This document shows positions 1 to 38,656 of a DNA stretch of 38,656 bases, one piece after another (the first letter of the stretch is position 1; each line of letters opens with the position of its first letter). The notes below the pieces were generated by a model. The model made no database searches. It had not been told where the DNA came from and saw only the letters and a list, made by a program, of their open reading frames with translations. The translations under genes were made by a program, and so were the position numbers. Source of the DNA: Loigolactobacillus backii (lineage in GTDB: Bacteria > Bacillota > Bacilli > Lactobacillales > Lactobacillaceae); contig NZ_RHNQ01000020.1 in NCBI RefSeq assembly GCF_003946275.1, positions 1 through 38,656 on the forward strand, written 5' to 3'.

Positions 1-9
1 ATGTAAAAG

Positions 10-52
10 ACAAACCGATTTCTCAATTTCGAGAAGCCGGTTTGCCTTTTTT
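10..52 (+). terminator. Intrinsic terminator of a gene beyond the left edge
   Basis: An imperfect hairpin with arms AAACCGATTTCTC and GAGAAGCCGGTTT around a short AATTTC loop is followed directly by six T on the plus strand. It would end a plus-strand transcript entering from the left. Nothing of that gene is visible in the window. Confidence 0.7.
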
Positions 53-113
53 AAACGGTCGATTATTTACTGCTTACGATCCTTCTTAGTTCCATAGTGT
101 TAAATCACAATAC

Positions 114-158
114 AAAAAAAGATCGTAACGAATTTAGGGTCAAATTCATTACGACCTT
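114..158 (-). terminator. Intrinsic terminator of the ECF S-component gene
   Basis: Read on the minus strand, a stem GGTCGTAATGAATTT / AAATTCGTTACGATC with a GACCCT loop is followed by seven T. It lies about 20 bases past the stop codon of the gene ending at 180. Confidence 0.85.
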
Positions 159-179
159 CAAAATAACGGTACTGTATCA

Positions 180-770
180 TCAATCTTTTCGGTAACGCTG
201 CAACGGCAAACTAATTAATGGGCCAACAATTGCTGCCAAAATGGCCTCCGGAATACCATTCGTCGCCACAACAACTAATAATACATTGAGTAGTCCGTTT
301 AAATTAGTGTGATAAACTGCCGCCACTTGTGGATTTCGGTAAAATATATAAATTAAGCCAAGCACTAAAATAGTATTGGTCAGCGCCCCAGCCAAACTAG
401 CAAACATCATCCCTACAGTTTGCGGTAAGTGTGTTTTCCTTAACCAGTTAAACAAATAGCCTGTTACCAGACCAATTAGGATTCGCGGCACAATGGCAAT
501 CACTGGATTTGTAAAAACTAATGGCGCCAGTGGACTCGTAGGCGAAGTGAACGCCCGGATAAAGGTGATTAGGCCCCAAACACCCCCAACAATTGCACCA
601 TCGATCGGACCTAAAACCATGGCCGCAATAATAACCGTTACGTGAATAGTCGTTAAATCTAACGGCCCAATTGGAATGTACCCGAATAGCGGTACAAAAT
701 TCTGAATAATAATAATGGCAATAAAAAGTGCTAGAATACTAATTCGGTAAGCCGATCTTCCCTTAGTCAA
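180..770 (-). CDS. ECF transporter S component, probably pantothenate-type (PanT-like)
   Basis: Substrate-binding integral membrane subunit of an energy-coupling-factor vitamin transporter, which would share the EcfAA'T energising module encoded elsewhere. The 196-residue protein is almost wholly hydrophobic with about six membrane segments. It has the GYIPIGPLDLT and LVFTNPVIAIVPRILIG stretches that I associate with the COG4684/PanT group. The vitamin assignment is inference from family resemblance. The start is TTG: an AAGGGAG ribosome site lies 11 bases upstream and a stop codon lies close upstream in frame. It is a single-gene unit with its own extended -10 promoter and a terminator. I saw no riboswitch in the short 5' region. 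Confidence 0.8.
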   Translation of the reverse strand: MTKGRSAYRISILALFIAIIIIQNFVPLFGYIPIGPLDLTTIHVTVIIAAMVLGPIDGAIVGGVWGLITFIRAFTSPTSPLAPLVFTNPVIAIVPRILIGLVTGYLFNWLRKTHLPQTVGMMFASLAGALTNTILVLGLIYIFYRNPQVAAVYHTNLNGLLNVLLVVVATNGIPEAILAAIVGPLISLPLQRYRKD

Positions 771-800
771 GATACATCACTCTCCCTTAGCTACTTCGCT

Positions 801-828
801 ATTATAGCATTAGTAAAGTTTGGTCTAA
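801..828 (-). promoter_or_regulatory. Promoter of the ECF S-component gene
   Basis: On the minus strand TTAGAC and TATAAT are separated by 16 bases, with a TGC extended -10 element directly before TATAAT. The start site would fall about 25 bases before the TTG start codon. Confidence 0.65.
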
Positions 829-891
829 AAGTAATTTTATTGATTTTTGTAAACCATACAGTTCGTGCTTAAAATCGAAACACTCACTGGT

Positions 892-1272
892 TTAATCACT
901 TTTTTTCTTAGACATATTTTCAAAATCATGCCTTAGACCATCAAAAATACTTTTTGGTCTAACTAAATGACTGGGATCGACATACTGGCGAATCATTCGT
1001 AAAACCTCTTTGGGATCCTTAGAAGAGAATGCATACGTACCGCGTTGTTTTGTTTGGATCGAATAACGGGAAATCCGCCTTTTCCTAAATCCAACCGAAG
1101 CAATCACGTAGTCAACCTCTTCCCAGGGTACCTGAATAAAATTACGGTATTTCTGGTCGTTCAAAAATTCAAAACCCTTATCACCAACGATGATTTTACC
1201 ATACTGCGTTGTCCCGGCATATAAAGTTGCCTTGACCTTTAGATCAACTTTCGTATTAATTGATTCAATCAT
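892..1272 (-). CDS. DUF956 family protein (ManO-like), paralogue 1
   Basis: A small soluble protein of the DUF956 family, which is found almost only next to mannose-class PTS operons in Firmicutes. Its molecular role is not established; a regulatory part in mannose/glucose PTS expression has been proposed for ManO-like members. The start MIESINTKVDL is chosen because GGGGGA lies 5 bases before this ATG and because it aligns with the paralogue at 1511-1897. An in-frame ATG nine codons upstream has no good site. The two copies share the N-terminus, GDKGFEF, FIQVPW and YVDPSH but differ clearly elsewhere, so the duplication is not recent. A terminator separates it from the other copy. Confidence 0.8.
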   Translation of the reverse strand: MIESINTKVDLKVKATLYAGTTQYGKIIVGDKGFEFLNDQKYRNFIQVPWEEVDYVIASVGFRKRRISRYSIQTKQRGTYAFSSKDPKEVLRMIRQYVDPSHLVRPKSIFDGLRHDFENMSKKKSD

Positions 1273-1454
1273 TTCGGTCCCCCGTTTCTTTTTGCTCATT
1301 TCATTTAGTTAAAACCGTTAATTATTTTTCCCCGATACGTTGGAAAATCATTTTATTTGATCTTACACTGATTAATCCGCGTAAGAAACCGCGAAAAATA
1401 GATTGATACCCTTCGGCTAAGTTTGAAAATTACCTTTACCAAATATTCTAGCAT

Positions 1455-1494
1455 TTTAAAAAATCACCGTCAGAAAAAATCTGATAGTGATTTT
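1455..1494 (-). terminator. Intrinsic terminator after the second DUF956 gene
   Basis: On the minus strand AAAATCAC-TA-TCAGA pairs with TCTGA-CG-GTGATTTT, with further T directly after. It lies 17 bases past the stop codon of the gene at 1511-1897, so the two DUF956 genes are probably separate transcripts. Confidence 0.75.
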
Positions 1495-1510
1495 AATGGA
1501 TAAATTAGCC

Positions 1511-1897
1511 CTATTTAGCCTTTTTCCGTTTACTAAACAGACCAACGATACCGCGTTTTAAAACATCTAAGAATGTCAAAGAACGTACCATGTGGCTTGG
1601 ATCAACGTATACCCGAATACATCGCAATAATTTTTTCGGGTTTTTAGCCGAAAAAGTATAGGTACCGTTTTTCTTAGTCCGAATGGCAAAACGTGGAATC
1701 CAATGTCCTTTGAACATGACAGAAGCCAAAACATAATCTAATTCATTCCACGGAACTTGAATAAAATCACGAACATTATGTTCATTAAAAAATTCAAATC
1801 CTTTATCACCAACCATAATTCTGCCGTATTTTGCTGTTCCTAAATAGGACGTAGCATCAACGACTAAATCGACTTTCGTATTAATTGATTCAACCAT
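1511..1897 (-). CDS. DUF956 family protein (ManO-like), paralogue 2
   Basis: The 128-residue DUF956 protein nearest the mannose PTS genes, and so the positional equivalent of manO. It starts MVESINTKVDL with TGGAG 8 bases upstream. Conserved stretches GDKGFEFFNE, DFIQVPWNELDYV and VYVDPSHMVR are present, and the C-terminus is basic (FSKRKKAK). No membrane segment or known catalytic motif is visible. It follows manN on the same strand but is cut off from it by the terminator-bearing repeat at 2137-2316, so it needs readthrough or its own promoter. A TATACT hexamer at 1938-1943 is a weak candidate -10. Function unknown. Confidence 0.82.
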   Translation of the reverse strand: MVESINTKVDLVVDATSYLGTAKYGRIMVGDKGFEFFNEHNVRDFIQVPWNELDYVLASVMFKGHWIPRFAIRTKKNGTYTFSAKNPKKLLRCIRVYVDPSHMVRSLTFLDVLKRGIVGLFSKRKKAK

Positions 1898-2136
1898 TTG
1901 CTCAACTCCATTTCTCTACAATACTCACAATAGATTAAGTATAGGCCAGATTTACAAACACTAGTATTTCTTAACGCTTATCCCAAAAACATTTAGACCC
2001 TACGCCGCAATTACAAGTTATCCGCCATATATTGCTAATAACACTACGGATTCAACTACAGCAAATTAAAACTAGATAATACATTATAACTGTACCACGA
2101 TAACTTAATAATTGGTTCCAATGTCCGTAAATACTT
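1898..2136. other. Non-coding stretch before the second DUF956 gene
   Basis: About 240 A+T-rich bases without a convincing ORF. On the minus strand there are two -10-like hexamers, TATACT at 1938-1943 and a TATAAT near 2092, neither with a good -35. One of these probably drives the DUF956 gene. I see no other structure. Confidence 0.4.
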
Positions 2137-2316
2137 TTAAAAAAGAGGCCGGGACAAAAGTCCCAGCCTCTTATTGTTCCGATCATTATTCTAGAACGTG
2201 TGCCAAAAGTCTGAGTTCACGTGCCTAACTACAGCTAATCTAACAACCATAGTACGGTTATTGGATTAGCTTACGTTACGCAGTAAACCCAAAACCGACT
2301 TTTGTTCCACTCCCTT
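2137..2316 (-). repeat. Dispersed repeat family B, copy 1
   Basis: Copy of a roughly 145-175 bp non-coding repeat also found at 30199-30343, 34690-34841 and 37312-37472. Shared landmarks, read on the plus strand, are GGGACAAAAGTCCC, ATTCTAGAACGTG, GCCAAAAGTCTG, GGTTATTGGATTAGCTTA, GTTACGCAGT and CCGACTTTTGT. It fills most of the gap after manN. The end distal to manN holds the terminator at 2139-2172. Confidence 0.85.
2139..2172 (-). terminator. Intrinsic terminator of the mannose PTS operon, inside repeat B1
   Basis: On the minus strand GAGGCTGGGAC and GTCCCGGCCTC form an 11-bp stem around TTTT, followed by six T. It is the natural end of the mannose operon, about 160 bases past manN. Confidence 0.88.
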
Positions 2317-2333
2317 TAACCAAATCACTATGC

Positions 2334-3248
2334 TTACATAACGTGTAATACGTGTAATACAACACCAACAACGAATAAGCCAAGAATAATGATGATTGGT
2401 GAAACTTTCTTCTTCAATAACCACATGCATAAGAATGTTAAGAGTAATCCAGCTAAACCTGGAATTAAAAGATCTAGGTTATCTTGCAATGTTGTTACTT
2501 TGAACTTATCTAAAGATAAACCAGCAGCTTGCTGTGTCAAAGCTTCTTTGATCCCAGCAGAGCCCTTTGGCAATTTAGCCCAGTCAATAAAGGCACCTTT
2601 AGACTGTTGAATCTTCGAAACAACAGGTGTGAACTTAACAACAACCCAACGGTTAATTAACGACCCTAAGATAAACATACCAAGAATGGTAGCACCTTTA
2701 GTGACATCTTGTAATAAACCACCAGATAAATCTTCAGCAATTGCAGAACCTGCTTTGTAACCAAATTCTTGTGTATACCACATGAAGCCCATCCGAATTA
2801 AATTCCAAAAAACGAAATAGATGATTGGTCCCATAATGTTACCGCCCATTGCTAGAGAAGCAGCAAGAGCACCTAAGATTGGCTTAACCGTGAACCAGAA
2901 TACTGGATCGCCGACACCAGCCAAAGGACCCATCATACCTACTTTTACACCTTGGATAGCAACGTCATCAATTGGGGCACCATTAGCACGTTCTTCTTCA
3001 AGTGCCATTGTTACACCAATAATTGGTGAAGCTAAGTATGGATGTGTATTAAAGAATTCCAAATGACGCTTTAAAGCAGCGGAACGATCTTCTTTTGTCT
3101 TATATAACTTTTTAATAACTGGAATTAATGTATAGCACCAGCCACCATTTTGCATACGTTCATAGTTCCAAGAACCTTGAATGAAGGTTGAACGCCACCA
3201 AACATTGATACGATCTCTTTTGGTTAAAGTAATTTTATTATCTGCCAT
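2334..3248 (-). CDS. manN: PTS mannose/fructose/sorbose transporter subunit IID
   Basis: Membrane subunit IID, which with IIC forms the sugar channel of a mannose-family PTS permease; it is not itself phosphorylated. The 304-residue protein starts MADNKITLTKRDRINVWWRS and has the family's PLAGVGDPVFWFTVKP stretch. C-terminal hydrophobic segments (about 260-300) match the usual length. It follows manM by 19 bases with a GGGAG site. Close neighbours manM and manL make this the classic IIAB-IIC-IID order. This permease class is also a known docking site for class IIa bacteriocins, established for relatives and not visible here. Confidence 0.95.
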   Translation of the reverse strand: MADNKITLTKRDRINVWWRSTFIQGSWNYERMQNGGWCYTLIPVIKKLYKTKEDRSAALKRHLEFFNTHPYLASPIIGVTMALEEERANGAPIDDVAIQGVKVGMMGPLAGVGDPVFWFTVKPILGALAASLAMGGNIMGPIIYFVFWNLIRMGFMWYTQEFGYKAGSAIAEDLSGGLLQDVTKGATILGMFILGSLINRWVVVKFTPVVSKIQQSKGAFIDWAKLPKGSAGIKEALTQQAAGLSLDKFKVTTLQDNLDLLIPGLAGLLLTFLCMWLLKKKVSPIIIILGLFVVGVVLHVLHVM

Positions 3249-3267
3249 TTTCTGTACGCTCCCTTCA

Positions 3268-4086
3268 CTAATAATTATCTATGACATCGCCGAGTGGGTC
3301 ACCAGAACCGGATCCACCACCGTTATCGTTTCCTTTACCTGAGCCACCCATTTTAGAAAGTGTCAAGTAAATGAGTGCCATTGAAACACCAATAGCACCA
3401 AGACCAATCAAAGTTAAGTCTTGAACGGTTCCTAATACGAAGCCAATGGCGAAGAATGGCCATACTTCAGCAGTAGCCATCATGTTGATAACCATTGCGT
3501 ACCCAACGGCAACAACCATACCACCACCAATGGATAAGCCTTTAGTTAACCAAGTAGGCATAGCGCTAAGTAAGCTTCTTACAGGGCCAGCACCAACTGC
3601 TAAGATTAAAGCAGCAGGAATAGCGATTCGGATACCTTGCATACAGATAGCGATAATATGCCAAGTTTCAATGCCTCTAAAACTACCTTTTTCAGCATAA
3701 CGATCCATGATATGAACAATAGCAGTTGCAACAGTCCGAGCAAGAATTGTTAATAATAATCCTGCTACGGCAAGTGGTACGGCAATGGCAATGGCAGATG
3801 ATACACCAGCTTTGCCTTGACCACCTAAAACTAAAATAATTGCGGATGCAACACCGGCTAAGGCAGCATCAGGTGCAACAGCGGCACCAACGTTAGCCCA
3901 GCCTAAAGCGATCATTTGTAACGTCCCACCTAAAATTAAGCAAGGAACTAAATCCCCGGTTACAAGGCCGATTAACGTACAAGAGATAACTGGTTGGTGA
4001 AAATGGAATTCATCCAAGACACCTTCCATACCAGCTAAAAATGCAACGAAAACAACCAGTATCATTTGAATAGCGTTTAAATTCAT
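3268..4086 (-). CDS. manM: PTS mannose/fructose/sorbose transporter subunit IIC
   Basis: Integral membrane IIC subunit that binds and translocates the sugar together with IID. The 272 residues are strongly hydrophobic and start MNLNAIQMILVVFVAFLAGMEGVLDEFHFHQP, as IIC-Man proteins do. GLVTGD follows near residue 40, and the C-terminus is glycine-rich, ending DPLGDVIDNY. The ATG is preceded by GGAGG. It lies between manL (39-base gap) and manN in one transcript. Confidence 0.95.
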   Translation of the reverse strand: MNLNAIQMILVVFVAFLAGMEGVLDEFHFHQPVISCTLIGLVTGDLVPCLILGGTLQMIALGWANVGAAVAPDAALAGVASAIILVLGGQGKAGVSSAIAIAVPLAVAGLLLTILARTVATAIVHIMDRYAEKGSFRGIETWHIIAICMQGIRIAIPAALILAVGAGPVRSLLSAMPTWLTKGLSIGGGMVVAVGYAMVINMMATAEVWPFFAIGFVLGTVQDLTLIGLGAIGVSMALIYLTLSKMGGSGKGNDNGGGSGSGDPLGDVIDNY

Positions 4087-4125
4087 GGTAATTAATCCTC
4101 CGTTTCCTTCAAGTATTTACTAAAA

Positions 4126-5097
4126 CTAAGCCTGTTGTTTCAATTGGTCTTCGGCTTTTTTGAGGATAGAATCCATGTTTTCCCCATTATCACCGGGAAC
4201 CTTCCGGACATCAAATTTGACGCCGTCGGCTTTGAGTTTAGCAAAAGTATCAATATCGTTTTGGTCAAAAGCTAAAACTTTATTTGGTTGTACTTTACCA
4301 ACTGAATGAGCCATTGAGCCAACGTTAAGTGTCTCGATTGGAACACCGCCTTCAATAACCCGTAAGGCATCTTGTGGTGTTTCAAAAAGAAGGAGCGCAC
4401 GTTGACCACCAAAATGCTTATCGTCCTTGGCAATCTTGATCATTTGGGAAATTGGAATAACGTGAGCCTTAACACCAACTGGTGCGGCCTGTTGAATTAA
4501 GTTCTTCCGTAAATCATCCTTAGCAACAGAATCTGAAACAACGATGATCCGCGTTGGTTGAACTGATTTAGTCCAAGCCGTTGCAATTTGACCATGAAGT
4601 AAACGTGAATCAATCCGTGAAAGCACGTATTTCATTGATCCAGGCTTACCGGCACTAGCACCCGCATCAGCTGCCTTGGCTGCTGGAGCCTTAGGTGCTA
4701 ATTCTTCTGGCCGGATCTTAACTCCGTCTTTACCTGAAGCTAAAATGTGTGCCGCAATTTTGTGTGCTGAATCCATTGACATTCGTGAACCATACGCCTC
4801 AAGCAACATTGGCAAGTTTAGACCAGTTACGATCGCCCACTTGTCCTTATGCTCCTCAAACAAATTGTTTGTTTGATTGAACGGCGTACCGCCCCAAAGA
4901 TCGACTAAGAACAACACTTCATCTTGATTATCGAAAGATGAAACTGCATCTTCCAATTTTGCCTTAATGTCATCAGGGCCTTCGCTTGGCATCAACGTAA
5001 CAGCTTTAACGTTTTCTTGTTCCCCGAAAATCATTGTTCCGGATTGCAAGATACCTTCGGCGAATTTACCATGACTAGCAATGATAATTCCTACCAT
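4126..5097 (-). CDS. manL: PTS mannose transporter subunit IIAB (fused)
   Basis: Cytoplasmic energy-coupling subunit that passes phosphate from HPr to IIA, then IIB, then the sugar. The IIA domain (about 1-135) has the phospho-acceptor motif ASHG at its start and [12 protein letters not shown]. An Ala/Lys/Pro linker (about 138-155) follows, then the IIB domain from about 158 with [11 protein letters not shown] carrying the phospho-His. The start [12 protein letters not shown] is taken at the second ATG because GGGAGG ends 6 bases before it; an ATG five codons upstream overlaps that site. It is third in the operon, 129 bases after a separate IIB gene, so the operon encodes IIA and IIB twice. 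Confidence 0.93.
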
Positions 5098-5226
5098 CTT
5101 TTTACCTCCCATTACAATAAAATATTATGAATAAGTGCAGAGTAGCTATCCAACTACCCAACCAACAGGAAAACCTGTCAATTTATTGTTTAAAATGAAG
5201 ATCGGACACTGGGTCTGAGCCTTCAA

Positions 5227-5730
5227 TTAGAAACCATTTTTTGTGAGCAGATCGCCTAAATTTTGCTTACGATCTGCCGGAACTTTTTGGGCAAAAACGT
5301 CTAAATCCGCTTCGTTATGTAAATAACGTAGTGCATCAGCCTGTTCTTGACCAACGGCAACTGAATTGGTAATCAACTTCATTCCGTCCAAGAAAACTAA
5401 ACTACCAATGTTAATTCCAACGTGACTAAGGTTAATGCCGCCCTTGACTAAACGCACCATGTCCTCAACAGTTTCCGTTAACAACAAAACTTTAAAATCG
5501 TCGAACAAGGGATCCTGATAAATCCGAATCATCTTATCAATCGTAATGACACTTGTTCGAACACTTGGCGGTGCTGCTTGTACTAGCAGGGTCTTACGTA
5601 ACTTATCCTTTGCCACGTTATCTGAAACAATCAAAATGCGATTAGGTGACACACTTCTTGTCCATACAGTAGCAACTTGGCCGTGAAGCAAGCGACTATC
5701 GACACGTGCTAAACAAATGTCCATTGTCAC
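5227..5730 (-). CDS. PTS mannose-class subunit IIB (separate, LevE-like)
   Basis: A free-standing IIB domain of 167 residues. It has the phospho-His motif [15 protein letters not shown] near the N-terminus and the usual Rossmann-like IIB pattern (RILIVSDNVAKD). It is related to the IIB half of manL but clearly diverged. The start is GTG at 5730, with an AGGAT site about 9 bases upstream; an ATG two codons on is the alternative. It lies 25 bases after the separate IIA gene. In Listeria the Mpo PTS has the same separate IIA/IIB make-up and works partly as a sensor for ManR/LevR. A sensing role here is inference. Confidence 0.88.
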   Translation of the reverse strand: MTMDICLARVDSRLLHGQVATVWTRSVSPNRILIVSDNVAKDKLRKTLLVQAAPPSVRTSVITIDKMIRIYQDPLFDDFKVLLLTETVEDMVRLVKGGINLSHVGINIGSLVFLDGMKLITNSVAVGQEQADALRYLHNEADLDVFAQKVPADRKQNLGDLLTKNGF

Positions 5731-5755
5731 GATAACTCGATCCTTTCAGCATTAG

Positions 5756-6160
5756 TTACTCCTGAAATATGGTTAAATCTAAGTGCTTAACCCCCGCCCT
5801 AGCAGTCTCTTCAAGGTGTGTGACAACTGCAGCAAGCGGCTTGTCCCGAACAGTATACGCTTCCAATAACATCGGTAAATTCACACCGGTGACCAAAGCG
5901 TAACGATCCAAATCTTCAGCAACAATCCGACTTGCAGTGTTGAACGGTGACCCGCCAAACAAATCAACCAAGAAAAGAATTTGATCATCGGCTCCGAATG
6001 ACTCAATCGTCGTCTGGAATTTATCCATTAAGTCGTCTGGGCCCTCATCAGGCATAAATGTTATGGCCTTGACCAAATCTTGCTCACCAAAAATCATTTG
6101 GGACGATTGCAAAATTCCTTCAGAAAATTTGCCGTGGCTGGCAATGATAATTGCTAACAC
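5756..6160 (-). CDS. PTS mannose-class subunit IIA (separate, LevD-like)
   Basis: A free-standing IIA domain of 134 residues that would accept phosphate from HPr. It has the active-site ASHG and the FLVDLFGGSPFN stretch typical of the family. The start is GTG at 6160: AGGAGG with ideal spacing precedes it and the protein then begins [12 protein letters not shown] like other IIA domains. A longer ATG-started reading of 13 more residues has no family support. It is the first gene behind the sigma-54 promoter at 6276-6291, leaving a leader of about 100 bases. Confidence 0.9.
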   Translation of the reverse strand: MLAIIIASHGKFSEGILQSSQMIFGEQDLVKAITFMPDEGPDDLMDKFQTTIESFGADDQILFLVDLFGGSPFNTASRIVAEDLDRYALVTGVNLPMLLEAYTVRDKPLAAVVTHLEETARAGVKHLDLTIFQE

Positions 6161-6275
6161 TGTTTCACCTCCTGGAGAACGTCTCAAATGGGCCATCAAA
6201 GCTCCTTTGAAACTATCTGCGCCTAACCTAAATTAAATTAAAGCTGGTTTAAATCAGTCGTACACCTATCTATAA

Positions 6276-6291
6276 AGCAAATACCGTGCCA
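6276..6291 (-). promoter_or_regulatory. Sigma-54 (-24/-12) promoter of the mannose PTS operon
   Basis: On the minus strand TGGCAC-GGTAT-TTGCT matches the sigma-54 consensus TGGCAC-N5-TTGCW exactly. Transcription would start about 12 bases downstream, near 6265. The neighbouring regulator has the GSFTGA motif needed to activate sigma-54 polymerase, so promoter and activator fit. rpoN itself is not in the window. Confidence 0.93.
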
Positions 6292-6323
6292 ACTTTTGTG
6301 TATTAGTTATAAATCGCTGTTTA

Positions 6324-6340
6324 GCGGCCATTTGCGGCCA
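6324..6340 (-). promoter_or_regulatory. Candidate LevR upstream activating sequence
   Basis: Direct repeat GCGGCCA-TTT-GCGGCCA (plus strand), period 10 bp, about 35-50 bp upstream of the sigma-54 -24 element. Repeats on one face of the helix at this place are what an enhancer-binding protein needs. A third TTGCGGCCA lies at 9429-9437 upstream of levR's promoter. Binding by LevR is inference. Confidence 0.5.
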
Positions 6341-6341
6341 C

Positions 6342-6385
6342 AAAAAAATGTATCAATACACTATTTTTTAGTGTATTGATACATT
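6342..6385 (-). terminator. Intrinsic terminator of levR
   Basis: A perfect 17-bp stem (6347-6363 with 6369-6385) around a 5-base loop, followed on the minus strand by seven T. It separates levR from the sigma-54 operon it controls. The stem contains TAGTGTAT, also present twice around the levR promoter. Confidence 0.92.
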
Positions 6386-6394
6386 AACAAAAAT

Positions 6395-9253
6395 TTAGGA
6401 AGCGTATTTTTCAGTTTGTGTATCGAATAATTGCTCAATATAGTAAGTTTCGGCATCATTTAACGAAAGCTGTAACTTACTCTGTAATAATTGATTAGCT
6501 GTTTGAATACTGTGATAGTAGGGCGACTTTGTGACTGTTGCCAATTCATGATCGTCAACTGAAATCGGATCCCGCAGTAACGCACGTTCAATTGCGCCAG
6601 CAACATGTAAAATTAAACCAATTCTAAATGTATTGGTAAACGAAACGGCCAATTCACCGCTCACCGTATCCGTATAGGACCAAAGAACATCGATTAATTT
6701 ATGCGGATTAATGTACATGAAGTAGTCGCGCATGTACTCCTCACACAATTCCTTAGTTAAACTAGGACTAGATTTTTGGATATCTTTTGTGTCTAATCCA
6801 TCAATAACCTGATCAAAGAAGTCTTCCCCGTCACCTTGCAATAATTTTTCTAGGGAAATATACGGAACATTCAAATTTGGTTTAACAATTCCCGTAGTAG
6901 CGATAATCTGGTATTTTTGGCTGAGGTTAAAGATCGTTTGGTTCATATTAACCACTGAAATTGGAATCACAGTAATATCATCGTCTAACCGCTGGGCTAA
7001 TTTTTTATCGAGCATTTGCTTGATCTTAACGGCAGTTCCTTCCCCAGTTGAGCAAATCGCAATAATTCCTTTGGGCAAATTTGCGAGTGGTTCCTTGCTA
7101 TGTTGCGTAAACATTTCCGCATTGGGCAACGTCTCGGCGTTAACTTTGGAATAGCCCCCAAATTCCTTTAATTCCTGATAAATGGCCGCCAAATCATTAT
7201 CGATCATCTCGGTTTTGCGAACGGCCTCTAAAATCATCGCCGTTGTCACCATATCAACCGTTTTGACCTCAATTCCAGTTTCATCAAATAGCTGTTGGGA
7301 AAAGGTCGACAACGAGCCCATATCCACTAACAGTAAAACACCGTTACCTTGATCAACCTGACGAACCTTTTTAACGATGCCGCCGTAAGCGACCTTAGGG
7401 CTCATCTCAACTGGCATATCGTAGGCGGCAATATTGTCCGGTGACAATAATTTGGCCACAACTTCCACCATTGAACTGGCCGTACTACTACCATGAGCCG
7501 CAACCACGACACCAACTTTACCGGCAACTTGATCAGATTTTAAAGAGGCAAGTAAAATCGTGATGTAATAGACTTCTGACTGGGGAATCGGCACTTGGTA
7601 ATGATCTTCTAAATCTTTTTTGATCAAACCAGCCGCATCCAATTCTTGCGGGTAATCCGCCACCATTTCTTTTAGATCATCACTAATACTGCGAATCACT
7701 TTTCCCGACTGAACACGCTTAACAAAGGATGAGATGTGTAAACTAACCGCGTACACAAAATTTTGCTTAAAGGTGTAGCCTAACATGTCCTGCACCTTTA
7801 ATTGAACTTGCTTCGTAAAATTAATAATATCATTATCAACGATATCGGCCAGTTTATCATCTTCAGGGGCATCTAAATCGCTTTTTTTATAAAATGATTT
7901 CAAATGAATATTGATATCCGTCGTAATAAAATTATTGATGTGCTCCTGATCAAGCCCCTCTGACTTTAAAATGGCCGCCTTACTACCAATAATTTCGTAA
8001 AGATTATAGGGTAACTCATAGGCGTCTTCCTTGACCAAGGCAGTTGCTTCCTCAGGTGCTACGGTCATGTAGGGCTCAAGCAATTTGGTGACCTCGCCTA
8101 ATTCATCCCGATCTGACGCAAGGGCCGCGATCCCCATCTTAATGTTGTCCGGTAAATCTTCCGAAGTAATCACAATTTCATCCTGTGACTGCATATTTTT
8201 CAAAAAGCCCTTGGCACAGACCAACTGAATGTTCGACTTTAATTGGCCAACGTTTCCGTAAGTAACACTGCCCAGCAAAGCCTTAACCACATCTTCGGAT
8301 AACCGAATTTGTTTATGAATTCGGTTAGCCTCTAATGAAAATAACGCGCGTAATAAGGACAATCGTTCATTGGCCGGCCGCGTATTAAACGTCGGTAGCT
8401 GAATGAGAATCGGAATCCGGCGGACAAAGGTTGCTAACAGACTACTCTCGGGATTTTCAGTCGTCGCACACACTAAGCGAACGTCGGCGTGATGCGTTTT
8501 TGCAGTTTCACCTAATCGACTATAAGTTCCATGATCCATAAAATAAAAGATCATTTCCTGTCCTTCTGGAGGCAATCGGTGAACTTCATCAAGAAAGAGC
8601 ATCCCACCATTTGCTTCCTGAATAAGACCATCCTTATCTTCGTTGGCGCCGGTAAACGAACCCTTGGTGTACCCGAACAGATGTGACATCAACAACTCTG
8701 GATTATGAGCGTAATCAGCACAATTAAAGGTAATCAATGGTTGATTCTTATCAATAATGTGGTGAATTTGCGAAAATTGATACATCCCATTGGCAAAAAA
8801 AGTTTTACCAGAACCAGTTGGGCCAACAATTAATGTATTTAACCCCTTAGGTGGATAAAGCATGGCCGCCTTGGCCTGTTCCACTTGGTTCTTTAGACTC
8901 CCATTTGCCCCAATCATTTTATCGAAGAAATCAGTTTTACTAACTGAGAAAGTATTGGTCACTTGCGTGGGTTGTGCTGGCATTGCAGTTACCGGATCGG
9001 CCGTTTTGCGTATGATTGCATCAGGTTGAACCAAAAATTTGGCTGGTAAATAACGCACTGGCCGGCCAGCTAGTTTTTGTAATTTCCCAGAACGAACCAA
9101 ATCATTTAGTGCCTTCGAAACATTCGGTCGTACAATTTCCAAGGCCGCGGCAACTGATTTAGTTGTCGGCCCTGCACCTTGTTCAATTGCAGTGGCCGTT
9201 AGTTGCTTAGTACCATCTAAAACGTAATCATAAATTCGCTCAACACGCCTCAT
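6395..9253 (-). CDS. levR: LevR/ManR-type sigma-54 dependent PTS-regulated activator
   Basis: Transcriptional activator for the adjacent mannose PTS operon, whose activity is set by PTS phosphorylation. Domains from the chosen start (952 residues): helix-turn-helix at about 1-75; AAA+ ATPase at about 110-380 with Walker A GPTGSGKT (144-151), sigma-54 contact GSFTGA (198-203) and Walker B MLFLDEV; a first PRD; an EIIA-Man-like domain with VVAAHGSST; an EIIB-like part; and a C-terminal PRD. The start MRRVERIYDYV is taken because AAGGGAG lies 7 bases before this ATG; an ATG ten codons upstream has no such support. It is transcribed alone from its own promoter. Confidence 0.95.
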   Translation of the reverse strand: MRRVERIYDYVLDGTKQLTATAIEQGAGPTTKSVAAALEIVRPNVSKALNDLVRSGKLQKLAGRPVRYLPAKFLVQPDAIIRKTADPVTAMPAQPTQVTNTFSVSKTDFFDKMIGANGSLKNQVEQAKAAMLYPPKGLNTLIVGPTGSGKTFFANGMYQFSQIHHIIDKNQPLITFNCADYAHNPELLMSHLFGYTKGSFTGANEDKDGLIQEANGGMLFLDEVHRLPPEGQEMIFYFMDHGTYSRLGETAKTHHADVRLVCATTENPESSLLATFVRRIPILIQLPTFNTRPANERLSLLRALFSLEANRIHKQIRLSEDVVKALLGSVTYGNVGQLKSNIQLVCAKGFLKNMQSQDEIVITSEDLPDNIKMGIAALASDRDELGEVTKLLEPYMTVAPEEATALVKEDAYELPYNLYEIIGSKAAILKSEGLDQEHINNFITTDINIHLKSFYKKSDLDAPEDDKLADIVDNDIINFTKQVQLKVQDMLGYTFKQNFVYAVSLHISSFVKRVQSGKVIRSISDDLKEMVADYPQELDAAGLIKKDLEDHYQVPIPQSEVYYITILLASLKSDQVAGKVGVVVAAHGSSTASSMVEVVAKLLSPDNIAAYDMPVEMSPKVAYGGIVKKVRQVDQGNGVLLLVDMGSLSTFSQQLFDETGIEVKTVDMVTTAMILEAVRKTEMIDNDLAAIYQELKEFGGYSKVNAETLPNAEMFTQHSKEPLANLPKGIIAICSTGEGTAVKIKQMLDKKLAQRLDDDITVIPISVVNMNQTIFNLSQKYQIIATTGIVKPNLNVPYISLEKLLQGDGEDFFDQVIDGLDTKDIQKSSPSLTKELCEEYMRDYFMYINPHKLIDVLWSYTDTVSGELAVSFTNTFRIGLILHVAGAIERALLRDPISVDDHELATVTKSPYYHSIQTANQLLQSKLQLSLNDAETYYIEQLFDTQTEKYAS

Positions 9254-9292
9254 CTGCTTGCTCCCTTCAAAATCCCCGTCCAATCCAACTAC

Positions 9293-9302
9293 TAGTGTAT
9301 CA
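9293..9302 (-). repeat. Repeat TGATACACTA downstream of levR promoter (candidate operator 1)
   Basis: A 10-base word identical to 9359-9368. It lies roughly 15-25 bases past the predicted levR start site. The pair brackets the promoter with a 66-base offset, a layout seen for autorepressor operators. The binding protein is unknown. Confidence 0.4.
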
Positions 9303-9321
9303 AATAAAAGATCCTAACCCC

Positions 9322-9351
9322 ATTATAATAACTACTATAAACCGCTGTCAA
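9322..9351 (-). promoter_or_regulatory. Vegetative promoter of levR
   Basis: On the minus strand a perfect TTGACA (9346-9351) and a perfect TATAAT (9322-9327) are separated by 18 bases. It is flanked on both sides by the word TGATACACTA. Confidence 0.85.
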
Positions 9352-9358
9352 TTTACAT

Positions 9359-9368
9359 TAGTGTATCA
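9359..9368 (-). repeat. Repeat TGATACACTA upstream of levR promoter (candidate operator 2)
   Basis: Second identical copy of the 10-base word, 7 bases upstream of the -35 box of levR. See the entry at 9293-9302. Confidence 0.4.
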
Positions 9369-9452
9369 TTGATCGATTTACTTTAATACGTTTACGCTAA
9401 ATTAATTAAAAAAGCATTAGCACAGATCTTGCGGCCAATTATTTAAATGGAC

Positions 9453-9487
9453 AAAAAAAAGACTGAGGTCTAAACCTCAATCTTTTA
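9453..9487 (-). terminator. Intrinsic terminator after tRNA-Leu
   Basis: On the minus strand AAGATTGAGGT and ACCTCAGTCTT pair around TTAG and are followed by a run of T. It lies about 17 bases past the tRNA 3' end. Confidence 0.88.
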
Positions 9488-9504
9488 ATCAAATCTATCA
9501 TTGA

Positions 9505-9589
9505 TGCGGCTGACTGGACTTGAACCAGCACGGGAAATATATCCCACCAGATCCTTAATCTGACGCGTCTGCCATTCCGCCACAACCGC
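9505..9589 (-). tRNA. tRNA-Leu (anticodon UAA)
   Basis: An 85-base class II tRNA. The acceptor stem is GCGGTTG / CAGCCGC with discriminator A. The anticodon stem-loop is TCAGA-TTAAGGA-TCTGG (anticodon TAA), with a long variable arm and a T-arm containing GGTTCAAGTCC. CCA is not encoded. It is a single-gene unit with its own promoter and terminator. Confidence 0.95.
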
Positions 9590-9605
9590 AATTGCCAACT
9601 TTTAT

Positions 9606-9634
9606 AGTTTAGCAAATTATTTTTACTGGTGCAA
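9606..9634 (-). promoter_or_regulatory. Promoter of tRNA-Leu
   Basis: On the minus strand TTGCAC and TAAACT are separated by 17 bases, with TGC directly before the -10. The tRNA begins about 17 bases downstream. Confidence 0.65.
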
Positions 9635-9659
9635 CTTTTTTTTAAAGACTTCTCAGAAA

Positions 9660-10529
9660 CTACTTAGTAACCATTAATCCACTGGTGTCAACATCCAGCG
9701 TTAACCATTCACCAGCCAACGCTAATTGTTTAACGGCTTTTTGTGCGGTAACCAAGCTATCTGGCGCAACCATTGTCAACACTGTTGGTCCGGCGCCACT
9801 TAAGTAGGTTCCGTAAATACCTTCATTCTGTAATACCTGACGAATTTTACCTAGTTGCGGAACTAACTGCCGGCGATAGGTTTCGTGAAATTGGTCGCGG
9901 CCCATCATTTGGGTTGCCAATTGTAAATTCCCCCGTAAAACGGCCGCCACCAAAACATTGGCCGCCGAGCTCGTCGCAACTGCATTTCTTAATGATAACT
10001 GTTTCGGTAATACTGCCCGACTTTTTGCAGTCAGTAACTTAGTGCCTGGCACGAAAACTAACGCCTTTGCGGCCGGAAATGGCGCACTAATTGCATTAGC
10101 TTGAACACCATCAAATGTTGCAACGACAAAATTACCGTAAATTACTGGCGCTACATTATCCGGATGGCCTTCCAGGCGAACCGCAATTTGTAACTTCTCT
10201 TCATTACTTAATCCCAAACCACCAAGTTGATTGGCCAACTCAATTCCCGCAACAATTGCCGAAGAACTGCTGCCCAAGCCACGAGCCAAAGGGATATTTG
10301 TCGTTTCCACTAAATGATGCGGCGGTAAATCAGGTACTAAGGCCAAGGCAGTTTTGATGATGAGATTACGTTTGTCAGAAGGAATGTCGGCACTAAAAGG
10401 CTGCGTCATTAACCAATCCTGCCGCGCTTCTTTTATTTCTAAAGTCAGATATAAATTCAAAGCAATTCCAATTGAATCAAAACCTGGTCCAAGGTTGGCG
10501 CTTGTCGCCGGTACACGAATAACTGTCAC
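9660..10529 (-). CDS. thrB: Homoserine kinase
   Basis: GHMP-family kinase that phosphorylates homoserine with ATP to O-phosphohomoserine, the step before threonine synthase. It begins with VPATSANLGPGFDSIGIALN and has the ATP-binding loop PLARGLGSSSSAIVAG near residue 85-100 and GTYLSGAGPT near the C-terminus. About 289 residues is normal for the family. GTG at 10529 is preferred because AGGAGG sits 7 bases before it; an ATG two codons upstream is only one base from that site. It lies downstream of hom on the same strand but across a structured 220-base gap. Confidence 0.93.
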   Translation of the reverse strand: MTVIRVPATSANLGPGFDSIGIALNLYLTLEIKEARQDWLMTQPFSADIPSDKRNLIIKTALALVPDLPPHHLVETTNIPLARGLGSSSSAIVAGIELANQLGGLGLSNEEKLQIAVRLEGHPDNVAPVIYGNFVVATFDGVQANAISAPFPAAKALVFVPGTKLLTAKSRAVLPKQLSLRNAVATSSAANVLVAAVLRGNLQLATQMMGRDQFHETYRRQLVPQLGKIRQVLQNEGIYGTYLSGAGPTVLTMVAPDSLVTAQKAVKQLALAGEWLTLDVDTSGLMVTK

Positions 10530-10755
10530 TTTCATTCCTCCTCAATTCTATAAGGTCCATTTTACGTTGCCGCAAAATCCTATTTTCGGATGATATCCAC
10601 TAGCGCAACAAGCAATGTTGGCAACTATGAACCGTTGCCCTTTTGCGTACGTTGTCCATAGCAGCTACCAAGCAAGCTTGGACTGCTACTGGCATTCTCC
10701 TAGCACGAAAACCGCGCCCTGAAAACAGGAACCTCCGAACACTTTAAGGTCATAA
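10530..10755 (-). other. Structured non-coding gap between hom and thrB
   Basis: About 220 bases with no ORF worth calling but several hairpins on the minus strand: CCTG-TTTT-CAGG; AGCAG..CCAAGC with GCTTGG..CTGCT; GGCAAC-GGTTCATA-GTTGCC; and GCAACA-TTGCT-TGTTGC. None has a T tail, so none is an intrinsic terminator. The word ATGGACAACGT also occurs in the cores of family A repeats, so this may be a decayed relative. No T-box motif is visible. Confidence 0.45.
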
Positions 10756-12036
10756 TTAATCCAAAACCCGGTAACTAGAGATTAATTCAATGTTTTCTAA
10801 TACGGCTACTTTTTCCTGAACTTTCTCTAATTGGGCCAAACTAATTTCGTGGGTAATCATAACAACCCGGGCAAAATCACCATCGCTGGACGTTTGAAAA
10901 ATCTGGCGGAAACTGGCCTTCGATTCGGCCATAATTCGGGTTAAGGCCAACATTTGCCCAGGAATGTCCCGCACCCTTAATGCGAGGTAGTACGCGGACT
11001 TAACTGCACTATTAGGTGCAATGGCCACCTGGTGCCGGTAGCTGTTAAAAGTATTACCGGTAATGCCAATCCCAATATCCTTGGTTACGGCAATAATATC
11101 ACTGACAACACTGTTGGCCGTCGGTAGCTCACCCGCGCCAGGTCCGTAAAACATTGTGTTGCCAACCGCCGCACTTTTAACAACCACGGCATTATTTTCG
11201 TTTTGTACAGCCGCCAATGGATTGCTGTTTGCAATTAATGTTGGTCCCACGGAAACACTTGCCTTACCATCAATTTCCTTGGCGTCACCAATTAACTTAA
11301 TCGTGTAGCCCAAACTTTGTGCCTGTTGAATGTCTTCCAGCCGAACCTTGTCGATTCCTTCGACAGTGACGTTTTCCAATTTAAGGCTCATGCCAAAAGC
11401 AAACTGCGTTAAGATAATCATTTTATAAGCGGCGTCAATTCCCATAACATCGTTCGTTGGGTCACTTTCAGCAAAGCCTAAGTCCTGGGCCGATTTCAAG
11501 GCCGCTGCGTAACTAACTTTCTTCTGGTTCATCTGCGTCAAAATATAATTAGTTGTCCCGTTAACAATCCCACTAACTTCTAAAATTTGATCAGCAGCAA
11601 AACTATTAACAATCGTTCGCAAAATTGGAATTCCACCAGCAACACTAGCCTCATACATGAGATCACGTTGTTTTCTTGCCGCAATATCAACCAACTCGCC
11701 GCCTTTTTGGGCAATTAGATCCTTATTAGCAGTAACAACGTGTTTCCCCGCTTGTAATAGACGTTTTATGTAGTCTTCCGCCGGTTGGATGGTTCCCATC
11801 ACTTCAACCACAATTTGAACGGCCGGATCCTGAATCATATCCTCAATGTTAGCCGTCATCGGTACACCATCCAGCTTAGTGTCGCGGTGTTTTTCTGGGT
11901 GCCGAACGATGACTCGCTTGATGGTTAACCGGCGACCAGTAATTGATGAAATTTTCGCCTGATTATCCTGTAATAAACGAACAACCCCGCTACCAACTGT
12001 CCCCAAACCGAGCAAACCAATTCCAATTTCACGCAT
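10756..12036 (-). CDS. hom: Homoserine dehydrogenase
   Basis: NAD(P)H-dependent reduction of aspartate semialdehyde to homoserine, the branch point to threonine and methionine. The N-terminal Rossmann fold carries GLLGLGTVGSGVV. The catalytic domain has VAGGIPILRTI, and a C-terminal ACT domain (about 350-426) presumably binds threonine. At 426 residues it is the usual Gram-positive length. The start codon overlaps the 3' end of the SprT-like gene by 8 bases, with GAGGGG upstream, so it is translated from the tex-sprT-hom transcript. thrB follows after a gap. Confidence 0.95.
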   Translation of the reverse strand: MREIGIGLLGLGTVGSGVVRLLQDNQAKISSITGRRLTIKRVIVRHPEKHRDTKLDGVPMTANIEDMIQDPAVQIVVEVMGTIQPAEDYIKRLLQAGKHVVTANKDLIAQKGGELVDIAARKQRDLMYEASVAGGIPILRTIVNSFAADQILEVSGIVNGTTNYILTQMNQKKVSYAAALKSAQDLGFAESDPTNDVMGIDAAYKMIILTQFAFGMSLKLENVTVEGIDKVRLEDIQQAQSLGYTIKLIGDAKEIDGKASVSVGPTLIANSNPLAAVQNENNAVVVKSAAVGNTMFYGPGAGELPTANSVVSDIIAVTKDIGIGITGNTFNSYRHQVAIAPNSAVKSAYYLALRVRDIPGQMLALTRIMAESKASFRQIFQTSSDGDFARVVMITHEISLAQLEKVQEKVAVLENIELISSYRVLD

Positions 12037-12496
12037 AAGATTCCCCTCTTTCTGTAATTAACTGTAAATGACCGTGACAATGGCCACAAACATACTTTTT
12101 CAAATTAATTCGCCGCTGTCGCTGGTAATGATGACCACACTTGCGACAGACGTACTGGTACTTCTTTTTGACAACTTGCTGCGGTAAAGCCGGTGCGTAG
12201 CGACTCCCACCAACCTGAAGTAATAATTTTTTAAAGGCTGCATCTCGGTGCTGGTAACCACTACCAGTTAAATGTAAATGGTAATGACACAGTTCATGCT
12301 TGATAATACCAATTAAAACTTGCTTGCCATAATGCTGATACATTTTAGGGTTAATGTCAATATGGTGATCACGTAAATCATAGCGGCCCCCAGTTGTCCG
12401 TAAACGTGGGTTAAAAACAGCAACGTGCTTAAAGGGCCGCTTAAATGAGGTTAACGAAACCTCCTGCACCAATTTAGTTAAGTCAGTGTTATCCAT
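12029..12496 (-). CDS. SprT-like zinc metalloprotein
   Basis: Small SprT-family protein of 155 residues. The zinc-metallopeptidase-like motif HELCHYH is at 67-73, and a C-terminal zinc ribbon has CRKC at 117-120 and CGHC at 137-140. Bacterial SprT-like (YdcK) proteins are poorly characterised; a peptidase role is inferred from the motif and from eukaryotic SPRTN relatives. It overlaps tex by 8 bases and hom by 8 bases, with GAGGAAAAGC before its ATG, so the three are translationally linked. Confidence 0.88.
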   Translation of the reverse strand: MDNTDLTKLVQEVSLTSFKRPFKHVAVFNPRLRTTGGRYDLRDHHIDINPKMYQHYGKQVLIGIIKHELCHYHLHLTGSGYQHRDAAFKKLLLQVGGSRYAPALPQQVVKKKYQYVCRKCGHHYQRQRRINLKKYVCGHCHGHLQLITERGESYA

Positions 12497-14672
12497 GCTT
12501 TTCCTCTGGCGGCAACATTGTTAGCTGCACCCGTTCACGCTCTTTATCAACCGCTAAGACCCAAACGTGCACAATATCACCAACCGAGACCACATCGCTA
12601 GGTCGCTTAACAAAATGATCAGCTAATTGCGAAATATGAACCAAACCATCGTGCTTAACGCCGATGTCGACAAAAGCGCCAAAATCAATCACATTCCGTA
12701 CGGTACCTTCTAAAGCCATCCCTGCTTTTAAATCAGCGATGGTCAACACATCCGTCCGCAATAATGGCTGTGCAAAATCATCCCGCAAATCACGACCTGG
12801 TTTGATCAATCCAGCAATAATATCTTGTAACGTAACGGCGCCAACTTCAAATTCACTGGCCAATTCAGCCACATTTGCCTGTTGCAAGGTGTTCTTCGCC
12901 TTTTCGCGGCCAACATCGGCCAAAGTTAACCCAAAATGGGCCAAAATTTGCTTAGCCAGTGAATAACTTTCTGGATGAATATCAGTATTATCCAAAATCG
13001 TTTTACCACCAATAATGCGAAGAAATCCAACTGACTGCTCGACCGCCTTTGGTCCTAAGCGGGGCACTTTTTTAAGCGCCTTTCGATCGGTAAAATTACC
13101 AACTTCATTACGCATCGTGACGACATTATGGGCCGTTGTTTTCGTCAGGCCAGAAATATGGGCCAATAACTCTGGACTGGCTGTATTAACGTTAACCCCA
13201 ACGCTGTTTACCACATTTTCCACAACAACATCTAGCTGTTCACCCAGGTGCTTCTGGGAAACGTCATGTTGGTACTGACCAACCCCAACCGCTTTTGGGT
13301 CAATTTTAATCAGCTCGGCCAAAGGGTCCTGCAACCGGCGAGCGATACTGACCGCACTCCGTTCTTCAACGTTAAATTCTGGAAACTCATCCCGGGCCAC
13401 TTGACTGGCCGAATAAACACTGGCACCAGCCTCGTTAACAATGACGTAATAAACTTTCCGGTCAATTGTTTTTAGCACTTCGGCGACAAACTGTTCTGAT
13501 TCTCGACTAGCCGTTCCGTTACCAATCGCAATCATTTCAACCTGATTTTTTTCAATCAAGTTTTTAAATGCTGGTGCCGCGGCCTTGCGTTTTTCGGCGT
13601 TAGCTGGTTTGTGCGGGTAAATGACTAACTTATCTAAAAATTTACCGGTCGGATCAACCACGGCCAATTTGCAGCCTGTGCGGTAAGCTGGATCAAACCC
13701 AAGCACAACCCGCCCTTTTAGCGGTGCCTGCAGTAACAAATGCTTCAAATTATCCCCGAAAACAGCAATCGCTTGGTCGCCAGCACTTTCAGTTAATTGA
13801 TTCCGAATTTCCCGCTCAATTGCTGGACCAATAAATCGTTTATAGGCATCCTCAATGGCCGCTTGCACGTACTGTGCCGCAGTGTTAGTCGTGCCCCGCA
13901 AAACTTGCTGCGCCATGTGCCAAATAATCGGCCGGTCGGAGACTTCAAGATGGGCCTTGAGAATACCGGCCTTTTCGCCCCGATTGATTGCTAAAACACG
14001 GTAAGATACCATCTTTGCTAGAGGTTCGTTAAAATCATAATAAATCGCGTAAACTTGTTTTTCATCTTCCGCCTTAGTTTTAACTTGCGAAATAAAATGC
14101 GCATTTTTTTCCGTATATTGCCGAATCCAACGACGAAAATCTGCGTTATCACTAAATTGTTCGGCCAAAATTTCGTGGGCACCGGCGAAAACGGCCGCCA
14201 CGTCAGGAACATTCTTTTCTGAATCAACGTATTCCTCAGCCTTTTGTTGTAGTGCGGTCGCCGAACTATTTGGTAGTTGCAATAAATAAGTTGCAAAGGG
14301 CGCTAAACCACTTTCTTTAGCAACCGTAGCTTTGGTCCGGCGCTTTTGCTTGTACGGTAAATAAAGATCTTCCACTTCCTGAAGCGTTTGTGCCGCCGCA
14401 ATTTGTTGGCGCAATTTATCAGTCAGCTTATCCTGTTCAGCAATAATATTGGAAACTTCAGCCTGGCGTTTACTCAAGTTACCCTGGTAATGGTAGGCAG
14501 ACTCAATCTCCCGAATCTGAACTTCATCTAAATTACCAGTAGCTTCTTTTCGGTAACGGGCCACAAAGGGAACCGTATTGCTACTGGTCAATAGTTCTAA
14601 CGTTGCCTTAATTTGTTTTGCTTGATATTGGGGCAGTAATTTAATTGTCCGCTGTAAAACTGCGTTATCCAT
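12489..14672 (-). CDS. tex: Tex-family RNA-binding S1-domain protein
   Basis: A 727-residue protein of the Tex/YhgF family, related to eukaryotic Spt6, nucleic-acid-binding and linked to transcription. Order: N-terminal Tex helix-turn-helix region; an RNase H-like YqgF domain beginning VVLGFDPAYRTGCK near 323; a helix-hairpin-helix region (VNTASPELLAHISGL) near 495; and a C-terminal S1 domain (GTVRNVIDFGAFVDIGVKHDGLVHIS) from about 650. AGGAG precedes the ATG by 9 bases. A TATAAT at 14750-14755 on the minus strand is a likely -10, though its -35 is weak. It heads the tex-sprT-hom unit. Confidence 0.95.
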   Translation of the reverse strand: MDNAVLQRTIKLLPQYQAKQIKATLELLTSSNTVPFVARYRKEATGNLDEVQIREIESAYHYQGNLSKRQAEVSNIIAEQDKLTDKLRQQIAAAQTLQEVEDLYLPYKQKRRTKATVAKESGLAPFATYLLQLPNSSATALQQKAEEYVDSEKNVPDVAAVFAGAHEILAEQFSDNADFRRWIRQYTEKNAHFISQVKTKAEDEKQVYAIYYDFNEPLAKMVSYRVLAINRGEKAGILKAHLEVSDRPIIWHMAQQVLRGTTNTAAQYVQAAIEDAYKRFIGPAIEREIRNQLTESAGDQAIAVFGDNLKHLLLQAPLKGRVVLGFDPAYRTGCKLAVVDPTGKFLDKLVIYPHKPANAEKRKAAAPAFKNLIEKNQVEMIAIGNGTASRESEQFVAEVLKTIDRKVYYVIVNEAGASVYSASQVARDEFPEFNVEERSAVSIARRLQDPLAELIKIDPKAVGVGQYQHDVSQKHLGEQLDVVVENVVNSVGVNVNTASPELLAHISGLTKTTAHNVVTMRNEVGNFTDRKALKKVPRLGPKAVEQSVGFLRIIGGKTILDNTDIHPESYSLAKQILAHFGLTLADVGREKAKNTLQQANVAELASEFEVGAVTLQDIIAGLIKPGRDLRDDFAQPLLRTDVLTIADLKAGMALEGTVRNVIDFGAFVDIGVKHDGLVHISQLADHFVKRPSDVVSVGDIVHVWVLAVDKERERVQLTMLPPEEKHG

Positions 14673-14779
14673 TTACTAATTCTCCTACACTTAATTTTCA
14701 CGACTTAAACAATAGATCGTTTATTTGTCAGTGATTTCTTCTAGCTTTTATTATACGGTACTTTTCACCTAAATTACTA

Positions 14780-14925
14780 GAGAGTGTTTGAAAAAGCAGA
14801 TTATTGCGTATAGCCTAGCTAGGCGAAAAGAGACGCGCAGCGAATCGTTCGACTGGCGTAGCTATACGCAATAATCTGCTTTTTCAAACACGTTTCAACT
14901 AAATTAGTCCGGAAAACACTCTCAC
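14780..14925 (+). repeat. Dispersed repeat family A, copy A1
   Basis: A large palindromic element with outer ends GAGAGTGTTT and AAACACTCTC. Perfect 29-bp arms lie at 14785-14813 and 14862-14890. The core contains GCCTAGCTAGGC and the module AGACGCGCAGCGAATCGTTC. It lies between the terminator of the ABC operon and the presumed tex promoter, so its left end is within about 25 bases of the -10 box. No coding content. Confidence 0.88.
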
Positions 14926-14948
14926 TAGTATTTTCCAACCACCACATC

Positions 14949-15020
14949 AAAAACAACAGCGTGCAGTAACTCGCCACCAGATTTTAGTCTGGTACAACGA
15001 GTCACTTCACGCTGCCGTTT
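14949..15020 (-). terminator. Terminator of the ABC transporter operon (possibly bidirectional)
   Basis: Long arms CAGCGTGCAGTAACTCG (14957-14973) and CGAGTCACTTCACGCTG (14998-15014), with an inner hairpin CCAGATTTTAGTCTGG. The minus strand then reads TTGTTTTTG and the plus strand CCGTTTTTC, so it could act both ways. It lies just past the ATPase gene's stop codon. Confidence 0.85.
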
Positions 15021-15032
15021 TTCATTAACTAC

Positions 15033-15809
15033 TTAACCAATTGTTTCATCAAAGAAATCGTACAATTTCTCCCGGGTCATCGTCTGCTTTTGTTTAGCAT
15101 CATAATCCGCTTCAATGCGGCCATCATCGATAACCACCAAGCGATTACCGTACTTTAATGCATCCTCTAGATGATGGGTAATCATTAAACAAGTAAGGTG
15201 ATTCTGATTAATTCGTTCCATGGTATATTGCATTAATTGTTCACTTGTTTTGGGATCAAGTGCCGCCGTGTGCTCATCCAACAGTAAAATATCAGGGCTG
15301 GTCAAAGTCGCCATTAACAAACTTAGCGCCTGTCGCTGCCCACCAGATAAATTACCCGTTGGTGTGTCCAAATGGTTTTCTAAACCATTTCCCATTTCAG
15401 CGCACATTTCACGAAAGCGATCACGATTTTGGCGTAACTTGCGTAATCGTAACCCTCTTCTTTGACCACGTTGCGTTGCTAACAATAAATTCTCAGCAAC
15501 GGTCATTCGCGGGGCCGTTCCCATTTTTGGATCCTGGAAAACACGGGCTAAAAAACTGGCTCGCTGCTCTTCATTTTGTTGCGCAATATTTTGGCCACGT
15601 AGTAAAACCTGGCCACTGGTTGGGTGGAGGTTACCGGCAATCGTATTGAATAACGTTGTTTTACCAGCACCATTTGTTCCCAAAATTGTAATGAAGTCGC
15701 CAGCGTTAATGGTTAAGTTTAATTTTTTTAGAATTGGTCGCAATTCGTTACCATTATTAACTGAGACTACAACATCCTTTAAACTTAATAATTCTTCTTT
15801 AGTCGTCAT
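15033..15809 (-). CDS. ABC transporter ATP-binding protein (TrpZ-like, COG1101)
   Basis: ATPase of a COG2984/COG4120/COG1101 importer, 258 residues. Walker A LGTNGAGKTTLFN is near 43, ABC signature LSGGQRQALSL near 154, Walker B ILLLDEHTAALDP near 175, and the H-loop is MITHH. It overlaps the permease gene by 11 bases with AAGGGG upstream of its ATG. Members of this transporter family were linked to tryptophan because many carry Trp T-boxes, and streptococcal TrpX binds aromatic amino acids. The substrate here is inference. Confidence 0.92.
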   Translation of the reverse strand: MTTKEELLSLKDVVVSVNNGNELRPILKKLNLTINAGDFITILGTNGAGKTTLFNTIAGNLHPTSGQVLLRGQNIAQQNEEQRASFLARVFQDPKMGTAPRMTVAENLLLATQRGQRRGLRLRKLRQNRDRFREMCAEMGNGLENHLDTPTGNLSGGQRQALSLLMATLTSPDILLLDEHTAALDPKTSEQLMQYTMERINQNHLTCLMITHHLEDALKYGNRLVVIDDGRIEADYDAKQKQTMTREKLYDFFDETIG

Positions 15810-16701
15810 GTGTTGTCAGCCCCTTTCGAATCATTTGCCGTGTATGAAATTTAGTCTGAAATGCTGGTAGCATCAAAGCAAAGGCCAAGACAACTGCCGA
15901 AATTAATTTCAGATCATTGGTATTGAAGCCTAATTGCAAGACGATCAGGATAACAAAGCGGTAAAGAATACTGCCAAGCACCACGGCAACTAAGCGTTGA
16001 TTCATGGTTAATTCGCCAAAAACAACTTCGCCGATAATAATTGAAGCAAGGCCAATAACGATGACCCCAATTCCCATTGAAACGTCAGCGTAACCGTTAC
16101 TTTGGGCCATCAGACCGCCGGATAAACCGATAAAACCATTAGAGACCATTAGGCCCATAATTTTCATACCGTCCGTTTTAATTCCTAATGAACGGGCCAT
16201 AAATTCATTATCACCAGTTGCAATAAAGGACTGGCCTAATTCAGTTTGTAAGAACCAAACTAAAAAGACAATCGTTACGATCACTAAACACAGGCCAATA
16301 AAAATACTGTCAAAATATTGTGGTAATGCCTTTAAGAATGGAAAGCTGAATAATGTTTTTTGATTTAACAAAGACACATTTGCTTTACCCATTACCCGTA
16401 AATTAATCGAATATAACGCCGTCATTACAAGGATTCCGGCTAACAAAATCGGAATTTTACCTTTGGTGTACAACAAGCCAGTGACAAGCCCGGCTAGCAG
16501 CCCCGCACCAAAAGCCAAGAGTGTCGCCAAAATTGGTGAAACACCATGGGTAATTGCCGTCACACAAACTGCCGCTCCAAACGGGAAAGTTCCTTCAACA
16601 GTCATATCTGGAAAATCTAGAATTCTAAAAGTTAGGAATAATCCAACGCCCATAATGCCCCATAATAGGCCTTGCCCAATTGCAGATACTATTAAACTCA
16701 T
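15799..16701 (-). CDS. ABC transporter permease (TrpY-like, COG4120)
   Basis: A 300-residue integral membrane permease with about eight hydrophobic segments, related to LivH/LivM-type permeases. It starts MSLIVSAIGQGLLWGIMGVGLF and has FPDMTVEGTFPFGAAV and the cytoplasmic-loop stretch GDNEFMARSLGI. Its start overlaps the stop of the binding-protein gene (ATGA), and AGGAG lies upstream, so translation is coupled. Confidence 0.92.
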   Translation of the reverse strand: MSLIVSAIGQGLLWGIMGVGLFLTFRILDFPDMTVEGTFPFGAAVCVTAITHGVSPILATLLAFGAGLLAGLVTGLLYTKGKIPILLAGILVMTALYSINLRVMGKANVSLLNQKTLFSFPFLKALPQYFDSIFIGLCLVIVTIVFLVWFLQTELGQSFIATGDNEFMARSLGIKTDGMKIMGLMVSNGFIGLSGGLMAQSNGYADVSMGIGVIVIGLASIIIGEVVFGELTMNQRLVAVVLGSILYRFVILIVLQLGFNTNDLKLISAVVLAFALMLPAFQTKFHTRQMIRKGLTTHDD

Positions 16702-17702
16702 CGAATGATCTCTCCTTTTTTAGAAGCTTCGTTCACTAAGTGTGTCGGAATATTGATCCCCAATAACTTGGCTTCTTTCATGTTTAGTACTAAATCGCCC
16801 TTAGCAATAATTTTGATTGGCGTCGTTGCTGGTTTTGCTTTGCCTTGCAACACATCGGCCGCCATATTTCCCGTTGCAACCCCTAATTGATACTGATTGA
16901 TTCCGTAAGTGGCTAAACCGCCGTCATGGACCATTGTTCCAGCTGGTGGAAATACTGGTACGTGCGCGTTGTTAGCGTCTTTTACCAAGGTTTGCATAGC
17001 GGTTGCAATCGTATTATCCGTTGGTACGTAAACGGCCTTGACCTGCTGCAGCATCGTTTGCGCAACTTGATCCACATCACTGGAGTTAGAAACAGTGAAT
17101 TCTTTAAGCTTAAAACCATACTTAGGTGCTACTTGCCGCACGACTTTAACTTCAGCGGCCGCCGAAGGATCACCGGAAGTGTACATTACACCTAACTCCT
17201 TAACGTTAGGCATAATTTCACGAACCAAACGAATTTGATCATTCGTTGGTGTCAGGTTCGAAACCCCCGTAATGTTGCCACCTGGATGCTTGTAGTTACT
17301 GACTAGCCCAGCGCTCTTTGGATTAGAGATTGCCCCAAGAATCAATGGTGTCGTTTTGTTTGCGTTGGCAATTGATTGGGCCGCTGGTGTTGCAATCCCA
17401 ATATTAAGATCAGTATCCTCATTGTCAAACCGATCCGCCATTGATTTAAGGTTACTTTGATCGCCCTGAGCATTTTCAAAATCAATTTTAGCCGTCTTAC
17501 CGTTGACGTAGCCCCGCTTCTTTAGCTGATCAATCGTTCCTTTAGTGATTTGATCCAAGGCCGGATGCGACATTGTTTGCAAAATACCGATGGTTGGTTT
17601 CTTGATTTCTTGTGGTGCTGTCGTTTTAACGCCACCTTCTTGAAAGAAAGCAACTCCCAAAAAAGCGACTAGAATAGCAATTAAACCGATCATTCGTTTC
17701 AT
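16698..17702 (-). CDS. ABC transporter substrate-binding protein (TrpX-like, COG2984)
   Basis: Extracellular binding protein of 334 residues. A hydrophobic N-terminus (residues 4-19) is followed by PTIGILQTMSHPALDQ, PLILGAISNPKSAGLV and VPVFPPAGTMVHDGGLATYG, all typical of the family. The start MKRMIGLIAILV is chosen because it gives a clean signal sequence and its ATG overlaps the stop of a 16-codon upstream ORF (ATGA). A longer open frame upstream begins without a site. Oddly there is no lipobox cysteine after the hydrophobic stretch (LGVAFFQEGG), unlike most Gram-positive binding proteins; it may be held by an uncleaved anchor. First structural gene behind a complex leader. Confidence 0.9.
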   Translation of the reverse strand: MKRMIGLIAILVAFLGVAFFQEGGVKTTAPQEIKKPTIGILQTMSHPALDQITKGTIDQLKKRGYVNGKTAKIDFENAQGDQSNLKSMADRFDNEDTDLNIGIATPAAQSIANANKTTPLILGAISNPKSAGLVSNYKHPGGNITGVSNLTPTNDQIRLVREIMPNVKELGVMYTSGDPSAAAEVKVVRQVAPKYGFKLKEFTVSNSSDVDQVAQTMLQQVKAVYVPTDNTIATAMQTLVKDANNAHVPVFPPAGTMVHDGGLATYGINQYQLGVATGNMAADVLQGKAKPATTPIKIIAKGDLVLNMKEAKLLGINIPTHLVNEASKKGEIIR

Positions 17703-17749
17703 TTTTGTCCGCCCCCAATTTGTTTTACAACCTGTTGCAGCTCTAACAT
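17699..17749 (-). CDS. 16-codon upstream ORF coupled to the binding-protein gene
   Basis: Reads MLELQQVVKQIGGGQK then TGA. A strong GGGGAGG site lies 7 bases before its ATG, better than that of the structural gene. Its TGA overlaps the ATG of the binding protein (ATGA), the classic arrangement for translational coupling. It lies after both leader terminators, so it is on every full-length transcript. The peptide loosely resembles the first residues of an ABC ATPase (L-E-L-x-x-V), which may be chance. Function unknown. Confidence 0.6.
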   Translation of the reverse strand: MLELQQVVKQIGGGQK

Positions 17750-17804
17750 AATAATTCCTCCCCTTACGAAATAACCTAAGTATGTTTGGAAAATACTTTT
17801 CAAA

Positions 17805-17842
17805 CAAAAAAGCAATTGCCCAGTCTGGTGGGTAATTGCTTT
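17805..17842 (-). terminator. Second leader terminator (T2) of the ABC operon
   Basis: On the minus strand AAGCAATTACCCA pairs with TGGGCAATTGCTT around CCAGAC and is followed by a T run. It lies inside the transcript between the promoter at 18044-18072 and the structural genes, so it must be passed for expression. Confidence 0.8.
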
Positions 17843-17850
17843 AAGCAAAC

Positions 17851-17881
17851 AAAAACCCGCATAGTATACGATCTATGCGGG
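17851..17881 (-). terminator. First leader terminator (T1) of the ABC operon
   Basis: On the minus strand CCCGCATAG and CTATGCGGG form a perfect 9-bp stem followed by TTTTTG. Its left arm is also complementary to the 3' arm of the upstream hairpin at 17899-17962, so it can be prevented from forming. Confidence 0.88.
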
Positions 17882-17962
17882 CACTTTTAAAAGAGCACAG
17901 CCAACATAGATACAATCTGCATCTGACAGATTGCACCTACGTCAATCCGTCTACTGTTGGCT
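17871..17962 (-). promoter_or_regulatory. Candidate attenuator: mutually exclusive hairpins
   Basis: Hairpin 1 joins AGCCAACA-G-TAGA (5' arm, starting 3 bases after the Trp codon of the leader ORF) with TCTATGTTGGCT (17899-17910), and has an inner stem CAATCTG/CAGATTG. If its 5' arm is covered by a ribosome, the freed ATCTATGTTGGC (17900-17911) can pair with GCCCGCATAGAT (17871-17882), the 5' arm of terminator T1: ten Watson-Crick pairs, one G-U and one mismatch. That is an antiterminator. This is read by eye; no folding energy was computed. Confidence 0.6.
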
Positions 17963-18007
17963 TTGCCAGAACTGGCGATTCAACTTTTGACGATTACTTG
18001 TTTTCAT
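17951..18007 (-). CDS. 18-residue leader peptide with one Trp codon
   Basis: Reads MKTSNRQKLNRQFWQSQQ then TAG, with GAGGT 7 bases before the ATG. It begins about 30 bases from the predicted start site of the ABC operon. The Trp codon is number 14 (17966-17968), and the hairpin 1 arm begins three bases further on, overlapping the last codons and stop. This geometry fits a ribosome-stalling attenuator. Only one Trp codon is unusual for classical attenuation, so a different inducer or a nascent-chain arrest is possible. Confidence 0.6.
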   Translation of the reverse strand: MKTSNRQKLNRQFWQSQQ

Positions 18008-18043
18008 GGCTGTGACCTCGTTATTTCTGATTTGAATAATTAA

Positions 18044-18072
18044 AGTATAAAAATAAAATGAGAGTTTGTCAA
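18044..18072 (-). promoter_or_regulatory. Promoter of the ABC transporter leader/operon
   Basis: On the minus strand a perfect TTGACA (18067-18072) and TATACT (18044-18049) are separated by 17 bases. Transcription would start near 18037 and cross a leader of about 330 bases before the binding-protein gene. Confidence 0.82.
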
Positions 18073-18091
18073 CCTAAATTTTAATCTTGAT

Positions 18092-18532
18092 TTAAGAAAG
18101 TACGGATGACAAGCGACTCACTTGCTTGTTCATTGCCTCTGACGCCTGATCCTGCTGCTGTTCTGCCGACGTAAATGCTGCCACGTCAACGGTATGTTTC
18201 TCGGCATCAACCGCATCCGCCATTGCCCCGCAGCCAGCAACATAATCCGTGTAGGCCGTTAAAAGTGAGTGCTGCAAGCCCATCGCTTTAGCTGGTGGTC
18301 GAACGTCTTTTAGCGTTTTTAAACTTTTCTGGTAATCGGCAACACCGGCATTAAAATTCTTTTTAATACTCAGCCACTGATCATTGGCAATTTCACCGAC
18401 AGTATCGGTGGCAATTGCTTGTTTGATCAACTCGTAATCTCCATTTAACTGACCAGTTAAATTTTGGGTTGTCTGAATCATCGAATCAACAACGTGTGCG
18501 TAATGTACTTTTAATTGCTGTGCTTTTGACAT
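18092..18532 (-). CDS. Hypothetical helical protein, 146 residues
   Basis: Not recognised. A soluble, Gln/Ala-rich and apparently all-helical protein without a signal peptide or membrane segment. It contains WLSIKKNFNAGVADYQKSLK, KDVRPPAKAMGLQHSL and CGAMADAVDAEKH. A strong AGGAGG site precedes the ATG, so it is very likely expressed. It is a single gene between repeat A2 and the ABC operon promoter, and no terminator is obvious. It could be a four-helix-bundle protein; no function can be inferred. Confidence 0.75.
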   Translation of the reverse strand: MSKAQQLKVHYAHVVDSMIQTTQNLTGQLNGDYELIKQAIATDTVGEIANDQWLSIKKNFNAGVADYQKSLKTLKDVRPPAKAMGLQHSLLTAYTDYVAGCGAMADAVDAEKHTVDVAAFTSAEQQQDQASEAMNKQVSRLSSVLS

Positions 18533-18680
18533 AACTTGCCTCCTAGTGGTTACAACAAAAAATACACTTGTCGCAACTACTGTTTATACCTTCGATGTAT
18601 TGCTGATAATCACGAAGATACTTTCTTATTATTTTGAATTTTAATTTCAATTCATTTTACCACAAACCTGTTTTAGCTTA

Positions 18681-18989
18681 GGAGTGTTTAAAAAATACCT
18701 TTATTTAGTACAAATTTAGTGTAAACGTGTTTGGAAAAGCAGCCTCCTGCGGTTGCCATGTTTCAACTTGGCGCTTTTCGCCGTAGTTGAATGGACAACG
18801 TATGTAGCATCAAGATTATTAACGTTTTTGGTTAATAATCCTCAATTGCGAAATAGTAGCTACAACAGCCAAATCACCTTTTTCAAAGGTAATTCGTCTG
18901 TTTAGGCTGCGACTCGGACTTCGGTTTATCCTAGTCCGATCGACATCGTTAGTAATCCTCAGAAGCTAAGCGCCTTTCCAAACACTCTT
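18681..18989 (-). repeat. Dispersed repeat family A, copy A2 (long, divergent)
   Basis: Ends GGAGTGTTT and AAACACTCTT. Read on the minus strand it goes from GAGTGTTTGGAAAGGCG through a core to CTGCTTTTCCAAACACGTTTACACTAAAT. The core carries GACGAATTACCTTTGAAAAAGG-type and ATGGACAACGT modules that also occur in other copies. Its right end touches the TAA stop codon of the P-type ATPase gene at 18989-18991. No coding content. Confidence 0.78.
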
Positions 18990-21661
18990 TAGGCTTTGTG
19001 GAAACGACGCTGGAAGAGCTTCACAATTTCAACAATCACAACAATTGATAATGAAGCCCCAAGGACAATACCCCACTGAAACCAATCCAAATGCGTCACG
19101 TGGAATAATTTGTTAAAACCAGGCATTACGATCGTAGCCGCCAAAAGTACTGCTGAAGCTAAGATGGCCCAATTAAATGAACGGTTTGCAAAAATTCCCC
19201 GGTGGAAAATCGTTCCGTGAATCGATTTAACGTTAAAGGCGTGGAACAACTGAATCATCCCTAAAGTTGCGAAGGCCATCGTCAGAGCATCCGCGTGGGC
19301 CAAATTTGCCACCGCGTGAACTGGGTAGTTTATCGCTAGCCAATAAACGAGTAAAGTAATGCCACCTTCAAGTAACCCTTGATAAAAGATTGACGAGGTT
19401 ACCCCACCAGACAGAAAGTTGGAATCACGACCCCGTGGTTTATGCTTCATGATATCACGTTCCATTGGTTCAAGCCCCAACGCAATTGCTGGGAAAGTAT
19501 CCGTCACTAAATTGATCCATAAAATCTGAACGGGTGCCAAAATCTGCCAGCCTAGAATTGTCATCATAAATAAGGTCAAGACTTCACCGAGATTTGCGGA
19601 AAGCAAGTATTGAATGGCCTTTTGAATATTGGCAAATACCTTTCGTCCTTCTTCAACGGCAACAACAATTGTAGAAAAATTATCGTCGGCTAACACCATA
19701 TCAGAGGCGTTCTTAGAAACCTCCGTACCGGTGATCCCCATCCCAACACCGATATCTGCCGTTTTCAGTGCTGGCGCATCGTTAACCCCATCACCAGTCA
19801 TGGCAACGACTTTACCGCGTTTTTGCCAAGCCTTCACAATTCGAACTTTATGTTCCGGCGCAACTCGGGCGTAAACAGCATAATCAGGCACTTTTTTGGC
19901 AAACTCGGCGTCACTTAAAGCATCTAGCTCACTACCGGTAATTACCGCATCGTGTTCATTAGGTTGGAGAATTCCAAGGCGTAACGCAATCGCTTCGGCT
20001 GTGTCCCGGTGATCCCCAGTAATCATTAGTGAACGAATTCCGGCACCCTTAGCTTCAGCAACAGCGTTGGCCACTTCCGGTCGTTCCGGATCAATCATCC
20101 CAATTAAACCAGCAAAGGTTAAATCTTGCTCCACAGTTTCAGTCGTTATCTCAGCTGGCAACGTTGGCACAATCTTATACGCCATCCCCAAAACACGGAG
20201 GGCTTGTTTCGCCAGTTTGGTATTAGTGGCCAAAATGGTTTCGCGTTCTTTAGCGTCCATTTCTGGCGTTTCAGCATGTAATTGATAGCTCGTTGTTCGG
20301 GGTAATAGTTGATCAGGTGCCCCTTTAGTCGCAATTAAATAACGGTTATCGTCCAATTGATGGATCGTTGTCATTAACTTCCGTTCGGAATCAAAAGGCA
20401 CTTCGCCCACTCGTGGTAGCTGCTTAATCAAGTCAGCCACGTCTAATTGATGATCGAGACCAAATTGAACCAAGGCCGTTTCGGTTGGATCACCAAGTAA
20501 CTCGCCATCAGCATTGATTTTAGTATCATTTGCTAACGTCATAATCCGAACAACCTTATCATCAAGGGTTACTTGACTGGTTTTAGCGTCCGTTAACTCA
20601 TTATTCTCAAAAATACGTTCAACGGTCATTTTATTTTGCGTTAAGGTACCAGTTTTATCCGACGCAATAATGTCAGTACTCCCCAACGTTTCAACGGCCG
20701 GCAACTTACGAACAATGGCGTGGCGCTTAGCCATTCGCTTCGTCCCCAACGCTAACGTAATTGTTACAATGGCCGGCAACCCTTCTGGAATTGCTGCAAC
20801 GGCCAAAGAGATCGCGGTGAGCAGCATATTTAACACGGATTCTTGGCGATTAAGTAGACCTAGGACAAAAATCAAAACGGATAAACCTAAAATAATCCAA
20901 GTTAAAACCTTGCCTAAGTGATTTAGATTTTCCTGAAGTGGCGTCTTGGTTTCGTCGGCCTGATTTAACATTCCGGCAATTCGACCAACTTCAGTTTGCA
21001 TCCCGGTTGCGACAACAAGGCCAACACCGCGACCGTTTGTTACATTACTGTTCATGAAGGCCATATTAACTTGATCGCCTAAACTTACTTTTTCGTTAGT
21101 CCCGGCGTCTAAGGTCTTAACTGATTTTTCAACTGGAACCGACTCACCGGTTAAGGCAGATTCCTCAAGTCGTAACTGCTGCGCTTCAATTAAGCGCAGG
21201 TCGGCCGGAATAACATCACCCGCCTCAAGCAAGACAATATCACCAGTCACAAGATCCTCACTGTTAACGGTAACTACATTATTACCGCGTAAAACGTTAG
21301 CCTTAGGCGCGGACATTTCTTTAAGTGAATCAATCGCCGCTTCGGCCTGCATCTCCTGGAAAACGCCAAAAACGGCGTTTAAAATAACAACCAGCATAAT
21401 AATCACGGCATCGGCAATTTCTCCGGAAAAGCCAGCCACTAATGCGGCCACCAGTAAAACAATAATCATAAAATCTTTGAATTGGTCAATAAAACGTTGT
21501 AAAACATTTTTACGCTTATTTGCGACTAAGGAATTCGGCCCATTTTGCGTTAACCGTTGCTGTGCTTCCTGCTTACTTAAACCCGCATCCGTTGTCGAAA
21601 ACTTTGTCAGTAATTCTTTACTACTTTGTTGGTAATAAGGTTGTTTTTGTTGCTGAGCCAT
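18989..21661 (-). CDS. Cation-transporting P2-type ATPase, probably Mn2+/Ca2+ efflux
   Basis: An 890-residue P-type ATPase of the PMCA/SERCA-like (PacL, YoaB, LMCA1) type. The actuator motif TGES is at 171-174, M4 PEGLP at 292-296, phosphorylation site DKTGT at 335-339, hinge TGDGVNDAP, M5 ANLGEVLTL and M6 NLVTDTFPAIALGLEP. All catalytic residues are present. GAAGGAGG precedes the ATG. It is expressed alone behind a yybP-ykoY riboswitch with a terminator, which points to Mn2+ control and so probably Mn2+ (perhaps with Ca2+) export, as for lactococcal YoaB and pneumococcal MgaP. Ion choice is inference. Confidence 0.93.
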   Translation of the reverse strand: MAQQQKQPYYQQSSKELLTKFSTTDAGLSKQEAQQRLTQNGPNSLVANKRKNVLQRFIDQFKDFMIIVLLVAALVAGFSGEIADAVIIMLVVILNAVFGVFQEMQAEAAIDSLKEMSAPKANVLRGNNVVTVNSEDLVTGDIVLLEAGDVIPADLRLIEAQQLRLEESALTGESVPVEKSVKTLDAGTNEKVSLGDQVNMAFMNSNVTNGRGVGLVVATGMQTEVGRIAGMLNQADETKTPLQENLNHLGKVLTWIILGLSVLIFVLGLLNRQESVLNMLLTAISLAVAAIPEGLPAIVTITLALGTKRMAKRHAIVRKLPAVETLGSTDIIASDKTGTLTQNKMTVERIFENNELTDAKTSQVTLDDKVVRIMTLANDTKINADGELLGDPTETALVQFGLDHQLDVADLIKQLPRVGEVPFDSERKLMTTIHQLDDNRYLIATKGAPDQLLPRTTSYQLHAETPEMDAKERETILATNTKLAKQALRVLGMAYKIVPTLPAEITTETVEQDLTFAGLIGMIDPERPEVANAVAEAKGAGIRSLMITGDHRDTAEAIALRLGILQPNEHDAVITGSELDALSDAEFAKKVPDYAVYARVAPEHKVRIVKAWQKRGKVVAMTGDGVNDAPALKTADIGVGMGITGTEVSKNASDMVLADDNFSTIVVAVEEGRKVFANIQKAIQYLLSANLGEVLTLFMMTILGWQILAPVQILWINLVTDTFPAIALGLEPMERDIMKHKPRGRDSNFLSGGVTSSIFYQGLLEGGITLLVYWLAINYPVHAVANLAHADALTMAFATLGMIQLFHAFNVKSIHGTIFHRGIFANRSFNWAILASAVLLAATIVMPGFNKLFHVTHLDWFQWGIVLGASLSIVVIVEIVKLFQRRFHKA

Positions 21662-21732
21662 AAATTATTCCTCCTTCAACACTAATAACTACTATTCGTT
21701 ACTTCAAGATCCCACTACCTACCGTAACATAC

Positions 21733-21790
21733 AAAAAAAGTGCGATTTATGTATGTCACAGTAAACAGACACACATAAGTCTCACTTTTT
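21733..21790 (-). terminator. Riboswitch expression-platform terminator
   Basis: On the minus strand a long stem runs from AAAAAGTGAGACTTATGTGTGTC to GACATACATAAATCGCACTTTTT with a few mismatches and ends in a T run. Its 5' arm contains the 3' strand of the aptamer P1 helix (21774-21779), so aptamer closure and terminator formation exclude each other. Confidence 0.85.
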
Positions 21791-21869
21791 AAGACAACAC
21801 CAGAAAAATAATTTTTCTTGCTGATGACGTTATCGCAACAAAGATATTGCTGCAAGTTACTCCCCTATG
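21774..21869 (-). ncRNA. yybP-ykoY (Mn2+) riboswitch aptamer
   Basis: On the minus strand: P1 CATAGG/CTTATG; conserved L1 GGGGAGTAAC; P2 GCAGCAA/TTGTTGC; L3 region GATAACGTCATCA pairing back with GGTGTTGTC around an AGAAAAAT/ATTTTTCT hairpin; then AGAC just before the P1 3' strand. This order and the GGGGAGTA and ACGTCATCA words fit the yybP-ykoY class, which senses Mn2+. With the overlapping terminator, metal binding should favour readthrough. Confidence 0.85.
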
Positions 21870-21879
21870 ATTTAAATTT

Positions 21880-21909
21880 AGTATAACTGATTAATTATCC
21901 TAAACGCAA
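21880..21909 (-). promoter_or_regulatory. Promoter of the riboswitch-ATPase unit
   Basis: On the minus strand TTGCGT (21904-21909) and TATACT (21880-21885) are separated by 18 bases. The start site would lie just before the aptamer. Confidence 0.65.
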
Positions 21910-21920
21910 GTCATTTGTTA

Positions 21921-22748
21921 TTATTTCCAAAAATCATCAAAAATCGTGATCGGTAAGTGGCGCTTATGTGCCGTCTTCAAATACCAGCCTTCAATGACAT
22001 CGGCCGCCTTTTGACTGACTTCCTTACCTTCTAGGTAGGCGTCAATCTCTTCATAGCGCACCCCTAAGGCTGCCTCATCTGGTAATGCAGGACGATTCTC
22101 TTCCAGATCTGCCGTCGGTACCTTTTCGTATAAGTGAACCGGCGCACCTAACTCCCGTAGCAATTGCTTACCCTGTTCCTTATCTAATCGGTATAAAGGC
22201 ACTAGATCAGCACCGCCGTCACCAAATTTGGTGTAAAAGCCTGTAATCGATTCAGCCGAATGATCAGTTCCAACCACAACACCCTTTTTAGCACCAGCAA
22301 TACCATACTGGGCAATCATCCGCTGCCGTGCTTTGATGTTACCCTTGTTGAAATCGCTGATACTTAACTGATTGGCTTCAAGCGCCGTGACGGTTGCATC
22401 AACAGCTGGTTTAATGTTAACCCGTGAAATAGTATCGGCCTGAATAAAATCAATTGCCGCCATGGCATCAGATTCATCAGCCTGATCACCATATGGTAAG
22501 CGAACGGCAATAAAATGGTAAGTTTCATCGCCGGTTTCAGTTCGCATTTCGTTGATCGCCATCTGACTTAACCGCCCAGCCAAAGTTGAATCCTGACCGC
22601 CGGAAATTCCCAAAACTAATGATTTTACGAACGGATATTTCCGTAAATAAGCCTTCAAAAAATCAACACTCTTACGAATTTCGAGCTTCGGATCAATTTT
22701 TGGTTGAGTTTTCATTGCCGCAATAATTTCTTGTTGTAACTTTCGCAT
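21921..22748 (-). CDS. nadE: Ammonia-dependent NAD+ synthetase
   Basis: Amidates nicotinate adenine dinucleotide to NAD+ using ATP and ammonia. The 275-residue protein lacks a glutaminase domain, as in other Gram-positive NadE proteins. The PP-loop SGGQDS is at 49-54, with [17 protein letters not shown] and a C-terminal [14 protein letters not shown]. The ATG at 22748 has AAGGAG 8 bases upstream; a GTG three codons earlier overlaps that site. It follows pncB by 12 bases, giving a two-gene NAD salvage operon. Confidence 0.95.
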
Positions 22749-22760
22749 TAAGGTCACTCC

Positions 22761-24236
22761 TTAATTAATCGTATCTTGCTCTTTGCCCACATTTTTACTA
22801 ACTTCTTGGATAATTTTCATCTTATGGTCATACAACTTTTGTGATAGATCAACTGGATAATCTTGTGGGTTCAAATCACGCTTGTATTCATCCCATAACG
22901 AATCAAGATTAGCGGCCGCATAACGGCGAATTTCTGATAAATTAGGCAATTTATAAACTAATTTGCCGTTCTCAAAAATGTCGTGCAAAATTGGCCGGGC
23001 GTTAAAATCAGTAATCGTTTTATTAATGTAAGTGTAGTGCGGATGAAACATGTAAATGGAATCTTGTTCCAAAGGCTTTTCATCCCAAAAAGTAATGTAA
23101 TCCCCTTCTGATTTATCATCCGCTCTTTTAGTAATCCGCCAAACCTGTTTTTTACCAGGCGTCGACACTTTTTCAGCGTTGCTCGATAGTTTAATCGTAT
23201 CGCGCATCATGCCTTTTTTATCTTCGATCGACACTAACTTATAGACGGCACCCAGTGCTGGCTGATCGTACGCTGTAATTAATTTGGTTCCGATACCCCA
23301 AACATCAATTCTTGCGTGCTGCATCTTCAAGTTTTGAATTGTTTTTTCGTCTAAGTCGTTAGAAGCATAAATCTTGGCTTCGGTGTAGCCAGCTTCATCC
23401 AGTTGCTGACGCACACGTTTTGAGATGTAGGCCATATCACCAGAATCAATTCGGACGCCCTGGAAATTAATTCGATCGCCCATTTCATTGGCCACACGAA
23501 TAGCATTTGGTACCCCACTTTTTAAGGTGTCATACGTATCCACTAGAAAAACACAATCCCGGTGCGTTTCAGCGTAGGCCTTAAAGCCTTCATAATCACT
23601 ACGATAAGCCTGAACTAAAGAATGGGCGTGGGTTCCACTGACTGGAATTCCAAAAATCTTGGCCGCCCGAACATTGCTAGTGGCATCAAAACCGCCAATA
23701 TAAGCGGCCCGCGTTCCCCAAACAGCAGCATCCATTTCTTGTGCCCGGCGAGTTCCAAATTCCATGACCATGTCACCACCGACGATTGATTTAATCCGTG
23801 CCGCCTTGGTTGCAATCAAAGTTTGGTAATTAACCATGTTTAAAATCGCCGTTTCAACTAGCTGGCAATCAGCAAGGTTACCTTCAACCTGAAGAATTGG
23901 CTCATTGTTAAAAACAAGATCGCCCTCAATTGCGGAACGAATTGTGCCAGTAAATTTAAAGTCGCGTAAGTAGTCTAAGAATTCCTCAGGATAATTCTCC
24001 GCCTCGCGCAGATACGCAATATCTGAATCCGAAAACTTAATCTGTTGAATATAACGAACAACATGTTCTAGGCCAGCAAAAATTGCGTAACCGTTGCCAA
24101 ACGGCATATCACGAAAATAACATTCAAAAACGGCCTGACGATTATGAATATTCTTTTCCCAGTAAGTCAATATCATATTAATTTGATAAAGATCCGTATG
24201 CAACGTATAACTATCATCTGGGTATAATTTTGTCAT
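22761..24236 (-). CDS. pncB: Nicotinate phosphoribosyltransferase
   Basis: First step of the Preiss-Handler NAD salvage route: nicotinate plus PRPP gives nicotinate mononucleotide. The 491-residue protein starts LYPDDSYTLHTDLYQINM and has MEFGTRRAQEMDAAVWGTRAAYIGG, GTHAHSLV and VRIDSGDMAYISK, which are hallmark stretches. GGAG precedes the ATG. With nadE directly downstream, only NadD is missing from this window for the complete route. Confidence 0.95.
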   Translation of the reverse strand: MTKLYPDDSYTLHTDLYQINMILTYWEKNIHNRQAVFECYFRDMPFGNGYAIFAGLEHVVRYIQQIKFSDSDIAYLREAENYPEEFLDYLRDFKFTGTIRSAIEGDLVFNNEPILQVEGNLADCQLVETAILNMVNYQTLIATKAARIKSIVGGDMVMEFGTRRAQEMDAAVWGTRAAYIGGFDATSNVRAAKIFGIPVSGTHAHSLVQAYRSDYEGFKAYAETHRDCVFLVDTYDTLKSGVPNAIRVANEMGDRINFQGVRIDSGDMAYISKRVRQQLDEAGYTEAKIYASNDLDEKTIQNLKMQHARIDVWGIGTKLITAYDQPALGAVYKLVSIEDKKGMMRDTIKLSSNAEKVSTPGKKQVWRITKRADDKSEGDYITFWDEKPLEQDSIYMFHPHYTYINKTITDFNARPILHDIFENGKLVYKLPNLSEIRRYAAANLDSLWDEYKRDLNPQDYPVDLSQKLYDHKMKIIQEVSKNVGKEQDTIN

Positions 24237-24305
24237 AATTAATCTCCATAAAATTTGATAAATTCATTTTAGCATTTTTACTAGAACCGTGCGAACTTAA
24301 CTGAA

Positions 24306-24429
24306 GAGTGTTTGAAAAAGCGGTTAGATTCTGAGGATTAGCCTAGACTGACGAATTATCTGTGCAACAGATGATTTGGCGATCGTAGCTAACCGCAGGA
24401 ATCTGCTTTTTCAAACACGTTTAAACTAA
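24306..24429 (+). repeat. Repeat family A, tandem array unit 1
   Basis: A 124-base unit from GAGTGTTTGAAAAAGCGGTTAG to CTAACCGCAGGAATCTG-CTTTTTCAAACACGTTTAAACTAA. The core has an ATCTGT-GCA-ACAGAT hairpin. First of four head-to-tail units between pncB and the glycan cluster. Confidence 0.92.
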
Positions 24430-24553
24430 GAGTGCCTGAAAAAGCGCCCAGATTCTGAGGATTAGCCTAGACTGACGAATTATCTGTGCAACAGATGATT
24501 TGGCGATCGTAGCTAACCGCAGGAATCTGCTTTTTCAAACACGTTTAAACTAA
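24430..24553 (+). repeat. Repeat family A, tandem array unit 2
   Basis: A 124-base unit nearly identical to unit 1. Differences seen are confined to the left end (GAGTGCCTG for GAGTGTTTG, GCGCCCAG for GCGGTTAG). Junction GTTTAAACTAA-GAGTGCC. Confidence 0.92.
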
Positions 24554-24784
24554 GAGTGCCTGAAAAAGCGGTTAGATTATGGAGTATAGCCTACTACTCC
24601 GCAATGCAGGAGGAATATTAGTAAAAAACACTAATATTCTTTGATGCTACGAACGTTGTCCATTCTTGTGGCGAAAACCTTGCCGCAAGAAACATGGCAG
24701 CTAGGCGAAAAGAGACGCGCTGCGGATCGTTCGACTGGCGTAGCTATACGCAATAATCTGCTTTTTCAAACACGTTTAAACTAA
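24554..24784 (+). repeat. Repeat family A, tandem array unit 3
   Basis: A 231-base unit with the same ends but a longer core. The core has an AATATTAGT/ACTAATATT hairpin, the ACGTTGTCCATTCTTGTGGCGAAAAC module and the GAGACGCGC..CGGATCGTTCGACTGGCG module seen in A1. The right arm CTATACGCAATAATCT also matches A1. Confidence 0.9.
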
Positions 24785-25009
24785 GAGTGCCTGAAAAAGC
24801 GCCTAGATTATGGAGTATAGCCTACTACTCCGCAATGCAGGAGGAATATTAGTAAAAAACACTAATATTCTTTACTGCTACGAACGTTGTCCATTCTTGT
24901 GGCGAAAACTAGGGAGCACAGTTATAAAGTCCATAACTGTGTTTCCTCGACTAAGCCCGTCTCGGTCACCACAGGAATCTGCTTTTTCAAACACATGTCA
25001 GCTAAATTA
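24785..25009 (+). repeat. Repeat family A, tandem array unit 4
   Basis: About 225 bases. The left half is nearly identical to unit 3 as far as GTGGCGAAAAC. The core is then replaced by a hairpin ACAGTTAT-AAAGTCC-ATAACTGT, and the unit ends AGGAATCTGCTTTTTCAAACACATGTCAGCTAA. It ends about 40 bases from the stop codon of the glycosyltransferase gene at 25049, whose transcript would run into it. Confidence 0.88.
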
Positions 25010-25048
25010 GCCAGAAAAATACTGGTAGCCGCATTCTTCGCTCACAGT

Positions 25049-25840
25049 CTAGAAAAACTGCCAACCCCACTTATTAAAGTACTTCGTCATTGATTTTAAA
25101 AATATTATAAAAACCGAAAAGTGTTTATGTGAATCTCGGGCGTAATAATGAACAACCTGGGCCGCTGGCACATAACAAATCTTCCCACCAGCCTGCCGCA
25201 AACGATCACATAAATCGTTATCCTCAAAATACATAAAAAAGCGTTCATCAAAACCACCAATTTCACGCATTGCCTGTGTCCGTAAAAACATAAATGCACC
25301 TGAGCCATATTTAATCAACTGGGTCTGATCCGATAAATCGCGACATTCGTAATGGGCCAAGCGCCTTGCAAACAGACGCTTAACAAATCCAAAGGGCACG
25401 AAGCGTAATAAATAATCAAAAACATCTAACCGCCGTCTGATTAAATATTGCGTTTTACCTTTTGGATCAACAATTTTGGGCGTTACCATACTGATTTCCG
25501 GTCGAGCTTGCAATTGGTGTAACATCAGCGTGAAGTCGGTCTTTTTAAGTAGAATATCAGGATTACAACAAATAAAATAAGTTGTTTTAATCCGCGCAAA
25601 ATTATAGTTATGCCCAAAACCAAAGCCTTTATTCGCAGTAGCCAAGGTGATTTGAATTTGATCAGACTGATAAGCCTTCAACTGATTTTGGTAAGCCCTC
25701 GCGGAAGCATTGTCGAACACCATAATCCGCACGGGCAAAGTGGCCAATTCAGTTTTAATTTGATCCAACACCTGGAAAATATGTTTGCTATTATGCGTAA
25801 CGATACTAATCGTGACTGAATCCAGAATGGTCACCCCCAA
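25049..25840 (-). CDS. Glycosyltransferase family 2, WbbL/rhamnosyltransferase-like
   Basis: Cytoplasmic GT-A glycosyltransferase of about 263 residues with VTISIVTHNSKHIFQVLD, CNPDILL as the DxD-type site, and GGFDERFFMYFEDNDLCDRLRQAGG, the signature of WbbL-like rhamnosyltransferases. With rmlABCD upstream in the cluster, a dTDP-rhamnose donor is likely but inferred. The frame opens with TTG at 25840, 35 bases inside the Wzy-like gene; no site clearly favours it and GTG or CTG codons just downstream are possible, so the exact start is uncertain. Last gene of the glycan cluster. Confidence 0.85.
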   Translation of the reverse strand: MGVTILDSVTISIVTHNSKHIFQVLDQIKTELATLPVRIMVFDNASARAYQNQLKAYQSDQIQITLATANKGFGFGHNYNFARIKTTYFICCNPDILLKKTDFTLMLHQLQARPEISMVTPKIVDPKGKTQYLIRRRLDVFDYLLRFVPFGFVKRLFARRLAHYECRDLSDQTQLIKYGSGAFMFLRTQAMREIGGFDERFFMYFEDNDLCDRLRQAGGKICYVPAAQVVHYYARDSHKHFSVFIIFLKSMTKYFNKWGWQFF

Positions 25841-27029
25841 ATGGACTAAAATTATGCGTCAGTGGTAATTGTGCAAAAATCAGATAGAGGAATGGATCCT
25901 TGTTGATCTGTAATAAATTAGGTTCGATCATGCTGTTTACAGCAACAATCGCCAAAATCAGCGGTACTAATAAATTACCCTGCTTGGTTAAGCGAAACGA
26001 GTACCAACTAAAAAAGATAACTATAAACAAAAACAAAATAAGCCCGTAAATTAACAATAAACGGATAAAAGAAGAATCTAAATAGAAATACGCCGTTTTT
26101 TGCCAATTTGTTTTTAGGGCAATATTACCGCCATTACCGTGCTCAACAATATGTTGTCCGAACAGACTAAGCCCGTATTTTTCATAACCTTGACGGCCAA
26201 TGTGCAGCCGACCAGATAACGCGTTATCAAGAAACGCATAGAAAGTTGAACCTTTTCGATACGTTAACGTCAACCAAACCGAAAGAATGGCATTAATTGG
26301 GAAGGCCAACCACGTCCAGTGAAAAAGTTTAGCCAACCAGTGCTGCCGCGGTAAAAAGCTAAGGCTACTATAAAGCAACATTGCTAAGCCAACCAACAAA
26401 AGGGAAACCACATCCAACCGCGCATCACAAAAAACTAATAAAAAGTAGGCAATAAATAGAGTCACAACGTAATCAATAAACTTTAATTTTCCCCGTTTTA
26501 AATAACAATAAGCGATGAACAAAAAAAGTAAAATTGCTGAAAAATCAGTTGGTGAAGAAAAACCAAAGGACTGCCGTGCCGTTCCACCTTGCCCAACGCT
26601 GCGGTAAATAATTAGGTTAGTAATAATTTTATATTGTGCCAATACCATAATGACAAGCACTTCAGGAATTCCAATCCACAAATAAGTCTTAATGATTTGG
26701 TCAAAATTGATGTCTTTAGCCCCAAGAATAAATAACAGAATAATTAATAAAATTCGGTCTTTTGACATCAAAGCTGAAAGTGTAAAGATAACCGTCACAA
26801 TTCCCGCCTGCACTAATTCGCGACGCGTATAACTATCCACAAAAACAATTTTCAATAAAATTAGCGCTCCGCTAAGCACAAAAACTAACCGCCCGGCCAA
26901 AGAAGGCATGTAACTGGCTAGCATACTTAATTTAAAAAGGTACCAAAAGAAGCTTAGTCCAAAGGCAAAGCAAAAGAGACCCTCTCCTGGACTGGCAACT
27001 GGCTTGTAAGCATCCGTTGATTGTAACAA
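25806..27029 (-). CDS. Wzy-like polysaccharide polymerase / O-antigen ligase-type membrane protein
   Basis: A 407-residue protein with roughly ten or more membrane segments, a periplasmic-type loop (YGLSLFGQHIVEHGNGGNIALK) between late segments, and a C-terminal pair of segments. The topology fits Wzy polymerases; primary sequence is always poorly conserved, so this call rests on topology and context. The start is TTG at 27029: GGGAGG with a 7-base spacer lies before it and the previous gene's TAG lies in that spacer. In-frame ATGs upstream would overlap the previous gene. Confidence 0.75.
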   Translation of the reverse strand: MLQSTDAYKPVASPGEGLFCFAFGLSFFWYLFKLSMLASYMPSLAGRLVFVLSGALILLKIVFVDSYTRRELVQAGIVTVIFTLSALMSKDRILLIILLFILGAKDINFDQIIKTYLWIGIPEVLVIMVLAQYKIITNLIIYRSVGQGGTARQSFGFSSPTDFSAILLFLFIAYCYLKRGKLKFIDYVVTLFIAYFLLVFCDARLDVVSLLLVGLAMLLYSSLSFLPRQHWLAKLFHWTWLAFPINAILSVWLTLTYRKGSTFYAFLDNALSGRLHIGRQGYEKYGLSLFGQHIVEHGNGGNIALKTNWQKTAYFYLDSSFIRLLLIYGLILFLFIVIFFSWYSFRLTKQGNLLVPLILAIVAVNSMIEPNLLQINKDPFLYLIFAQLPLTHNFSPFGGDHSGFSHD

Positions 27030-27033
27030 ACTG

Positions 27034-27921
27034 CTACCTCCCTTCTTCATTATTGACCGACTTAATTTGTGGTTTGAAAAATAGGCCTGCCCAAGTACCA
27101 CGAATCACGGTCATGATTTTTTGCCCTTTTTTGGGTCGTTTACCAACAATAATCTGCCCAATGATGACGAGATTAGCCAAAATATCTTTAATCGCACCCC
27201 AGCTGCCCCGAAACTCTTTTTGCGTATAGTACTTATTACGAAACAAGTAAAAATAGCGGGGAATTCGTTTCTGATCAGTCAAGATGTCCGGCGTGGCGGC
27301 AACTGTTAAATGGGTAACCTGTGCGGTTGGCACATAATAGGCCGGATACTGTTGCGAAATTCGCATCGTATATTCATGATCGTCAAACCAAATAAAGAAA
27401 TCACTAATCGGCAGTCCAAGCCGTTCAACGACTCGCTGGTTGAATAAAATGGCCACAAACGACCCTGTTTTTAACCGCGTTAAGCCGGTTTTTGGTTCTG
27501 GTTGCCAATCACGCAATGGTAACGGCTGATTACCAATCGTGCCGTCCTTAAGTTGTACTTGGGGGCTTAGAAAACCAAAATTGGAGATTTTCTTTGCCGG
27601 TCGTAATAACTGTGCCAACGTATCGGCATGAACTAACGTATCATCATCCATTAACCAAATATAATCGTTGGCCACTTTAGCTGCCTGCTGCATACCGTAA
27701 ACGAAACCGCCAGCGCCACCGAGATTCTCGTTTAAATTAAAAACGTGAACGTGGGGACCTTTTTGTTGGGCCAAATAAGCCGCAGTTTGATCGGAACTAT
27801 GATTATTAACGATAAAAACATCCGTTACTGGTTTAGACTGCGCAAAAATAGCGTTTAAACACCGCTTTAACAACGCCAATCGATTATAGGTGACAACGAC
27901 ACAACTTACTTTATCCGCCAT
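27034..27921 (-). CDS. Glycosyltransferase family 2, GlfT-like
   Basis: A cytoplasmic GT2 enzyme of 295 residues. It has VVVTYNRLALLKRCLNAIFAQ at the N-terminus, the metal-binding DDD in YIWLMDDDTLVH, and FIWFDDHEYTMRI, the acceptor-site pattern of GlfT2-type (galactofuranosyl) transferases. The donor sugar cannot be told. The start is the ATG at 27921 with AAGGAG 6 bases upstream; an ATG five codons earlier overlaps the end of the preceding gene. It sits four bases from the Wzy-like gene's start. Confidence 0.88.
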   Translation of the reverse strand: MADKVSCVVVTYNRLALLKRCLNAIFAQSKPVTDVFIVNNHSSDQTAAYLAQQKGPHVHVFNLNENLGGAGGFVYGMQQAAKVANDYIWLMDDDTLVHADTLAQLLRPAKKISNFGFLSPQVQLKDGTIGNQPLPLRDWQPEPKTGLTRLKTGSFVAILFNQRVVERLGLPISDFFIWFDDHEYTMRISQQYPAYYVPTAQVTHLTVAATPDILTDQKRIPRYFYLFRNKYYTQKEFRGSWGAIKDILANLVIIGQIIVGKRPKKGQKIMTVIRGTWAGLFFKPQIKSVNNEEGR

Positions 27922-27932
27922 ACTTTGCTCCT

Positions 27933-28874
27933 TCATTTACGGTGCGTTAAAAGTAGCCACTTAAACACAAAATTACGACTAAAATCACTTTTATGAATTC
28001 CAAAATTCCGTAATCCCCTAAGGACCGTTAACCCAGTCATATTAGGAATTTGTTGGTAGAAATTTAGTAGCCGCCGATCACTTTCCCGCCACTGGGGTAA
28101 TTGCAACTGCCAAAAAGAACTAATTTGTTCAATTGAAGCAGCGATGGAGTGCCACATTTTACGGACGCCATAACCGCGTAATACTTTCATAACCCGCGAA
28201 GAACTAGCGCCCACAGCATTATCGTGGTGCTGGCGGTAAAGAATGGTTGCTTGATCCACAAAAACCAATTGGCCCAAGGTCACCGCCAACAAAGCGTACC
28301 ACCAATCGTGCATTAGAATTGCGTCGCTTGCCTTGTAAGTGTAGCTTGCTTTTAATGCCTGATTAATCATCACGGTACAACCAGTCACACTATTTTGGGC
28401 AACTAATTCGCCTAAGTTCGTCTGGCCGTGCAATCGTTGACTCTTAATCATTGACTTACTCACTAATTTTAAATCCGTATCGACAACGCGTAAATCGGTG
28501 TGAACCAAAATCGGTTGTTGCGCTTTTTTTTCAGCGCGAGTCATTGCGGCCAACGTAACTTGAATTTTTTGGGGCAGCCAGACATCATCTTGATCGCAAA
28601 ACATATAATACGGCGCCGTAGCATGATTCAATAATTGGAAGAACGACGGAATCACCCCTAGATTTTGCTGTTCGTGGGGATTAATTAGGGTCAGCCGCAC
28701 GTCGTTCTTTGCCAGCCGCCGAATGATAGCGACAGTTTGGTCACTGGACCCATCATCGCGAATATACAGTTGCCAATTCTGATAAGTCTGCTTTTGGATT
28801 GATTCAATTTGCTGCGTTAAATAAGTTGCACCATTAAAAGTCGACAACAATATCGCTACTTTGGGGCTTTCCAT
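27933..28874 (-). CDS. Glycosyltransferase family 2, rhamnosyltransferase-type
   Basis: A 313-residue GT2 enzyme with VAILLSTFNGATYLTQQIESIQKQTY, LYIRDDGSSDQT and FCDQDDVWLP, plus a C-terminal region with HDWWYALLAV and ILYRQHHDNAVG. These are typical of RgpB/WcaA-like enzymes that build rhamnose-containing wall polymers. AGGAGG precedes the ATG. It follows the Wzz-like gene by 42 bases. Confidence 0.88.
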   Translation of the reverse strand: MESPKVAILLSTFNGATYLTQQIESIQKQTYQNWQLYIRDDGSSDQTVAIIRRLAKNDVRLTLINPHEQQNLGVIPSFFQLLNHATAPYYMFCDQDDVWLPQKIQVTLAAMTRAEKKAQQPILVHTDLRVVDTDLKLVSKSMIKSQRLHGQTNLGELVAQNSVTGCTVMINQALKASYTYKASDAILMHDWWYALLAVTLGQLVFVDQATILYRQHHDNAVGASSSRVMKVLRGYGVRKMWHSIAASIEQISSFWQLQLPQWRESDRRLLNFYQQIPNMTGLTVLRGLRNFGIHKSDFSRNFVFKWLLLTHRK

Positions 28875-28916
28875 CGTAATTTTCCCTCCTAGCGCAAAAC
28901 ATCAGCAATTTAATTC

Positions 28917-30074
28917 CTACGCTTTAGTGTCTAACAAAATATCGCCAATGAATTTTAGTTGATATTTGCGTAAAAAGGCGTCTTGTTCCTCTAACGTCTC
29001 TCGTTTTGTTGTCGGACTAACTAATTCAAAAATACCATCAACCCGTTTGACCAACGCTTGAGTTGCTGGGTTTGTTAAAATTGAATTACTTTGAATAAAT
29101 ATTTGGTCGTACTTTGATGCTTGTTCGAGTATCTTTTCAGTTTCTTGGGCCATCTTATACCCCTGATCCGATACTGGAATTATTATGCTGGCAAAATTTT
29201 CCGAAATTGGTTTTAATTTTCGGTCAGCCTCTTGATCCGCCGAAAATGAAATAAACAAGGTCTGACAACCCAATGCGGCAACTTGTTTGGCCAACCATTG
29301 ACCCGAAATCGTTTCATCAGCTGCCGTAAGTAGCACTGTCTTTTTATCACCAATGGTCATCAAAAACTCACTTGCAAGTTGTGGTGCTTCAAACTTGGCA
29401 ACATCAAAAACGTTGCGGTGACCAAGATGATCCTGTAAAAATTTAGCGTTGATACCTTTGCGCCGGAGACTAAATAACACGGCAATTAAACAAACCAATA
29501 GGAAACCTAGCAGACCACCCTGAAAGGTTGCCCCCAGCGTTTTAGGCTTTGTTGTATTAGTTTCTAAATAGGCCGGTTGAAGCAGGCTTGCCTTACCCTT
29601 ACTTAAATAATCACCGTACTGCGCCACTGCCGTTTCGGCAACACTATCGGCAATTTTTGTTACGTTCTTGCTATTGCCCTTTGCCGCAATGGAAATGAGA
29701 CTTGTATTACTATTCTGCCAAGCGCCAACCGAACCTTGTAACTGTCCTGAACTCATTTTAATTCCTTGCTTTGCCAACGCCTGACTAGCAGCATCCATAA
29801 ACCGACCGCTGTGCATTACATAGGCGTAAGTTTTAGCCGTCGATTCATCAGGAACCCATTGATCGAGACCGGCCTGCGTTGTTGGCTGCTTGTTTGTCTT
29901 GGCACTTAATAAAACAAAAGTTGTGCCAGTATAACTGGTTGCTGTCGGCTTGTTAGCCGCCTGATAGTTAAAGGCATAAGCGCCAATAAGACCACCGATA
30001 ATTGCTAATAACATGACTTTCCAATTAAACAGCGCCATTAACGCCGTATTTAGATGGTAAACTTTCTTTTGCAT
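28917..30074 (-). CDS. Wzz/CpsC-like chain-length protein fused to a degenerate BY-kinase-like domain
   Basis: A 385-residue protein. TM1 is at about 18-37, an extracellular Wzz-type segment follows, TM2 is at about 184-203, and a cytoplasmic domain covers about 205-385. That domain follows the BY-kinase (CpsD/YwqD) fold pattern but has lost its ATP site: the P-loop place reads TAADETISGQWLAKQ (250-264), the Walker A' place FISFSADQEAD, and the Walker B place YDQIFIQSNSIL. There is no C-terminal tyrosine cluster. It is probably a regulatory or scaffold partner for polymerisation and not a kinase; this is inference. First gene of the glycosyltransferase block. Confidence 0.8.
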   Translation of the reverse strand: MQKKVYHLNTALMALFNWKVMLLAIIGGLIGAYAFNYQAANKPTATSYTGTTFVLLSAKTNKQPTTQAGLDQWVPDESTAKTYAYVMHSGRFMDAASQALAKQGIKMSSGQLQGSVGAWQNSNTSLISIAAKGNSKNVTKIADSVAETAVAQYGDYLSKGKASLLQPAYLETNTTKPKTLGATFQGGLLGFLLVCLIAVLFSLRRKGINAKFLQDHLGHRNVFDVAKFEAPQLASEFLMTIGDKKTVLLTAADETISGQWLAKQVAALGCQTLFISFSADQEADRKLKPISENFASIIIPVSDQGYKMAQETEKILEQASKYDQIFIQSNSILTNPATQALVKRVDGIFELVSPTTKRETLEEQDAFLRKYQLKFIGDILLDTKA

Positions 30075-30198
30075 TTCATGCCTCTCATTTCAAACTATTA
30101 TTAGTTGTTTGTTAGGCCGTACTTTAAAACTTTTATCTAATTTGTTACGAATTTAGTATGTCTTATAATTTGTTTTTCTGGCTAAATTGTGTTTGCGC

Positions 30199-30343
30199 GT
30201 GGGACAAAAGTCGGTTTTGGGTTCACTGCGTAACGTAAGTTAATCCAATAACCACAGTTAGGCCCGTGAGACCAGACTTTTTGGCGCGCGTTCTAGAGTA
30301 AGGCTCAGAAATAGTAAACGGCTAAGATCTTTGTCCCAACCTC
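30199..30343 (+). repeat. Dispersed repeat family B, copy 2 (inverted)
   Basis: Shares TGGGACAAAAGTCGGTTTTGGG, TTCACTGCGTAACGTAAG, CCAATAACCACAG and CGTTCTAGA with the other copies, in the opposite orientation. The terminator-like end (near 30330-30343) is degraded: only CTTTGTCCCAACCTC remains, without its partner arm. It lies between rmlD and the Wzz-like gene. The 5' region of the latter, 30075-30198, is A+T-rich and must hold its promoter, though no clear hexamer pair was found. Confidence 0.82.
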
Positions 30344-30350
30344 TGACTAA

Positions 30351-30477
30351 TTTAGCGTAAACGTGTTTGAAAAAGCAGATTCCTGCGGTTAGCTACAACA
30401 GCCAAATCATCTGTTTCACAGATAATTCGTCTGTTTAGGCTAATCCTCAGAATCTAACCGCTTTTTTAAACACTCTC
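30351..30477 (-). repeat. Dispersed repeat family A, copy A7
   Basis: Reverse-orientation copy of the tandem unit 1 type. On the plus strand it runs from TAAACGTGTTTGAAAAAGCAG through CTGCGGTTAGCTAC, AATCATCTGT-TTC-ACAGATAATT and CCTCAGAATCTAACCGC to TTTTTTAAACACTCTC. Its right end touches the TAG stop codon of rmlD (30477-30479), so the rmlD transcript would carry this fold directly after its stop. Confidence 0.9.
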
Positions 30478-31319
30478 TATTCTAGCTCATCCAAAAAAGT
30501 TCCTAAAACTTCTTGCCAGGTCGGTAATACAAAGCCGCTGGCCTCAGTTTTGCTCAAATCTAGCAGCGCGTGCCGTGGTCGCCATGCTTTCTGGGGATAC
30601 TCTGCGGAAGTTACCGGACTCACCGTTACCGCCTTGTTAGCCAAAATTGCCGTGGCAAAATCAAACCAACTACACGTCCCTTGATTGGCTAAATGGTAAA
30701 TACCATAGGCCAAATGCTGATCAATCACGTAGGTCATAAATTCGGCTAAGGTGCGGGTCCAAGTTGGTCGGCCAAATTGATCATCAACAACCGTTAGTTG
30801 ATCATGATCCTTCGCCAATTTGAGCATCGTGTAAACAAAATTATGGCCAAATTCGCCAAATACCCATGAAGTTCGGATAATATAATAATTTTGCAGGTAT
30901 TTTTGAACCGCAAGCTCGCCTTCATACTTAGCGCGCCCGTATTCATTTCTAGGTGCCGGTTGATCCTCAACTTGATAACTTTGCTGACTGTCACCATCAA
31001 AAACGTAATCAGTGCTGATATAAACCATTGTTGCACCAACACTTGCCGCCGCCTTAGCGACATTCTCAGTACCTAGCACGTTAACGGTTTGATTTGCCTT
31101 TTTTCCGGCACCCTCTTCAGCAGCATCCACCGCTGTATAGGCAGCACAATGGTAAACTAATTCCGGTTGATAACCAGCAAAGTAGGCGTTAACCTGCGTT
31201 TCATTCGTAATATCAAGATTATGGCTATCCGTCATTCGGTAGTCAACTTGACGCTCATCCAATAAATGGCACAATTCCGTACCTAATTGACCAGAAGCGC
31301 CGGTAATCATAATTCGCAT
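30477..31319 (-). CDS. rmlD: dTDP-4-dehydrorhamnose reductase
   Basis: Last step of dTDP-L-rhamnose synthesis. SDR-type NAD(P)-binding GASGQLG at the N-terminus, STDYVFDG, and the catalytic YxxxK in YGRAKYEGE are present. About 280 residues is standard. The ATG of MRIMITG at 31319 has GGAGGG 5 bases upstream; a TTG four codons earlier overlaps that site. It ends the rmlA-C-B-D operon, with repeat A7 abutting its stop codon. Confidence 0.95.
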   Translation of the reverse strand: MRIMITGASGQLGTELCHLLDERQVDYRMTDSHNLDITNETQVNAYFAGYQPELVYHCAAYTAVDAAEEGAGKKANQTVNVLGTENVAKAAASVGATMVYISTDYVFDGDSQQSYQVEDQPAPRNEYGRAKYEGELAVQKYLQNYYIIRTSWVFGEFGHNFVYTMLKLAKDHDQLTVVDDQFGRPTWTRTLAEFMTYVIDQHLAYGIYHLANQGTCSWFDFATAILANKAVTVSPVTSAEYPQKAWRPRHALLDLSKTEASGFVLPTWQEVLGTFLDELE

Positions 31320-31343
31320 ATTACCCTCCAAATTCTATCGCTG

Positions 31344-32327
31344 TTACTTCAAGGCCGCTTTCGCCTTCAATGGTTGCCACCAAGCTTCATTGGCCTGGTA
31401 CCACTTGATTGTCTTCACAATCCCCGTATCAAAGGTATACTCTGGCTGCCAACCAAGTTCTTTCGTAATCTTAGTTGGGTCAATCGCATAACGCCGGTCA
31501 TGACCTAAACGATCGGCCACGTACTTAATGTGATCCTCCGACAAGCCCAACGTCTTCACAATGAGGTGAACGATCTCGTTGTTGTTCCGTTCGTTATGGC
31601 CACCAATATTGTAAACTTCACCTTTTTTGCCCTTTTCCAAAACCAAGTCAATGGCGTGACAGTGGTCGGAAACGTATAACCAGTCGCGGATATTCTTCCC
31701 GTCACCATAAATTGGTAAGCTCTTATCTTCCATTCCGTTAGAAACCATTAACGGAATCAACTTTTCAGGAAATTGGTAAGGTCCGTAATTATTGGAACAA
31801 CGGGTAATATTGACGTTCATGCCGTAAGTTTCGTAGTAGGCCCGCACAATCATGTCAGCGGAAGCCTTACTGGCCGAATACGGTGAGTTTGGCCGCAGCG
31901 GGGATTCTTCATCGAAGTAACCTTCTGCCCCTAAAGTGCCGTAAACTTCGTCGGTGGAAACCTGTAAGAACTTAGTGACACCTTGCTTCTTAGCGACATC
32001 CAATAAAGCTAATGTGCCTTGAACGTTGGTTTCAATGAAAACTTCTGGATGGAGAATTGAGCGGTCTACGTGTGATTCGGCCGCAAAATTAACAATCCAG
32101 TCAATTTTATACTGTTGGACCAAATAAGTCACTAATTCCCGGTTAACGATATTACCCTGAACAAAGGTATACCGGGGATCGTCCTTGATACTATCCAAGT
32201 TATGCTGATTGCCCGCGTAAGTTAAAAGGTCTAAATTAACAATTTGGTAGTCTGGGTGCTGGTTTAGCATGTAATGAATAAAATTACTGCCAATAAAGCC
32301 GGCGCCACCAGTCACAAGTACGTTCAT
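31344..32327 (-). CDS. rmlB: dTDP-glucose 4,6-dehydratase
   Basis: NAD+-dependent conversion of dTDP-glucose to the 4-keto-6-deoxy sugar. It has GGAGFIGSNFIHY, the catalytic STDEVYGTLG, YSASKASAD (YxxxK) and NNYGPYQFPEKLIP, all family hallmarks. The 327 residues are slightly shorter than the typical length of about 340. Its ATG overlaps the rmlC stop by one base (TAATG), with GGAGG upstream. Confidence 0.96.
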   Translation of the reverse strand: MNVLVTGGAGFIGSNFIHYMLNQHPDYQIVNLDLLTYAGNQHNLDSIKDDPRYTFVQGNIVNRELVTYLVQQYKIDWIVNFAAESHVDRSILHPEVFIETNVQGTLALLDVAKKQGVTKFLQVSTDEVYGTLGAEGYFDEESPLRPNSPYSASKASADMIVRAYYETYGMNVNITRCSNNYGPYQFPEKLIPLMVSNGMEDKSLPIYGDGKNIRDWLYVSDHCHAIDLVLEKGKKGEVYNIGGHNERNNNEIVHLIVKTLGLSEDHIKYVADRLGHDRRYAIDPTKITKELGWQPEYTFDTGIVKTIKWYQANEAWWQPLKAKAALK

Positions 32328-32896
32328 TAATTTTTACCTCCGTAAACAAAGTTCAAGTCAGCGTCTTTTAAACGGGGATGATGTTTATCTTTTTCCGACA
32401 AAACGAGATCATCCAGTGGCATTGGCCATTCAATGCCAATATCAGGATCATCATAAGCCAAGCCACCATCTGCATCGGGGGCGTAATAACCATCACACTT
32501 GTAGGCCACATTGCAGTTGGCCGTTAAAGTCATGAAGCCGTGGGCGAATCCCTTGGGCACCAATAACTGGCGGTGATTGAATTCACTTAAAATAAAGCCT
32601 TGCCACTGACCGTATGTCGGTGACCCAGTGCGAACATCAATAATGACATCATAGATAACACCAGTGATTGCCCGTAATAATTTAGTTTGCGCGTGCGGGG
32701 CCCGTTGGAAATGCATGCCCCGTAAAACGCCTGGTTCAACGGACAATGATTGGTTATCTTGCAGCCACTCAACGTCCACACCAGCGGCCTTGAACTTATT
32801 GGCGGTAAAAGTTTCCGTAAAGAAACCCCGGTGGTCCCCAAAAACGTCGGTTTCAATAATTTTAGCATCAGTTAATTTTGTGTCGATTACTTTCAT
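32327..32896 (-). CDS. rmlC: dTDP-4-dehydrorhamnose 3,5-epimerase
   Basis: Cupin epimerase of the dTDP-rhamnose pathway, 189 residues. It has DHRGFFTETF, the GVLRGMHFQ stretch with the catalytic His, DVRTGSPTYGQW and PKGFAHGFMTL. AGGAG precedes the ATG, and it follows rmlA by a few bases. Confidence 0.95.
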   Translation of the reverse strand: MKVIDTKLTDAKIIETDVFGDHRGFFTETFTANKFKAAGVDVEWLQDNQSLSVEPGVLRGMHFQRAPHAQTKLLRAITGVIYDVIIDVRTGSPTYGQWQGFILSEFNHRQLLVPKGFAHGFMTLTANCNVAYKCDGYYAPDADGGLAYDDPDIGIEWPMPLDDLVLSEKDKHHPRLKDADLNFVYGGKN

Positions 32897-32903
32897 AGTT
32901 AGT

Positions 32904-33785
32904 TTAATTCTCCTCTTTTTCTTCTGCGACCAATTGCAATAAATATTGGCCGTAACCGGTCTTTTTAAGTGGCTCGGCTAATTTGGCTACCTGATCTAGG
33001 TTGATGTACCCCATCCGGTAAGCAATTTCTTCCAAGCAGGCAACTTCAAAATTCTGGCGGTCCTGCACCGTGGCGATGAAACCAGAAGCTTGGTGCAACG
33101 ATTCATGGGTTCCGGTATCTAACCAAGCATACCCGCGGCCCATAATTTGCACATCCAGTTGGCCCTTTTCAAGATAGACTTTATTGACATCGGTAATTTC
33201 CAACTCACCCCGGGGCGAAGGTTGAATGTCTTTGGCAATCTGCACCACTTGGTTATCATAGAAGTACAAGCCCGTGATCGCATAATTACTAGCCGGATGA
33301 GCCGGTTTTTCCACGATGGATTTAACGCGCCGCTGCGCATCAAAATCCACCACGCCAAACCGTTCTGGATCATTAACGTGGTAGCCAAAAACGGTTGCCC
33401 CAGTTGGCTTGGCCGCCGCCTGTTGCAATAATTTGGAGAGCCCACCACCATAAAAGATGTTGTCGCCTAAAATTAGGCAAACCGAATCCGTCCCAATAAA
33501 ATCCGCGGCCAAAATAAACGCCTCGGCCAAACCATTCGGATGTTTCTGGACTTTGTAAGAAATATGTATGCCCAAATCTTGGCCATCATGAAATAATTCC
33601 TCAAACCGCGGCGTATCCCGTGGCGTTGAGATAATCATAATGTCTTGAATCCCAGCCAACATAAGGCTGGATAGTGGGTAGTAAATCATCGGTTTATCGT
33701 AAACCGGAATTAATTGTTTTGAAATTGCCCGGGTCACTGGGTACAAACGTGTGCCCGACCCGCCGGCGAGAATGATGCCTTTCAT
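32904..33785 (-). CDS. rmlA: Glucose-1-phosphate thymidylyltransferase
   Basis: Makes dTDP-glucose from glucose-1-phosphate and dTTP, the committed and usually feedback-inhibited step. It begins [18 protein letters not shown] with the nucleotide loop, then [33 protein letters not shown] and [19 protein letters not shown]. The 293 residues are normal. First gene of rmlA-C-B-D. Confidence 0.96.
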
Positions 33786-33824
33786 GGCTATTATCTCCTC
33801 ATTAATTTGACTTAAACACTAAGT

Positions 33825-33833
33825 ATTGTACCA
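33825..33833 (-). promoter_or_regulatory. Candidate extended -10 promoter of the rml operon
   Basis: On the minus strand TGG-TACAAT forms an extended -10 about 40 bases before the rmlA ATG. The -35 region is weak (TGTACT-like), as is common for extended -10 promoters. Confidence 0.45.
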
Positions 33834-33887
33834 TATCAGGACCGAAGTACACTTTTATATCCGCTTTTTAAGCTTTCTTTATAGACT

Positions 33888-33936
33888 AAAAAACTAGAAG
33901 CAGTAACAAAATCGAATTTTGTCACTGCTCCTAGTC
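33888..33936 (-). terminator. Intrinsic terminator of the GntR-family gene
   Basis: On the minus strand a long stem, CTAGGAGCAGTGACAAAA with TTTTGTTACTGCTTCTAG, has two mismatches and is followed by TTTTTT. It separates the nagA-nagR region from the rml operon. Confidence 0.9.
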
Positions 33937-33956
33937 ATGGCCCAGCCACAGTCGAT

Positions 33957-34658
33957 TTAGCGTTCTAAATAAAACTCAAAACGCGTTCCGACGTACTGGG
34001 TACGCACATATTCAAACGGTTCGCCTGATTGTAAAAACGAGACTTGACGTAACCGCAAAATTGGATCACCACGTTTAATTTGAAGAAAGTCAGCAATCCG
34101 TTCTGAGGAAACTTGGGCGGTAACAGTTTGTTGGGCGCCGCCAAGAACTAGATTGGCCTTTTCCTCTAAAGTTCGGTACAGCGAGCTTGTTACTTCAGCC
34201 TTGCTAAAATTCTGGACCAAAGCCTCAGGTACCGTTGCAACCTCAAAGCTAATTGGGACATCATCGGCAAACCGAATGCGTTCCATTCGCAATACTTGCG
34301 CACCATCGGGCAAATTTAGTTTTTCTTTTTCCGAAAGTGAGGGACTGGCAACATGATAAGAGATCGTCTTACTGGAAGGCGTTTTACCTTGTGCTAACAT
34401 GATATCCGTAAAACTAGTTACCCCAGACATCTTCTCCTGGACTTTTTGATTAGCCACGTAAGTCCCAGCACCAACCCGACGCTCTAAAATACCTTCATCC
34501 ACAAGTGTCTGAATCGCTTGGCGTAGTGTCATTCGACTAACACCAAAACTAATCGCAAGTTCCCGCTCAGAGGGTATCCGATCCCCAATCGCCCATTTTC
34601 CAGCTTCAATATCACGCTTAATTGAATTATGAATTTGAATATAAACTGGCGATTCCAT
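33957..34658 (-). CDS. nagR: GntR/HutC-family regulator, NagR (YvoA)-like
   Basis: A 233-residue repressor with an N-terminal winged helix (IPSERELAISFGVSRMTLRQAIQTLVDEG, about 27-60) and a C-terminal UTRA effector domain (about 80-230) that in NagR/YvoA binds glucosamine- or GlcNAc-6-phosphate. GGGGGCGG lies upstream of the ATG. It lies downstream of nagA on the same strand, and a dre-type operator sits in the nagA promoter, so NagR is the best name; this is context-supported inference. The 198-base gap to nagA is filled by repeat B3. Confidence 0.82.
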   Translation of the reverse strand: MESPVYIQIHNSIKRDIEAGKWAIGDRIPSERELAISFGVSRMTLRQAIQTLVDEGILERRVGAGTYVANQKVQEKMSGVTSFTDIMLAQGKTPSSKTISYHVASPSLSEKEKLNLPDGAQVLRMERIRFADDVPISFEVATVPEALVQNFSKAEVTSSLYRTLEEKANLVLGGAQQTVTAQVSSERIADFLQIKRGDPILRLRQVSFLQSGEPFEYVRTQYVGTRFEFYLER

Positions 34659-34689
34659 GAATGCCGCCCCCTTTTTCCATCATTCTAAC

Positions 34690-34841
34690 AAGGCTGAGCC
34701 AAAATCCCAGCCGCTTACTATTTCCAAACATTACTTTCGAAGTGTGCCAAAGCCCTGGGTTCACGTATTTCCAATAGCCACAGTAGGGTCATTGGATTAG
34801 CTGATATTAGGCAATAAACCCAAAACTGATTTTTGGCCCAC
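34690..34841 (-). repeat. Dispersed repeat family B, copy 3
   Basis: Same landmarks as B1 and B4 (GTGTGCCAAAG, GGGTTCACGT, CCAATAGCCACAGTA, ATTGGATTAGCT, AACCCAAAACTGATTTTTGG). The terminator end is degraded: AGGCTGAGCCAAAATCCCAGCC still forms a hairpin, but the T tail is gone. It lies inside the presumed nagA-nagR operon. Confidence 0.85.
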
Positions 34842-34856
34842 TTTCGACTTTAAAAT

Positions 34857-36005
34857 TTATTTTTCGCCTTTAACAAAATGTCGACCATAACTGTAAGTTC
34901 CCAATAAGTTGCAATCATTGTCGATAATGTTCATATCGGCGTCTTTGCCTTCAGCAATGCCACCCTTAGCTTCCAAGCCAAATTCGGCCGCCTGGTTAAC
35001 CGAACTCATCAAAACAGCATCGTACAAATCGGCATCAGTAAATTTCATTGAATTTTTGAATGCATCCGGGTATTCAAGAACTGAACCAGCCAAAGTACCA
35101 TCAGCTAAACGTGCTTGTTTGTCTTTAACGAAGACTTTTTGACCACCAAGCTCGCTTTCGCCTTCAGGCATCCCTTTAGAACGCATTGAGTCCGTTACCA
35201 ATTCAATTCGTTCTGGTCCCTTTTGATCAAAGGCAAGTTCCAACATATCAGGAACAATGTGGAAACCATCCATGATTAATTCAGCGTACATATTATTTTC
35301 CAACATAACGTGACCGGTAACACCAGGTTCGCGGTGCTTAAATTCACGCTGAGCATTGTACAAATGAGTGGCGTGGCTAGCCTTACTGTGTAACAAATCA
35401 GCTCGAGTAGCGTTACTATGGCCAACAGCAGGTACAATGCCGTGTGCTAAACAATAATCTTCGAATTCTTTTGAATGATCATCCTCAGGCGCGTAAGTAA
35501 TCAATTTAACTAAGCCGCCAGCTAATTCATTCCAATGATCTAATAATTCCGGATTGGGATCTTTGATGTACTCTTCTGGCTGAGCACCCTTATATTTAGC
35601 CGAAATAAAAGGTCCCTCTAAATGAACACCCTTGATAACAGGGTTCCGATCGGCCGCTTTCTTAACACCGCGCATTGCATTATCAATGTTGGCATTGCTT
35701 TGCGTCATTGTCGTTGCGAAGTAAGTCGTAATTCCTTCGTTTTTAGTCATCTTCTGGACCATTGTATCGATCTGGTCAGGATCACCATCCATCGCGTCAA
35801 AACCATAACCACCATGACTATGAACGTCGATGAAACCGGGAATAATCGTCTTTCCAGTGGCCACAATTACTTCATCACCGGGATAATTTTTAAATTCTTC
35901 CATTGGGCCAACTGCCAAAATTTTGTCATCAAACCGAACAAAACCATCATCAATGATATCATCACCAGTATAGATCGTTGCGTGTTTCAAGACTTTTATA
36001 CTCAT
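34857..36005 (-). CDS. nagA: N-acetylglucosamine-6-phosphate deacetylase
   Basis: Hydrolyses GlcNAc-6-P to glucosamine-6-P and acetate, feeding amino-sugar catabolism and wall recycling. The 382-residue amidohydrolase has PGFIDVHSHGGYGFDAMDG, the metal/substrate residues in HLEGPF, AVGHSNAT and THLYNAQ, and LVTDSMRSKGMPEG. GGTGG lies about 10 bases before the ATG. It is driven by the promoter at 36080-36108 containing a NagR operator. Confidence 0.95.
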   Translation of the reverse strand: MSIKVLKHATIYTGDDIIDDGFVRFDDKILAVGPMEEFKNYPGDEVIVATGKTIIPGFIDVHSHGGYGFDAMDGDPDQIDTMVQKMTKNEGITTYFATTMTQSNANIDNAMRGVKKAADRNPVIKGVHLEGPFISAKYKGAQPEEYIKDPNPELLDHWNELAGGLVKLITYAPEDDHSKEFEDYCLAHGIVPAVGHSNATRADLLHSKASHATHLYNAQREFKHREPGVTGHVMLENNMYAELIMDGFHIVPDMLELAFDQKGPERIELVTDSMRSKGMPEGESELGGQKVFVKDKQARLADGTLAGSVLEYPDAFKNSMKFTDADLYDAVLMSSVNQAAEFGLEAKGGIAEGKDADMNIIDNDCNLLGTYSYGRHFVKGEK

Positions 36006-36079
36006 TCGCTAGATTCCACCTTTTTAATTAATTAGATCAAAGCAAGTTCACTGACCTGCTCTCAATCCACAATAAATCC

Positions 36080-36108
36080 ATTATAACTGGTATAGACCAA
36101 AGAAGCAA
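36080..36108 (-). promoter_or_regulatory. Promoter of nagA
   Basis: On the minus strand TTGCTT (36103-36108) and a perfect TATAAT (36080-36085) are separated by 17 bases. The spacer contains the dre operator at 36088-36099. Confidence 0.8.
36088..36099. promoter_or_regulatory. NagR/YvoA dre-type operator
   Basis: TGGTATAGACCA, a near-palindrome matching the dre site bound by NagR/YvoA in Firmicutes. It fills most of the spacer of the nagA promoter, so binding would block polymerase. Confidence 0.82.
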
Positions 36109-36140
36109 TGCTAAACCACTCACTTATTGTTGGATTAACA

Positions 36141-36932
36141 CTACTCACGCCCAATTGTTGCGTCAATTCCCTTAACGACAGCAGTCATCAGGCCAGCCTC
36201 TTCCATCGCCAATAAACCAGCTACTGTCGTGCCACCTGGAGACGAAACTTGATCAATTAAATTCCAAGGATTTTCTTCAGTTGCGAGAAGATTAGCGGCA
36301 CTTCCTAACACGGTTTGCGCGGCTATTTTAGTGGCATCAGTTTTGTTAAGACCGTGTTTAACCCCGGCCCGGGACAGTGCGTCAATGAATAAATAAGCGT
36401 AGGCCGGCGCGCTACCAGCAATTGCAGCAAAAGTTGTAAAATCCTTTTCCGCTATAAATTGAATTTTTCCTAAAGCAGCAAAAATCGCCTTAGCCTTAGC
36501 CAGATCTGCCTCTGGCGTCACTTCGTTGGCAACCAAAGCAGTCATGCCTTGATTAATTGCCACATTAACGTTTGGCATAGCCCGCATGATACTCAAATCA
36601 GCATTATCCGCAGCATCCGCCAAGGCGCTTAGCGTTACTCCACCAGCCACTGAAATTAAAAGCGGCGTTTTTTCTTCGAGTACCTTTTGCAAAGATGCTA
36701 TTATCTCAAGGGACACATTGGCTGTCGCCGCCAAAATAACAACGTCACTTTGCGTAACTAACGCCTGATTACTCGCTACGGCCGTATACTGGTGGGCCTT
36801 AGCGAAGGGTTGGTAGTGTGCTTTATGGGCACTATGAACCAAAATATCACTAGGCCGATTAAATTGGGCCGCAACTAAACCAGCCATCATTGCTTGTGCC
36901 ATGTGTCCAGCACCGATAAAACCAATCTTCAT
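36141..36932 (-). CDS. proC: Pyrroline-5-carboxylate reductase
   Basis: NAD(P)H-dependent last step of proline synthesis. The 263-residue protein begins MKIGFIGAGHMAQAMMAGLV and has ISVAGGVTLSAL, MRAMPNVNVAINQGMTAL, GSAPAYAYLFIDALSRAGVKHGL and the C-terminal VSSPGGTTVAGL. GGGGAG precedes the ATG. It is apparently transcribed alone, and no clear terminator follows before the nagA promoter region. Confidence 0.95.
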   Translation of the reverse strand: MKIGFIGAGHMAQAMMAGLVAAQFNRPSDILVHSAHKAHYQPFAKAHQYTAVASNQALVTQSDVVILAATANVSLEIIASLQKVLEEKTPLLISVAGGVTLSALADAADNADLSIMRAMPNVNVAINQGMTALVANEVTPEADLAKAKAIFAALGKIQFIAEKDFTTFAAIAGSAPAYAYLFIDALSRAGVKHGLNKTDATKIAAQTVLGSAANLLATEENPWNLIDQVSSPGGTTVAGLLAMEEAGLMTAVVKGIDATIGRE

Positions 36933-37309
36933 TTAAACTCCCCATTTCTATTGCTAGTAGTCACCAATCAAACTAAAACTCCGCCAATACTTTCATCACT
37001 TGGCAATGAAACAATGCCTCATCCTCACGCTATAAAAAATGAAGACTTGCAATTGACCGTTAGCGACTTCTTAACTATTTGCCAGTCGTCCTCGATTTAA
37101 CTATCCTGAGCGTAGCCAAATTTCAAAGAACTGTCAAATAGAATCAAAAGTGATCCAAGTTTGGCCCAAGAATTATTTTTCCGGAATCCTTTATTAACTG
37201 TGGTGCGAATCCAGATTCTGCTGCTTGGCACATGATCAACCTAACAGATTCCGCCTTACTAATGTGTGGCCTGTTAAACTACCTTTGGGATACGCGCTAA
37301 CCAGCCCAC
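36933..37309. other. Non-coding stretch upstream of proC, possible decayed gene
   Basis: About 380 bases without an intact gene. On the minus strand TTGACA at 37132-37137 with TACGCT 17 bases on is a possible proC promoter, giving a long leader; GAAGTCGC..GCAAGTCTTC followed by ATTTTTT is a weak terminator-like fold. On the plus strand a frame ending near 37300 reads without stops for about 45 codons (for example CGANPDSAAWHMINLTDSAL) and has a protein-like look, with earlier in-frame stops; it may be a gene remnant. Confidence 0.3.
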
Positions 37310-37345
37310 AAAAAAAAGCGGCCGGGACAAAGGTCCTAGCCGCTT
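37310..37345 (-). terminator. Intrinsic terminator of the tRNA operon, inside repeat B4
   Basis: On the minus strand AAGCGGCTAGGAC and GTCCCGGCCGCTT pair around CTTT and are followed by a run of T. It ends the tRNA-Tyr/tRNA-Gln transcript. Confidence 0.88.
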
Positions 37346-37472
37346 ATAGTTTCTGATCATTATTCTAGAACGTGCGCCAAAAGTCTGGGTTCACGTGCTT
37401 CCAATAGCCACAGTATAGTTGTTGGATTAGCTTATGTTACGCAGTGAACCCAAAACTGACTTTTGCCCCATT
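37312..37472 (-). repeat. Dispersed repeat family B, copy 4
   Basis: The best-preserved match to B1: GGCCGGGACAAAGGTCCTAG, GATCATTATTCTAGAACGTG, CGCCAAAAGTCTGGGTTCAC, CCAATAGCCACAGTA, TTGGATTAGCTTATGTTACG, CAGTGAACCCAAAACTGACT. GGGTTCAC and GTGAACCC, with AAAAGTC and GACTTTT outside them, give a long internal inverted repeat. It lies directly after tRNA-Gln. Confidence 0.9.
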
Positions 37473-37481
37473 CTCGGTTAA

Positions 37482-37553
37482 CTGGGATAGCTGGATTCGA
37501 ACCAGCGCATGACAGAGTCAAAGTCTGTTGCCTTACCACTTGGCTATATCCCA
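37482..37553 (-). tRNA. tRNA-Gln (anticodon UUG)
   Basis: A 72-base tRNA: acceptor stem TGGGATA/TATCCCA, discriminator G, anticodon loop CTTTGAC (TTG) in stem CAGA/TCTG, T-arm GCTGGTTCGAATCCAGC. CCA is not encoded. It lies 10 bases after tRNA-Tyr in one transcript. Confidence 0.96.
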
Positions 37554-37563
37554 ATCAAAAAAA

Positions 37564-37644
37564 TGGAGGAGAGTGGATTCGAACCACCGAACCCGAAGGA
37601 GCGGATTTACAGTCCGCCACGTTTAGCCACTTCGCTACTCCTCC
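37564..37644 (-). tRNA. tRNA-Tyr (anticodon GUA)
   Basis: An 81-base tRNA with a long variable arm: acceptor GGAGGAG/CTCCTCC, discriminator A, anticodon arm GCGGACTGTAAATCCGC (GTA), T-arm GGTGGTTCGAATCCACT. CCA is not encoded. Confidence 0.96.
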
Positions 37645-37665
37645 ATGTGTTTTTCAACAAATATT

Positions 37666-37694
37666 ATGATACCGAAAATTCACTTTAATTGCAA
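37666..37694 (-). promoter_or_regulatory. Promoter of the tRNA-Tyr/tRNA-Gln unit
   Basis: On the minus strand TTGCAA (37689-37694) and TATCAT (37666-37671) are separated by 17 bases, about 20 bases before tRNA-Tyr. Confidence 0.65.
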
Positions 37695-37708
37695 GACCTG
37701 TTCCCGAA

Positions 37709-38554
37709 TTATTTCTTAGTTGCAGTCGCTAAATACTTAGTTTGCAGGCAAGCGCGCCACTCACCCATAAAGTTTGAACTAGATTTCCATTCATTTAACC
37801 GTTTTAACCCGTAACCAACGGGCTTGCATAAATAAGTGGTTTGACCAAACTGCCGTGGTTGAAACTTTGTGTGGGTGTGGCCAAACAAAACAGTCTCAAC
37901 CTGATAGGCCTCCAATAGCGCCCCTAAGTGCCAGGAACCCATCACTGCGTTGGCCATGCGCCAGATTCGCGAAGTTGTTTGGTAGCTAATATAATCACGC
38001 CGGGGAACAAAATGTGTCATATAAAGAACTTGCTTGCGTTGTTGGCGCGCCTTTTCCAGATCCTGGTGTGTCTGGTTTAAAACCAGTTGCATGCGCTCAG
38101 GATCGCTAATTGGCTGCTCAATCACACCATCAATCCAGTAAGCCCGTTTCCATTTTTCAAAAGCGGCTTGACTTTCACCAACTGCTTGATCGGCAAAGCT
38201 ATAATCATACCAACCATTATTACCAATAAGTACGTAATTGGTTCCGGGGAAAGTGATCGTTTTCTGATGAACGTAATTGGGACTAAGATCACTCTGGAGT
38301 TCGGCAAAAGTCACGCCACGAACCATATCGTGATTACCCGCAATGAAGAAAACCCGGCATTTTCCGGCCATTTCGGTGGCCAGCTTTTCCACGAATAAGA
38401 GACTCTCCTGAAAATCATTAAAAAGATCGCCGGCAATCAGATAATCGTCGTAGTCGTTAGCAAGCAAATAATCAACTTGCTGCGCACGAATCGCTGTGGT
38501 ATCTAGTTTATTCACATCAAAATGGTTATCACTAGTTAACGCTATTTTTCGCAA
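37709..38554 (-). CDS. Calcineurin-like metallophosphoesterase
   Basis: A 281-residue soluble phosphoesterase. The metal-binding motifs appear in order: SDNHFD (8-13), AGDLFND (about 61-67), AGNHDMVRG (about 96-104), MTHFVP and GHTHTKF (about 225-231). The first motif has DNH in place of the usual DxH with D-x-H spacing kept. The substrate cannot be told; relatives include phosphodiesterases and nucleotidases. The start is TTG, with AGGAG 9 bases upstream. It ends just before the tRNA promoter, and no terminator is obvious. Confidence 0.88.
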   Translation of the reverse strand: MRKIALTSDNHFDVNKLDTTAIRAQQVDYLLANDYDDYLIAGDLFNDFQESLLFVEKLATEMAGKCRVFFIAGNHDMVRGVTFAELQSDLSPNYVHQKTITFPGTNYVLIGNNGWYDYSFADQAVGESQAAFEKWKRAYWIDGVIEQPISDPERMQLVLNQTHQDLEKARQQRKQVLYMTHFVPRRDYISYQTTSRIWRMANAVMGSWHLGALLEAYQVETVLFGHTHTKFQPRQFGQTTYLCKPVGYGLKRLNEWKSSSNFMGEWRACLQTKYLATATKK

Positions 38555-38592
38555 CTGGTTTCACTCCTAACAAAAAAAGGGGTCTACACTTT

Positions 38593-38625
38593 CTGGTATT
38601 GGTGAATAACTAATACCGGTTTTTT
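38593..38625 (+). terminator. Plus-strand terminator near the right edge
   Basis: CTGGTATT-GGT and ACT-AATACCGG form a stem around GAATA, followed by six T on the plus strand. No plus-strand gene precedes it in the window, so it may act on antisense transcription or belong to a control region of the gene at 37709-38554. Confidence 0.5.
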
Positions 38626-38656
38626 GTCTGTTTTGAAAATCAGAAAAATAAAAAAG

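Follow-up and report, generated by a model that had tools for sequence, protein, structure and literature searches.

The window analysed here is a stretch of 38,656 nucleotides from Loigolactobacillus backii (NCBI RefSeq assembly GCF_003946275.1, contig NZ_RHNQ01000020.1, positions 1 to 38,656), in which the operon of a TrpXYZ-like ABC transporter is preceded by a structured leader. The question raised by this locus is what the leader senses and by what means. A sequence-only reading had proposed a leader-peptide attenuator for charged tRNA-Trp and not a T-box, and comparison between genomes supports it, as the upstream reading frame (uORF) and its Trp codon are kept, compensatory changes occur in the helices and the codon type matches the downstream gene. 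It is in our view highly probable that the leader is a ribosome-mediated transcription attenuator sensing charged tRNA-Trp, with Phe/Tyr-codon variants in front of other genes; no experiment has been done. In E. coli trpL, a short leader peptide contains Trp codons and the position of the ribosome selects the terminator or the antiterminator. The window leader is similar in its Trp-codon leader peptide and in the choice of terminator or antiterminator by ribosome position, but it differs in its extra strands (forming 1b:B, B:C, C:D, D:E, E:F and F:G, described below) and in that it would control an importer, and no sequence kinship between the two has been shown. A literature search, with subscription papers outside its scope, found no recognised Trp leader-peptide attenuator in Lactobacillales.

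The transporter operon and its leader

Downstream of the leader, on the minus strand, the operon contains in order a TrpX-like substrate-binding protein (PF04392, ABC_sub_bind; 16698..17702), a permease in the TrpY position (PF02653, BPD_transp_2; 15799..16701) and an ATPase in the TrpZ position (PF00005, ABC_tran; 15033..15809). The last two were assigned by domain match. This is the order expected of TrpXYZ, and the earlier assignment of the transporter holds. The binding protein matches 3lft with E 4.5e-69, a pneumococcal homologue that served as template for TrpX in the accessible part of PMC9382623. A 16-codon ORF, MLELQQVVKQIGGGQK, with a strong Shine-Dalgarno sequence lies at 17700-17750 of the window on the minus strand and has an ATGA overlap with the start of the binding-protein gene, perhaps for translational coupling; among 8 aligned leaders of the genus it was seen in the window and in one other locus (L002) only.

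Every part of the attenuator feature is located on the minus strand. The promoter (18044..18072) consists of a -35 hexamer TTGACA (18072-18067), a 17-nt spacer and a -10 hexamer TATACT (18049-18044), and both hexamers are present in 7/7 aligned relatives. They had been called perfect, which overstates the case by one base since 11/12 positions match the consensus. The uORF MKTSNRQKLNRQFWQSQQ, of 18 codons followed by a stop (17951..18007), is kept in relatives. Its Shine-Dalgarno sequence GAGGT (18015..18019), read from the sequence, lies 7 nt 5' of the ATG, and the regulatory Trp codon, which rests on the sequence and on the relatives, is codon 14 (17966..17968). All three elements were as first described.

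The strands that follow can pair in more than one way. Strand A (GCCAACAGTAGAC, 17949..17961) shares bases with the uORF stop and the codons just 5' of it, and its partner is the 3' part of strand C (CAGATTGTATCTATGTTGGC, 17900..17919). Strand 1b (GACGGATTG, 17943..17951), just beyond the stretch assumed to be shadowed by a ribosome at the Trp codon, is the partner of strand B (TAGGTGCAATCTGTC, 17925..17939), so that helix 1b:B joins bases at and after the uORF stop to the 5' arm of hairpin B:C. In the proposed ON state B would be paired with 1b and C with strand D (GCCCGCATAGAT, 17871..17882) as the antiterminator; in the OFF state C would be paired with A and B. Strand D is the 5' arm and strand E (CTATGCGGGT with its U tract, 17848..17864) the 3' arm of terminator 1, whose stem (17882-17855) has 10 pairs followed by TTTTGTTT. 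E would pair with D (OFF) or with strand F (AAAGCAATTACCC, 17830..17842; ON), which is the 5' arm of terminator 2 and is able to pair with E and the U tract of E. The 3' arm of terminator 2 is strand G (GGGCAATTGCTTT with a T run, 17806..17821). It was confirmed that the hairpin 5' arm AGCCAAC begins three bases past the Trp codon, and the antiterminator helix described earlier, with 10 Watson-Crick pairs, 1 G-U pair and 1 mismatch over 12 positions, was reproduced exactly. The earlier switch scheme stands in its core and is incomplete, for it lacked the strong internal hairpin B:C, helix 1b:B and the second terminator (17842-17806), which seemingly belongs to the switch. All alternative helices, with mutually exclusive terminator and antiterminator, occur in the window leader. 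Its folding energy is -68.6 kcal/mol as against -43.8 kcal/mol for dinucleotide shuffles (z = -6.0), and 0/200 shuffles were equally stable.

Lack of conservation of the uORF, the Trp codon or the competing helices in close relatives would have refuted the attenuator. All are retained, and with a leader conserved across the genus this refutation fails. The transporter gene, the leader pattern, both promoter hexamers and a uORF with a Trp codon were found in 8/8 genomes of the genus searched, despite sequence drift of the uORFs, which in the relatives read MKTSNRQKLNRQFWQSQH, MQVSRLQLNNAWWQSQL, MQQRRLQLNNAWWQSQL (two times, one starting with GTG), MQRRRLQLNNAWWQSQL, MQQRNLQLNGAWWQSQL and MTKFSQFNLNSSWQSRLIRL. 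In the relative with uORF MTKFSQFNLNSSWQSRLIRL the helix A:C changes from GCCAAC:GUUGGC to GCCGGC:GCCGGC, and the first terminator is without a U tract. A search for the core pattern was positive in 41/397 Lactobacillaceae genomes, a reversed control pattern having no match in those genomes, and in 40/40 pattern-found loci read by eye a binding-protein gene follows the core. The covariance model R1, which was constructed on 22 leaders, gave at E <= 0.01 matches in 270/397 Lactobacillaceae genomes (30/40 genera) and in 207/345 Lactobacillales genomes (65/80 genera), most of which, including weak ones near the limit, were not inspected singly. Among 40 R1 loci examined, 37 have a uORF with a Trp codon (by script) and 3 have Phe/Tyr codons (by eye). 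L147 and L151 carry the uORFs TQLNNYYFSYFR and KLNNYYFSYFR 5' of a shikimate-dehydrogenase-like gene, and L172 has the Phe/Tyr uORF TQLNIFFGSFFG 5' of a paralogous binding-protein gene. One search for plasmid-borne copies of the leader found none.

Aromatic codons and the candidate sensors

The R1 seed loci were found by a pattern demanding TGGCARAGCC and the R1 hits are therefore biased for the Trp codon. Such a bias is absent from RF04312, the 'trpB ncRNA motif', the Rfam model of which begins downstream of the uORF and thus allows a fair test for an aromatic uORF. As far as its accessible text goes, the source of this family (Narunsky et al. 2024, SRC-39-1, PMC11109978) describes two hairpins and more than 900 representatives, with Fusobacteria among the named carriers, and considers the motif a strong riboswitch candidate; in our literature search the phrase 'trpB motif' was found in that paper only. 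The window leader scores 48.2 bits against RF04312 (E 4.4e-4, cmscan at a relaxed threshold; E 1.1e-5 in a search of its own genome), which falls short of the gathering score (59), and membership is not established by covariance. The score alone is not decisive, since L246, which is judged false below, scores 48.3. The layout of RF04312 is met by the window, with two hairpins, the second a terminator, 5' of an amino-acid ABC transporter. The two are alike in both hairpins (B:C and D:E) and in gene contexts (amino-acid ABC transporter, trpB), whereas the Rfam model includes neither the uORF nor strands A and 1b nor the second terminator. At E <= 1e-4, RF04312 was present in 2/299 genomes of an even phylum-wide sample (the window's own and one more of its order; Fusobacteria were outside the sample), and at E <= 0.001 in 114/198 Lactobacillales genomes, with 41 over the cut-off.

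The uORF test was made on all 134 RF04312 matches listed from the Lactobacillales search, namely the first 102 loci and 32 others, and the uORF was always chosen by one rule: best Shine-Dalgarno sequence, a length of 7-40 codons and a stop close to the model. An aromatic uORF was the first choice in 127 of the 134, 114 being of Trp type and 13 of Phe/Tyr type, and in two more (L258, L293) a Trp-type uORF was the second choice only. With a good Shine-Dalgarno sequence 125/134 are aromatic. In the control (50 rounds of dinucleotide-shuffled upstream DNA at the same Shine-Dalgarno score) a mean of 1.36 (maximum 4) was of Trp type and 0.38 (maximum 2) of Phe/Tyr type. In five of the 134 (L246, L266, L270, L277 and L281) neither the first nor the second choice was an aromatic uORF. 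They were set aside as chance RF04312 hits, since the downstream gene is unrelated in L246 (TetR), L266 (SecA-like, by eye) and L270 (a short ORF), and no downstream gene was found in L277 and L281.

It was seen that the codon type follows the downstream gene. By clustering, the downstream genes of the first 102 loci are 86 binding proteins, 5 members of a trpB-like cluster (one confirmed as PF00291), 2 shikimate dehydrogenases (one confirmed) and 1 TrpP (PF17099); the remainder are 1 group II intron reverse transcriptase (L183, by eye), 3 others and 4 without an ORF. Leaders of the trpB-like cluster (5/5) and of TrpP (1/1) are of Trp type, and those of Phe/Tyr type belong to both shikimate-dehydrogenase loci (2/2) and to 8 binding-protein loci. 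L186 and L204 have a Trp-type uORF and no downstream ORF found by script. The binding proteins themselves agree with this division. Gln273 of S. suis TrpX is suggested as a possible specificity residue in the accessible part of PMC9382623, and at this position Gln is found in 78/78 binding proteins behind Trp-type leaders and Tyr in 8/8 behind Phe/Tyr-type leaders. The window protein has Gln there and Asn at the Asp152 position, with no binding data. In a tree of 84/86 binding proteins, the 7 with Phe/Tyr leaders form a single clade (support 100/100) apart from the 77 with Trp leaders, a clustering equalled by 0/500 label shuffles; as the Tyr273 proteins are one clade against the rest, this is agreement and does not count as many independent events. 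The uORF codons could predict the substrate of uncharacterised transporters (Trp or Phe/Tyr), with which the suggested specificity residue agrees.

A few loci depart from the usual arrangement. In the leader of the TrpP-type gene (L268, genome G466) Tyr codons come after a single Trp codon (NWQRYYCMYGF), which sets it apart from other Trp leaders. A gene resembling a group II intron reverse transcriptase was seen by eye in the place of the binding protein in L183 and L163 (G051), with an intact Trp leader upstream. The ORF after leader L149/L181 (G404) is unusually long and seemingly holds two tandem binding-protein domains (by eye). On contig C17 of G500, two Phe/Tyr-type leaders (L263 and L279) lie about 1.3 kb apart, each 5' of a binding-protein gene, and the same genome also has a Trp-type leader (L158).

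The ranking of RF04312 in PMC11109978, which in its accessible part rests on hairpin structure and gene context, speaks for a riboswitch in which hairpins B:C and D:E are themselves the binding site of tryptophan or of a small molecule related to it. We consider such a riboswitch very unlikely, given the aromatic-codon uORF as first choice 5' of 127 of the matches listed and a codon type that varies with the gene; moreover B and C, as judged by eye, are mainly paired with varied loops and have no intricate conserved pocket. The authors themselves, in the same accessible text, were not able to exclude a classic attenuator for the motif. That text also contains a precedent, the Corynebacterium ilvB motif (uORFC-75-1), a riboswitch candidate found to be a uORF attenuator with codons for the amino acids of the pathway; it differs from the window leader in its branched-chain codons, its phylum and its two stems. 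Leader-peptide attenuation seems to explain an RNA catalogued as an unsolved riboswitch candidate, and it offers a concrete, testable answer for this orphan: no ligand need be sought for RF04312, because the sensor would be the ribosome reading aromatic codons.

A second catalogued family can be read in the same way. The Phe/Tyr leader L147 scores 78.4 bits against RF02863, 'Enterococcus sRNA 2410', above the cut-off of 61, and the Phe/Tyr variants L259 and L280 likewise exceed the threshold; for the window leader no match to RF02863 was reported by cmscan at a relaxed threshold. The first bases of the RF02863 consensus are readable as the uORF codons S-Y-F-R-stop. This family is listed as a small RNA gene in the accessible part of PMC5593968, whereas here it would be a leader that precedes shikimate-pathway or importer genes and in which transcription often terminates; this gives a cis-regulatory reading for the Enterococcus 'sRNA'.

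That the window leader could be a T-box riboswitch in disguise is suggested by its context. The sequence-only reading held that this transporter family is usually under Trp T-box control, and within the accessible part of PMC9382623 this applies to S. suis, where a trpXYZ T-box is known, and to S. pneumoniae, where it is predicted, and does not apply to S. pyogenes. The S. suis T-box shares with the window leader the transporter family, the uncharged tRNA-Trp signal and the outcome, but according to the same partial source its RNA binds the tRNA directly, without ribosome or uORF. The window's own genome is also rich in T-boxes, with 39 matches at E <= 0.001, of which 14 are over the cut-off. 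The model RF00230 however had no match in the window at Rfam gathering scores; L119, the locus holding the window leader, and 8 related loci were likewise without a match up to E = 10. The earlier statement that no T-box is visible is borne out by these scans, a T-box identity is rejected, and this explanation can practically be dismissed. In the same genome two weak T-box matches that do not reach the cut-off lie some 3 kb upstream of trpB (G000, contig C65, 23118-27542); Trp biosynthesis and uptake may thus use different sensors, and T-boxes and a leader peptide would stand side by side in one genome.

It had been remarked that a single Trp codon is odd and might mean nascent-peptide arrest, in which the leader peptide would stall the ribosome by binding free Trp, as TnaC does, and not at a starved codon. 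A single codon is common in the family: 25/87 Trp-type uORFs have one Trp codon, 61 have two and 1 has three. These 25 had counted for arrest, and with such a frequency the single codon is no argument for it. Among the first 102 loci, 97 have an aromatic uORF, selected for its aromatic codons. These uORFs are 11-29 residues long (median 20) with the stop 5-30 nt 5' of the model, and in 62/97 of them [LVIM]N occurs within the six residues that precede the regulatory codon, as against 19 expected when the same residues are dealt randomly; this pair is encoded by 11 different hexamers. It is absent from 35/97, Phe/Tyr runs replace Trp in the homologous leaders of other genes, and the C-terminal conservation (QSR, WRR) largely overlaps strand A, where the bases are constrained by pairing. 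Arrest by free Trp as the whole mechanism is given very little credence by us. Codon sensing alone does not explain the conservation of [LVIM]N, and the nascent peptide may contribute to stalling. Were abundant Trp to cause a stall at the stop codon, the importer would be turned off, and for this reason a mixed mechanism stays possible.

The helices and the position of the ribosome

The proposed mechanism is inferred from the promoter, the uORF with its Trp codon and the chain of alternative helices, all of which are read from sequence. When charged tRNA-Trp is scarce, the ribosome would stall with the Trp codon in its A site, covering strand A and leaving 1b outside. Helix 1b:B could then form, C would be free to make the antiterminator C:D, and E, freed from D, may pair with F, so that the second terminator is not made and the transporter genes are transcribed. 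When charged tRNA-Trp is plentiful, the ribosome would reach the stop codon adjoining A and cover A and 1b, and B:C would form. After release of the ribosome the end of C is predicted to be locked by A, and transcription would end with the formation of D:E and F:G. The same scaffold with Phe/Tyr codons may serve 5' of shikimate-pathway genes and of a sister clade of binding proteins.

Comparative evidence for the helices was obtained from an alignment of 22 leaders (A2). A:C is paired in 99.2% of cells and has two pairs with double-sided changes (AU/GC; 10 and 5 sequences), B:C and D:E are paired in 90% of cells, and on sliding the partner by 1-3 columns at most 42% of cells remain paired in these three helices. 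Covariation had been named as a check on the scheme, and it was found for A:C, B:C and D:E, where 11/27 pairs show double-sided changes as against 6.9 in shuffles; further pair types in the three (23 against 25 in shuffles) are not above chance. For the switching helices it is not clear of chance: C:D is 87.9% paired with mostly one-sided changes, 1b:B is 71.7% paired and partly misaligned, and together they have 5 pairs with double-sided changes, a number equalled by 66/500 shuffles. As an observation apart, A2 columns 83/121 inside the antiterminator C:D never form a standard pair in 22/22 leaders, as if the mismatch kept C:D weaker than its rivals.

Because of the misalignment, 1b:B was tested sequence by sequence. 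The set consisted of 96 RF04312-derived leaders. To obtain it, the model was run on the first 102 loci without L277 and L281 (100 loci); of its 113 matches 17 were dropped (antisense, partial, off-place and one duplicate), and L246, L266, L270 and L280 remained unmatched. Duplex energy was better than shuffles (p <= 0.05) in 67 of the 96 leaders for A:C, in 38 for 1b:B and in 73 for C:D, and in 8/96 and 7/96 for two control pairings. The 96 leaders have 82 different 1b:B helices, and 81 leaders reach -8 kcal/mol or better. It should be kept in mind that these counts come from homologous loci and do not represent independent events.

The RNA up to strand D was also folded with a ribosome in place, a helix being counted at 5 expected pairs; it was assumed that the ribosome shadows 13 nt, counted from the first base of the codon. 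C:D was formed in 85 of the 96 leaders with the ribosome at the Trp codon, in 20 with it at the stop and in 40 without a ribosome, and B:C was formed in 88/96 with the ribosome at the stop. Under this folding model, the behaviour of the family is that of an attenuator whose terminating ribosome masks 1b at the stop codon. In the folding that had been proposed as a check, a switch is seen in the family as a whole and not in the window's own leader, in which B:C is dominant at equilibrium in all three ribosome states; its C:D has 1.5 expected pairs with the ribosome at Trp and 5.9 at the stop. Five further leaders (L051, L062, L066, L069 and L076, among 22) have fewer than 2 expected C:D pairs with the ribosome at Trp. 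As B:C wins at equilibrium, it is inferred that the switch in the window leader must be kinetic, that is co-transcriptional, or weak.

The second terminator

The first 102 loci were scanned for a second terminator-like hairpin within 75 nt and 76 have one, as against 12-20 in five shuffled sets. That the 3' arm of terminator 1 can also pair with terminator 2 is new, and it suggests a relay from the stalled ribosome through 1b:B and C:D to E:F. We lean towards a seven-strand 'domino' in which one stall at an aromatic codon would decide two terminators, a D:E without U tract would survive only as a relay helix and [LVIM]N may add a nascent-peptide part; such a device would account for both RF04312 and 'sRNA 2410'. 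The relay is less certain than the attenuator. If true, this coupling of two terminators would make an uncommon RNA device that lends itself to engineering.

Tandem terminators are common, and F:G could be a mere fail-safe without a tie to the switch. It is absent by scan from 26/102 loci, which would be in keeping with a fail-safe. Once D is taken away, 73/76 leaders reach 5 expected E:F pairs, but E:F is better than with shuffled F (p <= 0.05) in only 36/76, E being U-rich and F purine-rich. When partners were swapped among 64 leaders, the own E:F had a median of -11.4 kcal/mol as against -7.6 for swapped ones and the own F was within the best tenth for 27/64; a median of 17% of foreign F arms nevertheless pair at least equally well, and as the leaders are related the P value of this test is not independent. 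A second terminator that is always on would defeat the first switch. We take a simple fail-safe to be rather unlikely, without ruling it out. A group of lactobacilli, in which D:E is without a U tract, also speaks against it: E:F is kept in 14/14 examined leaders of several sequence types, at -10 to -14 kcal/mol (no shuffled control).
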